From: an uncultured Acidobacteriia bacterium
Lineage (GTDB): Bacteria > Acidobacteriota > Terriglobia > Bryobacterales > Bryobacteraceae
Reading direction: 5' to 3'
Assembly: GCA_903929755.1 (NCBI GenBank)
Contig: CAIYVZ010000034.1
Location: forward strand, 1-64,000
Length of the DNA stretch: 64,000 nt
Shown: positions 1 to 64,000 of the stretch, one piece after another
Numbering within the stretch: position 1 is the stretch's first letter
Layout of the letters: each line of letters begins with the position of its first letter
Notes under the pieces: model-generated
What the model was told of the DNA's origin: nothing
The model's input: the letters and a program-made list of their open reading frames with translations, nothing else
Databases searched by the model: none
Position numbers and translations under genes: made by a program

Positions 1-1018
1 AGGTGGCGTACTCGACCAGGAGTTCGTCCTTGTTGCGGCTGAGGATGATGCCGATGGGCGGGTTGTCGCCTTCGATGTTTTCCTCGTTGGGGAAGTAGCC
101 GAGGTAGAGGTTCATCTGGCCGATGTCGTGGTGCTGCACCTCGCCCAGCTTGAGGTCGATGAGCACGAAGCAGCGCAGGATGCGGTGGTAGAAGACCAGA
201 TCCACTCTGTAATGGGTGTTGTTGAGGCTCACCCGGTATTGCCTGCCGACGAAGGTGAAGCCTTTGCCGAGTTCCAGCAGGAAGGGCTGGAGGTGGTCGC
301 AGAGTCGGGTCTCCAGGTCCGTTTCCGAGACCTGGTATGGTTCCGGGATTTTCAGGAATTCGAAGACGTAAGGGTCGCGCAGAAGGTCGGTGGGATGTTC
401 GACCACCTGGCAGTGGGCCGCCAGCTTGAGGATGCGGGCCTTGTCTTTCGACGCAGCCAGGCGTAAGAACAGAGAGGACGTCTTCTGGCGTTTGAGTTCG
501 GGCACCGACCACTTTTCGGCAATTGCCTGCTTTTCGTAGAACCCGCGCTCGAGGTCGTCGTCGAGCTTGAGGAGTTCGAAATAGTGTGACCATGTCAATA
601 AGTGAGAAGGCTTCTCACTTATTGGGTAGCGAAGGTAGAACAGCCGCATGTATATGAGATTGCTGCGACTGAAGCCCTTGCCGTGGAGGCGTCCGAGGTC
701 GGTTGAAAGTTGGTTGAGGAGCGCTTTGCCGTATTCGGCACGGAGATTTCCGCCCTGCTCGAACTCTACGATATGCCGCCCGACCTGCCAGTAGGTTTCG
801 ACGAGCTGGGTGTTGACGGTCTGGACGGCCCGAACCCTGCCGTGGGTGTAGGTGTCGGAAATCTGGTCCAGCAGGTGCCGGTAGGCGTCGGCTTGCAGTT
901 CACCGGGTCGACGGGCAGCCCGCCAGACACGCGTATCCGGGGCCGGTTTTCCACGTTCCCCCGCAACCGGACAAAGTCCGGCCGAATGTTCTCCACGCGC
1001 CCCACAGCTGATTCTGGT
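1..1018 (-). CDS. YhcG/DUF1016-family PDDEXK nuclease (partial, start not visible)
   Basis: The minus-strand frame stays open from a stop at 1019-1021 to the window edge, so the C-terminus is missing. It shows the DUF1016 N-terminal signature VNTQLVETYWQVGRHIVEFE followed by LSTDLGRLHGKGFSRSNL, then the PDDEXK nuclease half with YRVDLVFYHRILRCFVLIDL and FPNEENIEGDNPPIGIIL. Members are DUF1016/YhcG proteins with a restriction-type nuclease fold, often found in defence or mobile islands. Homology begins about codon 40 of the frame, and there is no in-frame ATG, GTG or TTG between the upstream stop and that point; the first ATG (647-649) lies inside the conserved domain. The start is therefore non-canonical, or the 5' end has been altered. 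The family assignment is secure and the gene boundary is not. Confidence 0.8.
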
Positions 1019-1242
1019 TTACCAGCGCGGGCAGGGAAGATGCCTCGCTGGCGGGCGCGAGGAAATCGGCTAACTGAAATCCTGTCAATCGCATGGAGGG
1101 AAGACAATATCTCGAAATCGCTCGTGCCCGCCGCCGGGCGACGTACGCAACGCTGTTCCCACTTTTTCCCCCGACAATTCAGTTGGGCACCTCATGAAAC
1201 GACAAAATGGTATTGCCTGTGGGAAATGCCATGCTAAGTGGT

Positions 1243-1503
1243 ATGACGCTGCGAATGGACAAAGCTGGCCGGGTGGTCCTCCCCAAACCGCTTCGGGACC
1301 GTCTCGGTCTCCACGAAGGCAGCGCCCTCGAATTGAGAGAGGCCCCGGACGGTCTTTTCCTCAAGGCCGAAGTCCAGCGCTCCCCTCTTGTCCGTAGTGG
1401 CCGCTTCCTCGTTCACACCGGAGATCTCCCTCGGGGCTACGATATCCTGCGCGCTCTCGACGACGAACGCGAAGATCGCGACCGCAAGTTAGCAGGTTTC
1501 TGA
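1243..1503 (+). CDS. AbrB/MazE-type antitoxin
   Basis: 86-residue protein whose first 45 residues form a SpoVT-AbrB swapped-hairpin DNA-binding domain (MTLRMDKAGRVVLPKPLRDR). The C-terminal half is charged and would bind the toxin. I chose the ATG at 1243 because the AbrB domain begins there; an ATG at 1207 would add 12 unrelated residues. The gene ends 7 nt before a PIN-domain toxin, the usual antitoxin-first VapBC layout. By analogy the pair would repress its own promoter, but no clear operator is visible. Confidence 0.88.
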   Translation: MTLRMDKAGRVVLPKPLRDRLGLHEGSALELREAPDGLFLKAEVQRSPLVRSGRFLVHTGDLPRGYDILRALDDEREDRDRKLAGF

Positions 1504-1510
1504 ACGCCGC

Positions 1511-1948
1511 ATGAACTGGTACTTCGACACTTCTGTCCTGATCGCTGCTGCGGTCGCGAAACACCCCCATCACGTCCCGGCCGCCGCAATGCTTGAGGAA
1601 CTCGCCATCGGTCCGCACCAGGGCTTTCTCAGCACCCACGGTTTGGCCGAAGTCTACTCCGTCCTCACCCGACTCCCTCTTACTCCCCGCATCCACCCCA
1701 GTGAAGCCCATCGCATCATCGAAGATCAAATCCTCCCCCTCTTCGAACTCGTCACGCTGGACGCGGAGCAATACAAACGCGTCGTCCGCCGGGCTGCGAC
1801 CGAGGGCTGGATCGGTGGACGCATTCATGACGCCGTCCAGCTCCAGTGCGCCGTTCAGACCAACTGCGACCGCGTGTACACCTTCAATCTCGTCGACTTC
1901 CGAGCCCTCGCTCCACCGGAACTCACCTCCAGAATCGTTTCGCCGTAA
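1511..1948 (+). CDS. vapC: PIN-domain toxin (VapC family)
   Basis: 145-residue PIN domain. The expected acidic metal-binding residues are present: D6 in YFDTSVL, E47 in LAEVYS, D107 in GRIHDAVQ and N126/D129 in TFNLVDF. VapC toxins are Mg-dependent endoribonucleases that cleave tRNA or rRNA loops and are held inactive by the partner antitoxin. Length and motif spacing are normal, so it looks functional, and the AbrB-type antitoxin lies 7 nt upstream. Confidence 0.9.
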   Translation: MNWYFDTSVLIAAAVAKHPHHVPAAAMLEELAIGPHQGFLSTHGLAEVYSVLTRLPLTPRIHPSEAHRIIEDQILPLFELVTLDAEQYKRVVRRAATEGWIGGRIHDAVQLQCAVQTNCDRVYTFNLVDFRALAPPELTSRIVSP

Positions 1949-2040
1949 ACCGTCTGTTTGAGGGAGCGCAACTCCGCGCTGCCCCCGCCCACGCGCATGC
2001 TGGACCGCCGCACTGTGTGTTTGCCGGGATCGATGCGTGA

Positions 2041-2194
2041 GATGATCTTACCGAGGTCTTACTATGGAAACCACGCGGCTCTCCACGCGGGGGGGCGGCA
2101 GCGACATGAAAGCGGTCGATACTAATATCCTGGTGCGGGTGCTGACGGCGGATGATGCCCGGGCAGTTGGCGGCGGCGCAGGCGGTTTTCCGGG
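2041..2194 (+). pseudogene. Remnant of a VapBC module: antitoxin tail and frameshifted PIN N-terminus
   Basis: The frame 2041-2109 encodes a 22-residue tail resembling the C-terminus of an antitoxin (DDLTEVLLWKPRG). Its TGA overlaps an ATG at 2106 as ATGA, the layout of an intact VapBC pair. From 2106 the sequence starts like a PIN toxin (MKAVDTNILVRVLTADD), then must shift frame near 2156 to continue as PGQLAAAQAVFR. Similarity stops about 2194, where a fragment of a different toxin begins. No functional product is expected. Confidence 0.65.
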
Positions 2195-2296
2195 TACGTC
2201 CTGCACACTTTTCAAAAGAAAACTCAGGCCACTGCGAAAAAAGATATCGACACAGCCAAAAGTCGCTTTGCACAATTATCGAGAGCTGAGAAATGA
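2195..2296 (+). pseudogene. C-terminal fragment of a HigB/RelE-type toxin (phage Gp49-like)
   Basis: Thirty-three codons in one frame end at a TGA (2294-2296) that overlaps the ATG of the downstream XRE antitoxin (2293). The segment YVLHTFQKKTQATAKKDID matches the C-terminal end typical of HigB-type toxins: FxKK followed by a run of basic and polar residues. The first two thirds of the toxin, including most of the RelE fold, are missing and are replaced by the VapC fragment just upstream. The join therefore looks like a deletion that fused two TA loci. Confidence 0.6.
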
Positions 2297-2574
2297 ACAA
2301 GCTGGCAACCTATGCCAGTGTTTGGGATGCCGTGGCGGACACGCCCGGACAGGCGGCGAACCTGCGGGCGAGGGCCGAACTGATGCAGCAGGTCGCGAGG
2401 TTTATAAATGAGCAGGACTGGACACAGGCACAGGCTGCCGGTCACTGCGGGGTGACGCAACCGCGAATCAACGATTTGCTCCGTGGCCGGGTTTCGCGCT
2501 TTTCCCTGGATGCTTTGGTGAATATTTCCACGGCGCTGGGACGACGGGTGCGGATGGAGCTGGAGGCCGCCTGA
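2293..2574 (+). CDS. higA: XRE-family antitoxin (HigA-like)
   Basis: 93-residue protein with a C-terminal helix-turn-helix (about residues 42-78: TQAQAAGHCGVTQPRINDLL). This is the COG5606-type arrangement of HigA antitoxins encoded after their toxin. Its ATG overlaps the TGA of the HigB-like remnant upstream, so an intact higBA operon once stood here. With the toxin reduced to a fragment it is an orphan: it could still bind DNA or neutralise a related toxin elsewhere. Length and motif are normal. Confidence 0.85.
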   Translation: MNKLATYASVWDAVADTPGQAANLRARAELMQQVARFINEQDWTQAQAAGHCGVTQPRINDLLRGRVSRFSLDALVNISTALGRRVRMELEAA

Positions 2575-2644
2575 ACGGCGGGCCCCATCAAGGCTGCTGC
2601 TTCCGGCCCCCTGCCTTGTACGGAATGAAGACCGGGGGGCTCAA

Positions 2645-2700
2645 TTGTACAAAGACTTCAAGGACGTGTTGTCGTGCTTCAACGCCCGCGGCGTTAAGTG
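2645..2700 (+). pseudogene. Possible N-terminal scrap of an AbiEii-like nucleotidyltransferase
   Basis: A TTG-started frame reads YKDFKDVLSCFNARGVK, the opening helix seen in small nucleotidyltransferases that then continue to a GG(Y/W)A motif. Here the similarity stops after about 18 codons. Only this short stretch supports the call. Confidence 0.3.
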
Positions 2701-2733
2701 CCGCCCTAACGGGAAGCTGCGCTGTTGGCGCAA

Positions 2734-3228
2734 CTACACTTCAGGGGCCGAATCGTTTTCGGCGTCCAGCAGGCTTTCCAGTTCCGGCAGGACCAGCAGG
2801 TCTTTGGGGCGCCCGGCGGCGCGTTTGGCTTTGATCAGGCTGGGCAGGTCGAGCGTCCATACCTCTCGGTCGAAGGCTGGCAGCCGCACACAGCCTGCTT
2901 TGAGTTCATCCCACCCTCCGAGTCCCGCGACTTCGGCGAGGAGGTCGATTCGGCCGAGATCCGTGTCCAGAGTGAAGACGGTACCGCTGTGGAGGGTCCG
3001 TTCATCCCAAACGAAAGGGAGTTCGGGTGGGAAGTTCGCGGGCCGGGGATGGTAAGGCGCCAGCGCCAGAGCCAGCCGCCGAAGATTGGACGGGGTGCGG
3101 GAGTAGCACAGGTCGAGATCGTTGGTGAGGTGCGCACTGCCGTGCATTATGGCCGACCATCCGCCGATGATGGCGAACTCGACCTCGGCGTCGGTTAGGA
3201 TCTGAACGGCCTGAACGAAATTCATCAT
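2734..3228 (-). CDS. Nucleotidyltransferase-fold protein
   Basis: 164 residues with the pol-beta-type nucleotidyltransferase core: IGGWSAIMHG (residues 21-30) followed by TNDLDLCYS with D37 and D39 as the metal-binding pair. Proteins of this size and motif belong to the AbiEii/DUF6036-like group, often one half of TA or abortive-infection modules that transfer a nucleotide to tRNA or to the partner. Its ATG overlaps the stop of the upstream 66-residue gene by 4 nt (ATGA), implying coupled translation. The target is unknown. Confidence 0.8.
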   Translation of the reverse strand: MMNFVQAVQILTDAEVEFAIIGGWSAIMHGSAHLTNDLDLCYSRTPSNLRRLALALAPYHPRPANFPPELPFVWDERTLHSGTVFTLDTDLGRIDLLAEVAGLGGWDELKAGCVRLPAFDREVWTLDLPSLIKAKRAAGRPKDLLVLPELESLLDAENDSAPEV

Positions 3229-3425
3229 TTCCGGCGTCGCGCGATGCCGCGCAGTTTTTCGGCGGCGATGCAGGCGGCATGCATTTGGCTTACTCGCTCG
3301 GCGGGGGTGAGGCGGAGATTCGCGATCAGAAGGTTGAGGTCGATGCCGAAATCCCGGGCTGCGGCGATCCGGCTGCCGGGCAAGGGATGGCGAAGCCGCT
3401 CGATACTTCTCTCCAGTCGATCCAC
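3225..3425 (-). CDS. Small conserved helical protein upstream of a nucleotidyltransferase
   Basis: 66 residues, basic (MDRLERSIERLRHP, ending LRGIARRRK) and predicted mostly alpha-helical. No DNA-binding or enzyme motif is recognised. Its stop overlaps the start of the nucleotidyltransferase, so the two form a bicistron. By layout it is a candidate antitoxin or regulatory partner, an inference from position and size only. Confidence 0.7.
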   Translation of the reverse strand: MDRLERSIERLRHPLPGSRIAAARDFGIDLNLLIANLRLTPAERVSQMHAACIAAEKLRGIARRRK

Positions 3426-3697
3426 ACTCCTATTTTAGCGCTTCGTCCCTGGGGGGGGGGCGGAGTCGAAAGTGGCGGCGCGGGTGATGACTGGCGTGGC
3501 GTGCTGACGGGTGCGGTGGTTCGCCAGCGGTCGTTCGCGGGAATCGGTTTGCCTTGCGAGCATGAGCTCCAGCTACTCAGTACCGTGCAGCGGTCCAGCA
3601 TGCGCATGCAGGGATCTCTCAAGGACGCGAGTGTCCGAGATGAGTCCGCGACGTCCATTGCCCATCGACAGACGCGGAGAGTGCGTTGCGTCGAGGA
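3426..3697. other. Non-coding gap
   Basis: No convincing gene. It begins with a run of ten G near 3451. The stretch 3462-3495 (cggagtcgaaagtggcggcg...) is loosely similar to 5202-5235, so the relic repeat described for 3698-3936 and 5284-5926 may extend into it. Confidence 0.4.
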
Positions 3698-3936
3698 TCA
3701 AGCCCAGTCCTCAGCTTCGAGTTGGCCGAATTCTCCATGGAGCAGCTTGTTTATTCCGTACCGTTTCCTTGTGGAGACCCGCCAGTTCGCCGGCGCATTC
3801 CAGCCAGGGCCTGTCCGGGCGCTGGTGGCCAGGTGTCAGCTTCTCCGGGACCTCCAGCTTTATGTCCCCATGGTTTGGCGGACTTCAGCGTGCTGGGCGC
3901 GGTTGCTGGCCCTCCTGAAATATCGCCGAGTCGCGA
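3698..3936. pseudogene. Decayed copy of the 56-residue ORF plus a GNAT scrap
   Basis: Imperfect duplicate of 5284-5454 and beyond. On the minus strand it keeps most of the small ORF (PDRPWLECAGELAGLHKETV) up to a stop at 3698-3700. It has one extra base near 3760 that breaks the frame, and the in-phase ATG (3871) is followed at once by a stop. Just beyond, on the plus strand, short pieces (ctttatgtccccatggt; gctgggcgcggttgctgg) match the inside of the GNAT gene at 5510-5635 with the intervening sequence deleted. Confidence 0.6.
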
Positions 3937-4164
3937 TCAGACACTTACGACGGTGGCCTCGCGGCCAGACGCCGCAATCAGGCGTTCGATATCGCTGGTG
4001 TCACCCGTCAGGATTGCGGCGCGATTGCGCAATGCGACTACCACCAGCGCCGGAACCAGCGGAATGAGTCCAAGCTCCAGACGCGCCTTGTGCTCCGCCC
4101 ACGCCCGCCGTACATTTCTGTCTGCCGCTACAAGAACGGCGGCATCATATACGAAGTTATTCAC
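3937..4164 (-). CDS. PIN-domain toxin with an apparent internal deletion
   Basis: 75 residues from a GTG start that overlaps the stop of the antitoxin upstream (GTGA). The N-terminus (FVYDAAVLVAADRNVRRAWA) and C-terminus (VVVALRNRAAILTGDTSDIE) are those of a PIN toxin normally about 130 residues long. The middle 50-60 residues, which carry the second and third acidic active-site residues, are missing, yet the frame is kept. An active nuclease is unlikely. The product could be a dead remnant or a non-catalytic binder of its antitoxin. Confidence 0.65.
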   Translation of the reverse strand: MNNFVYDAAVLVAADRNVRRAWAEHKARLELGLIPLVPALVVVALRNRAAILTGDTSDIERLIAASGREATVVSV

Positions 4165-4427
4165 GTCCGTTGAACGACGGGCTGCGCGAGTTGTTCCCGC
4201 ACATTCTGCCGAGCCTCGTCCATTTCCTGTTGGGTCAAAGGCCCGTGCTGTTGTTCCCACATGGCGACGGCATCAAGGTCAAGTCGCCGCCTCAGCGCTT
4301 CACGGGTAGCCATCGTCATCCAAGCCGAGACGCTAACACCGTCACGACTGGCTGCCGCGAGTATATGGCTGTGGATTTCCGGGGTTACAGTGATGGCGAG
4401 CTTGGGTGAAGGGTCGCCGCGTGGCAT
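4161..4427 (-). CDS. Antitoxin, ribbon-helix-helix type
   Basis: 88 residues. The N-terminal half (KLAITVTPEIHSHILAAASR, then VSVSAWMTMATREAL) fits a beta strand followed by two helices, as in RHH repressors; the C-terminal half is acidic and polar and would bind a toxin. It sits directly before a PIN toxin with a 4-nt overlap, the usual VapBC order. A perfect 7-bp inverted repeat lies 9 nt upstream of its ATG and is a likely autoregulatory operator. Confidence 0.78.
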   Translation of the reverse strand: MPRGDPSPKLAITVTPEIHSHILAAASRDGVSVSAWMTMATREALRRRLDLDAVAMWEQQHGPLTQQEMDEARQNVREQLAQPVVQRT

Positions 4428-4435
4428 TTCGCTAA

Positions 4436-4457
4436 GTATCCTACCGCAGGAGGATAC
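4436..4457. promoter_or_regulatory. Inverted repeat upstream of the antitoxin (candidate operator)
   Basis: GTATCCT, 8 nt, AGGATAC: a perfect 7-bp inverted repeat 9 nt upstream of the antitoxin start. Position and symmetry suit binding by a dimeric RHH antitoxin. The protein-site link is inferred. Confidence 0.5.
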
Positions 4458-4576
4458 CGCGTTCGCGCTGAAGCTAAGGCAGGGCGGAAAGGCTTCTTAG
4501 GCAATATCCTGAGGGGCTGCACCCGCCTGTCGATAGGTCCCGGACCTGGGCACATTGGGTGGGTGTTCCCGGTTTA

Positions 4577-4888
4577 CTACTGAAGTAAACGGGAGCGTGA
4601 CTTCCAATAGCCCGGGCGGCGCCGGGCGTGGGCTACTGCCATGATTTCCAGAACGGGTCCGCGTTCGCGAAAGATGACCGAGTACGGAAACCGCCTCAGG
4701 ACGTAGCGGCGATGTTCCGAATCGATCATGGGCCAAAGTGTGGGGCCGACGGTGATCCATTTCATGGCTGCTGCCAGTTCTTCTCGGAAGCGGGTGGCTA
4801 TGGCGAGGTTTCGTCGGGCATACCATTCCACGGCGGCGAGAGCCTCGGCTTCGGCCTCGGGATGGAACGCTAAAGGCCTATCGCCCAC
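4577..4888 (-). CDS. RelE/ParE-family toxin
   Basis: 103-residue protein of the ParE/RelE fold. It opens with LAFHPEAEAEALAAVEWYA and ends with PYSVIFRERGPVLEIMAVAH plus RRRPGYW, the typical beta-sheet and C-terminal basic motif. ParE-type members poison gyrase and RelE-type members cut mRNA in the ribosome; sequence alone does not say which. It overlaps the end of the antitoxin gene by 11 nt. No damage is visible. Confidence 0.88.
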   Translation of the reverse strand: MGDRPLAFHPEAEAEALAAVEWYARRNLAIATRFREELAAAMKWITVGPTLWPMIDSEHRRYVLRRFPYSVIFRERGPVLEIMAVAHARRRPGYWKSRSRLLQ

Positions 4889-5117
4889 GCGTCAGGATGG
4901 CTCGAAGTTTGGCATCCACTTCGGCCCACGGGACAGCGCTGACTGCACCGCTGTTTAACTCCGCGGCCCGGCGCTGGACTTCATTCAGCCAGGCGGGCTC
5001 GACCGCTTCTTCTGTGTCGGGGTCCAGGCTATTGAGCAGGGCTCCGGCTAACGAAGCGCGAACATCATCCGGGAGGGCGAGTGCCTCTTCAATTACGCTG
5101 GCGGCGTCACGAACCAT
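4878..5117 (-). CDS. Addiction-module antitoxin (RelB/StbD-like helper family)
   Basis: 79 residues matching the putative addiction-module component family: SVIEEALALPDDVRASLAGA, then PAWLNEVQRRAAELNSGAVS and VPWAEVDAKLRA. I chose the ATG at 5117 because family homology begins there; the frame is open further upstream. TATAAT lies 7-12 nt upstream of the ATG (minus strand, 5124-5129), so the transcript may be nearly leaderless. The RelE/ParE toxin follows with an 11-nt overlap. Confidence 0.85.
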   Translation of the reverse strand: MVRDAASVIEEALALPDDVRASLAGALLNSLDPDTEEAVEPAWLNEVQRRAAELNSGAVSAVPWAEVDAKLRAILTRGR

Positions 5118-5283
5118 GACCAGATTATACCGTTTTCCTGAAATCCGGTCTTGCCGCTTTCCGTATATGGTAGCTACCAGGTACGGCGGTTTAGTCCGGG
5201 GACGGACTCGAAGGTGGGCGTCGCGGGTGAGTTCCAGCCGAATCGCTGGGTAGTAGCGGGTAGTTTCGACTGGCGTCGGGGAT

Positions 5284-5454
5284 TTAAGTCCCGTCCTCGC
5301 CTTCGAGTTGGCCGAATTCTCCATGGAGCAGCTTGTTGATTCGTACCGTTTCCTTATGGAGATGCGCCAGTTCGCCGGCGCATTCCAGCCAGGGCCTGTC
5401 CGGGCGCAGATGGCCAGGGTTCAGCTTCTCCGGACTCTCCACCTTCGTCTTCAT
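5284..5454 (-). CDS. Small uncharacterised protein (56 residues)
   Basis: An intact 57-codon frame, ATG to TAA, encoding a charged helical peptide (PDRPWLECAGELAHLHKETV, ending GQLEGEDGT). A second damaged copy stands at 3698-3871 on the same strand. Most differences between the copies leave the peptide similar, which argues that it was a real gene. It lies between the TA pair and a broken acetyltransferase gene. I do not recognise the family; association with accessory islands is the only clue. Confidence 0.6.
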   Translation of the reverse strand: MKTKVESPEKLNPGHLRPDRPWLECAGELAHLHKETVRINKLLHGEFGQLEGEDGT

Positions 5455-5468
5455 GATTCTATGTTCCG

Positions 5469-5926
5469 ATGCCCCACAATATTCCCATTCTCGAGACCGA
5501 ACGTCTGCGTTTACGTCCCCACGGTGTTTCGGGCTTCCGTGAGCTTGCGGCGATGTGGGCGGATTCGGCGGTGACTCGTTATATTGGCGGGCGGCCTCTT
5601 TCTTCGGAAGACTGCTGGGCTCGGTTGCTGCGCTATGCGGGGCACTGGCAATTGCTCGGCTTTGGCTACTGGGTTGTGGCTCGGCATGCTCAGGGCCAGG
5701 GGTACGCTACAGAAGCCGGTCGCGCGGCGCTTGATTGGGGTGATGGGCACTTCGGGCCGCGCGATAGCTCTTGATGAAAACGCGCACAACGGCTCGCCGG
5801 CCTGTGCGCTTTTGTCTGATTCACCCCGACAACAGCGCTTCGATTCGGGTGGCTTTGAAGGGCGGGTACCGCCAGCTACAGCGGTCCACTTACAAGGGGC
5901 AGCCCACGGTCATCTTTGTTCGTTGA
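5469..5926 (+). pseudogene. GNAT N-acetyltransferase, internally deleted and frameshifted
   Basis: The 5' part encodes a normal GNAT opening (IPILETERLRLRPHGVSG, ADSAVTRYIGGRPLS, GHWQLLGFGYWVV). It then jumps to ARHAQGQGYATEAGRAALDW, skipping the central strands, and a stop occurs at about 5774. The family's C-terminal end (CLIHPDNSASIRVALKGGY, QPTVIFVR) continues in another frame from about 5810 to a TGA at 5924-5926. At least one deletion and one frameshift separate the pieces. RimJ/RimL-like acetyltransferases normally have about 175 residues. Confidence 0.75.
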
Positions 5927-5941
5927 GCTGCGTTCGCTGAG

Positions 5942-7243
5942 CTATTTCTTTGGATCGACGAGCGCCCCGTAGACCGGGCCTCGGCTGCGGAAGGCCATGG
6001 GCGGCTGGCCGTTGCCGTACATGCGCTGCGTCATCCCGATGAAGATCAGGTCGTTGGCGGGATCGATCCAGAACCAGGTGTCGGCGGCTCCTTCCCAGTA
6101 ATAGGTTCCCTTGCCAACCACTTCATCGGCGGTCTGCGGGTCGGTGAAAACGGCAAAGTCGTAGCCCCAGCCATGTCCGGGGCGCATTGTGTTTTTGCCG
6201 ATGGAGAATTCGCCGGTCAGGAGTCGCGGGGCGAGATGGTTGGCCGTCATCAGGTCCACTGTGGCGGGGGCGAGGATTCTGGCACCGTCGAGGGTGCCGT
6301 GGTTGAGGAGCATCTGGGCAAAGCGTGCGTAGTCGCGCGCGGTTCCAACGAGGCCGCCACCTCCGGAGGGGGCTCCGGGCTGGCTGGCGTAGTCGGGCTG
6401 GGCGCTCTTGGATGGGGGTGAGGTGACAAGTTCGCCGTTCGGGCCCCCGGAATAGAGGGCGGCAAATCGCGACCGCTTCTGTTGGGGAACGAAGAAGCCG
6501 GTATCGGGCATCTTGAGGGGATGGAAGATGCGCTGGTCCATGAAATCGGGCAGGGACTTGCCGGTCAGCTTTTCCACGATGTAGCCCTGAATGTCCATGG
6601 AGACGCTGTAGACCCATTTTGTGCCGGGCTGGTAGAGCAGCGGGATGGTGGCGAGTCGGCGCATCATGTCGTGGAGGTCGGGAGCGCCGAGGACAGCGCC
6701 GCTCGTGTAGAGTTTGTCGACAGGGGAATCGCCGAACAGACCGTAAGTGAAGCCGGCGGTGTGGGTCATCAGCTCGGCCATGGTGGGGGCATGGGCGGGG
6801 GCTTCGGTGATGATTTTGCCTGTGGCGTCGACGCCTTTGAAGACTTTGAGGTTGGCGAATTCCGGGATGAACTTTGAGATCGGGTCGGTGGGGTGCCACT
6901 TGCCTTCTTCGTAGAGGATCATCATGGCAACACCGGTGACGGGCTTGGTCATGGAATAGATGCGAAAGATGGTGTCGGTCGTCATCGGCCTGCCGGAGGC
7001 CAGGTCGCTGACGCCGTAAGCGCGCTCATCCACTACGGCGCCATGCCGCATCAGGAGGGTAACGATGCCCGGGAGGGCTTTGTCATCGATTTCGCGCTGC
7101 ATGGCCGCATGCAGGTTTTTGAGACGGGGGGAAGAGAAACCCAGCGATTCGGGCTTCGGCGCCGCCACTTGGGCAACTGCGACGGACGGCGCACAGACCA
7201 GAGCGAGAAAGATAAGCGAGGAGAGAAGGCGGCGCATAAACAT
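5942..7243 (-). CDS. Exported serine hydrolase, beta-lactamase class C / esterase-like
   Basis: 433 residues with a Sec signal peptide (cleavage near AVAQ, residue 25). The penicillin-binding-protein fold is shown by SMTK (S97 nucleophile, K100), WVYSVSMDIQGYIVE (Y212 of the YxN/YS motif) and the late GHGWGYDF box. Members of COG1680 hydrolyse esters, D-amino peptides or beta-lactams; the Y-S rather than Y-x-N motif points to an esterase or peptidase more than a true AmpC. It faces the TonB receptor gene across an 88-bp divergent promoter region that contains a palindrome 5 nt from its ATG. Confidence 0.85.
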   Translation of the reverse strand: MFMRRLLSSLIFLALVCAPSVAVAQVAAPKPESLGFSSPRLKNLHAAMQREIDDKALPGIVTLLMRHGAVVDERAYGVSDLASGRPMTTDTIFRIYSMTKPVTGVAMMILYEEGKWHPTDPISKFIPEFANLKVFKGVDATGKIITEAPAHAPTMAELMTHTAGFTYGLFGDSPVDKLYTSGAVLGAPDLHDMMRRLATIPLLYQPGTKWVYSVSMDIQGYIVEKLTGKSLPDFMDQRIFHPLKMPDTGFFVPQQKRSRFAALYSGGPNGELVTSPPSKSAQPDYASQPGAPSGGGGLVGTARDYARFAQMLLNHGTLDGARILAPATVDLMTANHLAPRLLTGEFSIGKNTMRPGHGWGYDFAVFTDPQTADEVVGKGTYYWEGAADTWFWIDPANDLIFIGMTQRMYGNGQPPMAFRSRGPVYGALVDPKK

Positions 7244-7247
7244 AAAG

Positions 7248-7260
7248 GTGTAGTCTACAC
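7248..7260. promoter_or_regulatory. Palindrome GTGTAG-T-CTACAC
   Basis: Perfect 6-bp arms around one base, 5 nt upstream of the serine hydrolase start and in the divergent promoter region shared with the TonB receptor. The TGTAG/CTACA half-sites recall BlaI/MecI-type operators. No blaI gene is in this window, so that link is a guess. Confidence 0.4.
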
Positions 7261-7331
7261 GGAAGACGTAAACGCTAAATCACGCTCGGCCTGCGGATGT
7301 TATAGGATATTCATCAACAGGTCTGACAAGT

Positions 7332-10300
7332 ATGTCAAAACTCACAACGCTTCCAATCCTCTTCCTCTCGCTCTGTCTCACCGCCTTTGGCCAGGTTACC
7401 TCTTCGGAACTCTCGGGTTCGGTTGTAGACCCCTCAGGCGCCGCTCTGGTGAACGCCAAGGTGGTTGCCACCAACGCCGGTACCGGGTTGATCCACCAGA
7501 CTGTCACCAACGGGACTGGCAACTACTTGATTCCTCTTCTGCAGCCGGGCGACTATACGATCTCCGCGGAAGCTCCGGGCTTCAAAAAAACCACCCAAAA
7601 GGGCCTTACCCTCCAAATCAACCAGCAAGCCTCGATTGACTTCAAACTGGAAGTCGGGCAGGTCTCCGATGCCGTGGAAGTGACCGCACAGGCCGCTCAG
7701 CTGGAATCCGAATCTTCCTCACTCGGCACCGTGGTGACTGAGAAACTGGTGAACCAACTCCCGCTGAACGGTCGCAACTTCGTCCAACTGGCGACGCTCA
7801 GCCCTGGGGTGACCGGGGTGGGCTTCGGGGCCAGCGGCACCATTATGAGCGGCAGTCGCCCGGATGACCGCCGCCCCGGGACCGAGATTTTTTCCAACGG
7901 CAACCGGGAAGGCTCCAACAACTTCCTGTTCGACGGCATCGACGACAACGAACGTCTGACCTTGTCGATCGTGCTGCGCCCGGCAGTGGAAGGCGTGCGG
8001 GAATTCAAGATCCAGACCAACCTCTACTCCGCGGACGTGGGCCGAAACTCGGGCGCGGTGATTGACGTGATCACCAAATCCGGGACCAACTCGCTTCACG
8101 GGTCTGTGTTCGAATTCCTCCGCAACTCGGCCATGGATGCGCGCAATTTCTTCAGCCCCAAAGGGACGGCGTTTCCCTCCTTCCGCCTGAACCAGTTTGG
8201 CGGCTCCCTCGGCGGTCCGGTGGTTCTGCCGAAGCTCTATAACGGCAAGAATAAGACCTTCTTCTTTGTTGACTATGAGGGGTACCGCCGGGACTCCCAG
8301 CAGCTTCTGCTGGGGAACATTCCCACTGTTAAAATGCGCACGGGTGACTTTACGGAGACGGCCAACGTCTACGACCCCCTGACGACGCGCGCCTCCGGCT
8401 CCGGCTTCACGCGTGACCAGTTCCCGGGCAACATTATCCCCCCGAACCGCTTCGATCCGATCGCACTCAAGATGGTCCGCGCGTACCCGACGCCCACGGC
8501 AACGGGCCGTTTCAACAACTACCTTGCGAACCTGGTCCAGAAGCAGGAATGGAATCAGGGCGACGCGCGGGTGGATCACCAGATCACGCCGAAGGACAAT
8601 ATTTTCGCCCGCTGGTCCATTCAGAACACGGAAACGCGAGTGCCTTCCAGTTATCCCTCCACCACCATTCCCGGGATCGCTGGTCCCGTGAATCTGGGTG
8701 ACGAAGGTTCCTTTGCGGGATCTTCTTTCTCGCCTGACCAGCATGCTGTGTTCAGCTATGCGAAGGTTTTCACGCCCCGGCTGGTGAACGAGTACCGCAT
8801 GGGTTTCAGCCGTTTTCGCCTGGACTACACGGCCGATCAGTTCCAGCCCGGCGCGGGTCTGGGCAACCAGCTGGGGGTGCCCAATGCGAACGTGACCCCG
8901 AACGAGCAGAACCTGCCCATTTTCTCGCCCGCCAGCTACATTGGCATTGGCCAGACGAGGTCCCTGCCGATCTTCCGCCGCGAGAATATGTTTCAGTACG
9001 TGGATAACGTGACGTACAACGTAGGTGGCCATACGCTGAAGGCCGGTGTCGATTTCCGCCGCCGCCAGCTCACTATTTACCAGACCAACCAGGGCAACGG
9101 CCGGTTTAACTTCTCCACGGGGCTTACCGACTCCCGGGCCGGCTCCGGCGGCGACAGCATGGCCAGCTTCATCCTTGGCTACGGCACCTCCATCGTCCAC
9201 GACTATACGCTGAACTGGCCCGGTGAGCGTGGCTACGAACTCGGGCTCTACTTCGCGGACGACTGGCGGGTGAACGGGAAACTGACCATCAACCTTGGCC
9301 TGCGCTGGGATTATTTCAGTCCCTTCAGTGAAGTTGCCAACCGCTGGGCGAACTTCAACATGACCACGGCGAAGATCGATATCGCCGGGCAGAACGGCGT
9401 TGACAAGTACGCCGGCGTTCTGCCCTACGAGAAGAACTTTGGCCCCCGGCTTGGCTTCGCGTACCAGCTAAAAGCCCACACGGTGGTGCGGGGCGGCTTT
9501 GGCTTCTTCTACAACCCGACCGGCAGTGAAGGCGGCAGCCTGCGGCTGTTCCGCCAGTTGCCCTTTGGCTCGACCGTGACGGTAGCGCCCGGCGACATCA
9601 ACGTTGGACCTAAGGTCAGTGACGGTTTTGCGCCGCTGATTCCGGTTGATTACAACCTGGCGAAGAATCCCTTTGGCGCGGTGGTCGCGGTGGATCCCCA
9701 CTTCCGCCCGTCTTATGCGGAGCAGTTCAACCTGACGCTGGAACACGAGATCGCGCCGGCGGCGCTGATGATCAAGACGGCGGTGGTGGGGAACCTGGGT
9801 CGTCATCTGTACAACACGTACAACGCGAACCAGCCGATCCCCGGAGCTGCTGCCACCAACACGCGGCGTCCTTTGTATGGGGTCGCGCCGCTGGTGACGG
9901 ATGTTAGCTACTTTGCCACCAACGGCCTGAGCAACTACTATGCTTTTCAGCTGACTGTGGATAAGCGCATCAGCAAGGGGCTGAGTGGACTTCTGGGTTA
10001 CACCTGGTCGCACGCCATTGACGACACACCGCTGGAGTTTGGTGGCGGGCCGGCGGGTCCGCTCCCGCAGGACCCCCGCTATCGCAACATTGACCGGGCC
10101 AACTCCATCACCGATCTTCGCCACCGGCTCACGGCCAGCTATCTTTACGAACTCCCCTTTGGCAAAGGCAAGCAGTTCCTGAACATGGGTGGCATTGCCA
10201 ATCAAATCATCGGAGGCTGGCAGACGAACGGCATCCTCGCGATCCAAAGCGGTCAGCCGTTCTCGCCGGTGCTGAACACATCGACCACGAATGGCACGTC

Positions 10301-10640
10301 CAGCCGACCCAACGTAATCGGGACCCCGACGTACCCGAAGACGCTGCAACGCTGGTTCGACCCGAGCGTCTTCGTGTCCCCGGCGGCGTATACGTATGGC
10401 AATGCGGGACGCGACACGCTGGTGGGACCGGGCCGCTGGAACTGGGACATGTCACTGTTCAAGAGCTTCGTAATCCGGGATCAGACCCGGATTGAGTTCC
10501 GGGCCGAAGGCTTTAACGTGTTCAACCACCCCCAATTTGGCTTGCCAAACCCCAATATTGGCAATGCCCAGGTGGGCGTGATTACCAGCACGGTGGGGAA
10601 CCCCCGGCAGCTCCAGCTGGGCCTGCGCTTCCAGTTCTGA
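7332..10640 (+). CDS. TonB-dependent receptor with carboxypeptidase-regulatory domain (Oar-like)
   Basis: 1102 residues. A signal peptide (to about LTAFGQ, residue 21) is followed by a beta-sandwich carboxypeptidase-regulatory domain (about 25-105: SGSVVDPSGAALVNAKVVAT), a plug (QLPLNGRNFVQLATLSPGVT; FLFDGIDDNE) and a long outer-membrane barrel ending in Phe (LQLGLRFQF). This is the SusC/Oar-like receptor class expanded in Acidobacteria, generally thought to import oligosaccharides or other large ligands with TonB energy. No SusD partner is adjacent, so the substrate cannot be named. A strong hairpin terminator follows. Confidence 0.92.
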   Translation: MSKLTTLPILFLSLCLTAFGQVTSSELSGSVVDPSGAALVNAKVVATNAGTGLIHQTVTNGTGNYLIPLLQPGDYTISAEAPGFKKTTQKGLTLQINQQASIDFKLEVGQVSDAVEVTAQAAQLESESSSLGTVVTEKLVNQLPLNGRNFVQLATLSPGVTGVGFGASGTIMSGSRPDDRRPGTEIFSNGNREGSNNFLFDGIDDNERLTLSIVLRPAVEGVREFKIQTNLYSADVGRNSGAVIDVITKSGTNSLHGSVFEFLRNSAMDARNFFSPKGTAFPSFRLNQFGGSLGGPVVLPKLYNGKNKTFFFVDYEGYRRDSQQLLLGNIPTVKMRTGDFTETANVYDPLTTRASGSGFTRDQFPGNIIPPNRFDPIALKMVRAYPTPTATGRFNNYLANLVQKQEWNQGDARVDHQITPKDNIFARWSIQNTETRVPSSYPSTTIPGIAGPVNLGDEGSFAGSSFSPDQHAVFSYAKVFTPRLVNEYRMGFSRFRLDYTADQFQPGAGLGNQLGVPNANVTPNEQNLPIFSPASYIGIGQTRSLPIFRRENMFQYVDNVTYNVGGHTLKAGVDFRRRQLTIYQTNQGNGRFNFSTGLTDSRAGSGGDSMASFILGYGTSIVHDYTLNWPGERGYELGLYFADDWRVNGKLTINLGLRWDYFSPFSEVANRWANFNMTTAKIDIAGQNGVDKYAGVLPYEKNFGPRLGFAYQLKAHTVVRGGFGFFYNPTGSEGGSLRLFRQLPFGSTVTVAPGDINVGPKVSDGFAPLIPVDYNLAKNPFGAVVAVDPHFRPSYAEQFNLTLEHEIAPAALMIKTAVVGNLGRHLYNTYNANQPIPGAAATNTRRPLYGVAPLVTDVSYFATNGLSNYYAFQLTVDKRISKGLSGLLGYTWSHAIDDTPLEFGGGPAGPLPQDPRYRNIDRANSITDLRHRLTASYLYELPFGKGKQFLNMGGIANQIIGGWQTNGILAIQSGQPFSPVLNTSTTNGTSSRPNVIGTPTYPKTLQRWFDPSVFVSPAAYTYGNAGRDTLVGPGRWNWDMSLFKSFVIRDQTRIEFRAEGFNVFNHPQFGLPNPNIGNAQVGVITSTVGNPRQLQLGLRFQF

Positions 10641-10660
10641 GGGAAGGGGGTACGCCCTTG

Positions 10661-10706
10661 AAATGCCGGTGACGCTGCCCAGTTGGTGGAGCGTCACCGG
10701 CATTTT
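10661..10706 (+). terminator. Rho-independent terminator after the TonB receptor
   Basis: Perfect 13-bp stem TGCCGGTGACGCT/AGCGTCACCGGCA with a 13-nt loop, followed by TTTT, 20 nt after the stop codon. Confidence 0.85.
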
Positions 10707-10766
10707 GCGTCGCTGGCCTTCTCCATTTTCGAGTGACGTTTCGAGTTGCGAACGAGGACTAAACTT

Positions 10767-11654
10767 ATGTGCACGTCGCCGTCTCTGTCTACAGGGTTCG
10801 CCCCGTTACTTTTCCTGTGGATGCTGCCGGTCGGGCTGCTGGCTCAGAGTCCAACTTCCGGCCCCGTTGTGGTGCCCGGCATCTACGCCAGGCATGAGGC
10901 CGTGGCCGCCGCGCTGGCAAAGGGCGGGCCGTTGATTGACAATCCGAACACTCCGGCGGCGATAAAAGTCTCAGGCTCTCACCGTGACAAAACCGGCGTC
11001 GTGGAAGTGCACGAAAAGCAGACCGACATCTTTTACATCTCCGATGGCGAGGCGACACTCATCGCCGGTGGAACCAGAGTAAAGGCAAAGAACCCTTCCG
11101 TGGCCAATCCGTATGACATTGAGGACGGGAAAAGCTTTCATCTGACCAGGGGCGACATTGTGGTGATTCCCGCAGGTACGCCGCACTGGTTTCGCGAGGT
11201 TCCGAAATCAATCAGTTACCACCTGGTTAAGCTGAATACTCCGCCGGGGGGGACCGGCACGACCGTTACCTACGTTGATCATGACAAGGTGGCAGCCGCG
11301 CTGAGCAGTAAGGGCGAGATTTTCTCCGCTCCGAAATTGCGACTGTCCGGGGGGTATCGTACAGGCCCGGATCAGCCTGCAACTTACAATTCCGACCCGG
11401 AAGTCCACCCGACCTCCATCGACATTTTCTACTGCATTGACGGCGCCGTTACCGTGGTCACCGGCGGCCAGGTTGTGGGCATGAAGGAGAGCGGGCGTGG
11501 GCGCATGGTGGGCGCGAGAGTTGAGCAGGGGCGGGCCGACCACATGACGAAAGGCGACTGGCTGCTGGTGCCTGCGGGAACGCCCCATTGGCATACCGAA
11601 TACCCGAAGCCTTTCGGCTTTTACCGCTACTTATTGGTCAAAGTGGAGGAGTAG
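10767..11654 (+). CDS. Exported bicupin protein
   Basis: 295 residues from an ATG preceded by GAGG; a TTG 21 nt upstream is less likely. The signal peptide ends near LLAQSP. Two cupin repeats follow: the first (about 75-165) with HEKQTDIFYISDGEATLIAG and GDIVVIPAGTPHWF, the second (about 195-290) with HPTSIDIFYCIDGAVTVVTG and GDWLLVPAGTPHWH. The histidines at the motif ends could bind a metal. Periplasmic bicupins include sugar or organic-acid binders and dioxygenases; the reaction here is unknown. It is transcribed separately from the receptor upstream. Confidence 0.8.
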   Translation: MCTSPSLSTGFAPLLFLWMLPVGLLAQSPTSGPVVVPGIYARHEAVAAALAKGGPLIDNPNTPAAIKVSGSHRDKTGVVEVHEKQTDIFYISDGEATLIAGGTRVKAKNPSVANPYDIEDGKSFHLTRGDIVVIPAGTPHWFREVPKSISYHLVKLNTPPGGTGTTVTYVDHDKVAAALSSKGEIFSAPKLRLSGGYRTGPDQPATYNSDPEVHPTSIDIFYCIDGAVTVVTGGQVVGMKESGRGRMVGARVEQGRADHMTKGDWLLVPAGTPHWHTEYPKPFGFYRYLLVKVEE

Positions 11655-11682
11655 ATTGCGTTGTGGGGCCCGGGCCGTTTGT

Positions 11683-13536
11683 TTACGGGCGTGCGTTGGG
11701 CGGGGGGAGTTGCGGTTCCCAGCCCGGGGTGCCTTCTTCCCACTGGTTGTCGGTGAGTTGCTCGACATGGGTTCCGTCGAAGCGCATCACGAAGATCTCT
11801 CCGTAGGGCTGGGGCGCGTCGGTGTAGGCGATTTCGTCCTTGAAGCCCATGCGGGAACTGGCGAAGGCGATGAGTTCGCCATCGAAGGACCAGGACATGT
11901 GGGCGTCGTTGCCCTTGCCGTTGGTGAGGCGTTTCAGCGAGGTTCCGTCGGGTTTGATGGTGAAGATGTCGTAGGCTCCGTCGATCTGGCGGGCGAACAT
12001 GATCAGGTCTCCGCGGGGGGACCACAACGGGAAATTATCGTAGTCCGAGGTGAGCTTCGTGACGGCTTTGATCTGGAGGTTCATGATGCGGAGACCCATT
12101 GTTGACGCTGGGCCATCCTTGCCAAAAGTACGGAAGACGAGGCGGGTTCCGTCGGGGGAGTATGAGGGGAAGGCGTTGTTGTCGGGGCCGGAGGTTAACT
12201 CCTCAAAGCCGGTTCCGTCCGCGTTGATGATGGCGAGCTGGGCTCCGCCTTCAATGCGGTCGCCGGGCTTGTGGAATTCGGAACGGAAGCCGTCGAAGAA
12301 CGCCGCGTAGGTGCCCAGGGAGAAGACCACTTTATCGGCGCGGGGCGACCAGCCGCCGACAAACGCGTTGCGGGTCTTGTCCTTATAGAGAACTTCAGAT
12401 TTTCCAGTTTCCGGGGTATTCACTTTCAGAACTGCCAGCTTGGAACCGGGGACCGCGCCCATGGTCAGGTATTGTTTGCCGGAAGGGTTGAAGGCGGGCA
12501 GGATGCCGGAGATGTTCAGCTGGTAGTTCGGATTCCGGCTGATCATCTTTACTGACGGTGGCAGCGTGGTGGGTTTGCGGCGGCTGAAGACGACACGTTT
12601 TCCGTCGGGTGACCAGGCGGCGGCGCGGATGGCTCCGATTGGGCCCCGGCTGCCTTTGCTGTCGTAAAGGCCGGTGTAGTAAACGCCGCTGTCGTCGACG
12701 CCCTTGCGGATGTAACCGACGTTGTTGCCGGGGAGCGGTGAGGGATTTATTTTGACGCCGGGGTCGGCGGGGAGCTGAGTAAGCGCGCCGGTGGTGATGT
12801 CGATGGAGACGAGGCGGGACTGGCTGCCGGGTTCGGGGGCATTGCGGCGGACCTGCATGGTTTCCTGCGCGGTGGAACAGTAGGCGAGGACGTGCTGGTT
12901 GTCGGGGAGCCATTTCGGGCTGCCGCAGAAACCGCCGGCGCTGGTGACCTTCTTCAGCCCGGAACCGTTGGGGTGGATGAGGTAGATTTCGGTGAGTTGC
13001 TGGCGTTCCCAGCGGCCTTCGGCGAAGGGGGGCGTGATGCCGTGACCGGAGGCGAAGGCGATCCATTTGCCGTCGGGCGACCAGGCGGGGCGGAAGTCGC
13101 CGCCGGGCCCGGTGGTGAGGGCTTTGGCGCGTTTGGTGGTGAGGTCGAGGGTCCAGAGATTTGCGTAGCCGGTGCCGCGGGTGCTGACGAAGACGAGCTG
13201 TTTGCCATCGGGGGAGAAGGCGGCCTGATCTTCGTAGGCGGGGTCGGAGGTGAGCTGGGTGAGGTTTGTGCCGTCGGGGTTGACGCGGTAGAGGTCGCCG
13301 GAACCGTTGCGGTCGGAGGTGAAGACGAGGGAGTGGCCATCGGGGGCCCAGACGGCGTCGTAGTCGTCCTGGGGCGCGGCTAAGAGGGGGTGCTCGTCGG
13401 TGCCGTCGGCGGCGGCAATGAAGAGTTGCATGGTGCCAGGGACGATGCCGCCTGCCCGGGCAAAGGACAGTTTGCGGGGTGGCTGCGCGGCACACAAAAG
13501 GGCGAGGGCGGCGACGGCAAGCGTCAGGATTCGCAT
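11683..13536 (-). CDS. TolB-like beta-propeller (PD40/WD40-like) exported protein
   Basis: 617 residues with a signal peptide (MRILTLAVAALALLCAAQ). I chose the ATG at 13536 because the leader starts there. It holds many PD40 repeats of the type SPDGKQLVFVS, APDGHSLVFTSDRN and SPDGTRLVFRTFG, spread from about residue 60 to the end and separated by long linkers, consistent with two propellers. TolB-like propellers act as periplasmic scaffolds or peptidase-associated domains; no catalytic domain is fused here. It converges on the bicupin gene with a 28-bp gap. Confidence 0.85.
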   Translation of the reverse strand: MRILTLAVAALALLCAAQPPRKLSFARAGGIVPGTMQLFIAAADGTDEHPLLAAPQDDYDAVWAPDGHSLVFTSDRNGSGDLYRVNPDGTNLTQLTSDPAYEDQAAFSPDGKQLVFVSTRGTGYANLWTLDLTTKRAKALTTGPGGDFRPAWSPDGKWIAFASGHGITPPFAEGRWERQQLTEIYLIHPNGSGLKKVTSAGGFCGSPKWLPDNQHVLAYCSTAQETMQVRRNAPEPGSQSRLVSIDITTGALTQLPADPGVKINPSPLPGNNVGYIRKGVDDSGVYYTGLYDSKGSRGPIGAIRAAAWSPDGKRVVFSRRKPTTLPPSVKMISRNPNYQLNISGILPAFNPSGKQYLTMGAVPGSKLAVLKVNTPETGKSEVLYKDKTRNAFVGGWSPRADKVVFSLGTYAAFFDGFRSEFHKPGDRIEGGAQLAIINADGTGFEELTSGPDNNAFPSYSPDGTRLVFRTFGKDGPASTMGLRIMNLQIKAVTKLTSDYDNFPLWSPRGDLIMFARQIDGAYDIFTIKPDGTSLKRLTNGKGNDAHMSWSFDGELIAFASSRMGFKDEIAYTDAPQPYGEIFVMRFDGTHVEQLTDNQWEEGTPGWEPQLPPPNARP

Positions 13537-13721
13537 GCGGGCCAGTATAGCGCTTTGCAGGCCTCTTCTATGCCGTTGTTTCTGAATGTTTAAGTCCGGT
13601 TTTGTGGACAACTAAACGGGAGGTACGACTTTGCGCGAAATCGTCAAGTGAAGCGAGCTCGACTCCGCGGGCGGCAGGTTCGCAGGGGGTTGATTCGCGG
13701 CAGCTTGAGTGCCTGGCCGTG

Positions 13722-14267
13722 TCATTTTGTGGCTGTGCCTGATTCCGGGCTGGATTCCAGGCTGGATTCCAGGCTAATGAGAAGCTCGTCGAGTTCATCC
13801 AGTTGTTCGGGTAACCCGCCGGTTGATCCGGCGGCGACGGCGGCGTCAAGCGCTTCCTTCGAGGGATAGAGATCGTGCACGACCAACAACGTCTTGCCAT
13901 CGTTTTCATCGAAGGTGACCGTAGTGACAGTGGTGCCCGCATCACCTTCGTCGTTGGTCCAAACGAGGCGCGAGTGCGGGGTCACTTCGAGGTAGGTGCC
14001 GAAGAACTCCATGGTCGAGCCCTGGTGGCTAAAAACCAAACGGTACCCGCCTCCAACACGAACATCCATGTCGCAGGAGAGCAGGGTCAGGCCAAACGAT
14101 TTTGGTACCCACCACCGGCTGAATAGTTCTGCCCTGGTCCAGGCCTGGAACACGAGGCGCGCGGGACCGTTGACAGTTCGTGTGACAACGAGTTCGCGCT
14201 CGGACTTTCGTTCCACCGCAGTGGGGTTCTTCCTGGGGGTTATCTCACTTGCGTTTCTTTCGTCCAT
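13722..14267 (-). CDS. AHSA1/SRPBCC-domain protein
   Basis: 181 residues. The SRPBCC fold is shown by RELVVTRTVNGPARLVFQAW, AELFSRWWVPKSFG, VRVGGGYRLVF and the late ALDAAVAAGSTGGLPEQLDE helix. Members (COG3832) bind small hydrophobic ligands in a helix-grip cavity. The unusual C-terminal tail is Ser/Glu-rich (SLESSLESS), made by a short in-frame repeat. It overlaps the ArsR-type regulator upstream by 23 nt, the common regulator-plus-AHSA1 bicistron, so both are co-regulated. Confidence 0.88.
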   Translation of the reverse strand: MDERNASEITPRKNPTAVERKSERELVVTRTVNGPARLVFQAWTRAELFSRWWVPKSFGLTLLSCDMDVRVGGGYRLVFSHQGSTMEFFGTYLEVTPHSRLVWTNDEGDAGTTVTTVTFDENDGKTLLVVHDLYPSKEALDAAVAAGSTGGLPEQLDELDELLISLESSLESSPESGTATK

Positions 14268-14610
14268 TTGCTTTCTCCTTCCGTTTCAAGTCCTCGACAA
14301 CGTTGTCTAACTCGTGGAAGCGGGTGCTCCAGAGCTGGCGGTACTTTTCGATCCATGCAGCCTCTTCCTGCAGGCCGCGGAGGCCGAGCCTGCAGGTCCG
14401 CACGCGCCCGACCTTCTCCGTGGTGACGAGCCCGGCCCGCTCGAGGACGCCTACGTGTTTCTTCATGCCGGTGAGGGTCATGTGGAACCTCTCGGCAAGG
14501 GCCGTGATGGAAGCGTCGGCACGCCCGAGTTGCTCCAAAACGCCGCGCCGGGTGGCGTCAGCGAGCGCGCCGAACGAGGCATCGAAGGGGGCCGGATAAC
14601 ACTGAACCAT
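14245..14610 (-). CDS. ArsR-family transcriptional regulator
   Basis: 121 residues, a single winged-helix domain: FGALADATRRGVLEQLGRAD, ITALAERFHMTLTGMKKHVG (recognition helix) and VLERAGLVTTEKVGRVRTCR (wing). No cysteine metal-site pattern is seen, so this is the non-metal SdpR-like group that usually partners AHSA1 proteins. I chose the ATG at 14610, where homology starts. A perfect palindrome covers this start codon and is the likely autoregulatory operator. The 3' end overlaps the AHSA1 gene by 23 nt. Confidence 0.9.
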   Translation of the reverse strand: MVQCYPAPFDASFGALADATRRGVLEQLGRADASITALAERFHMTLTGMKKHVGVLERAGLVTTEKVGRVRTCRLGLRGLQEEAAWIEKYRQLWSTRFHELDNVVEDLKRKEKANGRKKRK

Positions 14611-14620
14611 AAGGTTCAGT
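14601..14620. promoter_or_regulatory. Perfect palindrome over the arsR-type start codon
   Basis: ACTGAACC-ATAA-GGTTCAGT: 8-bp arms with a 4-bp centre, overlapping the ATG of the regulator. A dimeric ArsR protein bound here would block initiation of its own operon. Confidence 0.65.
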
Positions 14621-14746
14621 ATAAGGCATGAAGTGACGGCATGCAAGGGGAGGCTGAGCGCGCGCAGCGTTGCCGGATATCCACCGAAACCAAGTGGGGC
14701 TGAAGAAAAAAGGCACAAGGCCCGGGTGCGAGTTGCTTTGACGGCC

Positions 14747-15415
14747 TCAGCGACCGGCGGGCAAGCCAACGACGATGAGAACCGTGTAGTCCTGCTTGCG
14801 GCAGCCGTTCACGACGGGCATGTCCGCGCCTGGAGTCACCGGAAAACCCGTGGTCCGAACGTTCGAGGGCGAGCACGAGTTGTTATCCGTCCCCGGCCTG
14901 TAGCGGGCGGAGCGGCACCCGAGATGGGTGACATCGTAGAGGGTCGCGCCGCCTGAGAGTTCCCACCGCTGATTGCCGGCCTTGTCCTTGGGCTGAATTG
15001 TCAACACGGCCGTCACCTCGCGGTCGCCGGTGACGAGGTATTTGCCAGCGGGCAGCGGAAAGGTCGGCTTCTCCATGATCAGGCCGTGTTCCTCGAGCCA
15101 CCAGTCCTTATCGTCGAATTTCCACTGTGACGGCGCCACGCCGGACGCCTTTAATTCCGGGTAGCGGTCCAGCTTGCAACCGCGCGGGCCCGGGTCCTGG
15201 CTCCAGAGGCCCCAGGCTTGCGCGCCGTTGCCGGAGGGGGCCCCGGGGTCTCCCAGCGCGGCGATGTACTGCGGCTCGATGCGCTTGAACTTCGAGAAGT
15301 CTGTGTCTGCCGCGTGAACCGGCTGGAGCAGGCCGGCCGCCAACAGGAGGGAAGCCAACGTGACGGAAGTTAGCGTGACAGAAGCCATGGACGGTACGAG
15401 GTGGCGGACATTCAT
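14747..15415 (-). CDS. Exported protein of unknown function
   Basis: 222 residues from the ATG at 15415, with a Sec signal peptide (hydrophobic run SVTLASLLLAAGLLQ, cleavage near VHAAD). The mature part begins DFSKFKRIEPQYIAALGDPG and contains WGLWSQDPGPRG, DDKDWWLEEHGLIMEKPTFP, GKYLVTGDREVTAVLTIQP and four cysteines in the second half that could form disulfides. I believe it belongs to a conserved family of unknown function, but no catalytic motif is obvious. It is transcribed away from the arsR operon's start with a 136-bp gap. Confidence 0.75.
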   Translation of the reverse strand: MNVRHLVPSMASVTLTSVTLASLLLAAGLLQPVHAADTDFSKFKRIEPQYIAALGDPGAPSGNGAQAWGLWSQDPGPRGCKLDRYPELKASGVAPSQWKFDDKDWWLEEHGLIMEKPTFPLPAGKYLVTGDREVTAVLTIQPKDKAGNQRWELSGGATLYDVTHLGCRSARYRPGTDNNSCSPSNVRTTGFPVTPGADMPVVNGCRKQDYTVLIVVGLPAGR

Positions 15416-15766
15416 TGCGATTGCTCCAGTTGGACGATCTGATGCCATCCTACACCCATTCCCACCCCGGAGCGCGCACTCCGGAAGCGTGCGGCCCGCA
15501 GCTGGCCTCCGCGTGGCTGGAAGGGACGCGGGCGTGTCACGAAGCAAGGTGGATCTCCACCTCGGCACGGCCTCCGGACTCCTCTTGCCGTCGAGGGCGA
15601 GCTTCCTTCAGGCACACTACCAACGCCTCCCTTGTGCCCGGACTCTTGTCCCAGGTCCCCGGCGTCTGCTCTGGTCTCCGCGCTGGCAGTTTGAGATGCC
15701 GCGCGGAAACTCCGGAACCCGGGAAACGTGGGCATTGCTGGCTGGAGGGCCTGATACCATCGCCTG
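15416..15766. other. Divergent intergenic region
   Basis: 351 bp between the exported protein (minus) and the cupin gene (plus). It should hold both promoters. No ORF, repeat or hairpin stands out. Confidence 0.5.
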
Positions 15767-16147
15767 ATGATTTCCCTTGCCGTTTTTGCGCTGCTGCTCC
15801 AGGCTCCGGCCAGCCCGCCGACAAAGCCGTCCACGCTCCTGACCAAAGATTTACCCGGCATTGCGGGTAAAGAGGGCACCATGCTCACCGTGGAGTACGC
15901 CCCCGGCGCCTCTTCACCTGCCCATGCTCACCACGCCTCCACCTTTGTCTACGTCCTTGAAGGCCATGTTGTCATGCAGGTGAAAGGTGGCAAAGAAATA
16001 ACGCTCGGCCCCGGCGAAACCTTCTACGAGAACCCGGACGATATCCACACCGTGGGCCGCAACGCAAGCAAGACCGAATCAGCGAAGATCCTCGTTTTTA
16101 TGGTGAAAGAAAAAGGCGCACCGGTTTCTACGCCTGCTGCGAAGTAA
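15767..16147 (+). CDS. Small exported cupin
   Basis: 126 residues with a short signal peptide (MISLAVFALLLQAPA). Cupin motif 1 is visible as SPAHAHHASTFVYVLEGHVV (HxH metal ligands) and motif 2 as GPGETFYENPDDIHTVGRNA. Single-domain cupins of this size occur in the periplasm as isomerases, dioxygenases or binders; nothing narrows it here. It stands alone. Confidence 0.8.
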   Translation: MISLAVFALLLQAPASPPTKPSTLLTKDLPGIAGKEGTMLTVEYAPGASSPAHAHHASTFVYVLEGHVVMQVKGGKEITLGPGETFYENPDDIHTVGRNASKTESAKILVFMVKEKGAPVSTPAAK

Positions 16148-16162
16148 CCTGGCCAGAGCAGT

Positions 16163-16321
16163 TCAGGGTTGCTGGTGTGATGCCGGGGAATTCGGCAGAC
16201 GCTGGAGTTCGGATTCGAGGCTGGTTCGCGGAAACTTTATGGCGACCTTCTGCTTCAGGTCATCCTGGCGACGCGCCAGAAATACCTCTCCCATGCCAGC
16301 CAGCTGCGATTCGTGTTGCCG
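16163..16321 (-). pseudogene. Remnant of a Ser/Thr protein kinase N-lobe
   Basis: On the minus strand about 50 codons read GMGEVFLARRQDDLKQKVAIKF, the glycine-rich loop and the VAIK lysine strand of a Pkn-type kinase, ending in a stop at 16163. Upstream of the loop only YRQHESQLA remains and no catalytic loop follows. Related acidobacterial kinases have several hundred residues, so this is a relic whose 5' side has been overtaken by the cytochrome gene region. Confidence 0.6.
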
Positions 16322-16336
16322 GTATACTTTGGAACG

Positions 16337-17089
16337 ATGAAGATGGTGCGCGGCTGGGGGCTGATATTGTGCGCGGGCGCTGCGATGGCGCAAGGCCAGA
16401 GCGGGGGGATTCCCGACCTCCGGATGGGGCGGCAGTTCTATCTGGGGCATTGCGCCCAGTGCCACGGGCCGGAGGGTGAGGGCGGCCGGGGTGTGAATCT
16501 GACCACGGGGCAGTACCGTTTGAGCCGGACGGATGACGACCTGCTGCGGGTGATTCAGGGGGGCGTGCCGGGGACGGAGATGCCGCCCTCGCGGCTGCCG
16601 GTTTCGGATATTCGTCGGGTGGTGGAGTATGTGCGGAGTCTGGGCGCGGCCGGGGCGCAGGAGAAAGCGGCGGGTGATGCGGCGGCGGGCGCGGTGGTCT
16701 ACGGGCGTCTGGGGTGTAGCGGGTGTCATGTGGTGGCGGGGAAGGGCGGGAGCCTGGGGCCGTCGCTGGACAGCATCGGGCTGCGGCGGTCACTGAAGTT
16801 TCTGCGGGAGTCGCTGGTGACGCCGGAGGCGTTCGTGGCGAAGGCGTATGTGGGGGCGTCGGCGGTGACCAGGACGGGGGAGCGGGTGACGGGGGTGCGG
16901 CTGAATGAGGACGACTATTCGCTGCAGATTCGCGATGCCAGGGAGAAGGTCCATTCGTTTTCTAAGGCGAAGCTGGAGACATTCCGGCGGCTGGATTCCT
17001 CTTTGATGCCGGCGTACGGCAAGCTGCCGGCGGTGGACCTGGAGAACCTGATTGCGTATTTGAGTTCTCTTCGGGCGGCGGGTGAATAA
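16337..17089 (+). CDS. Dihaem cytochrome c
   Basis: 250 residues with a signal peptide (to about AMAQG). Two CxxCH sites are seen: CAQCH (39-43) and CSGCH (127-131). The first domain resembles class I cytochromes that accept electrons from PQQ dehydrogenases (MPPSRLPVSDIRRVVEYVRS). The second resembles the Planctomycete-type putative haem-binding domain (VVYGRLGCSGCHVV, then ESLVTPEAFVAKAY). It precedes the PQQ dehydrogenase gene by 13 nt, so it is probably that enzyme's periplasmic electron acceptor. Confidence 0.88.
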   Translation: MKMVRGWGLILCAGAAMAQGQSGGIPDLRMGRQFYLGHCAQCHGPEGEGGRGVNLTTGQYRLSRTDDDLLRVIQGGVPGTEMPPSRLPVSDIRRVVEYVRSLGAAGAQEKAAGDAAAGAVVYGRLGCSGCHVVAGKGGSLGPSLDSIGLRRSLKFLRESLVTPEAFVAKAYVGASAVTRTGERVTGVRLNEDDYSLQIRDAREKVHSFSKAKLETFRRLDSSLMPAYGKLPAVDLENLIAYLSSLRAAGE

Positions 17090-17102
17090 GGTGAAAAAGT
17101 CA

Positions 17103-18683
17103 ATGAAGATCCTGAGTTTTCTGGCTGCCTGCGGGATGGTACTGCAGGCGCAGGTTCCGTTTGAGCGCCTGGTGGGTGCGGACAGCGAGCCGCAGAACTG
17201 GCTGACGTATTCGGGTAACTTTGCGGGACACCAGCACAGCGGGCTGAAACAGATTAATCCGGCGACGGTGTCGAAGCTGCAGCCGAAGTGGATGTATCAG
17301 ATGCGGACGACACACAAGGGTGAATCGACGCCGCTGGTGGTGGACGGGGTGATGTATGTGACGCGGTCGCCGAACGATGTGATTGCGCTGGATGCGGCGA
17401 CGGGGCGGAAGCTGTGGGAGTTCGATTACAAGCTGCCGGCGAAGGTGATTGTGTGCTGCGGGCAGGTGAACCGGGGTCTGGCGATTCTGGGGGGCCACGT
17501 GTTTATGTCGACGGTGGATGCGTGGGTGCTGGCGCTGGATGCGCGGTCGGGGCGGTTGCTGTGGAAGACGCAGATGGCGAATTATCTGGATGGGTACGGC
17601 TCGACTTCGGCTCCGATTGTGGCGCGGGATAAGTTGATTGTGGGGATGGCCGGGGGCGAGTACGGGGCGCGTGGCTTTATTGACGGGTATGACGTGGCGA
17701 CGGGGAAGAGGGCGTGGCGTTTCTATACGACGGCCGGGCCGGACGATCCGAACGCGGCGAGCTGGGCGGGCGATTCCTGGAAGACGGGCGGGGCAACCAC
17801 CTGGACGACGGGCGCGTATGATCCGGAACTGAACCTGGTTTACTGGGGGACGGGGAATCCGGGGCCGGATTACAACGGGGATGTGCGGAAGGGCGACAAT
17901 CTGTACTCCGATTCCGTGGTGGCGCTGGATGCGGCGACGGGGAAGCGGAAGTGGCACTTTCAGTTCACGCCCCATGACATGCATGACTGGGATTCGAACC
18001 AGACTCCGGTGTTGTTTAATGCGGAGTTTCGGGGGCGGCAGCGGAAGCTGCTGATGCAGGCGAACCGGAACGCGTTCTTCTATCTGCTGGACCGGGAGAC
18101 GGGCGAGTTTTTGCTGGCGCGTCCTTATGAGAAGCAGACGTGGGCGAAGGAGATTGATGAGCAGGGGCGACCGGTGCGGCTGCCGGGGACGTTGCCGACG
18201 GAGGCGGGTGTCGCGGTGTGGCCGGCGGCGACGGGGGGGACGAACTGGTATTCGCCGAGTTACAGTCCCGAGCAGAAGCTATTGTATGTAGCGACGCGCG
18301 AGGAGGGTGAAGTTTTCTATCGGGCGGCCGCGCCGTATTCACCGGGTAATTACTTTTTGGGGGGCGAACACAAGCCGGTGCCGGGCGAGTTTCCGACGGG
18401 GGCGATTCGGGCGATTTCACCTTTGACGGGCGAGATTGTGTGGACGCACAAGCTGCTGACGCCTCCCTGGGCGGGAGTCATGGCGACGGCGGGTGGCCTG
18501 GTGTTTGGCGGCACGAACGAGGGGAATTTCTTCGCTTTGGATGGGGCGACGGGTAAGGATTTGTGGCACTTCCCGACGGGGGACAAGATTACTGCCAACC
18601 CGATCTCGTATGGAGTGGACGGGAAGCAGTACGTGGCGATTGTGGCGGGGGATGTGTTGATTAGTTTTGGGCTGGAGCAATAA
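17103..18683 (+). CDS. PQQ-dependent dehydrogenase (quinoprotein alcohol dehydrogenase-like)
   Basis: 526 residues with a signal peptide (SFLAACGMVLQAQ). The eight-bladed PQQ propeller is shown by repeated VIALDAATGRKLWEF-type W motifs. The vicinal Cys pair VIVCCGQVNRG, typical of methanol/ethanol dehydrogenases, is present. The putative catalytic Asp lies in TPHDMHDWDSNQTPVL; the residue two after it is Asn, not the Asp that marks lanthanide-dependent XoxF enzymes. The ATG at 17103 is preferred over a GTG at 17091. It is coupled to the cytochrome c gene, and periplasmic oxidation of an alcohol or polyol is inferred. Confidence 0.88.
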   Translation: MKILSFLAACGMVLQAQVPFERLVGADSEPQNWLTYSGNFAGHQHSGLKQINPATVSKLQPKWMYQMRTTHKGESTPLVVDGVMYVTRSPNDVIALDAATGRKLWEFDYKLPAKVIVCCGQVNRGLAILGGHVFMSTVDAWVLALDARSGRLLWKTQMANYLDGYGSTSAPIVARDKLIVGMAGGEYGARGFIDGYDVATGKRAWRFYTTAGPDDPNAASWAGDSWKTGGATTWTTGAYDPELNLVYWGTGNPGPDYNGDVRKGDNLYSDSVVALDAATGKRKWHFQFTPHDMHDWDSNQTPVLFNAEFRGRQRKLLMQANRNAFFYLLDRETGEFLLARPYEKQTWAKEIDEQGRPVRLPGTLPTEAGVAVWPAATGGTNWYSPSYSPEQKLLYVATREEGEVFYRAAAPYSPGNYFLGGEHKPVPGEFPTGAIRAISPLTGEIVWTHKLLTPPWAGVMATAGGLVFGGTNEGNFFALDGATGKDLWHFPTGDKITANPISYGVDGKQYVAIVAGDVLISFGLEQ

Positions 18684-18883
18684 TCGGGGCGGCGTGTTGA
18701 TTTGACCGGACAGCTCACCTGTTCACGACACATCGCAAGGCGGGCTATTCCGGCCACGCAACGGATCGTGATATCTTAGAAACCGCGTCTGGATTCGGGC
18801 CGCACTGTTTGCACAGAGCGGAAGGAAGATTCCCGCCAGACAAGCGTATCCAGTTGTTGTGAAGTCACACTTTCGTTCAATTA

Positions 18884-21800
18884 ATGAGGTCCGTTCCGTT
18901 GAAGAATCGTTCAAAACTGCTCCTGTTCCCGGCTATGCTGGGCCTGTTGCTCTCAATGCCAGGCGTGCTTTCCGCCCAAAGTGGCGCGGCCACCATCCAG
19001 GGCACGGTAGAGGACACCTCCTCTTCCGCTATTCCCGGCGCGGTCATCAAGACCGTCAACACGGCCACCGGCGTTGCCATTGAAAGCACCGCCAACACCT
19101 CCGGCTTCTACGCCATCAAGGGCCTGGGCGCCGGCAACTATACGGTTAGCTTCAGTGCGCGTGGCATGAAGAACTCTGAGACCAGTCTGACTCTCCAGAA
19201 CGGTCAGGTTTTGATCCTGAACCGGCAGATGACGATTGGTGAGGTTTCGGAAAAAGTCACAGTGACCGCTGAAACCATTCAGCTGGCTACCTATGACAGT
19301 GGTACGGTCAATACCCAGCTCGACGCCGCCCGTATCGAGCAACTGCCGCAGAACGGCAGAAGCGTGCTCGGTCTGGCGCAGAACACCGTTCCCGGCCTGG
19401 AAGCCGGTGGCACCCGCGCCAACGGCCTGATGGGCGAGGCGATGGAATATTCGCAGGATGGCGCCCCCATGACCAACCGCAACTTCGGCAGCGCCGGCAA
19501 CACGGCGCAGTCCACGCTGCCCGATCCCGACGCGGTACAGGAAGTGCGTTTCGAAACGCTGAACTCCAGTGCCCAGTTCGCGACGCCGGCCACGGTGATC
19601 CTGACAACGAAGTCTGGTTCGAACCAGATCCACGGATCCGTCTTTGAAACATCCCGCAACAACTACTTCGGCATCGCCCGTGCGCGGCAGGATCCTGCCA
19701 ACCTGGTGGCTCCCCAGTTGATCCGCAACGAATTCGGTGGTTCGGTCGGCGGGCCTATTACCATCCCGAAGCTCTATGACGGTAAGAACAGGACCTTCTT
19801 CTTCTTCGCCTATGAACGCTTCTCACTCCGCCGGGCAAGCCAGCAGCTGATGTCTGTTCCCACTTCTGCCATGCGCAACGGCGATTTCAGCGGCCTGGTA
19901 AACAGCGCGGGTATCCTGCAGCAGCTGTACGACCCCAATTCCACCCAGAGCGCGGCTCTGGGATACGCACGCACCCCGTTCCCGAGCAATCAGATCCCGA
20001 TCTCGCGGATGAGCCCCCTGGCGAAGACCCTTTACGCGGCGACGCCGTTGCCCACCTCGGCTGACAACCCGATGGTGAACGTCAACCTGACGGGCCCGAA
20101 TCCAACGCAGCAGACGGTACCGAACTACACGACCCGTCTCGATCATGTTTTCGACGAAAAGAACCGTGTCTATTTCCGCTTCACCGATATCCGCCAGACC
20201 CAGCAGGCTCTGCGGAACTATCCGTCCAACTCGCCGGCCAACATTGAAACTTCGGAACTGAAGGCTGGTTCCACCGGATACCAGCAGATCCCGGTACAAA
20301 CCATTTCGGGCGCCATTGGCTACTCCAAGACGTTCTCCCCCACCTTCTTCTCCGAGACCATCGCCAGCATGCAGTGGCAGCGCATGTATGTGCAGGGTAA
20401 TGAAGCTTCACTGGGCAACTTCGAGAAGCAGCTTGGGCTGCCCAACAACTTTGGCAACGTCGGCTTCCCCGATATCGGCGCCAACCTCTTCATGCCGTAC
20501 GGCGGTTCGCAGTGGTACTACGGTATGAGTCAGCGTGTTTCCACGATCGACGAGAACCTGAACAAGATCTGGGGAAAACACCAGCTGGCGTTCGGCTTCC
20601 GTTTCCGTCACGAACACTTCGCCTACCTCTCGGATCGCTCACCCGACCAGATCGCATTCACCAACCTGGCCACGGCGGTCTATGACCCCACAACCGGGGC
20701 GAACTACGGCGCCCGTCCGAACACCGGCAACCAGAATGCGGACTTCTTTCTGGGCGCGGCGTCCAGCTACAGCCAGCGCCTGAACGCGCCTTTCAACATC
20801 AGTTCACTGCGCGAGTACGATTCTTACGCCCAGGACAACTGGCGCGTTTCTTCGCGTCTGACGCTGAACTTCGGACTTCGCTGGGAAGCGCACAATGCGC
20901 CCCTCGCCTCCAACGATTACATGGTGGCCTTTGACGCGAAGAACAAGGCTCTGGCTTTCCCGCAGGACCTGAGCTACTACGTAAAGGCTGGCCTGACAAC
21001 GGAATCGCTTCTCACCAACCTGCGGAATCTGGGAGTGAAGTTTGAAACCCTCAAAGAGGGTGGCATGCCGGAGCACGGCTTTAGCGCCGCAAACTGGAAT
21101 TTCCTGCCTCGGATCGGTTTTGCCTACTCTCCCGGTTTCGGCCGGAACGGGACGGTGATTCGCGGTGGTTATGGCGAATACGTCTACCCTGTGCCGGTCC
21201 GGAACTCGATTCGTTACCTGACCTCCAGCTATCCCTTCACGGCAGCTTATTCGCAGAGCTACACTTCGGCCGCCCAGGCTCCTGACGGACTGCCGAATTA
21301 TCTGCTGCGTGCGCCCCAGTCCATCGTGGCCGGGCGTAATTCGGCCAACGTTGTGGATACGCAGTCGACGACAGCTCTGCTGCCCGGAATCGGCACCGGC
21401 ACGGTTATCAGTGCCGACTATCCGCCCGCCCGTGTGCAGGAGGCGAACTTCACCATCGAGCAGCCTTTCAAGGACGGCTCGGTGTTACGCGCCTCTTATG
21501 TCTTCACCCACGGCGAGCACCTGGACCAGAACTTCCAGTTCAACGACGCCCCGTCCACCTACGTGTGGCAGGCAAACACCGGGACGACTCCGCCGACCGG
21601 AACCTTCGCCGGCGTTGCAACCCGGCCCTACGACAACCGGACCTGGGGCGGTATCACCCAGTCCACCAAGTTGGGCTTCTCAAACGACGCGGCACTGCAG
21701 GTGAACTACCAGCGCCCCTACCGGAAGGGCTACGGCTACCAGGCCTTCTATGTCCTCTCCAAGGCCTACCGCGTTGGCGGGAACACGTTCCGCGACAACA

Positions 21801-22609
21801 TCGTCTATCCCGCCTCACTGTACGCTCCCGGCGTGATCCCGAAGGGTATGGATGTCGGCACCCCGCTCAACCCCAGCCGTGAATTCAACCGCTGGCAGAA
21901 CTACCGCCTCGACACGGCCATTCCCATGCACCGCCTGACGTTCAACGGGCTGGTGGATGTGCCGTTCGGCAAAGACCGCCGCTTCCTGAAGAACTCCAAC
22001 CGCTTCGTCGACGCCCTTTTGGGTGGTTACCAGGTCGCTTTCGTCGGGACCATGGTGTCGCAGTCCTTCCAGGTGGGCACGGGCAACTGGGGTGCCACGA
22101 ACCCGATCACGGTTTACAAGGACAGCGTTCCGGTCACCGACTGCCGTTCCGGTGTCTGCCGTCCCTCGTACATGTGGTTTAACGGGTATCTGGCTCCCAC
22201 GGTCATCAATGCCGCTTCTCGTGGCGTTCAGGGCGTGCCGGCTGGCTACCAGCCTTATCTCGCCCCCATCAACAACACTCCTGGAACTGCGAACTTCGGC
22301 AACAACAACGTCCTGCAGACACTGAACAACGGCCAGACGGTTAACACCGCCTTCTCGCCGGGTCCTCTGGGTGCCCAACCCTTCAATGCGATGGTCCTGC
22401 AGGGCCCCCGCAACTTCCAGGCTGACATCTCGATCTACAAGGAGTTCCGAATCAACGAACGATACAAACTCCGTGTGAACGTAGACGCCTTCAACGCCTT
22501 CAACATCCAGGGCTTTGTTAATCCCAACGCAACGGACGGAATCCAGTCCCTGCAGACGTCCTACTGGACGCCTCGCCAGGTTCAGTTCTCTGGCCGTCTG
22601 TCGTTCTAA
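18884..22609 (+). CDS. TonB-dependent receptor with carboxypeptidase-regulatory domain (Oar-like)
   Basis: 1241 residues, the largest protein of the window. Signal peptide (ends near GVLSAQS), regulatory beta-sandwich (about 35-120: TIQGTVEDTSSSAIPGAVIK), plug (IEQLPQNGRSVLGLAQNTVP) and a barrel ending FSGRLSF. Its plug carries EYSQDGAPMTNRN where the 7332 receptor has FLFDGIDDNE, so the ligand is probably different. It follows the PQQ dehydrogenase by 200 bp on the same strand but may have its own promoter. A stem-loop terminator follows. Confidence 0.92.
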   Translation: MRSVPLKNRSKLLLFPAMLGLLLSMPGVLSAQSGAATIQGTVEDTSSSAIPGAVIKTVNTATGVAIESTANTSGFYAIKGLGAGNYTVSFSARGMKNSETSLTLQNGQVLILNRQMTIGEVSEKVTVTAETIQLATYDSGTVNTQLDAARIEQLPQNGRSVLGLAQNTVPGLEAGGTRANGLMGEAMEYSQDGAPMTNRNFGSAGNTAQSTLPDPDAVQEVRFETLNSSAQFATPATVILTTKSGSNQIHGSVFETSRNNYFGIARARQDPANLVAPQLIRNEFGGSVGGPITIPKLYDGKNRTFFFFAYERFSLRRASQQLMSVPTSAMRNGDFSGLVNSAGILQQLYDPNSTQSAALGYARTPFPSNQIPISRMSPLAKTLYAATPLPTSADNPMVNVNLTGPNPTQQTVPNYTTRLDHVFDEKNRVYFRFTDIRQTQQALRNYPSNSPANIETSELKAGSTGYQQIPVQTISGAIGYSKTFSPTFFSETIASMQWQRMYVQGNEASLGNFEKQLGLPNNFGNVGFPDIGANLFMPYGGSQWYYGMSQRVSTIDENLNKIWGKHQLAFGFRFRHEHFAYLSDRSPDQIAFTNLATAVYDPTTGANYGARPNTGNQNADFFLGAASSYSQRLNAPFNISSLREYDSYAQDNWRVSSRLTLNFGLRWEAHNAPLASNDYMVAFDAKNKALAFPQDLSYYVKAGLTTESLLTNLRNLGVKFETLKEGGMPEHGFSAANWNFLPRIGFAYSPGFGRNGTVIRGGYGEYVYPVPVRNSIRYLTSSYPFTAAYSQSYTSAAQAPDGLPNYLLRAPQSIVAGRNSANVVDTQSTTALLPGIGTGTVISADYPPARVQEANFTIEQPFKDGSVLRASYVFTHGEHLDQNFQFNDAPSTYVWQANTGTTPPTGTFAGVATRPYDNRTWGGITQSTKLGFSNDAALQVNYQRPYRKGYGYQAFYVLSKAYRVGGNTFRDNIVYPASLYAPGVIPKGMDVGTPLNPSREFNRWQNYRLDTAIPMHRLTFNGLVDVPFGKDRRFLKNSNRFVDALLGGYQVAFVGTMVSQSFQVGTGNWGATNPITVYKDSVPVTDCRSGVCRPSYMWFNGYLAPTVINAASRGVQGVPAGYQPYLAPINNTPGTANFGNNNVLQTLNNGQTVNTAFSPGPLGAQPFNAMVLQGPRNFQADISIYKEFRINERYKLRVNVDAFNAFNIQGFVNPNATDGIQSLQTSYWTPRQVQFSGRLSF

Positions 22610-22655
22610 CTGGGCACACGGTCGAACTGATTAACGACCGCTAAACTCCCGCAGC

Positions 22656-22690
22656 AAAAGCGCCGCCTCCTCACGGAAGGCGGCGTTTTT
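22656..22690 (+). terminator. Rho-independent terminator
   Basis: CGCCGCCT/AGGCGGCG stem with A-tract upstream and TTTTT directly after, about 50 nt beyond the TonB receptor stop. Confidence 0.8.
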
Positions 22691-23041
22691 GCGTGCAGCC
22701 GGTTTTGTGAGAAACGGCAGCGCCGCGGGTGTGAGTACCGCGGACCAGAATGCGACAATCACTGAAAGCCTCCTTTTTACGCGCAGCGGGCTCTGCTCCT
22801 TCCGCGGGCAACACTTTCTCTGACCGCCGCCATTCCAGCATGCGGCAGAGTCTTCGCTTGACTTCCCGCCGCACCCTCGTTATTATCCTGGCAGCGATTT
22901 TTCTCAACGCCCGGCCCTGCTGCCGATGCGTTTTCTCTCAGGCTCCTGGTAAGCAGCCGTTGCCTTCTGCGTCGCAAGTCTCCCGGCGCATTCCCCTCCC
23001 ACCTTTGATCAACAGGAGTGTTCACTCCGGAGATATTATCC
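22691..23041. other. Intergenic region
   Basis: About 350 bp between the terminator and the aminotransferase. It contains an open frame (22750-23058) without any recognisable protein character. The end (atcaacaggagtgttcactccggag) lies just upstream of the aminotransferase ATG and contains an AGGAG and the small hairpin GGAGTGttCACTCC. Confidence 0.4.
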
Positions 23042-24232
23042 ATGTCATTGACGCTTAAGACTCAGGAATCCCTGCTGGAACGGGGATATTCGCGCCGGCA
23101 GATCAGCCGGATTTCATTGGGAGTTGCCGCCGCAGTGCCGTTTTTCAGCGAGTTTGCGCAGGCGCAGCAGGTGGCCCGGGCGGTTGGGCCTGCCGGGATG
23201 CGAGGGCCTCGCCCGTTTGACCCGGACGCTGTGGTGATCTCGTCGAACGAGAACCCGATGGGGCCTTGTAAAGAAGGCATTGAGGCGATGGCCCGGGTTG
23301 GGCCTTTGGGCTGGCGGTATCGGCCGCAGGGCGAGAACCTGGAGTTCGAATCGCTGCTGGCGAGCACGGAAAATCTGAAGCAGAATTACGCGGCAGGGTA
23401 TCCGGGATCGAGCATTCCGCTCGCGAGTTGCGTGCCGGCGTTTACGTCGCCCACGCGGAGCTGGGTGATGGCGAGCCCGGGATATGGCAGCGGCGCAGGC
23501 CGGTTTGTGGGCAACAAGGTGATAAAGGTTCCGCTGCGGGCGGATTATTCGCACGACGTGGAAGCGATGATTAAAGCCGATCCGAAGGCGGGCGCTTATT
23601 ACATCTGCAATCCGAACAACCCGACGGGCACGCTGACGCCGCGCAAGGATCTGGAATATATTCTGGCGAACAAGGCGAAGGACGCGGTGCTGATTGTGGA
23701 TGAAGCGTATGTTCATTTTGCCGGGCCGGAGAATTATTCCACTGAGCTGGTGAAGCAGGATAAGGACGTGGTAGTGCTGCGGACGTTCTCGAAGATCTAC
23801 GGGATGGCGGGACTTCGGGCTGGGGCGGCTTATGGACGTCCGGATCTGCTGGCGAAGATTGCGGACTATGGACGAGGCGGGAATCTGCCGGTGACGGCTA
23901 CGGCGTGCGCGGCGGCGAGCATGAAGGTGGCCGGGCTGATGAAAGATCGCCTGGCGATTAATAAGAAGAACCGCGAGTATACGTATGAGCACCTGGATAA
24001 GATCGGCGCGAGCTATATTCCATCGACCTCGAACTTCTTCATGATGTCAGTGAAGGGCTTCACCGGGGCACAGATTGGGACGGCGATGGCGGCGAAGAAA
24101 ATTATGCTGGCGGGGAACCGGTGGCCGGAATGGCCGCAGCACATTCGCGTGACGGTGGGGACTTATGAGGAGATGACGAAGTTCAACGCGGCGATTGCCC
24201 AGGTGGTGAAGGACGGTCCGGCGAAGGGATAA
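23042..24232 (+). CDS. Tat-exported PLP aminotransferase, histidinol-phosphate aminotransferase-like
   Basis: 396 residues. The N-terminus has a twin-arginine signal (SRRQISRISLGVAAAVPFFS, RR at 18-19), followed by a class I/II aminotransferase: SSNENPMGP (substrate arm), CNPNNPTGTL, VDEAYVHF and the PLP lysine K251 in RTFSKIYGMAGLRAG. The fold is that of HisC, but cytosolic HisC has no Tat leader. Folded, cofactor-loaded export suggests a periplasmic role other than histidine synthesis. The ATG at 23042 is preferred to an upstream alternative start. Confidence 0.85.
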   Translation: MSLTLKTQESLLERGYSRRQISRISLGVAAAVPFFSEFAQAQQVARAVGPAGMRGPRPFDPDAVVISSNENPMGPCKEGIEAMARVGPLGWRYRPQGENLEFESLLASTENLKQNYAAGYPGSSIPLASCVPAFTSPTRSWVMASPGYGSGAGRFVGNKVIKVPLRADYSHDVEAMIKADPKAGAYYICNPNNPTGTLTPRKDLEYILANKAKDAVLIVDEAYVHFAGPENYSTELVKQDKDVVVLRTFSKIYGMAGLRAGAAYGRPDLLAKIADYGRGGNLPVTATACAAASMKVAGLMKDRLAINKKNREYTYEHLDKIGASYIPSTSNFFMMSVKGFTGAQIGTAMAAKKIMLAGNRWPEWPQHIRVTVGTYEEMTKFNAAIAQVVKDGPAKG

Positions 24233-24976
24233 GGGCCTGGGTCGGTTTGAAACAGAGGGAGGTGGCCTTCGGGCTGCCTCCCTTTTCCGGTTTTGTGGGC
24301 GAGCCAGTTTCGCGATTGCATCCACGTGGATACCCGCGCAGTCGACGAGCGGGAACTCGCTGGTCTCTTCCTTGAAGGCGAGGGCGAGATCGGTGCCTCC
24401 GAGCATGATGGCTTCGGCCCCCTGTTCCTGGATTAGCCTTTCGCAGGCGGTGTCGAAGATGCGGCGCTGCGCCTGGGTGACGGTGCCGGCGGTCGCCATG
24501 GAGCTGTACGCGTTGTGAACGTCGTCGAGTTCGGAGCCAGCCGGCGGGAGGACGGTGGCACTGGTGATGCCTCCGTAGAACCGCGTCTCCATCACGGTGC
24601 GGGTGCCGAGAATACCAAGGCGTTTGAGGCCACGGGATTCGACAGCGCGTGTGACTTCGGTGAGCAGATTGACGACGGGCAGGGGCGATTCCGCCTCGAA
24701 GGCTTTGATGCAGAAGTGTCCGGCGATGGAGGTGACGACGACGCAATCGGCGCTGGCGGAAACCAGGCGTTTTGTGAGGCGGGAGTAGATGGCGACCTGC
24801 GCTTCCTGATCGTTGCTGGTCAGATTACGGAGGAGCGTTGGCGTGTCGGCATGGACGATGGTCAGTTCGAGGGACGCCTGGCGGGCGGCGAAGGTGGCGA
24901 TGAGCCGCCGGTAATAGAAATCGGTTGCGGCGGGGCCGATGCCCCCGATGAGACCTATGTGCATTTCGTGGGGCAT
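24047..24976 (-). CDS. Aspartate/glutamate racemase-family protein lacking both catalytic Cys
   Basis: The first 230 residues are an Asp/Glu racemase fold: IGLIGGIGPAATDFYYRRLI, HADTPTLLRN, RRIFDTACERLIQEQGAEAI. In the usual places of the two catalytic cysteines (CNTxH and GCTE) it has VVVTSIAGH and MLGGTDL, so both are replaced. After residue 230 the frame lacks the expected stop and runs 80 more residues of Arg/Pro/His-rich sequence antisense to the aminotransferase 3' end. That tail is probably not a folded domain. Racemase activity is doubtful; a binding or modified enzymatic role is possible. Confidence 0.78.
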   Translation of the reverse strand: MPHEMHIGLIGGIGPAATDFYYRRLIATFAARQASLELTIVHADTPTLLRNLTSNDQEAQVAIYSRLTKRLVSASADCVVVTSIAGHFCIKAFEAESPLPVVNLLTEVTRAVESRGLKRLGILGTRTVMETRFYGGITSATVLPPAGSELDDVHNAYSSMATAGTVTQAQRRIFDTACERLIQEQGAEAIMLGGTDLALAFKEETSEFPLVDCAGIHVDAIAKLARPQNRKREAARRPPPSVSNRPRPLSLRRTVLHHLGNRRVELRHLLISPHRHANVLRPFRPPVPRQHNFLRRHRRPNLCPGEALH

Positions 24977-24996
24977 TACTTAAGCTAAAAGAGCAA

Positions 24997-25030
24997 CGCC
25001 GCTGCCGGACTGTTGAGTCCGGCAGCGGCG
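24997..25030 (-). terminator. Terminator-like hairpin after the TonB receptor
   Basis: Perfect 15-bp stem (CGCCGCTGCCGGACT and its complement) with loop GTTG, 28 nt after the receptor stop on the minus strand; followed on that strand by TTGCTCTTTT. Confidence 0.75.
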
Positions 25031-25057
25031 CCTGAGTGAGTTGGGCCAGCCTGCCGG

Positions 25058-28000
25058 TTAGAAGGTTAGCTTGAGCGCAAGTTGCATCACGCGGGGCGTG
25101 AAGCCAAGGTTCGTAGCAGTGATCTGGCCGAAGGCGGCTGCGCGTGTGGGGACGCCCGAGGGCTGCCGCGAAACGGTCCACGACGAGATCACGTTGTTCG
25201 GCAAGGCGAAGTTCGGGGTGTTCGAGATGTTGTAAGCCTCGGCACGGAACGACAACTTCGCTTTCTCTGTCACGGTGAAGTCCTTGAAGATGGAGAAATC
25301 GACCGATCTCCAGTGAGGACCATAGCACTGCCGGGCGCCCTCGTTGCCGGGGTTGCCGATAGGCTGCTGTTGCCACGCATTGAGATTGATCCAGTTACTG
25401 ATGGATGGACTATCGACGGTGCACTTCTGACCGGCAATCTGGTTGGGCCGGTCCTGCGTGGTGTTGGGCAGGTTGATCAGATTCTGGCCGTCAAATACGG
25501 TGAACGGTTCACCCGACTGCCAGAACGTGATGGTGTTAACCTGCCAGCCCGCCAGCAGCTGCTTCTTCAAGCCATCTGCGCTCTTGCCGAACGGAAGTTC
25601 GTAGTTCACGCGGAAGTTGATCTTGTGCTTGAAGCCAATACCGGAATTGCCCCAGTCGTACTGGCGATTGTTGGAGAGGGTATTGTTCTGCTCACCGTTA
25701 TCCACCAGATGGGTCAGGTTGCGGGCGAAGGCGTAGTTGGCATTTACTGTCAACCCCTTCGAGTAACGACGCTCAAAAACAAACTGAGCGGCATGATAGG
25801 CGCTTCCGGCACCGGTGGTGTGGAGGGTAATTCCCTGCACATTGGGCAAGGTGGCCGACCGGATGAAAGGCGGCTGAACGGCCGTCCCTGTGGGAACGGG
25901 AGTGTTCACCGTTTGTGCCCATTGCAGGTGGCGGCCCAGCATGCCAACGTACGACATGGTGAACACGTTGTCCCCGAACTGCTTCTGGGCCGTCAGGTTC
26001 CACTGCATGATTTCGGCGGCCGGGTAGTGGTTGGCATGGGAAACGAGGCCGGTCTGGAGCCCGGCGCGAACGGAACCGAGGATTTCCGCGATGTTGGGAA
26101 TCTGGATGGGCGGCGGACCATCCTTCAGCTTGCCAATGCCCGCGGGGCAGGCGATGCCGCCGACGACGGCCGGCTGGCAGGTGAAATTCACGGTCACGAA
26201 GGGCGGGTTGGAAAGGTTGAGGGACCCTGCGGCATAATCCTGAGCAAAGTAGCTCATCCCGGCACCGCCACGGATCACCATACCTTTTCCTGCGTTATAG
26301 GCGAAGCCCAGGCGGGGCGCAAACTGTTTCCAGTTGGGTTCCACACACGCAGCCTGGCCGATGCAGAAGGTATTGGTGTCGAGCTGATAGTTGGAACGCT
26401 GATTGACTGCGCTCTGGAGCTGCCCGATGTGATCCCAGCGGAGCCCGAGGTTCAGGGTTAGTTTGCGGGTGGCATGCCAGTCGTCCTGTACGAAGGCGTG
26501 GGGTTCAGCCGTCCGGTAGTACTGGTGATAAAGGGTCAGCTGGCGGGTGATGGTGGTGGGAACACCCTGCAGGAAGTTTGCCAGGCTGTTGGGCGGGGCG
26601 CCGGCAGTGCTGCCGGACCAGGTGAACTGGCCTGTCCCGTTCGGGACCTGGTAGTAATTGAGCTGACGGCGGATCATGCCGCCGCCAAACTTAATGTTGT
26701 GAGTACCCCTCGTCCAGGTGAGGGTGCCTTCTTCCTGGAAGACGTTGTTCACGTCATAGATCGGCACGGAAGTGCAATCGCCGAGGGAGTTGCAGCTTCC
26801 CTGCCCGGTATACCCGTTGATGGAGACGTTCAGCAGACCGGAAACATCTTTGTTGACGTTGGCGCCGGGGATGCCGAACTTGTCGGACAGGTTGGTGCCC
26901 TGATTGGCGGAAAGCGTTGCGATATTTAGCCGGGTGAAGCTGGCTTTCACTTCTAAAACGACGGTCGGGCTGAACACGTGAACGTGGTCGAGCATGTAAG
27001 ACTGCGCATCGCCGGTGGAATTTCCAGGATAGATACCGTTGCCCGGATTGATGCCATTCACCTTGGGGTAGAGGGTCGGGTAGACCGTGGTGGTGGGATT
27101 GTAGCTGACACGCCCGAAGGAGCTGTCTTTGTCGGACCACCGGTGATCAATACGGGCGTCGATGGTGCGGGCGTAGTACTGATTATTGACGTTGCCGGTG
27201 TAGTTGGCGGTGGCAGGCGCGCCAGGAATATTGGCGGCCGGCAACAGCGCGAGATATTTCACCGCGACAGGGTCGAGGAGCGATTGAGGAACTACCGGGC
27301 CGCCGACGTCGGAGAAATCGCCGGGGTGTGCCAGTTGATAAGCGGTGGGGGCGGCGAGGAGACCGGTATTCTTACCCTGAATCTGGCGGAGTTCTTCCCA
27401 ATCGGCGAAGAAGAAGGTCTTGTCTTTCTTAATACGGCCACCGACGCTGCCGCCGTACTGGTTCTGGCGGAACTCGGGGCGACCGATGCCGCCCGCGTTC
27501 CCGAAGAAGTCGTTCGCGTTGAGTTTGTCGTTGCGGAAGTATTCGTAAATACCGCCGTGGTACGCATTGCCCCCCGACTTGGTAATCAGGTTGACGACTG
27601 CGCCGCCGGCTCGTCCCACTTCGGCAGGGAAAGCGTTGGTGTCCACTTTCACTTCCTGGATGGAGTCAATGGAGGGCCGGATGAGAATGGAGAATTGTTC
27701 GCGCTCGTTGTTGTCCATCCCATCGACCAGGTGGTTGTTGAACGTTTCGTTCATGCCGTTGGCGACGACCCCGGCGGTCTGCCGGCGTTCGTCGGGGCGG
27801 GTGCCGCCGATGATGGAGTTCGACGGAGCCGCGGCAGCGCCCACTGTGGTGGTGACGAGGTTCACGAAGTTACGTCCGTTCAGCGGCAAGTCCTGCACGG
27901 CCTGGGCGGAGACGGTGTCGCGGAGCGTGGAGCTGTCGGTTTGGAGGGCGGGCGCGGCGGCGGAAACTTCCACGCTTTGCGTAGTGTCACCGACTTGCAA

Positions 28001-28321
28001 CTGGGCGTCAATACGGGCCCGGTCACCGGCGACGAGCGTCACGGAGGAAATGAACCGTTTGAAGCTCGGGGCCTCGATGGTGACGGAGTAGCTGCCGGAG
28101 GGCAGCAGATTGACGACATAATCGCCTGAGCCTGCCGTTTGCACGGTACGGGTGTCCCCGGTACCTTTGTTGACGATGGTTACCTTGGCGTTTGGCATGA
28201 CGGCACCGGCTGTATCGGTGACGGTGCCGAGAATATCCGCCGTATTGAGCTGAGCGGATAGGGAATAAGTGAAAACAAGAAGCCAGAGCGTGAGCGCAGT
28301 GGCTGTTCTTAAGAAATTCAT
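25058..28321 (-). CDS. TonB-dependent receptor with carboxypeptidase-regulatory domain (Oar-like)
   Basis: 1087 residues from the ATG at 28321, chosen because the signal peptide (MNFLRTATALTLWLLVFTYS) begins there. Regulatory domain about 25-110 (ILGTVTDTAGAVMPNAKVTI), plug with DLPLNGRNFVNLVTTTVGAA and HLVDGMDNNEREQFSIL, and a barrel ending MQLALKLTF. It resembles the 7332 receptor more than the 18884 one in the plug. An 18-bp tandem array lies 150 bp upstream of its start. Confidence 0.92.
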   Translation of the reverse strand: MNFLRTATALTLWLLVFTYSLSAQLNTADILGTVTDTAGAVMPNAKVTIVNKGTGDTRTVQTAGSGDYVVNLLPSGSYSVTIEAPSFKRFISSVTLVAGDRARIDAQLQVGDTTQSVEVSAAAPALQTDSSTLRDTVSAQAVQDLPLNGRNFVNLVTTTVGAAAAPSNSIIGGTRPDERRQTAGVVANGMNETFNNHLVDGMDNNEREQFSILIRPSIDSIQEVKVDTNAFPAEVGRAGGAVVNLITKSGGNAYHGGIYEYFRNDKLNANDFFGNAGGIGRPEFRQNQYGGSVGGRIKKDKTFFFADWEELRQIQGKNTGLLAAPTAYQLAHPGDFSDVGGPVVPQSLLDPVAVKYLALLPAANIPGAPATANYTGNVNNQYYARTIDARIDHRWSDKDSSFGRVSYNPTTTVYPTLYPKVNGINPGNGIYPGNSTGDAQSYMLDHVHVFSPTVVLEVKASFTRLNIATLSANQGTNLSDKFGIPGANVNKDVSGLLNVSINGYTGQGSCNSLGDCTSVPIYDVNNVFQEEGTLTWTRGTHNIKFGGGMIRRQLNYYQVPNGTGQFTWSGSTAGAPPNSLANFLQGVPTTITRQLTLYHQYYRTAEPHAFVQDDWHATRKLTLNLGLRWDHIGQLQSAVNQRSNYQLDTNTFCIGQAACVEPNWKQFAPRLGFAYNAGKGMVIRGGAGMSYFAQDYAAGSLNLSNPPFVTVNFTCQPAVVGGIACPAGIGKLKDGPPPIQIPNIAEILGSVRAGLQTGLVSHANHYPAAEIMQWNLTAQKQFGDNVFTMSYVGMLGRHLQWAQTVNTPVPTGTAVQPPFIRSATLPNVQGITLHTTGAGSAYHAAQFVFERRYSKGLTVNANYAFARNLTHLVDNGEQNNTLSNNRQYDWGNSGIGFKHKINFRVNYELPFGKSADGLKKQLLAGWQVNTITFWQSGEPFTVFDGQNLINLPNTTQDRPNQIAGQKCTVDSPSISNWINLNAWQQQPIGNPGNEGARQCYGPHWRSVDFSIFKDFTVTEKAKLSFRAEAYNISNTPNFALPNNVISSWTVSRQPSGVPTRAAAFGQITATNLGFTPRVMQLALKLTF

Positions 28322-28466
28322 AGAGTACCCTTTCTGAAGCGGTTGAAATGTCTTTTGAGACAACGTAGTCAAGATAGTAGTCTTGTGCAATATCAGCGTC
28401 AAGGGGGGCAGGCGTGTTGTGCAGGAATGATGGAGCGACAACCCCTACGGCATCACCACAGGATGC
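28322..28466. other. Upstream region of the TonB receptor
   Basis: No gene. It contains the twice-repeated GTAGTC (28364 and 28377 region) and should hold the receptor promoter, between the ATG and the tandem array. Confidence 0.4.
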
Positions 28467-28620
28467 GCGACTGAACAATGCCGCGCGACTGAACAATGCC
28501 GCGCGACTGAACAATGCCGCGTGACTGAACAATGCCGCGTGACTGAACAATGACGCGTGACTGAACAATGCCGCGCGACTGAACAATGCCGCGTGACTGA
28601 ACAATGCCGCGTGACTGAAC
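28467..28620. repeat. 18-bp tandem repeat array, 8.5 copies
   Basis: Eight consecutive units of GCGACTGAACAATGCCGC plus a partial ninth. Variation is limited to C/T at the second base of the unit and one C-to-A change. There are no spacers. The unit length is a multiple of three, so all three minus-strand frames stay open and would encode six-residue repeats. A hairpin AAAACTG-cgaatga-CAGTTTT (28627-28647) closes the array. Confidence 0.95.
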
Positions 28621-28716
28621 CGAGCAAAAACTGCGAATGACAGTTTTCATCCATCTTGGGCCCCGATTCTTGTTTTTTCGAACAATCAACGACTTCTGCG
28701 GGGAATGACGCATGCC

Positions 28717-28762
28717 TGTCGCAAGTCTGTCGCTAGTTGTGTCGCAAGTTTGTCGCTAGTTT
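28717..28762. repeat. 23-bp tandem repeat, two copies
   Basis: Two head-to-tail units starting TGTCGCAAGT and ending GTCGCTAGTT, differing at two positions. The second unit contains the stop codon of the winged-helix gene. Confidence 0.8.
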
Positions 28763-28995
28763 TGGGAGCTGCCCGAGGCCCTGTAAACCAGACGGTTCGT
28801 GGCACCGGTTGCTTCGAGTAGACCGGCATCGACAAGTTCTCGCAGATCGCGTTGCAGCGAGCGCCGGTGCACTCCCGGGCATCGGGCTTCGAAATCCTGC
28901 ATCTGAAATGTCGAGCCCTGCCGGGCCAGTTCCAGCGTCACGATTTGCCGGGCCGACAGATTATGTATAAAACTACCTCTCCACTTGTCACCCAT
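28756..28995 (-). CDS. Small winged-helix protein
   Basis: 79 residues from the ATG at 28995. LSARQIVTLELARQGSTFQM followed by HRRSLQRDLRELVDAGLLEA and TNRLVYRA fits a DeoR-like winged helix. Such domains occur alone or as the C-terminal part of larger Fic or ATPase regulators, so this could be a truncated piece. It lies 43 nt downstream of the HEPN gene on the same strand and may regulate that module. Its stop lies inside a short tandem repeat. Confidence 0.55.
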   Translation of the reverse strand: MGDKWRGSFIHNLSARQIVTLELARQGSTFQMQDFEARCPGVHRRSLQRDLRELVDAGLLEATGATNRLVYRASGSSQN

Positions 28996-29037
28996 TGAGT
29001 TGCTGATGGCGAGCACAGGCAATCGCGCCGGTTGGCC

Positions 29038-29445
29038 TTAGGCCAGATAGTCTTTCAACGTCTGCTTCACGGTGTCTCGGACCTGGCAGGCGATCTCAAC
29101 GGCGCGCGTTTCTTCTCCGGGAAGGAGTTCCGGTGTGTCCCCGGGATACCTGCCTTCGGCCCCGAAGGGCGTGAGCAATGTTGAATCCTGCAGCGCTTCG
29201 GCGGTCATAGGTGCGCACTCCGCAACCAGATTGAGCACCTTTCCCAAATAATGAGTCTTCGGGAAGTAGACCTGATGCCGAACGAGAATCGCCTTCAGGT
29301 ATTTTTCGACTGCCTGTTGCGCGTGAAAGGCAATGACGGATGGTAAGCGGGTCGCATCCTTCAAAAGAATCCCGGCTGCGGCAAGATCCTGTTCCGCTTT
29401 CCCAATCCATTGCCGGACCAGTTCACGCCGGACCTCGTCACCTCG
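29038..29445 (-). CDS. HEPN-domain protein (toxin of an MNT/HEPN pair), start unclear
   Basis: From the first in-frame codon after the MNT stop the frame reads RRELVRQWIGKAEQDLAAAG, then FHAQQAVEKYLKAILVRHQV and THYLGKVLNLVAECAP, a complete HEPN fold. The Rx4-6H RNase motif is not obvious. No ATG, GTG or TTG occurs before codon 28 (TTG at 29364), inside the domain. An exact 8-bp tandem duplication (GACGAGGT twice, within 29431-29447) lies where the start should be and may have put the start codon out of frame. HEPN proteins of such pairs are RNases neutralised by AMPylation or binding by MNT. Confidence 0.72.
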   Translation of the reverse strand, partial: RGDEVRRELVRQWIGKAEQDLAAAGILLKDATRLPSVIAFHAQQAVEKYLKAILVRHQVYFPKTHYLGKVLNLVAECAPMTAEALQDSTLLTPFGAEGRYPGDTPELLPGEETRAVEIACQVRDTVKQTLKDYLA

Positions 29446-29766
29446 TCAGGCAGCTTCATAGAGCACTCGTCCGTACCTGTGCGCGGGATAGGCAATGCCG
29501 CCAATAATGTTTTTTGTTTCTTCAAAACGTTCCGATGCGATCACGATCACATCGAGGGGATAGCCAATGTCCCCCAGTGCATGTCGGATCCTGATGCTTT
29601 CGACACGGGTATTGTCCGGCTTGGGTTCCACGACCAAAAGGTCGATATCGCTGTCGCGTGTCATCTGCCCGGTAGCGGCGGAGCCGAATAGAATGACGCG
29701 ATCCGGTTCGGCAACGGTAAGGATGCGGCGAACGATTTCCTGCGTCAGCGTCTCGTCAAGGGCCAT
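29446..29766 (-). CDS. mntA: Minimal nucleotidyltransferase (MNT antitoxin)
   Basis: 106 residues. The diagnostic pol-beta motif is VILFGSAATGQMTRDSDIDL (GSx10DxD type). MNT proteins of type VII TA systems AMPylate or otherwise silence the HEPN RNase encoded next to them. Here MNT is first and HEPN directly follows at the stop codon. I chose the ATG at 29766; the frame is open for 19 further codons upstream without family similarity. Confidence 0.88.
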   Translation of the reverse strand: MALDETLTQEIVRRILTVAEPDRVILFGSAATGQMTRDSDIDLLVVEPKPDNTRVESIRIRHALGDIGYPLDVIVIASERFEETKNIIGGIAYPAHRYGRVLYEAA

Positions 29767-30289
29767 CAGCTTCCATGATATGCGATAAGGAGAACGAGAG
29801 ACTGCAGATGGCTGCTGCCGCAAGGCGTTTGGCGCAGTTGTATTGCCGAACCAGGAAGGCAGAGGCCTTTACTCTTCCACAAGGTGTGCCCGACTATGAC
29901 CGGGTGAATGCCTGCGCGGAACTTGCGGACAAGAAAAATGCCGTTCAGTCACCATGGGGTTTCTTGGTGCTAACTCCGCGCGTTGATTAATATCAGGATC
30001 ATGACTGCCACCAGCGGCGGTTTCTTAACAACTGCCAGCGTCGCTGTTTCTGCATATTCAGGGCCTTGTGGCGAGACGGGGAATCAACGATGCAGATGAG
30101 GCTGCCCTGTAACAGCAGTGTCGGGCTGGTGCCGGCAAGCTTGCTGCCTGGTTCCGGCACAAGGGCTCAAAACGGAGGGATTACTGCTGGCTCCGACGCA
30201 GAGTTCGAATCCACGTTGGGGTCGAACAAACAGAGGCACAAACCCCCGGAAAACGCTCAAGGATTTCCAATGACATCAGGGAGATAGCA
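29767..30289. other. Intergenic region without a supported gene
   Basis: 523 bp. A 71-codon ORF (29775-29990) and a 73-codon ORF (30066-30287) are open but show no family character. A GAGTTCGAATCC string near 30200 resembles a tRNA T-loop, but no tRNA can be folded around it. The MNT promoter should lie at its left end. Confidence 0.4.
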
Positions 30290-30613
30290 GTGAGTTCGAG
30301 ACTTGATGACTGGCTCCCCATCGTGGCTTCGAACAGGGCGGCGGGATTTCTGCGAGAGTGGTTATTGGAACACAATTCTCAAACAAACGCTCCCGAGCTG
30401 GTGACGATCCGGCAGTTCGGCGATATTGCGGAGGCGCTGCTGGCGCAGGGGTGCCTGGAGGCTGCCGGGATCGAGTGTTTTCTGGCGGATCTGAACATCG
30501 CCAGAGTGGACTGGCCGCTTTCGCGGGGGATCCGGTTACAGGTGGCTCCGGGTGATGCCGCGGATGCGGTTGAGGTGATGGATCAACCTCCCCTGGAGGA
30601 AGCGCCCGAGTAG
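30290..30613 (+). CDS. DUF2007 putative signal-transducing protein
   Basis: 107 residues. Residues 37-100 match DUF2007: LVTIRQFGDIAEALLAQGCL, AAGIECFLADLNI and GIRLQVAPGDAADAVEVMDQ. The N-terminal 35 residues are an extra segment (WLPIVASNRAAGFLREWL). The GTG start is preceded by GGGAG at good spacing. Some DUF2007 proteins are fused to zinc ribbons or membrane segments; this one is free-standing and cytosolic. Its function is not known. Confidence 0.75.
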   Translation: MSSRLDDWLPIVASNRAAGFLREWLLEHNSQTNAPELVTIRQFGDIAEALLAQGCLEAAGIECFLADLNIARVDWPLSRGIRLQVAPGDAADAVEVMDQPPLEEAPE

Positions 30614-30672
30614 GGAGCGGAGCCTGGCCACGGCGCGGTCTCACCGGAGGGGGGCGGAGGACATAGCCACTA

Positions 30673-30690
30673 TTATTGACTGGTCAATAA
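30673..30690. promoter_or_regulatory. Perfect operator palindrome before the Phd/PIN operon
   Basis: TTATTGAC-TG-GTCAATAA, 8-bp arms, 19 nt upstream of the antitoxin ATG. It overlaps the probable promoter (TGACTATACTGAGG follows). Phd/YefM antitoxins repress by binding such palindromes. Confidence 0.7.
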
Positions 30691-30709
30691 AAATGACTAT
30701 ACTGAGGCA

Positions 30710-30928
30710 ATGATGGAGATCAGCGCGTCGAAGTTCAAAGAACAGTGTCTTTCACTGCTCGACCACCTGGGGCCTGACGGCATCGTCGTGACGAAACATG
30801 GAAAGGCTGTCGCCCTGTTGACTCCCATAAACTCCGGCTGTGCGGCGCTGATCGGCAGCATGAAAGGTAAGGTGCAGGTGTCGGGTGACGTCTTCACTAC
30901 AGGAAGCAAATGGAATGCTGAATCTTGA
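30710..30928 (+). CDS. Phd/YefM-family antitoxin
   Basis: 72 residues: the Phd DNA-binding N-terminus MEISASKFKEQCLSLLDHLG, IVVTKHGKAVALLTP, and a disordered tail that would wrap the toxin. It overlaps the PIN toxin gene by 14 nt. An 18-bp perfect palindrome upstream is its likely operator. Confidence 0.9.
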   Translation: MMEISASKFKEQCLSLLDHLGPDGIVVTKHGKAVALLTPINSGCAALIGSMKGKVQVSGDVFTTGSKWNAES

Positions 30929-31280
30929 TACGCATATCCTGCTGTTCGCCCTGGACGGTTCGCTGACGCCCGGCGAACGAAAACTACTCGCCGCGGAACA
31001 GTGGGGCATCTCGGCCATCGTGCTGTGGGAGGTGGCGAAGCTGGCGCAACTCGGCAGGATTGGGATTGACGTCCGCGCACCCGAATTCAAGCGGATACTT
31101 TCCCGGGTACATGTGTGGCCGGTCGATCTGGCAGTCTGCGCAAAGTCCGCTGAACTGGATTTCAGCAGCGATCCCGCCGACGAACTGATTGCGGCGACCA
31201 GTATCATCCACGGGGTTCCCCTGGTGACGCGGGACAAGAAAATCAAGAGATCGAAGATCGTGCCTTTCGCCCGATCCTGA
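30915..31280 (+). CDS. PIN-domain toxin (VapC-like, Phd-associated)
   Basis: 121 residues: MLNLDTHILLFALDG with the first active-site Asp (D5), WGISAIVLWEVAKLA with the Glu, DPADELIAATSIIHGVPLVT and RDKKI. All acidic positions of a PIN ribonuclease are present and the length is typical. I chose the ATG at 30915 because the family starts at this motif; the antitoxin stop lies 14 nt inside. The pair appears intact, unlike several modules in the first 6 kb. Confidence 0.9.
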   Translation: MLNLDTHILLFALDGSLTPGERKLLAAEQWGISAIVLWEVAKLAQLGRIGIDVRAPEFKRILSRVHVWPVDLAVCAKSAELDFSSDPADELIAATSIIHGVPLVTRDKKIKRSKIVPFARS

Positions 31281-31284
31281 CAGG

Positions 31285-34095
31285 TTACTTGTACTCTTCG
31301 AGCGGCGGGCAACTGCAGACCAGGTTGCGGTCTCCATATGCGTTGTCGATGCGGCCCACGGGACACCAGTATTTGTCCATCTTCGCTGACCCCGCAGGGA
31401 AGCATCCTTCTTCCTTCGGGTACGGGCGGGTCCAGGCTTCCACCAGGTCGTAGACGGTGTGGGGCGCGTGGCGCAGCGGGGAATCGGCGATGGGGAAGCG
31501 ACCATTTTCCACGTCGGTGATTTCCTTACGGATGGAAATCATGGCGTCACAGAAGCGGTCGAGTTCGGCCTTCGATTCGGATTCGGTGGGCTCGATCATG
31601 AGCGTTCCGGGGACCGGGAAACTCATAGTCGGCGCGTGGAAGCCGTAGTCGATCAGGCGCTTGGCGATGTCATCCACAGTGACGCCGGAGATGTCCTTCA
31701 GGCCCCGGGGGTCGATGATGCACTCGTGCGCGATACGGCCATTGTCGTTCTTGTAGAGCAGCGGGAAAGAAGAATCGAGGCGGGTGGCGATGTAGTTCGC
31801 AGACAGGATGGCGACTTCGGTGGCCTTTTTCAGGCCTTCGCCACCCATCATCAGGATGTACATGTACGAGATGGGCAGGATGGAGGCGGACCCGAACGGC
31901 GCAGCTGAAACGTGCTGCGGCAGGAAGGGGGCCAGGTGACTACGGACGCCGATGGGGCCCATCCCAGGGCCGCCGCCGCCGTGGGGGATGCAGAAGGTCT
32001 TGTGCAGGTTGAGGTGCGAGACATCGGCGCCATACTTGCCGGGTTGCGACAGGCCGACCTGGGCGTTCAGGTTCGCGCCGTCAAGGTAAACCTGGCCACC
32101 GTACTGGTGGATGGTGCTGCAGATTTCGCTGATCTCGTTTTCGAAAACGCCGTGGGTGGAGGGGTAGGTGACCATCAGCGCGGCGAGTTTATCGGCATGT
32201 TGCGCGGCTTTGGCTTTCAGATCGGCCAGGTCAACGTTGCCTTTGGCATCGCAGGCGACCACCACCACGTCCATACCGACCATGTGCGCGGAGGCGGGGT
32301 TGGTGCCGTGGGCTGACGACGGGATCAGGCAGAGGTTGCGGTGGCCTTCGTTGCGGCTCCGGTGGTAAGCGCGGATGGCGAGGAGGCCGGCGTATTCACC
32401 CTGCGCGCCGGAATTGGGCTGCAGCAGGATGGCGTCGTAGCCGGTGATCTGGCAAAGCTTCTGTTCCAGGTCCTGAAACATGGCCTGGTAGCCGGCGGCC
32501 TGGTCTTTGGGCGCGAACGGGTGCAGGTTGCCGAATTCCGGCCAGGTAACGGGCAGCATTTCCGACGTTGCGTTGAGCTTCATGGTGCAGGAGCCGAGCG
32601 GAATCATGGCGCGGTCGAGCGCGAGGTCGCGGTCACTCAGCTTGCGCATGTAGCGCAGCATTTCGGTTTCGGAGCGGTACTTGTGGAAGACGGCGTGGGT
32701 GAGGAAGGCGGAGGTTCGGGCGAGGCCTGCGGGAAGGGCGGGGGCCTCTGCTTCGGGCGTGGTGGTGGTGGCTCCGAAGGCTTGCAGGATGGCTTCCACG
32801 GTTTGTGGCGTGGTGGTTTCGTCGAGTGAGATGCCGAGGGTTTCGGCGTCGGTGTCCCCGGCGAAGATGCGGAAGTTGAGCTTTGCGGAATCGGCGCGGG
32901 CAAGGATGGCGGCCCGTTGGGTGCCCGCATTGACCGTCAGGGTATCGAAGAATGCCGAGTTGCGGAGCGTGAAGCCGAGTGCCTGAAGGCCGACGGCAAG
33001 GGTCGCGGTGCGGCGGCGGATCTGCTGCGCGATGTAAACCAGGCCTTCAGGGCCGTGGTACACGGCGTACATGGAGGCCATGACGGCCAGCAGGACCTGG
33101 GCGGTGCAGATGTTGGAGGTCGCCTTTTCACGGCGGATGTGCTGTTCGCGGGTTTGGAGCGCGAGGCGGTAGGCGGGCTTGCCTTTGGAGTCGATGGAGA
33201 CGCCGACGAGGCGGCCGGGGAGGGACCTTTTATACGCATCCTTTACCGCCAGGTACGCGGCGTGGGGGCCACCGTAGCCCATGGGGACTCCGAAGCGCTG
33301 GGCGGAACCAAGGGCGATATCGGTGCCGAGTTCGCCGGGAGGCGTGAGAAGGGTGAGGGCGAGGGGGTCGGCGGCCAGAATTGCCAGGCCGCCTTTAGCC
33401 TGAATCCACTGGATGGCGGCGCGGAAGTCGCGGATTTCACCAAAGGTGTCGGGGTATTGGAACAGAGCTCCGAAGAAATCGCCTTCGGGGAGGGTGTCGC
33501 CGACGACGACGGTCCAGCCGAGGGGCTCGGCACGGGTTTCAATGACGGCGAGGGTTTGCGGGTGAATTGCGCTATCGACGAAAAAGCGGGTGGACTTGGA
33601 TTTGGCGGAGCGCTGGGCGACGGCCATGGCTTCGGCGGCGGCGGTGCCTTCGTCGAGCATGGAGGCGTTGGCGACGTCGAGACCGGTCAGGTCGCAGATC
33701 ATCGTCTGGTAATTGATCAGGGCTTCGAGGCGGCCCTGGCTGATTTCGGGCTGGTAGGGAGTGTAAGCGGTGTACCAAGCGGGGCTTTCGAGGATATTGC
33801 GCTGGATGACGCCGGGGACAAGGGTGCCGTAGTAACCCTGGCCGATGAGCGAAGTGCGGACTTCATTGCGGGCAGCGATGCCGCGCAGGAAATCGAGGGC
33901 TTCCACTTCGGACAGGGCCGAGCCGGTGTCGAGGGGTAACTTCTGCCGGATGGAGGCGGGCAGGGTCTGGCTCATCAGGTCTTCCAGGGATTGAGCTCCC
34001 ACCACCTGGAGCATGGCTTCGATGTCTGAGGGTGAAGGCCCGATGTGGCGGCGTTCAAATGTGGTGGCGGCTTCAGCAGCGCGGGCGGAGGACAT
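31285..34095 (-). CDS. gcvP: Glycine dehydrogenase (decarboxylating), P-protein
   Basis: 936 residues, the single-chain form of the glycine-cleavage P-protein. It decarboxylates glycine with PLP and passes the aminomethyl group to lipoyl-GcvH. The PLP lysine is K699 in [20 protein letters not shown]; other marks are [15 protein letters not shown] at the N-terminus, [16 protein letters not shown] and [20 protein letters not shown]. The ends are normal. gcvT and gcvH are not in the window. A tandem glycine riboswitch precedes the ATG, so expression should respond to glycine. The PIN toxin on the other strand ends 4 bp from its stop. Confidence 0.97.
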
Positions 34096-34107
34096 GACGA
34101 ACCTTTC

Positions 34108-34267
34108 GCCCCATCTGTCGCTTGTGCCTGAGAACGTTATTCCGTCGGCGAGCGAACCTTGCGGCTCGCTACTCTCCAGATGTTGATGTGTGACGGTCCT
34201 TTTGCCTGAGAGTTTCCGGGGCGGTTGCTCCTTCGGCGCCAGCGATGAGGCTGGTCTCTCCCGTCTG
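34108..34267 (-). ncRNA. Tandem glycine riboswitch
   Basis: Two aptamers on the minus strand upstream of gcvP. The first (34267 to 34194) has P1 arms GACGG/CCGTC, the conserved GGAGAGACC, GCCGAAGGAGCAA and CTCTCAGGCAAAAGGACC. The second (34182 to 34112) has P1 arms CATCTG/CAGATG, GGAGAG, GCCGACGGAATAA and TCTCAGGCA. The linker is short. The second P1 ends 16 nt before the gcvP ATG, which suits control of translation rather than a terminator. Confidence 0.93.
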
Positions 34268-34363
34268 TTTCAGGATATCGCGGCGGGTTGGGTGAACTTG
34301 CCCGGCGGTCCACCTGTCCGCCAGGCGAGCCGCCCCAAACGAAGCCGAGTCTTCTGACCAAAA

Positions 34364-34891
34364 CTATTTTTTGTGGGCTTCGATGTAGTCGAGGGCGAAT
34401 TTCTTCAGGCCCGGGCTGGCCAGGCCGAGTTGCGCGGCTTCATCGGTGGCACGGTCCAGTTCCCACTTATCGATGAGGACGCGCTTAATCAGCCACATGG
34501 TTGCGGCGCGACCTCCCGTGGCGCAGTGGATGAAGGCGGGCTGGTTGCCGGCGGTCCGGATGATCTGGAGAAAGTGATCGGCAACGGCGGGGTCCGGGGC
34601 GGCTCCGGCAAAGGGGAGGTGGACGAAGGTGATGCCGACCTCCCTGGCGGCTGCGGCTTCCGCGTCAATTTCGGCGCCGGGTTCGGTGGCCACGCGGAGA
34701 TTGATGATGGAGGCGAAGCCCATCTTCTGAATCCCGGCGATGGATGTGGGTTTGATGGCTCCGGTGCAGGCGACGGTAGATTCCACCTGGGCGAAGTTGG
34801 TGATACCTTCTACGGTGGGTTTTGTCACCTGCGCCATACCCGCGGTTATGCAGAATACCGCGACAGCAAGACTCAGAAGTACTTGTTTCAT
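34364..34891 (-). CDS. Exported beta-lactamase-hydrolase-like / dual-specificity phosphatase-like protein
   Basis: 175 residues with a signal peptide (MKQVLLSLAVAVFCITAGMA). The phosphatase P-loop is FIHCATGGRAA: Cys123 and Arg128 form the Cx5R motif. It has the DUF442/BLH layout: ITNFAQVESTVACTGAIKP, ASIINLRV, GITFVHLPF. Cytosolic BLH relatives take part in sulfide metabolism or phosphatase reactions; this exported form has no assigned substrate. The ATG at 34891 is preferred to the TTG one codon before. Confidence 0.8.
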   Translation of the reverse strand: MKQVLLSLAVAVFCITAGMAQVTKPTVEGITNFAQVESTVACTGAIKPTSIAGIQKMGFASIINLRVATEPGAEIDAEAAAAREVGITFVHLPFAGAAPDPAVADHFLQIIRTAGNQPAFIHCATGGRAATMWLIKRVLIDKWELDRATDEAAQLGLASPGLKKFALDYIEAHKK

Positions 34892-34999
34892 CAATGCACC
34901 TTACTCTTTTGAGAGTAACTCTTTTGAGCGTAAAGCTTCCGCTGGTCCGGCCGGAGGCGGTGTTTGGTGTCGAGACTCGACACCGCAGGTGGGGGCCAT

Positions 35000-35089
35000 T
35001 CAGGTGGCCACCCCGAAACGGGGCAGGATCCAGCGCTGCAGGGCGAACCAAGCGGCGAAGAAGAGAGCTATTTCTAACCAGTCAGGCAT
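35000..35089 (-). CDS. 29-residue membrane microprotein
   Basis: ATG to TGA, 29 codons, with a strong ribosome-binding site (AAGGAGAA, 4 nt spacing). The peptide starts MPDWLEIALFFAAWFALQRW and ends RFGVAT: one hydrophobic helix with an acidic N-side and basic C-side. Codon use and the ribosome site make it look real. Its role is unknown. Confidence 0.6.
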   Translation of the reverse strand: MPDWLEIALFFAAWFALQRWILPRFGVAT

Positions 35090-35265
35090 CGTTTCTCCTT
35101 GTTATTGTCCCTTGTGACTGCTTCTGATGATGCTCCGCATCTTCCAATGGATCCACGCGAAACGCCAAATCTGCCGGGGGGAGGCAGGTGCGGCGGAACC
35201 GGGGCCCCTTGTTGCGTTGGGTCGCATAGAGCCGGGCAACTCGATTCCTTTCTTTGTGGCCAGAA

Positions 35266-36270
35266 CTACTGCGGTAAAGCCGGTTGGCGGATGTAGTCCG
35301 CGGGGATTTCACCGGTGAGGGTTTTGAGCCAGGCGACGATTTGGGTTACCTGCTGGTCATCGAGTTTGCGGTCGAGCTGGTATTCGCCCATCAGGCGGAC
35401 GGCTTCGTCGAGCGTCGCGACTTTTCCGGTGTGAAAGTACGGGCCGGTCTTTTCCACGTTGCGCAGCGAGGGAACCTTGAAGACCAGACGGTCGGCCGTG
35501 TTGCCAGTGACGCCCATGCGACCGGTATCGGTGGCGACGGGCCATGTCTTCTTCGCCCCCAGTTTCTGAAACGCCTGGCCTCCGATATAAGGGCCGTTGT
35601 GGCAACTCATGCAACCTGCCTGCATGAACTGGTGGTGCCCGGCCATCTCATCGGAGGTGATCGCGCCCTGGTCGCCGCTCATAAAGCGGTCCCAGCGGGA
35701 GGGTGTGACGAGTTTGCGTTCAAAGGCTCCGATGGCCCGGGCCATGTTGTTAAAGGTGACGGGCTCGGCGGAATCGGGGAACGCCTCGTGAAAGGCGTTG
35801 CGATAGCCGGGAATGGCGCGGAGCGTGGCGACGACTTCCGCCTCGGAACTCATGGCCATCTCCACGGGATTCATGACGGGGCCTTTGGCCTGCTCCTCCA
35901 CGTTCGGGGCGCGACCGTCCCAGAACTGGACGAAATGTCCGGCAGCGTTATAGACGGTGGGGGAATTTCGGCCACCGAGCTGGCCTTTATCACCGCTGGA
36001 GACCGGCTTGCCATCCACGCCGTAGTTGGCCAGGTTATGGCAGGAATTGCAGGAAACGTCGTGGTTCCGGGAAAGGCGGGCATCGTAGAAGAGCATGCGG
36101 CCCAGATTGATTTTGGCGGGGGTGAGCGGGTTTGACTCCGACGTGATGGCGTCGGGGAGCTTCATTGAGCCCATCATGCCCATCATGCCGCGACCTTGCT
36201 GCGCCGGAGCACTCACCACAATTGCCAGACCGAGTACCAAAGTGTTTGAAAAACGATGATTGCCGTACAT
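35266..36270 (-). CDS. Cytochrome-c peroxidase-like dihaem protein (MauG/CcpA family)
   Basis: 334 residues from ATG 36270 (a GTG two codons earlier is possible). The signal peptide ends near VSAPAQQ and is followed by a Met/Gly-rich stretch (GRGMMGMMGSM). Two CxxCH haem sites: CNSCH near residue 77 and CMSCH near 228. The BCCP core is recognisable as KINLGRMLFYDARLSRN, VQFWDGRAPNVEEQA and LVFKVPSLRNVEKTGPYFHT. Such periplasmic enzymes reduce hydrogen peroxide or oxidise protein side chains. The Met-rich segment could bind copper, but that is speculative. Confidence 0.9.
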   Translation of the reverse strand: MYGNHRFSNTLVLGLAIVVSAPAQQGRGMMGMMGSMKLPDAITSESNPLTPAKINLGRMLFYDARLSRNHDVSCNSCHNLANYGVDGKPVSSGDKGQLGGRNSPTVYNAAGHFVQFWDGRAPNVEEQAKGPVMNPVEMAMSSEAEVVATLRAIPGYRNAFHEAFPDSAEPVTFNNMARAIGAFERKLVTPSRWDRFMSGDQGAITSDEMAGHHQFMQAGCMSCHNGPYIGGQAFQKLGAKKTWPVATDTGRMGVTGNTADRLVFKVPSLRNVEKTGPYFHTGKVATLDEAVRLMGEYQLDRKLDDQQVTQIVAWLKTLTGEIPADYIRQPALPQ

Positions 36271-36338
36271 ATTCACCTACCTCATAGTCTGAGATGCAAT
36301 CGCAGGGCCACGGTGACGTATTATCCTGGGCTCCAGGG

Positions 36339-37574
36339 TTATTCGTAGTGCAGCGCTTCAATAGGGTCAAGATAGGCGGCTTTGCGTGCCGGGTAGTAGC
36401 CAAAGAAGACTCCGACTAAGGCCGAGAACATAAAAGCGAGCAGCACGGAGAACACACTTACTTTGGTAGTCCATTCCGCGAAGTATGAGATAAGAGCAGA
36501 GGCCGCCAGGCCGACGACTATTCCGATAATTCCTCCCAGCAGCGAGAGGGTTACGGCTTCTACCAGGAACTGTGACAAGATGTCTTGGGTTCTGGCGCCG
36601 ACGGCCTGCCGGAGGCCGATTTCGCGCGTTCTTTCAGTGACCGAAACCAGCATGATGTTCATGATGCCGATGCCGCCGACGATCAGCGACACGGAAGCGA
36701 TGGCGCCCAGCAGAATCGACATCACCTGCGCCGAGGTTTCCTGGGCGGCGAACACTTCCGTCAGGTTGCGAACGGTGAAGTCGTCCTCATGCTCGGGCTG
36801 AATGCGGTGGCGCTCGCGCAGCAGGGTAGTCATTTCGGAGAGTGCCTGGTCCATCTGATCCGGGCTGCCTGCCTGCACCATTAAGGTGCCGACAGACTTC
36901 GCATTCGCGCGGTTACGGCCAATCACCTTCTGGCGCGCGGAAGAAATGGGCAGGAGGATGACATCGTCCTGGTCCTGTCCGGTCGGCGACTGACCTTTGG
37001 GGGTCAGCACGCCGGAGACGGTGAAGGGTACGTTCTTGACGATGATGACCTGGCCGGTAGGCTCCGCACCGCCGAAGAGATTCTGCGCGACGGTTTCCCC
37101 CAGGACCGCGACTTTGGCACCGGCGTCCACATCCTGGTCGGTAAAGAACTGGCCCGATTTCATGGTGAGGTCGCGAATGATCGTGTAAGCGGGCGTGACT
37201 CCCTGGGCGCTGGTAGCCCAGTTGGCGCTGCCAAAAACGATCTGCACGCCGCCGCGAAGGGTGGGCGCGACCGCCGCGACGGCGGGGCACTCCGCAGCGA
37301 TGGCTTTGGCGTCATCTTCCGTGAGAGTGGAGACGCCGCCCGAGCCGAGCCGGACACCATTGGTGCTGATGCTGCCGGGCAGGACGATGATGAGGTTGCT
37401 GCCGATGCTTTGAATCTGGTCCTGGATGCGGGCCGTGGCGCCTGATCCGACGCCGACCATAGCGATAACCGCAGCGACTCCAATGATGATGCCGAGCATG
37501 GTGAGGGCGGAGCGAGCCCGGTTCACGCGCAGGGCGCGGAGGGCGATCCGCAGGCTGGAGAGCAGTTTATTCAT
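36339..37574 (-). CDS. ABC transporter permease, MacB/FtsX type
   Basis: 411 residues. N-terminal transmembrane helix (SALTMLGIIIGVAAVIAMVG), a periplasmic MacB_PCD domain (about 45-240, with GQVIIVKNVPFTVSGVLTPK), and three C-terminal helices (about 285-400, VGGIGIMNIMLVSVTERTRE). Its ATG overlaps the stop of the ATPase gene upstream (4-nt overlap). With the ATPase and the HlyD-like protein it forms a MacAB-type mechanotransmission efflux or lipoprotein-related system. The substrate is unknown and no TolC gene is adjacent. Confidence 0.93.
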   Translation of the reverse strand: MNKLLSSLRIALRALRVNRARSALTMLGIIIGVAAVIAMVGVGSGATARIQDQIQSIGSNLIIVLPGSISTNGVRLGSGGVSTLTEDDAKAIAAECPAVAAVAPTLRGGVQIVFGSANWATSAQGVTPAYTIIRDLTMKSGQFFTDQDVDAGAKVAVLGETVAQNLFGGAEPTGQVIIVKNVPFTVSGVLTPKGQSPTGQDQDDVILLPISSARQKVIGRNRANAKSVGTLMVQAGSPDQMDQALSEMTTLLRERHRIQPEHEDDFTVRNLTEVFAAQETSAQVMSILLGAIASVSLIVGGIGIMNIMLVSVTERTREIGLRQAVGARTQDILSQFLVEAVTLSLLGGIIGIVVGLAASALISYFAEWTTKVSVFSVLLAFMFSALVGVFFGYYPARKAAYLDPIEALHYE

Positions 37575-38341
37575 TGGCGGACCTCGACTTCTTTCGTGGC
37601 AGCAGGGAGTTCCTGTGGCAGGGCGGCACGGTCGGTTTGGGCATCGTGCGGGGCCACGATGACCTGGTTCGATTCGATACGACCGTCTTTCAGGTTGATC
37701 TTCCGGTTCGCGTAACTGGCCATGTTGGCGTCGTGGGTTACCAGCAGAATCGTGATGCCGTCGTCGCGATTCAGACGCTGAAAGATGGCCATAATTTCGA
37801 GTGAAGTCCGGGAGTCGAGGGCTCCGGTGGGCTCATCGGCCAGGATGATCTTCGGGCTGTTAACCATGGCGCGGGCGATGGCGACGCGCTGTTGCTGCCC
37901 CCCGGAGAGCTGGCTGGGCTGGTGCTGGCCACGGTCGCCGAGGCCCACGGTCTGCAGCGCTTTGAGCGCTTTCTCACGCCGCTCCCTGGCGGGTAAGTCG
38001 GTGTAGAGCAGGGGGAGTTCCACGTTTTCCAGAGCCGAGGTCCGGGCGAGAAGATTGAATTGCTGAAAAACGAACCCAATCTTCTTATTACGGATTTCGG
38101 CGAGCTGGTCGCGGGTGAGGTCGCCGATACCGGCCCCATCGAGTTTATAAGTGCCGGAGGTGGGCTTGTCGAGGCAGCCGAGAATATTCATGAGCGTCGA
38201 TTTTCCGGAGCCCGAAGGCCCCATGATGGCGACGAAATCGCCGCGCTCGATCCGGAAGGTGATGCCCTTCAGGACGTGGACGGGAATTTCACCCAGCTGG
38301 AAGTCGCGAACGAGGTCGGTGGTTTCGATGACGTCCGGCAT
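37571..38341 (-). CDS. ABC transporter ATP-binding protein, MacB/LolD type
   Basis: 256 residues from ATG 38341; an upstream frame extension has no homology. Walker [19 protein letters not shown]-loop FVFQQFNLL, signature [15 protein letters not shown], Walker [13 protein letters not shown] and the H-loop in LLVTHD are all present. It overlaps the permease by 4 nt and follows the membrane-fusion gene by 4 nt, a tight three-gene operon. A C-terminal extension of about 30 residues (after [10 protein letters not shown]) is not conserved in the family. Confidence 0.95.
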
Positions 38342-38345
38342 GACG

Positions 38346-39686
38346 CTAGAAGCCGGGTCCCCGGCCCTGGGTGGGAGTTCTGGCGGCCGGCGTCGCGGTT
38401 TTGGCCAGAACACTGAGGATGACCCGGGTTCCGGGCTGCAGGTCACCGGAGGTTATCTCAGTGAAATTGCCATCGGTTTCGCCGGTGGTGACGGCGATCC
38501 TTTGCGGTTCGCCTTTGGCGTTCGGTATCCAGACGGCCTGTTCGCGTCCAGCCGCTTTGGGTACCGTCGCCGGGCGGTAGCGGAGGGCGGCATTGGGAAT
38601 TCTGAGAACACCGGTGCGCTGGGTGACGAGGATTTTCACGTTGGCGGTCATGCCGGGGAAGAGCCTGAGATCGGGGTTGGAAGCGGCGATGACGACATCG
38701 TAGGAGATGACGTTTTGGACGTTTATAGGCGCCAGCCGGATTTCGGTGACAATCCCTTTAAAGATCTGCCCCGGGTAGGCGTCCACCGTGAAGGTGCCGG
38801 GTTGGCCTACGCGGGCGCGGCCCACGTCGGCTTCGGCAACGTTGGTGTCAATCTGCATACGGGTCAGGTCCTGCGCGATCTCAAAGAGCGTGGGGGTGGC
38901 GAGACTGGCGGCGACGGTCTGGCCGACATCGATCTTACGGGCGACGACAACGCCGTCTACGGGGGCCTTAATCCAGGTATGGTCGAGATCAATTTGCGTG
39001 GTGCGGAGCGCGGCCTCGAACTGCCTCACCTGCGCCAGGCTGGTGGCGAGTTGAGTCCGGGCGGAAACGAGTTCGGCTTCGGCGACGCGGATATTTTCCT
39101 CGGCAGCGCGGCGCTGGGCGCTGGCCGCCTGCTGATCGGCGGATGCGGTATTTGACGCAGTTCTGGCGGTATCCAGATCTTCTGCAGAGAGGATGCCCTC
39201 TTTGGCGAGTTGGGTCCGGCGGCCAAGTTTCGTGACGGCATCCGTGGCTGTTGCCTCGCTTTTGGCAACGTTGGCGCTGGCCGCTGCGAGCGTGGCGTGG
39301 CTGGCCTGTATGGCAGCCTGCGCTTTGTTGATCCCGGCTTCGGAGTTGGCGACTGCTGCTTTGGCTGCGTCGAGGCTGGCCTGGCTTTGGTCGACACGGG
39401 CCTGGAGGGCCGCCGGATCAATGCGGGCGATGATTTGGCCCTTAGTGACCTTGGTATTGAAATCGGCGTAGAGGCTCTGGATTGTTCCGGAGATCTGAGA
39501 GCCAACCTGAACGGTGACAACCGCGTTGGGGGTCCCGGTGGCGGAGATGGTTACGTTGATGTCGCCGTGGTCCGCGGCGACGGTGCGGTATTCAACTTTT
39601 GTGCCCGCGCCGAGGAAATACCACGTTCCCAGCCCTGCTGCGGCGCAGGCCGCTATGGCGGTGAGGGTGAGGGTCTTCCGTTGCAT
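38346..39686 (-). CDS. Periplasmic membrane-fusion protein, MacA/HlyD type
   Basis: 446 residues from ATG 39686. N-terminal anchor helix (TLTAIAACAAAGLGTWYFLG), lipoyl-like half (VQVGSQISGTIQSLYADFNT), a long Ala-rich coiled-coil hairpin (about 105-240), the second lipoyl half (IKAPVDGVVVARKIDVGQTV), a beta-barrel and a membrane-proximal domain. It would join the ABC transporter to an outer-membrane channel. The tail (PTQGRGPGF) is short and disordered. First gene of the operon. Confidence 0.93.
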   Translation of the reverse strand: MQRKTLTLTAIAACAAAGLGTWYFLGAGTKVEYRTVAADHGDINVTISATGTPNAVVTVQVGSQISGTIQSLYADFNTKVTKGQIIARIDPAALQARVDQSQASLDAAKAAVANSEAGINKAQAAIQASHATLAAASANVAKSEATATDAVTKLGRRTQLAKEGILSAEDLDTARTASNTASADQQAASAQRRAAEENIRVAEAELVSARTQLATSLAQVRQFEAALRTTQIDLDHTWIKAPVDGVVVARKIDVGQTVAASLATPTLFEIAQDLTRMQIDTNVAEADVGRARVGQPGTFTVDAYPGQIFKGIVTEIRLAPINVQNVISYDVVIAASNPDLRLFPGMTANVKILVTQRTGVLRIPNAALRYRPATVPKAAGREQAVWIPNAKGEPQRIAVTTGETDGNFTEITSGDLQPGTRVILSVLAKTATPAARTPTQGRGPGF

Positions 39687-40008
39687 GTTCGGACTTGGTG
39701 GGTGCACGTTGGAGGCCAGAGTCAAGGCTCGCGGCAGGGTGACCCTGGTCTGGTGCGCAGGTCCTCGAGACGTATCGCGGGTAAGAAAGCGGCTGCCTGA
39801 ACGCTTGGTTGCAGGCCTGGATGAGGCATTTACCCAATGCGTCCGGCGATTGGGCGTGGAGCGGCAGGGCCGGATCTCGGGGCAGCGCGGCGAAATACGG
39901 TCACCCGCTTGCGCGTTGGTCAGAATGGCGGAGTTTGGTGAACCGCGGCTGGAATGTGGGCTGTTTGGGGCCTTGGTATCCCGCGTGCATACAGTGCGGC
40001 GAATAGCC

Positions 40009-40221
40009 ATGAATCAGGACACAGTGCACGAACTACACCGGGAGGCCGCCCGGCAACACGAACTGGCCGCACATTCGCACCGCACAGCCTCCGAGCATAA
40101 CGAAAAAGGCGATCATGAAACGGCCTTCTGGCATGCGGAGCGCGCTTTGGAGTACGCCAGCCGCGCTTACCAGGTGGCCCAGGACGCCCACAATAAATCG
40201 GGGCAGATCAGAACTCTATAA
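40009..40221 (+). CDS. Small histidine-rich helical protein
   Basis: 70 residues: MNQDTVHELHREAARQHELA, HSHRTASEHNEKGDHETAFW, ERALEYASRAYQVAQDAHNK. It has ten His and predicted continuous helix, like short hypothetical proteins of soil bacteria with repeated H-x-x-A pattern; possibly metal-binding or stress-related, but no function is known. ATG at 40009. It is divergent from the macA-type gene with a 320-bp upstream region. Confidence 0.65.
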   Translation: MNQDTVHELHREAARQHELAAHSHRTASEHNEKGDHETAFWHAERALEYASRAYQVAQDAHNKSGQIRTL

Positions 40222-40235
40222 GGCTGCCTGTGGGT

Positions 40236-40268
40236 GCACCGGGGCAGTCCGCAGAGATCCCCCGGTGC
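40236..40268 (+). terminator. Hairpin after the small His-rich gene
   Basis: GCACCGGGG/CCCCGGTGC, 9-bp stem and 15-nt loop, then GGGTTGTTTC. The T-tract is weak, so it may be an imperfect terminator. Confidence 0.45.
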
Positions 40269-40423
40269 GGGTTGTTTCACGCCGCGGAGCAGATAATCTG
40301 AAACGATTTACGTACCATTACCACTAAACTGGTGGGCCTTGCGTGCGCAACGTCTGCCGTCCACGTCGTGTTCCAGGCTGGATGGTTCCAGGGAGCGGAA
40401 CCAGAACAGTGAGAGGACCACGT

Positions 40424-41896
40424 ATGTCACACCGAAAGAACGCACTATTTACTTTGATGGCAGTCTGCGGAGTTGGAGGCGCATTGGGCCTTGCGTCACA
40501 GAACCCGACCTCGTTGCCGAACCTTTTCCCGTTTATGAACGATTCCGGGATTTTGGAGACACGGAATACTCCGGGCACAGCGCTTGACCTGACGGGGCCG
40601 TTCTTCCAGTCTCTTGGCACCAACGGCCGGACCTGTGAGACTTGCCATCGTGCGGCACAGGGCTGGGGCGTTTCTGCTAATGAGGTGAAGCAGCGATTTG
40701 AACAGACGCAGGGCCTGGATCCGATTTTTCGAACGAATGATGGGTCGAATTGCAATCACGATATCGACACATCCTCCGTGGGTGGAAGGCGGAAGGCTTA
40801 CAGTCTGCTGACGGACAAGGGCCTGATTCGGGTCACCGTGGATGTTCCGGTCACCGCCGAATTTAACGTCATTGGCGTTCTGAATCCGTATGGCTGTAAT
40901 GAACCCGTGACCCTGTCGATGTACCGCCGTCCGTTGCCCACAACGAATTTGCGCTTTCTGAGCACCCTGATGCGGGATGGCCGCGAGTCCTCCCCTCAGA
41001 CCGGCACGCAGAAGATCACTTTTGCTACGAATCCGGCTGATTTGGTGGCCGATCTGGCACATCAGGCGGTGGACGCGACGAACGGCCATGCGCAGGGGAC
41101 CGTTCCGTTGACGCCCGCGCAGCAGCAGGCGATTGTGGATTTTGAACTCTCGCTTTCCACGGCGCAGGCGGTGGATTTCAAAGCAGGTCCGCTGAATGCA
41201 AATGGCGCGACAGGTGGTCCCGTAGCGTTATCCACGGTGACGACGTCGGCGTTCTTTGTAGGGATGAACGATCCGCTGGGCGGCAATCCGCATGGCACGC
41301 CGTTCACTCCCGCGATCTTCGACCTGTTTTCCGCATGGACCGCGACTCCCGTGGCAGGCCGCGGCCGCGACGATGACGGCGAGAATCGCGGACCGGTTGA
41401 CGACAGTCCGGCGGCACGGCGAGCCAGCATCGCCCGTGGTCAGGCTCTGTTCAACTCGAAGGCTATTCAGATCACGGGCGTTGCCGGACTGAATGACGAC
41501 CTGAACCGTGTCACCATTCCGGGTACCTGCGGCACTTGTCATGATTCTCCCAACGTGGGGAATCACTCGGTTTCGGCACCCCTGAATATTGGCGTCAGCG
41601 ACGCTTCCAGCCCGTTGAACCTGAAATATTTGCCGGTGATTAAGCTGCGGAACAAGGTGACGGGCCAGATTCAGGTGACCAGCGATCCGGGTCGAGCCAT
41701 GATTACGGGCCTGTGGAAGGATGTGGGACGCTTTAAGGGGCCGATTCTGCGGGGTCTGGCGAGTCGTGCGCCGTATTTCCACAACGGGTCGGCAGACACG
41801 CTGGAAGCCGTAATCGACTTCTACAATGCGCGGTTCGCGGTTGGCATTACGCCTCAGGAGAAGAAGGACCTGGTGGCTTTCCTGAAAGCGCTGTAG
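40424..41896 (+). CDS. Dihaem cytochrome c peroxidase-like protein
   Basis: 490 residues from ATG 40424, preceded by GAGAGG. Signal peptide (LFTLMAVCGVGGALGLASQ). Haem sites CETCH and CGTCH lie far apart (about residues 64 and 369). The C-terminal part has the MauG-like end: GPILRGLASRAPYFHNGSAD, LEAVIDFYNARF and LVAFLKAL. It is longer than the 35266 paralogue because of a large insertion between the haems. Probably a periplasmic peroxidase or electron carrier. A strong terminator follows. Confidence 0.85.
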   Translation: MSHRKNALFTLMAVCGVGGALGLASQNPTSLPNLFPFMNDSGILETRNTPGTALDLTGPFFQSLGTNGRTCETCHRAAQGWGVSANEVKQRFEQTQGLDPIFRTNDGSNCNHDIDTSSVGGRRKAYSLLTDKGLIRVTVDVPVTAEFNVIGVLNPYGCNEPVTLSMYRRPLPTTNLRFLSTLMRDGRESSPQTGTQKITFATNPADLVADLAHQAVDATNGHAQGTVPLTPAQQQAIVDFELSLSTAQAVDFKAGPLNANGATGGPVALSTVTTSAFFVGMNDPLGGNPHGTPFTPAIFDLFSAWTATPVAGRGRDDDGENRGPVDDSPAARRASIARGQALFNSKAIQITGVAGLNDDLNRVTIPGTCGTCHDSPNVGNHSVSAPLNIGVSDASSPLNLKYLPVIKLRNKVTGQIQVTSDPGRAMITGLWKDVGRFKGPILRGLASRAPYFHNGSADTLEAVIDFYNARFAVGITPQEKKDLVAFLKAL

Positions 41897-41911
41897 AAAC
41901 CCGGCTATGGG

Positions 41912-41948
41912 GGGCAGGCTGAGGGAAACGCCGCAGCCTGCCCTTTTT
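41912..41948 (+). terminator. Rho-independent terminator
   Basis: Perfect 10-bp stem GGGCAGGCTG/CAGCCTGCCC, 12-nt loop, then TTTTTATTT, 16 nt after the stop. Confidence 0.88.
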
Positions 41949-42060
41949 ATTTGGGGGCAGCCTTCATCACTTCGGCACTCAGCAGCCTGAGTTCGGCACC
42001 GGAGAGGCTGGAAACGCTTGCCAGCAGCAAGAGATTTGTCCGCTGGCTACAATCACAGTT

Positions 42061-43737
42061 ATGCGGGTGTCCAGGGTAACGGTTCTGTTGTGGGCAATCG
42101 CCGCGCCGTTATTTGCGCGGCAGCCGGTTCACGCAAGACACGCCATGGTGGTGACGCGGGAAACGCATGCCACCGAAGTCGGGGTGCAGGTTCTGCAGGC
42201 TGGCGGAAATGCTGTTGATGCGGCAGTTGCCGTGGGGTTCGCGCTGGCGGTGACGCATCCTTCGGCCGGGAATCTGGGGGGCGGCGGCTTCATGCTGCTC
42301 CGGATGGCGGACGGGACTTCCACTTTCATTGATTTCCGCGAGAGAGCGCCGCTTTCGGCCTCCCGCAATATGTATATGGATCAGGCGACGGGCCAGGCGA
42401 CGAAGGATTCGCAACTTGGCTACCGCGCTTCCGGCGTTCCGGGTACGGTTCGGGGGCTGGAGTACGCTCACGCGAAGTACGGCAAAGCGCCGTGGAAGGC
42501 TTTGGTCCAGCCGGCGGTTTCACTGGCGGCAGATGGCTTCCCGGTTCCGTGGGGTGTGGCCCAAACTCTTCAGAGCAAAAACATCAGCGAAAAGCTGGCG
42601 CAGTTTCCCGACTCAAAGCGCATCTTTCTGAAAGACGGGGCCTTCTACGAGTTCGGCGAGACGCTGAAACAGCCGGAACTGGCGGCGACGCTGGGCCGCA
42701 TCCGCGACCACGGTGCGAAAGACTTCTACGAGGGCGAGACGGCACATTTGCTGGCCGCCGATATGGCTGCCCACGGCGGCGAAATCACGCTGGAAGACCT
42801 GCAGCTTTATAAAGTGATCGAACGCAAGGCGCTGGAAGGTACTTACAAAGGCTACGGGGTTATTACCGCGCCGCCGCCCAGTTCGGGTGGCATTGGCTTG
42901 CTGCAGATGCTGGGGATGCTGTCGCTGACCGACTATTCGAAGACAGGCGTGGGGTCTGCCGCTTCCCTGCATTACGAAGTGGAGGCGATGCGCCGCTTTT
43001 TTGCAGACCGTTCGGAGTTCCTGGGCGATGCCGATTTCGTTAAGGTTCCGGTGAAGGGCCTGCTGAATGCGGATTACATCCGAAAAAGGGCGGAGTCGAT
43101 TCAGGCGGGGAAGGCCACGCCGAGTTCTGACATCAGGCAGGGAGATGTGGCCCCGTACGAGAGCCTGGAAACCACACATTATTCGATTGTGGATGAAGCC
43201 GGCAATGCGGTTTCGGTGACGTACACGCTGAATGGCAGCTATGGGTCGGGGGTGACTGCCACCGGACTGGGCTTCCTGCTGAACAATGAGATGGACGATT
43301 TTGCGGCCGATCCGGGGAAGCCGAATCTGTACGGTTTGTTGCAGGGGGAAGCGAATGCGATCGCCCCGCGCAAGACACCTCTGTCCGCCATGACGCCGAC
43401 GATTGTGACGAAGGATGGCAAGCTTTACATGGTGGTGGGGTCACCCGGTGGCCCGACGATTATTACCGCCGTAATGGAGGTGATTCTCAACGTCATCGAT
43501 TTCGGGATGAATATGCAGCAGGCGGTGGATCAGCCGCGCGTCCACCACCAGTGGATGCCCGATTCCATTTCCGCTGAAAACACAATTTCCCCCGATACGA
43601 TTGCCCTTTTGCAGCAGTTCGGCCACACTGTGAAGACGACGAATTCTATCGCGGAAGTTGCCGCGATCCGGGTTTTTGGCGAGTGGCTGGAAGGCGCGCC
43701 GGACGGACGCACGGAAGCAACGGCAAAAGGCTATTAA
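42061..43737 (+). CDS. ggt: Gamma-glutamyltransferase
   Basis: 558 residues with a signal peptide (LLWAIAAPLFARQ). The precursor would self-cleave before T371 in the ETTHYSIVDEAG motif, giving a large and a small subunit with this Thr as nucleophile. Supporting motifs: VLQAGGNAVDAAVAVGFALA, LGGGGFMLLR, DFRERAP, TLNGSYGSGV, LLNNEMDDF, KTPLSAMTPTI and GSPGGPTIITAV. It hydrolyses or transfers the gamma-glutamyl group of glutathione in the periplasm. It heads a run of four same-strand genes with short gaps. Confidence 0.95.
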   Translation: MRVSRVTVLLWAIAAPLFARQPVHARHAMVVTRETHATEVGVQVLQAGGNAVDAAVAVGFALAVTHPSAGNLGGGGFMLLRMADGTSTFIDFRERAPLSASRNMYMDQATGQATKDSQLGYRASGVPGTVRGLEYAHAKYGKAPWKALVQPAVSLAADGFPVPWGVAQTLQSKNISEKLAQFPDSKRIFLKDGAFYEFGETLKQPELAATLGRIRDHGAKDFYEGETAHLLAADMAAHGGEITLEDLQLYKVIERKALEGTYKGYGVITAPPPSSGGIGLLQMLGMLSLTDYSKTGVGSAASLHYEVEAMRRFFADRSEFLGDADFVKVPVKGLLNADYIRKRAESIQAGKATPSSDIRQGDVAPYESLETTHYSIVDEAGNAVSVTYTLNGSYGSGVTATGLGFLLNNEMDDFAADPGKPNLYGLLQGEANAIAPRKTPLSAMTPTIVTKDGKLYMVVGSPGGPTIITAVMEVILNVIDFGMNMQQAVDQPRVHHQWMPDSISAENTISPDTIALLQQFGHTVKTTNSIAEVAAIRVFGEWLEGAPDGRTEATAKGY

Positions 43738-43744
43738 CATCAAC

Positions 43745-44572
43745 ATGCAGAGAATTATTTCGTCGCACCTGGCTGTGGGTAACCGGCTGACAACTTCCTG
43801 GTTAGGGAAGGTGGAGCGCGCAGGTTTTCCCGCTGTGGAAATCTTCTGCGCCAGGCAGCATTTTGACTACCGGGACACGCTGCAGGTAGCGGATCTGGGG
43901 CACTGGTTCCGCGATTCCGAGCTGAAGCTCCACGCCCTGCATTCACCCATGTTTACGGATGAGGTGTGGGGGCGGTCCGGGCCGCAGACGCATATCAATA
44001 TCACGGAGAGGGCCAAAGCGGAGCGAATTCAGTGGGTGGATGAGATTAAGCGGGCTCTGGAAGTGGCCGAAACGATTCCGTATCAGTATCTGATCCAGCA
44101 CCTGGGCGTGACCGGCCAGGAATTCTCGGAATACGCCATTGACGCGGCGTTCAACTCGCTGGAAGAACTGCACATTTTTGCGCGCCAGCGCGGTGTGGAG
44201 ATTCTGCTGGAAAACACGCCAAACGACCTTTCCAGCGCCGAACGCCTGCAACTGTTCAACAGCATGACCCATCTGAAGCTGAATTACTGCTTTGATGCGG
44301 GCCACGCGAATCTGGGGGCCGGCGTTGAGCACGAATTCGAAATCATGGCGAGCCGCATCCGCTCGCTGCATCTGCATGGCAATAACGGCCAAGAGGATTC
44401 GCACCTGTTTCCTTTTGCCGAAGGTGACAATCTGGACTGGGCGGGAACGATGAAACTTTTGCGGTCCAGGCCTGGCCAATATCCCCTCCTGCTCGAACTG
44501 AGAGACCCGGGGACCCACTCCAACCCGCTGGACGAAGCGAAACGCGTCTGCGGCCAGCTTGAAGAAATATAG
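43745..44572 (+). CDS. Sugar phosphate isomerase/epimerase-like TIM-barrel protein
   Basis: 275 residues, AP_endonuc_2/xylose-isomerase-like TIM barrel: FPAVEIFCAR, LHALHSPMFTDEVW, VEILLENTPNDLSSAERL (metal Glu), LNYCFDAGHANLG (metal Asp and His), SLHLHGNNGQEDSHLFPFAE and LLLELRD. The metal ligands appear complete. Substrate unknown. It starts 7 nt after ggt, in the same transcription unit. Confidence 0.85.
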   Translation: MQRIISSHLAVGNRLTTSWLGKVERAGFPAVEIFCARQHFDYRDTLQVADLGHWFRDSELKLHALHSPMFTDEVWGRSGPQTHINITERAKAERIQWVDEIKRALEVAETIPYQYLIQHLGVTGQEFSEYAIDAAFNSLEELHIFARQRGVEILLENTPNDLSSAERLQLFNSMTHLKLNYCFDAGHANLGAGVEHEFEIMASRIRSLHLHGNNGQEDSHLFPFAEGDNLDWAGTMKLLRSRPGQYPLLLELRDPGTHSNPLDEAKRVCGQLEEI

Positions 44573-44581
44573 ACCAAAACT

Positions 44582-45889
44582 ATGACGACACGGATCACCA
44601 TCAGCCAGGCTGCCGCCTTCACCGGACAACGTGTGGAGATTCCCGGCTGGCTTTACAACCTTCGGAAATCGGGAAAGATCGTTTTCCCCATCCTGCGTGA
44701 CGGCACCGGCCTGATGCAGTGCGTGGCGATGAAGAATAACCTCCCGGAAGAGGTTTTCGAGAGCCTGAAGCACCTGACGCAGGAATCTTCGCTCATTGTT
44801 ACGGGGGTGATCCGGGCTGAGGCGCGCGCGGCGAGCGGGTACGAAATGGATGTGGATGGTGTGCAGATCTTCCAGAAGGTTTCCGAAGAAGATCCGTATC
44901 CCATTACGCCAAAGGAGCATGGCATCGATTTCCTGATGGATCGCCGCCACCTTTGGCTGCGGTCCCAGCGGCAGCACGCGATTATTCGGGTGCGCCACGA
45001 GATTATCAAGGCGACCCGCGACTACTTCGATAACAACGGTTTCACGCTGGTGGATACGCCGATTTTCACGCCGGCGGCCTGCGAAGGCACCACCACGTTG
45101 TTCGAGTGCAACTACTTTGATGACGAAAAAGCGTACCTGACGCAGTCCGGGCAGCTTTACAACGAAGCCAATGCGATGGCCTTCGGCAAAGTGTACTGCT
45201 TTGGGCCGACGTTCCGAGCGGAGAAATCCAAGACGCGCCGCCATCTGACGGAATTCTGGATGGTGGAGCCTGAAATGGCCTGGGCGGATCTGGAAGACGT
45301 GAAGCGGGTGGCGGAGGAGTTCGTCATTTACGTGGTGGGCCGTGTTCTGGATAAGCGGCGCGAAGAACTGAAAGTTCTGGAACGCGATACGTCGAAACTG
45401 GAACTGGTGCAGGGGCCCTTCGTCCGGATGAGCTATACGGATGCGGTGAAGAATCTGCAGGAACACGGCTCCAGCATTGAATGGGGCAGCGATTTTGGCG
45501 GCGGCGATGAGACCATCCTGACGCAGCAGTTTGACAGGCCCATGTTGGTGGACCGGTTCCCGACCGCGATTAAGGCGTTCTATATGCAGCCGGATCCGGA
45601 GCGTCCTGAAGTAGCGATGGGCGTGGATGTTCTGGCGCCCGAGGGCTATGGCGAAATTATCGGTGGCGGGCAGCGTATTCATGATCCGGAACTACTGTTG
45701 CGCCGGATTCAAGAGCATGAACTGCCAAAGGAAGCGTTCGACTGGTACCTGGATCTCCGCAAGTACGGGACCGTACCGCATGGTGGCTTCGGGATGGGGA
45801 TTGAGCGCTGCGTCGCGTGGATCTGCGGCCTGGAGCATGTTCGCGAAACGATCGCCTTCCCCCGGATGCTGTACCGCCTGAGACCTTAA
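44582..45889 (+). CDS. asnS: Asparaginyl-tRNA synthetase
   Basis: 435 residues. N-terminal OB-fold anticodon-binding domain (about 1-105, [20 protein letters not shown]), then the class II core: motif 1 around [19 protein letters not shown], motif 2 [20 protein letters not shown] and motif 3 [40 protein letters not shown] favours AsnRS over AspRS. It charges tRNA-Asn. It starts 9 nt after the isomerase and is followed immediately by ddl. Confidence 0.95.
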
Positions 45890-46876
45890 ATGAGCAAGCT
45901 TAACGTAGTAGTTTTGTATGGTGGCCGTTCCGGCGAGCACGAGATCTCGCTGCGTTCGGCCGAGGCCGTGATCGCCGCCATGAATCCCGATAAGTATCAG
46001 GTTTCGCGATATTTTATCGACCTGGAAGGCCAATGGGAGCCGGGGCCAATTCTGCCGGTACCAGGCGCCCATCCGGATATAGATGTTGTCTTCCCTGTCC
46101 TTCACGGCACTTTTGGCGAAGATGGCACGGTCCAGGGCCTGCTGGAGTTGGCCGACCTGCCCTATGTGGGCGCCAATGTTCTGGCGTCCGCCGTGTCCAT
46201 GGACAAGGACATTATGAAACGGGTGTGCCGGGACAGGGGGCTGCCGGTGGTGGACTACGTGGTGCTTTCCCGCGACGATATCGACGCGGCCGCGGTTGCG
46301 GCGCAGTTGCCGTTCCCGATGTTCGTGAAGCCTGCCAATCTGGGGTCTTCTGTCGGGATCTCCAAGGCGCACGATCTGGCTGAACTGGAGGCCGCGCTGA
46401 AGCTGGCGGCTGAATTCGACCGGAAAATCATTGTGGAACGGGGGGTGGAAGGTCGGGAATTCGAATGCGGTGTGCTTGGAAATGAACACCCAGCCGCTTC
46501 TATACCGTGTGAAATTCTGCCCTCAAAAGAGTTTTACGACTACGAAGATAAATATTTATTGAATCTGGCTAAAGTGGAACTTCCGGCGAAACTCTCGGAA
46601 GAGGACACTGCGGAGATGCGGCGACTAGCCGTGGCTTGTTACGAAGCTGTCGGCTGCGAAGGTATGGGGCGGGTGGATTTTCTGCGGGAGGCTTCCACGG
46701 GGAAGCTGTTCATTAATGAAATCAACACGATACCGGGTTTCACCTCGATCAGTATGTACCCCAGGATGTGGGAGTATACCGGGATTCCCTACCGGGATCT
46801 GATTGACCATTTAATTGAACTGGCGCTGGAACGCCATGCACAAAAGAAGGCGACCCGATTCGCCCGTCAAGTGTAA
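45890..46876 (+). CDS. ddl: D-alanine-D-alanine ligase
   Basis: 328 residues, full length for Ddl. ATP-grasp motifs: VVLYGGRSGEHEISLRSAEA (N-domain), FPVLHGTFGEDGTVQGLLEL, FVKPANLGSSVGISKAHDL, GRVDFLREAS and FINEINTIPGFTSISMYP (Mg site and serine/omega loop). It makes D-Ala-D-Ala for peptidoglycan. Its ATG directly follows the asnS stop. The 3' part (from about 46500) is duplicated in decayed form at 49384-49678. Confidence 0.96.
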   Translation: MSKLNVVVLYGGRSGEHEISLRSAEAVIAAMNPDKYQVSRYFIDLEGQWEPGPILPVPGAHPDIDVVFPVLHGTFGEDGTVQGLLELADLPYVGANVLASAVSMDKDIMKRVCRDRGLPVVDYVVLSRDDIDAAAVAAQLPFPMFVKPANLGSSVGISKAHDLAELEAALKLAAEFDRKIIVERGVEGREFECGVLGNEHPAASIPCEILPSKEFYDYEDKYLLNLAKVELPAKLSEEDTAEMRRLAVACYEAVGCEGMGRVDFLREASTGKLFINEINTIPGFTSISMYPRMWEYTGIPYRDLIDHLIELALERHAQKKATRFARQV

Positions 46877-46929
46877 TTCAGCGAAAACCCATCTTGCTAT
46901 AGCCCTGCTGGTGTCCCACAATTAGTACT

Positions 46930-48825
46930 TTGGGTCTTCGCATTCCAAACCGGGTTTTGTATGGCGCAACGTTTGCGCTTCTGCTGGCGCTAGGGGCGAT
47001 CGCAGCCCTGCGGCTGCTGGAACTCGAGCGGAGTTTGGGCGATACTTCCCAAGGGCTGTTGGTCTCGGGCCGGATCGGTCATTTGAATGGCCTGGTGGGG
47101 CGGACGAGCTCTGAATCGGAAAGTCTGGTAAGAAAATACGACCCTCAGCTTGCAGAGGAGTTTTCAGCCGACCTGCTCCGGGTGCAGCGCGCCGTGCGGG
47201 AGGTGGAGCCGCAGTTCCGCGCCCAACCGGAGCAGTTGGCCCGGTTCCGGGTGATTCGGGAATGGGTGGACGACCAATTCATCTTCCTTCGAAGCGGTGC
47301 CCCGAAGCAGGACGAGGATACGGCGCTGGCGCTGTTGCGGGCGACCATCGTCGCAATCTCTAACGAAGATTTGTCGCAACTCCGGCTCACGCTCCAGCAC
47401 GAGCGGGAGCTGGCTTCCAGTTCCAGGTTCTTGTTCTGGGTTCTTTCCGCCGTGTCTCTTGCTGTTTTGCTCTTTACTGTGAGGCGCTCCACGGGTGACA
47501 GCCGGAAGCGGAGCGCGGCGGAACGGGCGCTGGCGGTAAGGGAAGCGCAATACCGTCAGGTAGTGGAAGCGGCCGGCGATATTATCTACCGGACTGACAA
47601 GACTGGCCGCTTCACCTTCTGTAATCCGGCTGCTCTCAATATGCTGCACTGGACGGAACAAGAGGTCATTGGTCGAAGCTACCTGAAACTGATCCGCCAT
47701 GACAAGCGCAAAGAAGTGGAGCGCTTCTATATGCGGCAGTTTGCGCGTCAAAGGAAAAACAGCTACTACGAGTTTCCGATTTTGGATGGCCACGGGCATG
47801 AACGCTGGATTGGGCAGAATGCCCAGCCGATTTCGGGGCCGGAAGGCTTTGAGGGTTTCCAGGCCATTGCGCGGGATATTACGGAGCGCAAGAGGGCGGA
47901 ACTGGAATTGAGCCGGAGCCGGACTTTCGTCGAGCGTATTGCGGCCACCACGCCAGGTATCTTGTACGTTTACGACATCGTGGAGCGTCAGACTCTGTTC
48001 AGCAACCGCGAAGTAGTAACGGTATTGGGGTACAAACCGGATGAAATAGAGGCGTATCTGGCGAATGCTGCTACCCATTTTCACCCGGACGATATCGGTG
48101 CGATTCGGGCTCACCATGAAGCTCTGCGTCGCGCAGCCGACGGCGAAGTTCGGCGTCTGGAATACAGGGCGCGGCACCGCGACGGACACTGGGTCTGGCT
48201 GGCGGCCCGTGACACCCCGTTTAAGCGAGGTAACGATGGCCTGGTGTGTCAGATTGTCGGCATCGCTCAGGATGTGACGGCTCGCCGGGCAGCGCAGGAA
48301 AGGCTCACGTGGCAGGCGAACTACGATGCCCTGACCGGGCTGGCAAACCGCCACTATTTCTGGGGACAGTTGCAGACAGTTCTGCGCCGTGCCGCGATCG
48401 AACACAGTGTGGTGTCACTTTGTCTGCTGGACGTGGACAACTTTAAGGAAATCAACGATAAGTACGGCCATGCGGCGGGCGACGAGGTTCTGGAGGCGGT
48501 CGGTTCCATCCTTCGGACGGAGTTGCGTTCGAGCGACCTTTCCGGGCGGCTGGGGGGCGACGAGTTTACTTTCGTGCTGCCGGATACCAGTTCTCACGAT
48601 GCGGCGCGTTTGGCTGAGCGGATTCTGGATCGGCTGCGTACCCAGGCTTTTGGGGCCGGCGCAGAGACCGAGCCATTTCTGGTTACCGCAACTCTCGGGA
48701 TTGCGCAATCGCGTCTCGATCAATCGCGTCTCGATATCGACGCGAGGGAACTGATGGAGTCGGCCGATCGGGCGTTGTATCGGGCGAAGGCCGCGGGTCG
48801 CAATCGCGTCTCCATTGATGCCTGA
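46930..48825 (+). CDS. PAS-PAS-GGDEF diguanylate cyclase, membrane-bound (copy 1)
   Basis: 631 residues from a TTG; the paralogue starts with the same TTG context (TTGGGT). TM1 about 10-28, periplasmic sensor about 30-165, TM2 about 166-184 (FLFWVLSAVSLAVLLFTV), PAS1 about 205-325 (AGDIIYRTDKTGRFTFCNPA), PAS2 about 330-455 (GILYVYDIVERQTLFSNREV), GGDEF domain from about 460. The motif GGDEF is at 542-546 and the inhibitory I-site RSSD lies five residues before it, so an active, product-inhibited c-di-GMP synthase is expected. A second copy follows at 49702. Confidence 0.92.
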   Translation: MGLRIPNRVLYGATFALLLALGAIAALRLLELERSLGDTSQGLLVSGRIGHLNGLVGRTSSESESLVRKYDPQLAEEFSADLLRVQRAVREVEPQFRAQPEQLARFRVIREWVDDQFIFLRSGAPKQDEDTALALLRATIVAISNEDLSQLRLTLQHERELASSSRFLFWVLSAVSLAVLLFTVRRSTGDSRKRSAAERALAVREAQYRQVVEAAGDIIYRTDKTGRFTFCNPAALNMLHWTEQEVIGRSYLKLIRHDKRKEVERFYMRQFARQRKNSYYEFPILDGHGHERWIGQNAQPISGPEGFEGFQAIARDITERKRAELELSRSRTFVERIAATTPGILYVYDIVERQTLFSNREVVTVLGYKPDEIEAYLANAATHFHPDDIGAIRAHHEALRRAADGEVRRLEYRARHRDGHWVWLAARDTPFKRGNDGLVCQIVGIAQDVTARRAAQERLTWQANYDALTGLANRHYFWGQLQTVLRRAAIEHSVVSLCLLDVDNFKEINDKYGHAAGDEVLEAVGSILRTELRSSDLSGRLGGDEFTFVLPDTSSHDAARLAERILDRLRTQAFGAGAETEPFLVTATLGIAQSRLDQSRLDIDARELMESADRALYRAKAAGRNRVSIDA

Positions 48826-48846
48826 ATTCCTGCTGCTGTAGCCGGA

Positions 48847-49440
48847 ATGCCGGTACTACTCAGTCTGTTTCTTTTCGCAGGATGCGCGCTGGCGCAGAAT
48901 CCCTTGGTCCTGAAAGCGGCCCGGCTTTTTGACGGAAAAGCAGGTGCCCTCGTCTCTCCGGGGCTGGTGGTTGTGGTGGCTGGAAAGATTACCGGCGTTG
49001 GTACTACCGCGCAGATTCCTCGAGATGCGCAGGTGATCGACCTCGGCGATGCCACGCTGCTGCCTGGCTTCCTGGATGCGCATACGCATCTGACTCTGCC
49101 CTACAGCGATGACTGGAAGGGGGCGACTTTCGACGGCCTTCGCAAACCTGTCTCCGAGCAGACGCTGGACGCCGCGGAGAACGCCCGCAAGACGCTGATG
49201 GCGGGCTTCACCACCGTTCGTGACGTCGGGTCCCACGATTACATTGATGTTGGTTTACGCAACGCCATTCGTGACGGCAAGATTGAAGGTCCACGGATGC
49301 TGGTGGCGGTTCATGCCATAGGTTCCACCGGGGGGCACTGCGACGACGACTCCGGGTTTCGTGCCGGTATTTTTGCCTCTGTGCCCTGTCAAATTTTGCC
49401 TTCCAAAGAGTTTTACGACTACGAAGATAAATATTGCTGA
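48847..49440 (+). pseudogene. Amidohydrolase N-terminus fused to a ddl fragment
   Basis: The ORF begins as an exported imidazolonepropionase-like amidohydrolase: signal peptide (MPVLLSLFLFAGCALAQ), LLPGFLDAHTHLTLPYSDDW with the first metal-binding HxH, ENARKTLMAGFTTVRDVGSH and HAIGSTGGHCDDDSG. At about residue 178 it switches abruptly to CQILPSKEFYDYEDKY, a copy of ddl residues near 206-222, and stops. The family normally has over 400 residues; the second half with the other metal ligands is missing. The 197-residue chimera is probably inactive. Confidence 0.8.
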
Positions 49441-49678
49441 ATCTGGCCAAAATAGAACTTCCGGCCCGGCTTTCCCCGTAAGACACAGCCGAAATGCGGC
49501 GTCTGGCTGTCGCCTGTTACGCAGCCGTCGGCTGCGAAGGTATGCGGCGGGTCGATTTCCTGCTCGAGGCTTCCCGTATCCGGACCTGCTGGATCGTCTC
49601 ATTGAGCTGGCGCCCGAACGCCACGCGCAAAAGCAAGCCACCCGGTTTGCCCGTCCGGCGAAATTTACCTTGCTATAG
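49384..49678 (+). pseudogene. Decayed 3' fragment of ddl
   Basis: Closely follows 46505-46876 of ddl. A one-base deletion makes an early stop at 49438-49440, other in-frame stops follow (tttccccgtaagac), and about 100 bp encoding the NEINTIPGF part are deleted. The end (CGCCACGCGCAAAAGCAAGC) and the intergenic spacer before the second GGDEF gene are also recognisable duplicates. Confidence 0.85.
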
Positions 49679-49701
49679 TACTCTATGCCACAATTAAAGG
49701 T

Positions 49702-51576
49702 TTGGGTTTTCCAATTCCAAACCGAGTCTTGTACGGTATCGCGTTTGCCCTGCTGCTTATCTCAGGGGCGGTTGCCGCGTGGCGCTTACTGGAATTGGAG
49801 CGGGGTTTGGATGATACTTCCGCCCGACTACTCGTTTATGGCCGTATCGATAAGTTGAGCTCCCTCGTGGCGGAGACGACCGCGGATTCCGCGCGACTGG
49901 CGAAGAAATTTGACCCCCAGCATGCGGCGCTATTGTCAGCCGAACTCGTCGTGGAACAGGGCGTCCTTACCGAGGTCGCGCATCTCTTTCTCGGCCAACC
50001 GGAGCAACTGGCTCGCGTTCGCATCATCAGAGACTGGGTGGATTCGGAGCTCGGTTTCCTCCAAAGGGGCATCTCCAGGCCGAATGAGAATCACTTCCTC
50101 ATTTTGGTCTGGCTTACTGCTTCGGCAATCTCGAACGATTATCGTTCGCAGCTTCGGCTCGCCGTCCAGCAAGAACAGGAGCTGGGTTTAAATTCCAGAC
50201 TACGGTTCTGGGTGCTTGCCGCTGTATCGCTTGCCGTTCTGTTCTTTACCCTCTGGCGCTCTGCCGTTGACGGTCGGAGACGGGCCGTCGCGGAACGGGC
50301 GCTGGCAGTTCAGGAAGCGCAATACCGGCAGGTGGTGGAATCGGCCGGAGACATTATCTACCGGACCGACCATATTGGCCGCTTTACCTTCTGCAATCCC
50401 GCTACTCTCAATCTGCTGCACTCAACCCCGCAAGCGGTAATTGGCAGAAGCTGCCGCAAGCTGATCCGCCACGACAAACGCAAAGAAGCGGAGCGCTTCT
50501 ACGTGCGTCAGTTCACACGTAAGATAGAAAACAGTTATTACGAATTCCCCATCCTGGATGGCAGAGGAGACGAGCGCTGGCTTGGGCAGAATGCCCAGCC
50601 GATTATCGGGCCCAATGGTTTTGAAGGCTTTCAGGCTATTGCCCGTGACATTACCGAGCGCAAGCGGGCCGAGTTGGAGTTGAACCGAAGCCGGACGTTT
50701 GTCGAAAAGATTGCCGCTACCACGCCAGGCATGTTGTATGTTTACGACATTCTCGAGCGACGTACCTTGTACAGCAACAGTGAAGAGATGACGCTGCTGG
50801 GGTACGAGCTGGATGAGCTCGACGCGTATCCCGGCAACGCCACCACCCAGTTCCATCCCGAGGAGACGGGGGCGATTCGGGCCCATCATGAAGGCCTGCG
50901 CTACGCTGCCGACGGGGAAGTGCGGCGCCTCGAGTATCGGGCGCGACATCGCGACGGCCACTGGGTTTGGCTCGCGTCCCGGGATACCCCGTTTGAACGA
51001 GGCAAAGACGGCCTGGTAACCCAGATTGTCGGCATCGCTCAGGACGTCACCGCCAGCCTGGAGGCCCAGGAGAAGCTCACCTGGCAGGCGAACTACGACG
51101 CCCTTACCGGCCTTGCCAACCGCCACTCTTTCTGGGGACGATTGCACACAGTTCTGGACTGTGCCGCTACCGAACACCGTGTTGTGTCGCTCTGCCTGCT
51201 CGATGTGGACAACTTCAAGGAAATTAACGACAAGTACGGCCACGCGGCGGGTGACCAGGTTCTCGAGGCGCTGGGTGCCATCCTCCGGACGGAGCTTCGG
51301 GCGAGTGACCTTTCCGCGCGCCTTGGTGGCGATGAGTTTACATTTGTGCTGCCGGATACGGGCGCTCACGACGCGACGCGCCTCGCGGAACGGATTCTGG
51401 ATCGGCTGCGTACCCATGCTTTTGGAGTCGGCGCCGAGACCGGGCCATTTCTGGTCACCGCTTCCCTCGGGCTTGCGCAATCGCATCTTGGGACGGACGC
51501 CAAAGCCCTGATGGACTCCGCTGACCAGGCGTTGTATCGGGCGAAGGCCGCGGGTCGCAATCGCGTCCGGCATTGA
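49702..51576 (+). CDS. PAS-PAS-GGDEF diguanylate cyclase, membrane-bound (copy 2)
   Basis: 624 residues, colinear with the 46930 gene over its whole length, with GGDEF again at 542-546 and I-site RASD. The PAS and GGDEF domains are very similar (AGDIIYRTDHIGRFTFCNPA; LLDVDNFKEINDKYGHAAGD), while the periplasmic sensor (about 30-165) is more divergent. A seven-residue repeat near the C-terminus of copy 1 (SRLDQSRLD) is absent here. The intact frame after duplication, beside decayed neighbours, implies that selection kept it. Starts with TTG. Confidence 0.92.
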   Translation: MGFPIPNRVLYGIAFALLLISGAVAAWRLLELERGLDDTSARLLVYGRIDKLSSLVAETTADSARLAKKFDPQHAALLSAELVVEQGVLTEVAHLFLGQPEQLARVRIIRDWVDSELGFLQRGISRPNENHFLILVWLTASAISNDYRSQLRLAVQQEQELGLNSRLRFWVLAAVSLAVLFFTLWRSAVDGRRRAVAERALAVQEAQYRQVVESAGDIIYRTDHIGRFTFCNPATLNLLHSTPQAVIGRSCRKLIRHDKRKEAERFYVRQFTRKIENSYYEFPILDGRGDERWLGQNAQPIIGPNGFEGFQAIARDITERKRAELELNRSRTFVEKIAATTPGMLYVYDILERRTLYSNSEEMTLLGYELDELDAYPGNATTQFHPEETGAIRAHHEGLRYAADGEVRRLEYRARHRDGHWVWLASRDTPFERGKDGLVTQIVGIAQDVTASLEAQEKLTWQANYDALTGLANRHSFWGRLHTVLDCAATEHRVVSLCLLDVDNFKEINDKYGHAAGDQVLEALGAILRTELRASDLSARLGGDEFTFVLPDTGAHDATRLAERILDRLRTHAFGVGAETGPFLVTASLGLAQSHLGTDAKALMDSADQALYRAKAAGRNRVRH

Positions 51577-51604
51577 TGCCTGAATTCCTGCTGCCGTAGG
51601 CGGA

Positions 51605-51763
51605 ATGCGAACCTCGCCTGTCTGTTCGTTCTGGCTGGTTGCGCTGGAAGCGGGTCTCGCTCCACGGGTTACCCAGGCCCATTTCCCGGCAGACTCCTGA
51701 GATGTGGAGAATGCGGGCAAGACGCTGGTGCCGGGCTTCACGACCCTGCCTGACGTGACCTGA
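51605..51763 (+). pseudogene. Eroded second copy of the amidohydrolase 5' end
   Basis: Begins with an ATG in the context of the 48847 gene (CCTGAATTCCTGCTGCCGTAG precedes in both). After a large deletion it keeps GAGAATGCGGGCAAGACGCT, matching ENARKTL of the first copy, and ends GACGTGACCTGA. Frame and length are lost. Confidence 0.7.
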
Positions 51764-51787
51764 GGGGCGGCGAAGCAACCGGACGGC

Positions 51788-53047
51788 TTATAACGTATAG
51801 GGCTTGCGGTATTCGCGAGTCAGCAGCGCGTTGGCTTCTTTGTCATTGCCAAAGCTTTTGCCATCAAACTGCAATCGGCGACCGACCCGATAACTGATAT
51901 TCGCCAGATGCGCCAGGTCTGCGGACGCCACGCCCTCAGCAATCTCCGCGTTCAGATCCTCGCGGCGGCGGGACTTTACCGCCTTTACGAAATTATCGAA
52001 ATGAGGTGCGGTGTCGTAAGCGTCCTTTGACTCCACGATTACTTCTTTCACCTTCTGCTTGTCCTCTCCCTTGTAAACGCGGAAACCGGCATAATCCACG
52101 GCCATGAAGCCTTCGGTGCCGTAGATCAGGTCGCCGATCATCACGTTTTCTTCGGGTGGCGTGGGCAACCCGCGCACATCGAACACCAGTTGCTGTTTGC
52201 CGTAGTCAAATGTTGACAGTTGGGTGTTCGGAGTCTCCTGGTCGTCGTCGTACGCGTACTTTCCGCCGGTTGAGACAACCGCCTGCGGGAGTGCTTTGCC
52301 CAGCGCCCAGCGCGCAAAATCCAGTTCGTGAACCCCCTGGTTGCCGATGTCGCCGTTTCCCGTATCCCAAAACCAGTGCCAGTTGTATTTGAACCGGTTC
52401 ATGGTGAAAGGCCGCATGGCTGCGGGCCCTAAAAACTGATCCCAATCGATTCCGGCCGGAACTGTTTCCACCGGCGCCTTGCCAATCGACTTGCGTCGTT
52501 TGAAACAGGTGCCTTTTGCCATGTAGACATCGCCAATGATTCCTGTCTTCAGCAGTTCGACGGCCTGTTTGCGGAACGCGATGCTGCGGCTTTGCGACCC
52601 AACCTGCACCATACGGTTGTAACGTCGGGCGGCCTCCACCATCTTCCCGCCCTCATAAACGTTGTGGCAGGCCGGTTTTTCCACGTAGACGTCCTTACCC
52701 GCCTGGCAGGCCCACACCGTGCCCAGCGCATGCCAGTGGTTGGGCGTCGCCATCGTTACGGCGTCAATATCTTTATCCTCAAAGACCCGGCGCATGTCCG
52801 AATAGGCTTTTGGTTTGCGGCCTGAATTCTTTTCAACCAGGGCCACAGCACGTTCGGCTGCTGCCTGGTTTACGTCGCAGACAGCCGCGATATTGGCACC
52901 GGGTACCCGCGCCAGGAAGTTGATGTGGTCTGTGCCGCGTCCGCCCAGTCCGATCACGGTCAGGTTGGCCACGTCATTGGCCCCGAACGCGTTGCGCGCC
53001 AGTGCCGCAGTGGCGGCTCCCATCAGAAAATGCCGTCGTTGCATCAT
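51788..53047 (-). CDS. Tat-exported Gfo/Idh/MocA-family oxidoreductase
   Basis: 419 residues from the first of two adjacent ATGs. A twin-arginine leader (MMQRRHFLMGAATAALARNA) precedes a Rossmann domain (LTVIGLGGRGTDHINFLARV), the family motif VYVEKPACHNVYEGGKMVEA (EKP) and a C-terminal alpha/beta domain with WHWFWDTGNGDIGNQGVHEL. Such exported Gfo/Idh proteins keep a tightly bound NAD(P) and may act on glycans in the periplasm. The start codons overlap the stop of the aminotransferase upstream, so the two are co-translated. Confidence 0.9.
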   Translation of the reverse strand: MMQRRHFLMGAATAALARNAFGANDVANLTVIGLGGRGTDHINFLARVPGANIAAVCDVNQAAAERAVALVEKNSGRKPKAYSDMRRVFEDKDIDAVTMATPNHWHALGTVWACQAGKDVYVEKPACHNVYEGGKMVEAARRYNRMVQVGSQSRSIAFRKQAVELLKTGIIGDVYMAKGTCFKRRKSIGKAPVETVPAGIDWDQFLGPAAMRPFTMNRFKYNWHWFWDTGNGDIGNQGVHELDFARWALGKALPQAVVSTGGKYAYDDDQETPNTQLSTFDYGKQQLVFDVRGLPTPPEENVMIGDLIYGTEGFMAVDYAGFRVYKGEDKQKVKEVIVESKDAYDTAPHFDNFVKAVKSRRREDLNAEIAEGVASADLAHLANISYRVGRRLQFDGKSFGNDKEANALLTREYRKPYTL

Positions 53048-54417
53048 GCCTGTGCCAGTTCCCTTCCAAAGTTCTGTATCTTGCGGATGGCTTCCACAAT
53101 CTGGTCCATCGCCGTGCGTTCGCTCAGCATCAGGTTCTGTGTGAACCATACTGCTTCCGTGCATAACTTATCATTTGCCGGGCAGTGGTTTTGTTCCGCC
53201 CACTGCTGCATTCGCTTTTCCCCGTAGATACGCAGGTAGCCCCGTGACGCGAGCGTCTTCTTCAGGAAGTCCTGGGTGTTGAGGGGCGTATAGCCGCGGG
53301 AGGCCGGAATACCTTCAGCCGCGAGGGCTTTCAGGAACTGGTCGCGAGTCAGGCCGCTAAATGCCAGCGGGTCGTACCGGAACATGAACAGGTGATACGC
53401 GTTATTCGTGCAGCCGTCGTATTGGCGGGCAGGCTGGATACCTTTGATCTGCCTCAGCATCGACGCGAGATAAGTGCCGTTCGCCATTCTAATCCGGGCC
53501 TGTTCTGCAAGCCTGGACATCTGGCCAAGCAGGATGGCCGCCTGAAATTCCGTGATTCGCATGTTGGCGCTCGCGGAGGCGTACGTAAAGCTGGCACCCG
53601 TGTTTCGCAGGCCGCTGCCGCTGTTGTGAAATGCGTAAGCGCGCTCCCGCAGGTCAGAATCATTGAAGGTGATCGCGCCGCCTTCGCCCGAGTTCAGGTT
53701 CTTCGTCGCCTGGAAACTGAAGCAGCCAGCGTCGCCGAATGTCCCCACCTTCTTACCGCGCCACTCGGCGATGTGGGCCTGACAAGCATCTTCCACCAGC
53801 AATATCTGGTGCTTCTTCGCAATCGCCGGAATGGCGTCCATGTCGCAAACGTTGCCGCCCAGATGGACAGGAAGCAAGCCGCGGGTGGCTGGAGTAATGG
53901 CGGCTTCGATCTTCCTGGCGTCGAGTTGAAAGGTTTCGGGATCGCTGTCCACAAAGACCGGCAGCGCGTACTGCATCAGGACGGCATTGATGGTGGCAAT
54001 GAATGTATACGGCGGAACGATAACTTCATCGCCGGGTTCCACGCCGAGAACTTTCATGGCGATGATGAGTGAGGATGTCCCGTTGCAGGTCGCCAGCACC
54101 TCTTTCGCGCCGGTTAGTTTCGCGTAGGCTTCCTCGAAGCTCTTCACAGCCTGGCCGCGATTCCACTTCCCGCTGCGCAGGGCCTCCAGCAGATTCTTCT
54201 CTTCCAGAGCGTCGAAGCGGGGCCACTTCGGAAAAGGGTCCTTACGTGCCTTCGGGCCACCAAGGAGGGCTGGCTTTTCTCCGGCGGCGAATACAGTGGC
54301 AGCGGTGCTGAGGGCGAGACCAGCGGCGGGAGCAAGCCCAAGCGCCTGACGGCGGGTAAGTTCCTGATTCATCGTCGCCTGAGTCTTCGTCGCCTGAGTC
54401 TTCGTCGCCTGATCCAT
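53044..54417 (-). CDS. Tat-exported DegT/DnrJ/EryC1-family aminotransferase
   Basis: 457 residues from ATG 54417, preceded by GGAAGG; an ATG at 54372 after a 15-bp repeat (QATKT twice) is the alternative. A Tat signal (ELTRRQALGLAPAAGLALST) is followed by a sugar-aminotransferase fold: GGPKARKDPFPKWP, ATCNGTSSLIIAMKVLGVEP, PPYTFIATINAVL, VEDACQAHIAEWRGKKVGTF and the PLP lysine K239 in SFQATKNLNSGEGGAI. The family aminates nucleotide-linked keto-sugars in the cytosol; export is unusual and the substrate is unknown. Co-transcribed with the Gfo/Idh gene. Confidence 0.88.
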   Translation of the reverse strand: MDQATKTQATKTQATMNQELTRRQALGLAPAAGLALSTAATVFAAGEKPALLGGPKARKDPFPKWPRFDALEEKNLLEALRSGKWNRGQAVKSFEEAYAKLTGAKEVLATCNGTSSLIIAMKVLGVEPGDEVIVPPYTFIATINAVLMQYALPVFVDSDPETFQLDARKIEAAITPATRGLLPVHLGGNVCDMDAIPAIAKKHQILLVEDACQAHIAEWRGKKVGTFGDAGCFSFQATKNLNSGEGGAITFNDSDLRERAYAFHNSGSGLRNTGASFTYASASANMRITEFQAAILLGQMSRLAEQARIRMANGTYLASMLRQIKGIQPARQYDGCTNNAYHLFMFRYDPLAFSGLTRDQFLKALAAEGIPASRGYTPLNTQDFLKKTLASRGYLRIYGEKRMQQWAEQNHCPANDKLCTEAVWFTQNLMLSERTAMDQIVEAIRKIQNFGRELAQA

Positions 54418-54477
54418 TTGGGCACCTTCCGTCCTACATTCTCGCGTATCGCGCACATGCCAGGCGATATTGGTGGA

Positions 54478-56622
54478 ATGTTCTCCCAACGCGCCGCCTT
54501 TCTTGCACTGGTCTGTCTCGTGATCCATGCGCCTGTCCGGGCGGACAGGCCACGGACGAGAGATGTCACCATTCGGCGTGATACCTTCGGCGTTCCCCAC
54601 ATCTCCGGCAAGACCGACGCCGACGCTGCGTTTGGTCTGATGTACGCCCAGGCGGAAGACAACTTCTGGCAACTGGAAACCGACTACGCCCGCACCCTGG
54701 GGCGTGCCGCGGAACTGGAGGGACCGTCCGCTCTTGCCGGTGATCTGGTGGTCCACGCGTGGCAGGCCGTGGAGCACGCGCAGGAACACTACCGCACTGC
54801 TGACCCCAAACTCCGCGCTCTCTGCGATGCCTTCGCAGCAGGCGTGAATCGCTATCTGGCGACCCACCCCCAGGTGAAACCTCGCCTTCTGACTCACTTC
54901 GAGCCCTGGTTCATTCTTGCCACCGAACATCGCGGCCCGGCAGGGCGGGGCATCACCAGGGCCGACCGGGAACGCGCCTTTCCTGTGCTGACTCAATTCC
55001 CCGCAACAAGCGACCCGGCGCTCACTGCTGAAATTCGTTTTCCCGGTGACCTTCCGGCCGATGCCGAACTCTCCGGCGAAGGTTCCAATATGTGGGCGAT
55101 CTCCGGCAGCAGGACAACAACGGGGCGACCGATGCTGCTGATCAATCCTCACGTTGGTTTCTTCGGCGGCGGGCAGCGCTATGAAGCGCATCTCAGTAGC
55201 CGCGAAGGTCTGGACGTCTCCGGGTTTGCGATTCTGGGCACGCCTTATATTCGGTCGGGTCACAACCGCCATCTCGCCTGGAGCCACACCAATAACTACG
55301 CTTTTACCTCCGACACCTATCAGGAATCCGCGGATGCGACGCACAGCGCTACAGCATGGACGGATACTGTCAAGGTCCTGACTTCAACCGGCTTGCAGGC
55401 GCTGCCCGTTACCTTCCGCAGGACTCACCATGGCCCGGTGCTTGGCTTGAGACTTCAGGCTGACGGAGCCACGCAAGCCCTTACCGTGCGCGCCATTGAA
55501 TCGGAAGGTGGCTCTATGGCGCAACGCTGGGCTATGGCTCGGGCCGGAAATCTCGCCGAGTTTAAACAGGCGCTCGGACAAGTGGCGCTTACGGGTTCGA
55601 ACACTATCTATGCCGACGCTGCGGGCAATATTTTCTACCTCCACGGCAACGGCATCCCGAAGCGGAATCCGAACCTCGATTGGTCAGGGCTTGTGGATGG
55701 TTCAAATCCGGAAACCGAATGGCTGGGCCGCCATAAACTCGAGGACCTGCCCCAGGTTCTGAACCCGGCCAGTGGCTGGCTCCAGAACTGTAATTCCACT
55801 CCGTTCCTGACCACCGATGGGCCGGAGAATCCACGCAGAGAAAGCTATCCCGCGTACATGGCCCCTGAGCCCGACACGCCTCGGTCCCGGCGCTCTCGCG
55901 ACATTCTGGCCGGCACCCATAAGTTCAGCTTTGAGGAGTTCACAAAACTGGCACTTGATACCAAAGTTGGCCTTGCGAAAGACCGAATCCCGGAGTTACT
56001 CGCGCAGTTTGCGACGCTTCAAACCGCGGATCCCAGCCGAGCTGCGCTCCTCGCACCCCTGGTCAATGACCTCACTGCGTGGGATCAGATCGCCACAATT
56101 GAATCCACTTCAACCACCCTCTTCATGAATCTCGAAATGGAAGCCGTGAAACTCCGCCGTCCGGGGAGCGTAGCCAATCCATACTTGCTCCTCACTGCGC
56201 TGGAGAAGGCCTCAAACAGCCTGCAGCAAACATGGGGCACACCGAAGGTCGCGTGGGGCGAAATCAACCGCTTGCAGCGAATCCACACCAGCGGAACGGA
56301 CCAACCGCCCAGCGATGCGCGCCCCAGCCTGGCCGTGCCTGGTATCCCCAGCTTCGCGGGAGGTATCTTCACCTTCGGCGCGGATCCCGTCCCGGGTCAA
56401 AAGCGCTGGTACGGGGTGAGGGGCGATACCTACACGTCAGTTGTCAATTTCCCGGCCGGAAAAATCGAAGCCAAATCCCTGCTCGTCTTCGGGCAGTCTG
56501 CCGACCCCGCCTCGCCGCACCACCTCGATCAGGCCAGGCTTTACGCTGCCGGACGCTTCAAGTCAGCCTGGTTTGAGATGAAACAGATAAAGCGACACAC
56601 CGAACGGAGTTACCGCCCTTAA
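54478..56622 (+). CDS. Penicillin acylase-family N-terminal-nucleophile hydrolase
   Basis: 714 residues from ATG 54478 (an ATG at 54457 would also fit), with signal peptide SQRAAFLALVCLVIHAPVRA. The alpha subunit begins TIRRDTFGVPHISGKTDADA. Autocatalytic cleavage is expected before S203 in GEGSNMWAISGSRT, and the beta subunit carries NPHVGFFGGGQRYEAHL and GHNRHLAWSHTNNY. Relatives include beta-lactam, acyl-homoserine-lactone (PvdQ/QuiP) and aculeacin acylases; the substrate cannot be told. Its promoter overlaps the 5' end of the divergent DegT-type gene. Confidence 0.92.
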   Translation: MFSQRAAFLALVCLVIHAPVRADRPRTRDVTIRRDTFGVPHISGKTDADAAFGLMYAQAEDNFWQLETDYARTLGRAAELEGPSALAGDLVVHAWQAVEHAQEHYRTADPKLRALCDAFAAGVNRYLATHPQVKPRLLTHFEPWFILATEHRGPAGRGITRADRERAFPVLTQFPATSDPALTAEIRFPGDLPADAELSGEGSNMWAISGSRTTTGRPMLLINPHVGFFGGGQRYEAHLSSREGLDVSGFAILGTPYIRSGHNRHLAWSHTNNYAFTSDTYQESADATHSATAWTDTVKVLTSTGLQALPVTFRRTHHGPVLGLRLQADGATQALTVRAIESEGGSMAQRWAMARAGNLAEFKQALGQVALTGSNTIYADAAGNIFYLHGNGIPKRNPNLDWSGLVDGSNPETEWLGRHKLEDLPQVLNPASGWLQNCNSTPFLTTDGPENPRRESYPAYMAPEPDTPRSRRSRDILAGTHKFSFEEFTKLALDTKVGLAKDRIPELLAQFATLQTADPSRAALLAPLVNDLTAWDQIATIESTSTTLFMNLEMEAVKLRRPGSVANPYLLLTALEKASNSLQQTWGTPKVAWGEINRLQRIHTSGTDQPPSDARPSLAVPGIPSFAGGIFTFGADPVPGQKRWYGVRGDTYTSVVNFPAGKIEAKSLLVFGQSADPASPHHLDQARLYAAGRFKSAWFEMKQIKRHTERSYRP

Positions 56623-56674
56623 AAAATGAAATAATCTCGCTGCCGCCTGCCTGGCGGCATCTAAAAAGCAAACT

Positions 56675-57865
56675 ATGCGCATTCTTCTCTTCAGTGGCAA
56701 GGGTGGCGTTGGCAAAACCAGCGTCGCAGCAGCCACGGGCCTCCGTCTGGCCCAACTGGGCTACAAGACCCTCGTGATGAGCGTTGACCCCGCTCACTCG
56801 CTGGGCGATTCTTTCGATCTGGAAGCGACCCTGTTTCACGGCGCAACCGCCGACCCCGTCCAGGTGCAGCCCAACCTCTGGATCTTCGAAATCAACATCC
56901 AGCGCGAAGTGAAGCGGCACTGGAATGAAATCGCTTCGTACATCACCGCGGTTATGCGGACCACCGGCCTGAGCGGCGTGGAGGCCGAAGAACTGGCCAT
57001 CTTCCCGGGCATGGAAGAGCTAAGCGCCATGATGTACGTCAATCAGTACCGGCGGGAAAAGCAGTATGACGTGATCTTGCTGGACTGCGCGCCCACTGCG
57101 GAATCGCTGCGCTTCGTCAGCCTGCCCACCACGCTCGACTGGTACATGAAGCACCTGTTCAACTTCGAGCGTAAGGTGATCAAGGCGATCCGGCCTGTCT
57201 TTAATAAGATCAGCCCCGTGGAAGCTCCCTCCGACGCGTATTTCGATAACATTGCCGGCCTCTTCACCAAGATTCAGGGTATTGACGCTGTCTTACAGGA
57301 CCCCGAAACTACCAGCGTTCGCCTGGTGACCAATGCCGAGAAAATGGTGGTCCGTGAAACGCAGAGAGCGTTTGTTTACTTCTCGCTTTACGGGCTCACC
57401 GTGGATCGCGTGATCGTGAACCGGCTCCTGCCTGATGAGATCCAGGATCCCTTCTTTGCCGGGTCCCGCGACTCCCAGCGGCGCATTCTGGGCGAGATTG
57501 AAGCCTACTTCTCACCGGTGCCCGTCTCCACCGTGCCGCTGCTGAACCATGAGGTTGTCGGCATGGATGGCCTCCTGGAATTTTCCCGGCGTCTTTACCC
57601 GGGCGACGCAGATCCGTCCGCCGTTACGCGTACCCAGCGTCCCTATTCCTTCACGAAAGTCGGCGACCATCACGAAGTCCACCTGCACCTGCCCTTTGCG
57701 CAGAAAGGTGAAATCGGTCTCTTCAAAAAAGGCGATGAACTCGTGGTCGAGATCGGCACCCTGCGCCGCCACGTGGGCTTGCCCTCCAGCATGTCCGCCC
57801 TGACGCCCGTGAAGGCGAAGCTGCACGAAGGCGTGTTAGTAGTGGAGATGAGGGCGATAGCGTGA
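56675..57865 (+). CDS. ArsA-family ATPase with C-terminal HSP20-like domain
   Basis: 396 residues. Deviant Walker A FSGKGGVGKTSVAAATGLRL, switch I VDPAHSLGDSF, LLDCAPTAESLRF and RLVTNAEKMVVRETQRAFVY. A single ATPase domain is followed by an ArsA_HSP20-like beta domain (about 315-396: HHEVHLHLPFAQKGEIGLFK). Such single-domain forms are not necessarily arsenite pumps; Get3-like targeting or other roles are possible. No ars genes are near. It overlaps a small partner gene by 4 nt. Confidence 0.88.
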   Translation: MRILLFSGKGGVGKTSVAAATGLRLAQLGYKTLVMSVDPAHSLGDSFDLEATLFHGATADPVQVQPNLWIFEINIQREVKRHWNEIASYITAVMRTTGLSGVEAEELAIFPGMEELSAMMYVNQYRREKQYDVILLDCAPTAESLRFVSLPTTLDWYMKHLFNFERKVIKAIRPVFNKISPVEAPSDAYFDNIAGLFTKIQGIDAVLQDPETTSVRLVTNAEKMVVRETQRAFVYFSLYGLTVDRVIVNRLLPDEIQDPFFAGSRDSQRRILGEIEAYFSPVPVSTVPLLNHEVVGMDGLLEFSRRLYPGDADPSAVTRTQRPYSFTKVGDHHEVHLHLPFAQKGEIGLFKKGDELVVEIGTLRRHVGLPSSMSALTPVKAKLHEGVLVVEMRAIA

Positions 57866-58083
57866 GTGACGAAAAGCAGACCAATCAGACAAATTGCATG
57901 TGCGGTGGCAATGGCCCCAAGTTAACGGCGCTGGTGGAACTGCTCCTCCCTTCCGGAGATGCGGGTAATCACTTCCGCCAAGCTCAGCTGGAACTGCTCA
58001 AGGGGCTCCGGGCAGTGCTGGATCAGCGCATTGAGTCGATGTCCCGGCCGGGCAGCCAGGGCACTAAGCTAAACGTGGAATAG
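57862..58083 (+). CDS. Small CxCGG protein coupled to the ArsA ATPase
   Basis: 73 residues from a GTG that overlaps the ArsA stop (GTGA). N-terminal NCMCGGNGPKL motif, then a helical part (LVELLLPSGDAGNHFRQAQL, LLKGLRAVLDQRIESMSRPG). I believe this small protein is often found with this ATPase type; a partner or metal-binding subunit is inferred, not proven. Confidence 0.7.
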   Translation: MSDEKQTNQTNCMCGGNGPKLTALVELLLPSGDAGNHFRQAQLELLKGLRAVLDQRIESMSRPGSQGTKLNVE

Positions 58084-58195
58084 CGCACGATTCCCCTTGC
58101 AGGCGATTTATTAACTCAATTCGTCCTGCTGCTAAATCGAAGATAGCGAAGGGCAAATAACTCTCTTCAATAAGTCGAATGGAGAACAAGTACAA

Positions 58196-58675
58196 ATGAA
58201 GAACATTCTTAGAACAGGCGCCGTGCTGGCGTCATTAGTTTTCAGTGCGGTGGCGTACGCAGCCCCGGCGCAGGACATCGTCGATACGGCGGTTGCTGCC
58301 GGATCGTTCAAAACCCTGGTAGCGGCGGTGAAAGCTGCCGGTTTGGTTGACACTCTGAAGGGCGCGGGGCCGTTCACGGTTTTCGCTCCGACTGACGAGG
58401 CCTTTGCCAAACTGCCGGCCGGTACGGTAGAAGATCTGCTGAAGCCGGAAAACAAGGCGAAGCTGGCCGGTATTCTTACCTACCATGTAGTATCGGGCAA
58501 GGTGATGGCGGCGGATGTGGTGAAGCTCAAGGCCGCGAAGACGGTGAACGGTCAGTCGCTGAAGATCAAAGCGGGCAAGTCGGTGATGGTGAATAACGCT
58601 ACGGTTGTGAAGACGGACATTGAAACGTCGAACGGCGTGATTCACGTGATCGACACGGTCCTTCTGCCAAAATAG
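58196..58675 (+). CDS. Exported fasciclin-domain protein
   Basis: 159 residues with a signal peptide ([14 protein letters not shown] cleavage region). One FAS1 domain: [20 protein letters not shown] (H1 region), [40 protein letters not shown] and [14 protein letters not shown] (H2). FAS1 proteins act in adhesion or cell-envelope binding. The full domain is present and the gene has a GGAG-type ribosome site. It lies just upstream of a thioredoxin-fold gene. Confidence 0.93.
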
Positions 58676-58686
58676 AGCGGGACAAA

Positions 58687-59241
58687 ATGGCGGCTGAGAA
58701 AGTGCAGCATATAGCAGAGGCGCTGGAGCATGCCGTGACTTTGTCGGGCCAGCGACTCGTGGATCTGTCCAGGACGTCCCCGGTCCTGTTGGTGTTCTTG
58801 CGTCATGCGGGCTGCACTTTCTGCCGCGAGGCTCTTTGGGATCTGGCAGCGCAACGCAGGGCCATTGATGCTGTCGGGACGAAGATTGTGATCGTTCACA
58901 TGGGAGATTCCGAAAGCATTGAGGCTCTCCTGGTGAAGTACAAAATTACGGATGTGGAGCGTATCTGCGATCCCGAACAACGTCTGTACCGGGCGTTCGG
59001 GCTGAAGGAGGGTACTGTTTGGCAGTTGTTTGGCCCGAAGGTGTTATGGCGGGCGTTGGGCGAGGGTGTTCTGCGGCGTCACGGAATAGCCTGGGCGGCC
59101 GCAGATTCTGCCCAGATGCCGGGTTTATTCCTGTTGGATGGGAGTGAGCTTGTTCGGCGGTTTCGCCACCGGAGTGCGGCGGACCGCCCGAACTATCAGA
59201 GCCTCGGCACCTCAAAGGCTAGAGCCGCGGGGGAACGGTAA
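58687..59241 (+). CDS. AhpC/TSA-like thioredoxin-fold protein (SelL-related)
   Basis: 184 residues. Thioredoxin-like fold with redox motif CTFC in LLVFLRHAGCTFCREALWDL, then GTKIVIVHMGDSESIEAL and CDPEQRLYRAFGL. This matches the peroxiredoxin-like SelL/AhpC-TSA_2 group, which includes selenoprotein forms; here both positions are Cys (no in-frame TGA). Its 3' end overlaps the convergent XRE-cupin gene by 23 nt. Probably cytosolic peroxide or thiol chemistry. Confidence 0.83.
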   Translation: MAAEKVQHIAEALEHAVTLSGQRLVDLSRTSPVLLVFLRHAGCTFCREALWDLAAQRRAIDAVGTKIVIVHMGDSESIEALLVKYKITDVERICDPEQRLYRAFGLKEGTVWQLFGPKVLWRALGEGVLRRHGIAWAAADSAQMPGLFLLDGSELVRRFRHRSAADRPNYQSLGTSKARAAGER

Positions 59242-59827
59242 CCACCACCGCCCGCGATCCTTTCTTCTTTGTAGCGCTGTAAGCGTGGGGTTCCGACGAA
59301 TCCATCAGCACGCTGTCACCCTCTTCCAGAACATGATCTTCTCCCTGGAACCGTATATTCAGTTCCCCTTCCAGCATGAAGATGAACTCCGTGCCGTCGT
59401 GAAAATGCGCGGTACCTTCGCCTGGTTCCGTTTTTGAGAAGTCCGCCAGATAGGCATTGAAGTTCTGGCCGGTAGCCGCGAAGGTCAGGCATTCGAAAGA
59501 GTAGGCCGGACAGGGCAGGTCGGCGCGCTCAGGAAAGCGAATCCGTTCCTTTGCGCGGACCACCGAGAACAGCTTGCGACCTCGCTTCTGGCCAAAGAAG
59601 TAATCCAGCCCTACATCGAACACCATCGAAATGCGCGCCAGCGTCGGCAGGGTGGGGATCATCTTGCCATTTTCCAGCTGAGACAGCATGGATGAGGACA
59701 GCCCGGTGTGCTTCGCGAGATCTGCAAGAGCAATTTTTTTCCTGAGGCGAAGTTGCCGGAGCTTGCTGCCTAAATCGTACTCCGAGAGCACTCGCTGAAT
59801 GGTTTCTGGCCCGGATTCTTTTGTCAT
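59219..59827 (-). CDS. XRE-cupin transcriptional regulator
   Basis: 202 residues. An N-terminal XRE helix-turn-helix (about 16-75: LRQLRLRKKIALADLAKHTG, LSSSMLSQLENGKMIPTLPT) is linked to a C-terminal cupin (about 115-200: EFIFMLEGELNIRFQGEDHV and DSVLMDSSEPHAYS). Such regulators sense a small ligand in the cupin. It is divergent from the ECF sigma gene. Three TTTACC/GGTAAA elements lie in the 120-bp space between them. Confidence 0.9.
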   Translation of the reverse strand: MTKESGPETIQRVLSEYDLGSKLRQLRLRKKIALADLAKHTGLSSSMLSQLENGKMIPTLPTLARISMVFDVGLDYFFGQKRGRKLFSVVRAKERIRFPERADLPCPAYSFECLTFAATGQNFNAYLADFSKTEPGEGTAHFHDGTEFIFMLEGELNIRFQGEDHVLEEGDSVLMDSSEPHAYSATKKKGSRAVVVTVPPRL

Positions 59828-59836
59828 TGAAGATTA

Positions 59837-59947
59837 GTTTACCCTGACTAAAGATTTTACCGGTAGATTCAGTGGAAGTGAAGTCATCTTCAATGCGGTT
59901 GCCTCCAAACCCCGTCTGACATCGTCTACTAAACAGGGTAAAAATCT
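59837..59947. promoter_or_regulatory. Candidate operator elements TTTACC/GGTAAA
   Basis: TTTACC at 59838 and 59856 (18 bp apart) and the inverse GGTAAA at 59937. The longer elements GTTTACCCTG and AAAGATTTTACC both recur in inverted form in AAACAGGGTAAAAATCTTT at 59931-59949. They flank both divergent start codons and are likely sites for the XRE-cupin protein. Confidence 0.5.
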
Positions 59948-60562
59948 TTGACAGCCACCGTTTCACACACTTCACTTCAGGAACTTTCGGACGAAGAACT
60001 CCTGACCGGCGCCCAACAGCGCGATCAGGCTGCGTTCGCAGAGCTGATGCGGCGGAATCGGTCGTCGTCAATGAAGCTGGCTCTGTCCATCCTCAGGGAC
60101 CGGCAGGATGCGGAAGACGAAGTGCAGAATTCGTATCTCAACGCGTGGCGTTACGTCGCGAACTTCCGGGGCGGGGCCAAGTTCTCCACGTGGATGTCGC
60201 GCATTGTCACGAACCAGTGCCTGATGAAGCTCCGCAAAGGGAAGAGAGCCAGTTTCCTGTACCTGGACGAAGGTCCCGGCGGGGAGATCTCCTCCATCGA
60301 ATTGCCTGACCTGTGCCCGTCTCCGGAGGCCAGTCTGGGAGACAAAGACTTTGTTGCCGCTCTGCACGGTGAGATCCGCAAAATGCCGGCACTGCTCCGC
60401 AATGTACTGGTGCTGCGGGATCTGAACGAGTTGCCCATGGACGATGTGGCGAGACGTTTGGGAATCACGATTGTAGCGGCAAAATCCCGCCTGCAGCGGG
60501 CTCGTGTTGAACTGAAGCATCGTCTGGGGGGCAGTTCCGCCGTACCCATGCTCACCGCTTAA
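59948..60562 (+). CDS. ECF RNA polymerase sigma factor
   Basis: 204 residues from a TTG. Region sigma2: AFAELMRRNRSSSMKLALSI, DRQDAEDEVQNSYLNAWRYV and FSTWMSRIVTNQCLMKLR. Region sigma4: ALLRNVLVLRDLNELPMDDV, RRLGITIVAAKSRLQRARVE. The two regions are well conserved and a short linker lies between. No anti-sigma gene is adjacent, so control may come from the divergent XRE-cupin repressor or from elsewhere. An ATP-grasp gene follows 53 nt downstream. Confidence 0.92.
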   Translation: MTATVSHTSLQELSDEELLTGAQQRDQAAFAELMRRNRSSSMKLALSILRDRQDAEDEVQNSYLNAWRYVANFRGGAKFSTWMSRIVTNQCLMKLRKGKRASFLYLDEGPGGEISSIELPDLCPSPEASLGDKDFVAALHGEIRKMPALLRNVLVLRDLNELPMDDVARRLGITIVAAKSRLQRARVELKHRLGGSSAVPMLTA

Positions 60563-60615
60563 ATTGAGGTCGGGAACAGGCTCCGTAGGGGAATTGCGAC
60601 AATAAGGAATATCCC

Positions 60616-61563
60616 ATGCCGCACGATTTGGTTGTCCTCTATGAGCATCCTGAATGGCAGAAACCGCTCTTTGCGGCTTTGGCAAATCGCGGGGTAGACT
60701 TCTCGCCCTGCGATCTGAAGCGCGCGGCCTTCAACCCTTCCGCCGTTCCCGACGCCCGTGTCTATTTCAACCAGGCGAGCCCCAGCGCCTACGTTCGGGG
60801 CAATACCAGGGCGGTTCCTTTGGCGTATTCGCTGATGCGGTGCCTGGAACTTTCCGGGGCCCGTGTCCTGAACGGCAGCGCGGCCTTCTCCCTGGAATTG
60901 AGCAAGTCCGCACAGGCGGCGTTGATGCAGACGCTGGGGATTGCACATCCTCGCACGCTCGCCTTCAATGATGTGGACGCGGCTTTGGCGCAATGGGGCC
61001 ACCGCTGGCCCGCGCTGGTGAAGCCTGAGCAGGGCGGCAGTGGTGCCCGAATGTTCCTGCTGCACTCCGCTGATGAGTTTCGCCGCCTCCTGCGTGATCA
61101 GCCCGAGATCTGGTTTCCTGACAATCTGTTGCTGTTGCAGGAGTATTTCCCGGTCGATCCTGCCCGAGGCATTGTGAGGATGGAGTTCCTCGACGGCGAA
61201 CTGCTGTACGGCATGAGGGTGGTCTCCCACGGCGCGTTCAATTTGTGCCCCTCCGAGGTCTGCAATCCGGAGTCCGGCGAGGGCCACTGCGCCATTCCCG
61301 AGGCTCCACCGGCGCCCCCCGTGGAGTTTTATCCATATCCGGAAGTGCCGGCGGAGGCTGTCGAGGCCGGAAAGCAACTAATGGCTGCGGGTGGTCTCGA
61401 CGTGGGTGGCATTGAGTATCTGGAAGCCGCCGATGGCCGCCTCATTTTCTACGACGTGAACGCCAACTCCAACCTGCGCGTCCCCATCGCCCGGGCCTTT
61501 GGTTTTGAACCTTTCGAACGAGTGGTGGATTATCTCGTCCGCCAGATCGAAGCGGCCAGCTGA
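60616..61563 (+). CDS. ATP-grasp ligase-like protein (RimK/glutathione-synthetase-like)
   Basis: 315 residues. N-terminal Rossmann-like part (VVLYEHPEWQKPLFAALANR), then LELSKSAQAALMQTLGIAHP and the ATP-grasp core RWPALVKPEQGGSGARMFLL, LLLLQEYFPVDPARGIVRME and LIFYDVNANSNLRVPIARAF (Mg-binding Asp and Asn). The family joins a carboxylate to an amine or amino acid using ATP. The substrate is not predictable. It may share the ECF sigma transcript. Confidence 0.82.
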   Translation: MPHDLVVLYEHPEWQKPLFAALANRGVDFSPCDLKRAAFNPSAVPDARVYFNQASPSAYVRGNTRAVPLAYSLMRCLELSGARVLNGSAAFSLELSKSAQAALMQTLGIAHPRTLAFNDVDAALAQWGHRWPALVKPEQGGSGARMFLLHSADEFRRLLRDQPEIWFPDNLLLLQEYFPVDPARGIVRMEFLDGELLYGMRVVSHGAFNLCPSEVCNPESGEGHCAIPEAPPAPPVEFYPYPEVPAEAVEAGKQLMAAGGLDVGGIEYLEAADGRLIFYDVNANSNLRVPIARAFGFEPFERVVDYLVRQIEAAS

Positions 61564-61580
61564 ACCGCTCCTCTGCGGGG

Positions 61581-62009
61581 CTACCCGTCCGAGGGGGGCG
61601 CTTCGCCCAATCCCGCGGCTGCGGCCAAAGGCTGTATGTGGGTCTCTCTGAGTATCTGGCCGACTGAATTTGCAGCCTGGACAACCTCGGTCGCAATCTT
61701 CAGGCCCGCGGTCAGGATCTGGTTGGTCCTGATTTGAGCGTCAATCTTGCTTTCGAGAGCGTCAAGTTCGGCCAGGTCCGCGTCCGAGACGGGCTTTAGC
61801 TCCCCGGCTGGTTTGTTCCCGATCAGCGCCTGAATTACGGCCAAATCATCCCGCACGTTTTTCGCGTCAATGGCCAGCGACAGCGCATTGGCTGCCACGG
61901 TGGAGTTGTTCGAATTGGAAAGTTCTTCAAACCGTGTGATAGTGGCTTCCGCTGCCGCCTGGGCGGAGGCGAGACGTTCCAGCCTTTGGTCTTTTGTTAC
62001 GTCAGGCAT
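61581..62009 (-). CDS. Unknown helical protein, third gene of the exported-protein operon
   Basis: 142 residues from ATG 62009. Highly helical and Ala-rich (RLERLASAQAAAEATITRFE; SDADLAELDALESKIDAQIR), coiled-coil-like, no signal peptide or membrane segment. The C-terminus includes VVQAANSVGQILRETHIQPL. No family recognised. It starts 30 nt after the lipoprotein gene and is the last gene of the operon on the minus strand; 18 bp separate its stop from the convergent ATP-grasp gene. Confidence 0.68.
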   Translation of the reverse strand: MPDVTKDQRLERLASAQAAAEATITRFEELSNSNNSTVAANALSLAIDAKNVRDDLAVIQALIGNKPAGELKPVSDADLAELDALESKIDAQIRTNQILTAGLKIATEVVQAANSVGQILRETHIQPLAAAAGLGEAPPSDG

Positions 62010-62038
62010 TTGTCTGTTTCCTTTGTTTTGAGGTGTGT

Positions 62039-62788
62039 TTACGAGCACTTCCGCGCCTTCAAGGCCGTCTGATTTGCTGTGAGCGTAGCCGAAAGCGTTG
62101 CGAGTTGGCCCTTCAGGGCTTCCACGTCCGCAGCCACTTCAGCTTTCTCGAGCCCCGCCGCCGTGCTGAGAGTTGCCTCTGCTGTCTTTAACTGCGCCGT
62201 CAGTTCGGCACTGCTGGCGGTTGTGACGCCAACAGAACTTTGCAGATTCTTGCAGCCCTGGACCTGAAACTCGTTCCGGAATGTCTTACTCATGGCGATG
62301 ACATCGGTGAGCGCCGTCTTTAGCTCCGAATTCTTTTCCACCGCCTTCAGCGCGCTGTCCAGGGCGTCCAGTTTCTTCGCATCCACCGCGAGTTTGGCGA
62401 TCCCCAACTGATACTTTTGCTGGACCGTGAGCTCCTGTTCAAACCATGCCTTACTGGTTTCGAATTCATTCAACGTGGTCGCTCTGATCCGCTCGGTTAC
62501 CTGAGACGGCTTCATCCGGCCATCAATCAGATCGCCCGTGACCATACGCTGCTGGCGCAGCCTTTCGATCTTGAGGCCTTCATAGACGTCGCGTTCCGCT
62601 TCGGTAGCAAAGACCGCGCTGATCTGGTCGTAAACGCGCCCCTCGGCATCAATCTGGCTTTTCATGCTGGCGCGGTATTCCGTGAGATACGTCTCCAGTT
62701 TCTCTGCGTAAAGCTGGACTTGTTTACTGCTGCAGCCGGTGGACACCAGAGAAATCCCGGTAAGGAGAATAGCTTGTATTGTTCGCAT
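62039..62788 (-). CDS. Lipoprotein with coiled-coil body, unknown function
   Basis: 249 residues. A lipobox-like signal (ILLTGISLVSTGC, Cys19) indicates export and lipid attachment. The mature part is almost wholly helical with heptad-like stretches (QLYAEKLETYLTEYRASMKS; AQLKTAEATLSTAAGLEKAE) and only two further cysteines (CKNLQ, KARKC). No enzyme motif. It stands 28 nt after the first gene and 30 nt before the third, so the three are one operon. Possibly an envelope scaffold, but no homology was recognised. Confidence 0.72.
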   Translation of the reverse strand: MRTIQAILLTGISLVSTGCSSKQVQLYAEKLETYLTEYRASMKSQIDAEGRVYDQISAVFATEAERDVYEGLKIERLRQQRMVTGDLIDGRMKPSQVTERIRATTLNEFETSKAWFEQELTVQQKYQLGIAKLAVDAKKLDALDSALKAVEKNSELKTALTDVIAMSKTFRNEFQVQGCKNLQSSVGVTTASSAELTAQLKTAEATLSTAAGLEKAEVAADVEALKGQLATLSATLTANQTALKARKCS

Positions 62789-62815
62789 GGCAAATGTTCC
62801 TTGTTTCAGGGGCGG

Positions 62816-63994
62816 CTACTTGAGCGAGATGGCCGGGATGAGGCCAGCCGTGCTGAGGGCGTTGGCGAATTGAGCCAGCGTTTCCGGCTTGATCCCGCCT
62901 TTGTAATAAGCGGCGATCCGTTGCGCGCCCACCAGCAGAATCTGCTCGTGGGTGCGTGCCAGAATCGCTTCCTGGCGAATCGCAAACCGGCGATCTTCCA
63001 CCGCAACTCGCAGGTCGGCCAGGCGCATGGGCAGGTCCGCCCTCGCCGCCAGCGCTCCGTAGTTCTCCAGCAACAGGATCACCAGTCCGACCTTTACCTT
63101 GTCTCCCTGAAACTGCTGGAGCGTATCTTCAATGGCATCGGAGCGCTGAACGGTGGCAAGGAGTTGCGTGTTGCCATCGTCATCGTCCCGCGAAAGGGTG
63201 CAGTTGTTTGCCTCGCATTTTAGGGATCGGCCAATCACGCTGAGCAGATCCTTCACGTCTCTCTGCCCGGCGGCGCGCTTCTCTTCAATCCCCATCAGGG
63301 TTTTGAGGTGGTCGATCTCAGCCTTCGCAAGATCCACCTTCATTTGTTCGGCTACCGAGCGGGACGTCGCCCCCTTTGCATCCTTCGAGAGATCTGTAAT
63401 GACGGCTCCGATGTTGCCTACGAGTTCCTGCACACGGGCGGCGATCCGCAGGTCCGCAGGGGTAATGTTCGCCAGTTTACGCTCCTGCAGGAAATTGCCG
63501 GCCTCGGCGATTTGCTTCGCCTTACCCACCGCTTCCAGCACGTCGCCCAGAGGCTGCAGGTTGGCTCCTGCCCCGTCACTTTGCCGGGTAGTAGCCGCAA
63601 TCTGCTTCTTCAGTTCAGCCATGCGGTCTTGCCATTCCTTTTGCTGCGGCGGGTCAACTTTCTGCGCCGTACGCGCGGTGTCGAAGCGGTCGAAGAGAAA
63701 ACCCCACGTCCGGGCAGCTTCAATCTTTGCGAGGGCTGCTCGCCTGCCGCTCGAGAAGATCCGGTCCGAAGCCAGCCTGGCGACGGCATCCAGGTTGCTC
63801 AGCTGAGTTTCGTAAACCTGACCGTTCGAGACCTCGCCGGCGGCTTTTTGCAGGTCCTGGCCGAGGGCGTCGAGACGAGGGTCATAGAAGTAGAGCCACG
63901 GATCCCTGGGAATTTGCGTAGCGGCAGTTGTCTGCGCTTGTAGCGCTCCCAGGGCGGAGCACAGAAGCAGCGCGGTGTGCGTAATGTGTTTCAT
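62816..63994 (-). CDS. Exported protein of unknown function, first visible gene of the operon
   Basis: 392 residues with a Sec signal peptide (HTALLLCSALGALQAQ). The mature protein is long and helical: IPRDPWLYFYDPRLDALGQD, AALAKIEAARTWGFLFDRFD, RIAARVQELVGNIGAVITDL, VDLAKAEIDHLKTLMGIEEK. One pair of cysteines (KCEANNC) may form a disulfide. No domain recognised. It starts 6 nt from the window edge, and more genes may lie upstream. It precedes the lipoprotein gene by 28 nt. Confidence 0.72.
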   Translation of the reverse strand: MKHITHTALLLCSALGALQAQTTAATQIPRDPWLYFYDPRLDALGQDLQKAAGEVSNGQVYETQLSNLDAVARLASDRIFSSGRRAALAKIEAARTWGFLFDRFDTARTAQKVDPPQQKEWQDRMAELKKQIAATTRQSDGAGANLQPLGDVLEAVGKAKQIAEAGNFLQERKLANITPADLRIAARVQELVGNIGAVITDLSKDAKGATSRSVAEQMKVDLAKAEIDHLKTLMGIEEKRAAGQRDVKDLLSVIGRSLKCEANNCTLSRDDDDGNTQLLATVQRSDAIEDTLQQFQGDKVKVGLVILLLENYGALAARADLPMRLADLRVAVEDRRFAIRQEAILARTHEQILLVGAQRIAAYYKGGIKPETLAQFANALSTAGLIPAISLK

Positions 63995-64000
63995 GCGTTT

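Follow-up and report, generated by a model that had tools for sequence, protein, structure and literature searches.

Two similar genes for predicted membrane diguanylate cyclases, c1 and c2, stand one behind the other in a draft Bryobacteraceae genome of 6.86 Mb, which raises the question of whether they are a plain duplication or were brought together in some other way. The window, the whole stretch of 64,000 nucleotides that was analysed, is part of contig C34 of this genome. The earlier note had read the locus as a tandem duplication in which both cyclases were kept and everything else decayed, and had proposed that the second cyclase was selected as a differently tuned sensor. From position 45890, the gene order is ddl, c1, amidohydrolase codons 1–176, ddl from codon 203, c2 and amidohydrolase scraps. 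The truncated genes are written ddl' and amidohydrolase', the intact ddl is ddl1, and G163 and other G numbers are related genomes. The neighbour genes are called asnS, MFS and "SpoIIE-type phosphatase" here. The features are as follows.

45890–46876, + strand: intact ddl, D-Ala-D-Ala ligase, 328 aa, upstream neighbour of unit 1 (Pfam Dala_Dala_lig_C, 229 bits; asnS context)
46496–46876, + strand: ddl 3' part of unit 1, counterpart of ddl' (self-similarity)
46894–46924, + strand: conserved block TTGCTATAG-N-CACAATTA upstream of the c1 TTG start (common to c1, c2 and G163)
46930–48825, + strand: cyclase 1 (c1), 631 aa, predicted helical N-terminal sensor-PAS-PAS-GGDEF (ORF, Pfam, alignment, model)
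48847–49374, + strand: amidohydrolase' stump, codons 1–176 (domain search, G163 comparison)
49374..49375, no strand: join of amidohydrolase codon 176 and ddl codon 203 (self-similarity, sequence comparison)
49375–49660, + strand: ddl' fragment, 3' part, with a 1-nt deletion, a TAA and a ~91-nt deletion (alignment)
49670–49696, + strand: conserved TTGCTATAG-N-CACAATTA block upstream of c2 (common to c1, c2 and G163)
49702–51576, + strand: cyclase 2 (c2), same architecture as c1, 624 aa, 73% identity to c1 (ORF, Pfam, alignment)
51577–51756, + strand: scraps of the unit 2 amidohydrolase 5' region (self-similarity)
51757–51795, no strand: rearrangement breakpoint between unit 2 and the Gfo/Idh block, which is on another contig in G163 (comparison)

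Comparison of the window with itself returned three direct matches: 46496–46696 with 49375–49574 (80%, E 1e-47), 46782–48850 with 49568–51608 (74% across 2075 columns, E 0) and 49176–49226 with 51706–51756 (82%, E 4e-9). The identities of 74–82% are well above chance, and the unit [ddl 3' part - TTG-started PAS/PAS/GGDEF gene - amidohydrolase 5' part] is present twice in direct orientation, as had been claimed. The join, formerly put at about 49384, is placed at 49374/49375, inside ORF 48847–49440, with no gap between amidohydrolase' and ddl'. The parental sequences are diverged and have no long word in common there, and any microhomology is ambiguous and amounts to a few bases at most.

The GG[DE]EF motif and the RxxD I-site are the signature motifs of diguanylate cyclases. 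The GGDEF domains of c1 and c2 score 155.3 and 152.0 bits against a Pfam curated cut-off of 23.8, and GGDEF (542–546) and the R and D of RxxD (533 and 536) are invariant across four aligned proteins, confirming that both copies keep these motifs in the same positions. The PAS domains also score above the Pfam cut-offs, so both copies resemble the PAS-PAS-GGDEF cyclases described in Pfam (PF00990, PF08447; solved relatives include PleD and WspR). They differ from these in the N-terminal sensor, where none of the three N-terminal regions searched matched a Pfam model at E ≤ 1. Judged by these motifs, c1 and c2 are predicted to be membrane diguanylate cyclases in which a helical sensor is combined with two PAS domains, and c2 probably still makes c-di-GMP, under different or weaker input. 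The sensor region is the most diverged part, again as described earlier, with 50% amino acid identity between c1 and c2 at 29–165 vs 82% in PAS1, 77% in PAS2 and 83% in GGDEF; in c1 it appears to hold two membrane helices. An AlphaFold model of the sensor (five sequences) has four long helices with a mean pLDDT of 70 and a pTM of 0.43. Its PDB matches include the helical sensor domains QseE, Adeh_2942, NarQ and PcaY mixed with designed helical bundles, and 0 of 661 matches reached E ≤ 0.001. Naming a sensor family was dropped, as there was no Pfam match and the PDB resemblance is one of fold class only. The TTG start is common to c1, c2 and the orthologues in G163 and L114–L116; the listed ORF of G041 starts with GTG. 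A search of both strands of the window finds TTGCTATAG at just two places, and the words TTGCTATAG and CACAATTA precede c1, c2 and the G163 orthologue. The block they form looks promoter-like, and each cyclase copy would then have its own promoter.

The same-genus set comprised 19 genomes including the own genome, with ortholog level set at 485 bits or more. One ortholog-level cyclase was found in 12 of the 18 other genomes and two in none of these drafts; G151 has a contig break at the cyclase locus, where a second copy could be hidden. The single-copy order that the earlier note had proposed to look for in relatives was found intact in G163 (asnS-ddl-GGDEF-amidohydrolase (430 aa)-MFS, all frames open). 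In G151, the cyclase is at a contig start with MFS directly after it, and ddl ends another contig. No amidohydrolase lies between cyclase and MFS there (L036 1437–1476), either because it was never gained or because it was independently lost. MFS is just downstream in 5 of 11 cyclase loci (G163, after the amidohydrolase, G151, G160, G153 and G158). Of the 15 same-genus ddl loci, 14 have asnS no more than ~1.1 kb upstream of the gene, directly abutting it in 7, and only the G163 locus (1 of 15) has the cyclase behind ddl in the flank that was retrieved. At E 1e-60, matches were present in 5 of 150 family genomes, namely the own genome, three of the same genus and G014 at 35%. A genome-contig alignment scan gave at least 594 stretches and 488 relatives; the best 80, which were kept, contain three orthologues at 51–60% (L114–L116), the remainder being at 25–46%. 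In the G160 orthologue (L116:3806–5743), DGDQF replaces GGDEF and RxxD is kept, so this protein may be a relative that binds c-di-GMP but is inactive.

c1 and c2 are sisters with an old divergence. In a tree of 13 sequences, from which, as from the AU test, G160 was absent because selection required the letters GGDE, they grouped with a UFBoot of 100 and no sequence was closer to c2 than c1. The topologies separating them (five of the eight tested) had AU p values of 0.0002–0.011, with an SH p of 0.055 for one of the five. The c2 protein branch is 5.3 times longer than that of c1 (0.386 vs 0.073), and neutral substitutions per codon are 1.4 on the c1 branch and 2.0 on the c2 branch. Third-codon-position identity between the units is 0.57 in ddl and 0.40–0.74 in the cyclase (16 windows, mean ~0.56), compared with 0.46 for c1-G163 and, over the same ddl codons, 0.51 for ddl1-G163. 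The synonymous difference between the units almost equals that between species, and the similar values in ddl and cyclase, little above the between-species level, point to one old divergence. Some outgroup branches in the amidohydrolase and sensor fits are at bound, which marks synonymous sites as saturated. Gene conversion between c1 and c2 was considered and rejected (longest shared variable-site run 8, permutation p 0.17).

The broken genes at the join are far less diverged. ddl' lacks ddl codons 1–202 and carries three lesions (a deletion of 1 nt, a single in-frame TAA at ddl codon 238 and a net deletion of ~91 nt), in agreement with the earlier description of a deleted and stopped piece; ddl is not lost from the locus, the full-length gene being kept upstream of unit 1. 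The amino acid identity of ddl1 and ddl' is 84%. amidohydrolase' runs for 176 codons without a stop at 74% amino acid identity to its 430-aa counterpart in G163, and its protein branch is shorter than that of G163 (0.167 vs 0.227). Its best NCBIfam model is Xaa-Pro dipeptidase, with a score under the model cut-off. The amidohydrolase of unit 2 is eroded, as noted before, to scraps at 51578–51621 and 51706–51756. No intact orthologous downstream amidohydrolase was found in the genome, only paralogues of ≤45% identity, which later loss could explain.

Two-phase fits gave a neutral time of 0.12 for ddl' (95% limit about 0.28, interpolated; 0.12–0.17 across four outgroup/site choices) and 0.03 for amidohydrolase' (limit about 0.23). 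The stumps carry about 0.03–0.17 neutral changes per codon vs 1.4–2.0 on the cyclase branches, and simulated neutral drift at t = 1.44 predicts an amino acid identity of 0.30–0.48 where 84% is observed between ddl' and ddl1. A simple duplication leaves copies that are mutually closest, as these are (UFBoot 100, AU test), and stumps as old as the copy divergence, whereas the equal-age neutral model was worse by 22.2, 18.4, 17.3 and 10.6 lnL for the four outgroup/site choices. As a control, 12 simulated neutral fragments with a true age of 1.23 returned a neutral phase of 1.0–1.6. For these fragments the functional phase came out anywhere between 0 and 2.6; the value fitted for ddl' therefore carries no weight and the neutral phase alone counts. 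When equal age was not required, making the ddl' branch neutral throughout cost 7.8 lnL (G163+G151), 4.1 (the same, first 270 codons) and only 2.6 (G161) and 0.8 (G152). Nearly all change then falls on ddl1 (2.0–3.0 vs 0.2–0.3); unit 1 would be the diverged newcomer, and a simple duplication would be contradicted even so. A p value of 1e-5 against ddl' neutrality is not relied on, as the outgroups are saturated at third positions and the result depends on the outgroup, and we rely on the equal-age test instead. The same saturation sets aside the count of changes assigned to ddl' at codon positions 1/2/3 (7/5/19, chi-square p 0.004; 16 changes were assigned to ddl1 and 12 were ambiguous). Overall, the join stumps seem to have no more than about a fifth of the age of the c1/c2 divergence.

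On its right side, unit 2 ends at a reciprocal rearrangement breakpoint. In G163, the amidohydrolase adjoins MFS (C33) and the phosphatase adjoins Gfo/Idh (C176); in the own genome, the amidohydrolase scrap adjoins Gfo/Idh (window 51757–51795) and the last codons of the phosphatase adjoin MFS (C59 = L100, about 6204/6208). Both G163 breakpoints fall between convergent gene ends. The exchange would most simply be an inversion. Since cyclase and MFS are adjacent in four further genomes and in G151 portions of either flank of the second join are no more than 0.5 kb apart, the own genome has the derived arrangement. A ~140-bp sequence at L100 1–142 occurs at 99–100% identity at nine other places among the matches listed in the genome; three copies begin contigs (C59, C102 and C207), and the repeat may break the assembly.

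Taken together, the repeat layout, the sisterhood of the cyclases, the age mismatch and the adjacent breakpoint argue for a recent splice of long-separated loci. We consider it probable, with some reserve, that two homologous ddl-GGDEF-amidohydrolase loci diverged as functional loci in separate sister lineages and were recently spliced head to tail. The splice was most likely a one-ended capture of a sister-lineage segment: one end of the incoming segment would pair homologously with the resident locus, the other would join illegitimately, amidohydrolase codon 176 to ddl codon 203, and this single step would yield truncated genes at the inner join only, plus two whole cyclases. We prefer capture because it produces the structure in one step and because similar displacement arrays are described (PMC3240628, PMC5361080). 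The interspecies source and the one-ended homology would both be part of it, and either unit could be the newcomer. The left side would fit the capture type, with a complete ddl outside the join, and the right side is obscured by decay and the breakpoint. ComEC and DprA family genes are present in the genome, and also in the control E. coli. No donor was found among the 18 other same-genus genomes. ddl' was too short for tree placement (support 40–43), so a donor identity from its phylogeny was dropped; one protein tree grouped ddl1 with G151 and set ddl' apart with a support of 80. The fuller account, that a second, differently sensing cyclase was captured from a sister species in one one-ended event at or near the inversion breakpoint, making the pair xenologues, is put forward tentatively, as a serious possibility that falls short of being probable.

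The main rival of capture is an old full-length duplication trimmed late. Here an intragenomic duplication, long tandem or ectopic, left two loci that both long stayed functional until, late on, amidohydrolase 1 became fused to ddl 2 through a deletion or rearrangement. It fits the age mismatch equally well and agrees with the sisterhood of c1 and c2, and the neighbouring breakpoint shows that the region was cut; we nevertheless consider it unlikely, as the duplicate ddl and amidohydrolase would have to stay functional through near-species-level synonymous divergence and the relatives have no second ortholog-level cyclase (0 of 18 drafts, with the G151 break). Moreover, C59 5085–6210, beside the reciprocal join, has no ddl or amidohydrolase similarity, and long tandem repeats are unstable. 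A single in-situ tandem duplication with ends at ddl codon 203 and amidohydrolase codon 176, followed by decay of all but the cyclases, is close to the earlier proposal, of which the direct repeat, the single-copy G163 and the two kept cyclases stand. The part that fails is decay since the duplication: the stumps look at least ~5 times too young, the equal-age model fits worse as above, amidohydrolase' retains its G163 identity and its 176 stop-free codons, and the predicted intact downstream amidohydrolase was not found in the genome, unless lost later. The layout, the single copy in G163 and the sister copies notwithstanding, we regard this duplication as improbable. More improbable still is a chimeric metagenome contig with two co-occurring species mis-joined at 49374. 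The named same-genus records are metagenome-assembled and the units are diverged like species, but the real lesions of ddl' make it a dead gene in whichever genome carries it, the two parental sequences have no long word in common where they meet, and the next junction has its matching reciprocal join on C59 of the same genome.

We class the finding as a good example of an event type already known and not as a new system. Homology-facilitated illegitimate recombination (HFIR) combines one homologous end with one illegitimate join (PMC3240628), and the one-ended scheme would likewise leave a single inner junction here. HFIR yields inserted unrelated DNA; the segment coming in here would be homologous along its whole length, though diverged, and the product a partial tandem repeat. 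HFIR-type joins are recognised by 3–10 bp of microhomology, against the few ambiguous bases at most between diverged parental sequences found here. Vibrio T6SS clusters are described as forming orphan immunity-gene arrays by sequential displacement, with HFIR proposed (PMC5361080); there too an incoming module displaces the old gene downstream and old and new adjoin, whereas our case has a c-di-GMP gene among housekeeping genes, one event and no toxin/immunity logic. Natural-transformation merodiploids (PMC3784515) are also partial tandem duplications by genetic exchange, but of ~100–900 kb and by unequal crossing-over at repeats, compared with ~2.8 kb and an old divergence here. A literature search found no paper naming this locus, which is no proof of absence. 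Adjacent similar bacterial genes are easily taken for duplications, and the broken genes at this join are a clock that contradicts such a reading. If the capture is true, the apparent tandem paralogue is a xenologue pair, and the two dead stumps give the event a date without recourse to the cyclases. Comparing the neutral age of stumps with copy divergence tells old copies that were spliced recently apart from a plain duplication and is applicable to any partial tandem repeat.

The age comparison also tempers the claim of a new c-di-GMP sensor tuned after duplication. Omega was 0.20 on the c2 branch vs 0.06 (p 1e-7), these c2 values being averages along the whole branch, much of which predates the join. 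The domain-wise dN/dS comparison revealed constraint in PAS and GGDEF, as omega = 1 was rejected on the c2 branch for the whole gene (6e-6), PAS (8e-5) and GGDEF (3e-4); for the first 200 codons omega was 0.43, not above 1, and omega = 1 was not rejected (p 0.11). The sensor excess of c2 equals 0.83 neutral changes per codon, a fit at 0.3 being worse by 4.2 units. It exceeds neutral drift since the join, so it is mostly older than the join unless positive selection followed. The excess replacements in PAS and GGDEF (0.12–0.17 neutral changes) are similar to those of ddl', so c2 may be neutral at present. By eye, c2 has 0 internal lesions in 1872 nt vs 3 in 305 nt of ddl' (p 0.003); p is 0.03 after pooling amidohydrolase' (0 in 528 nt) with ddl', and 0.01 and 0.09 if the single nucleotide inserted in the final codons of c2 is included. 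The chance of a stop-free c2 under neutrality is 0.19 at 0.10 and 0.02 at 0.25. The lesion contrast (p 0.003 to 0.09 by lesions counted) favours a c2 frame kept open by selection. Proof of present selection was dropped, given a lesion p of up to 0.09 and a PAS/GGDEF excess like that of ddl'. Over its history c2 was constrained outside the sensor, it may have been neutral since the join, and a retuned c2 sensor under selection is no more than possible. GC3 is equal in c1 and c2 (0.678), which counts against the capture. At window 51555–51576, the 1-nt insertion changes the C-terminal SIDA of c1 to RH and moves the stop, and c1 has a 15-nt tandem insertion in its GGDEF domain (window 48706–48735) that is absent from c2, G163 and G151.
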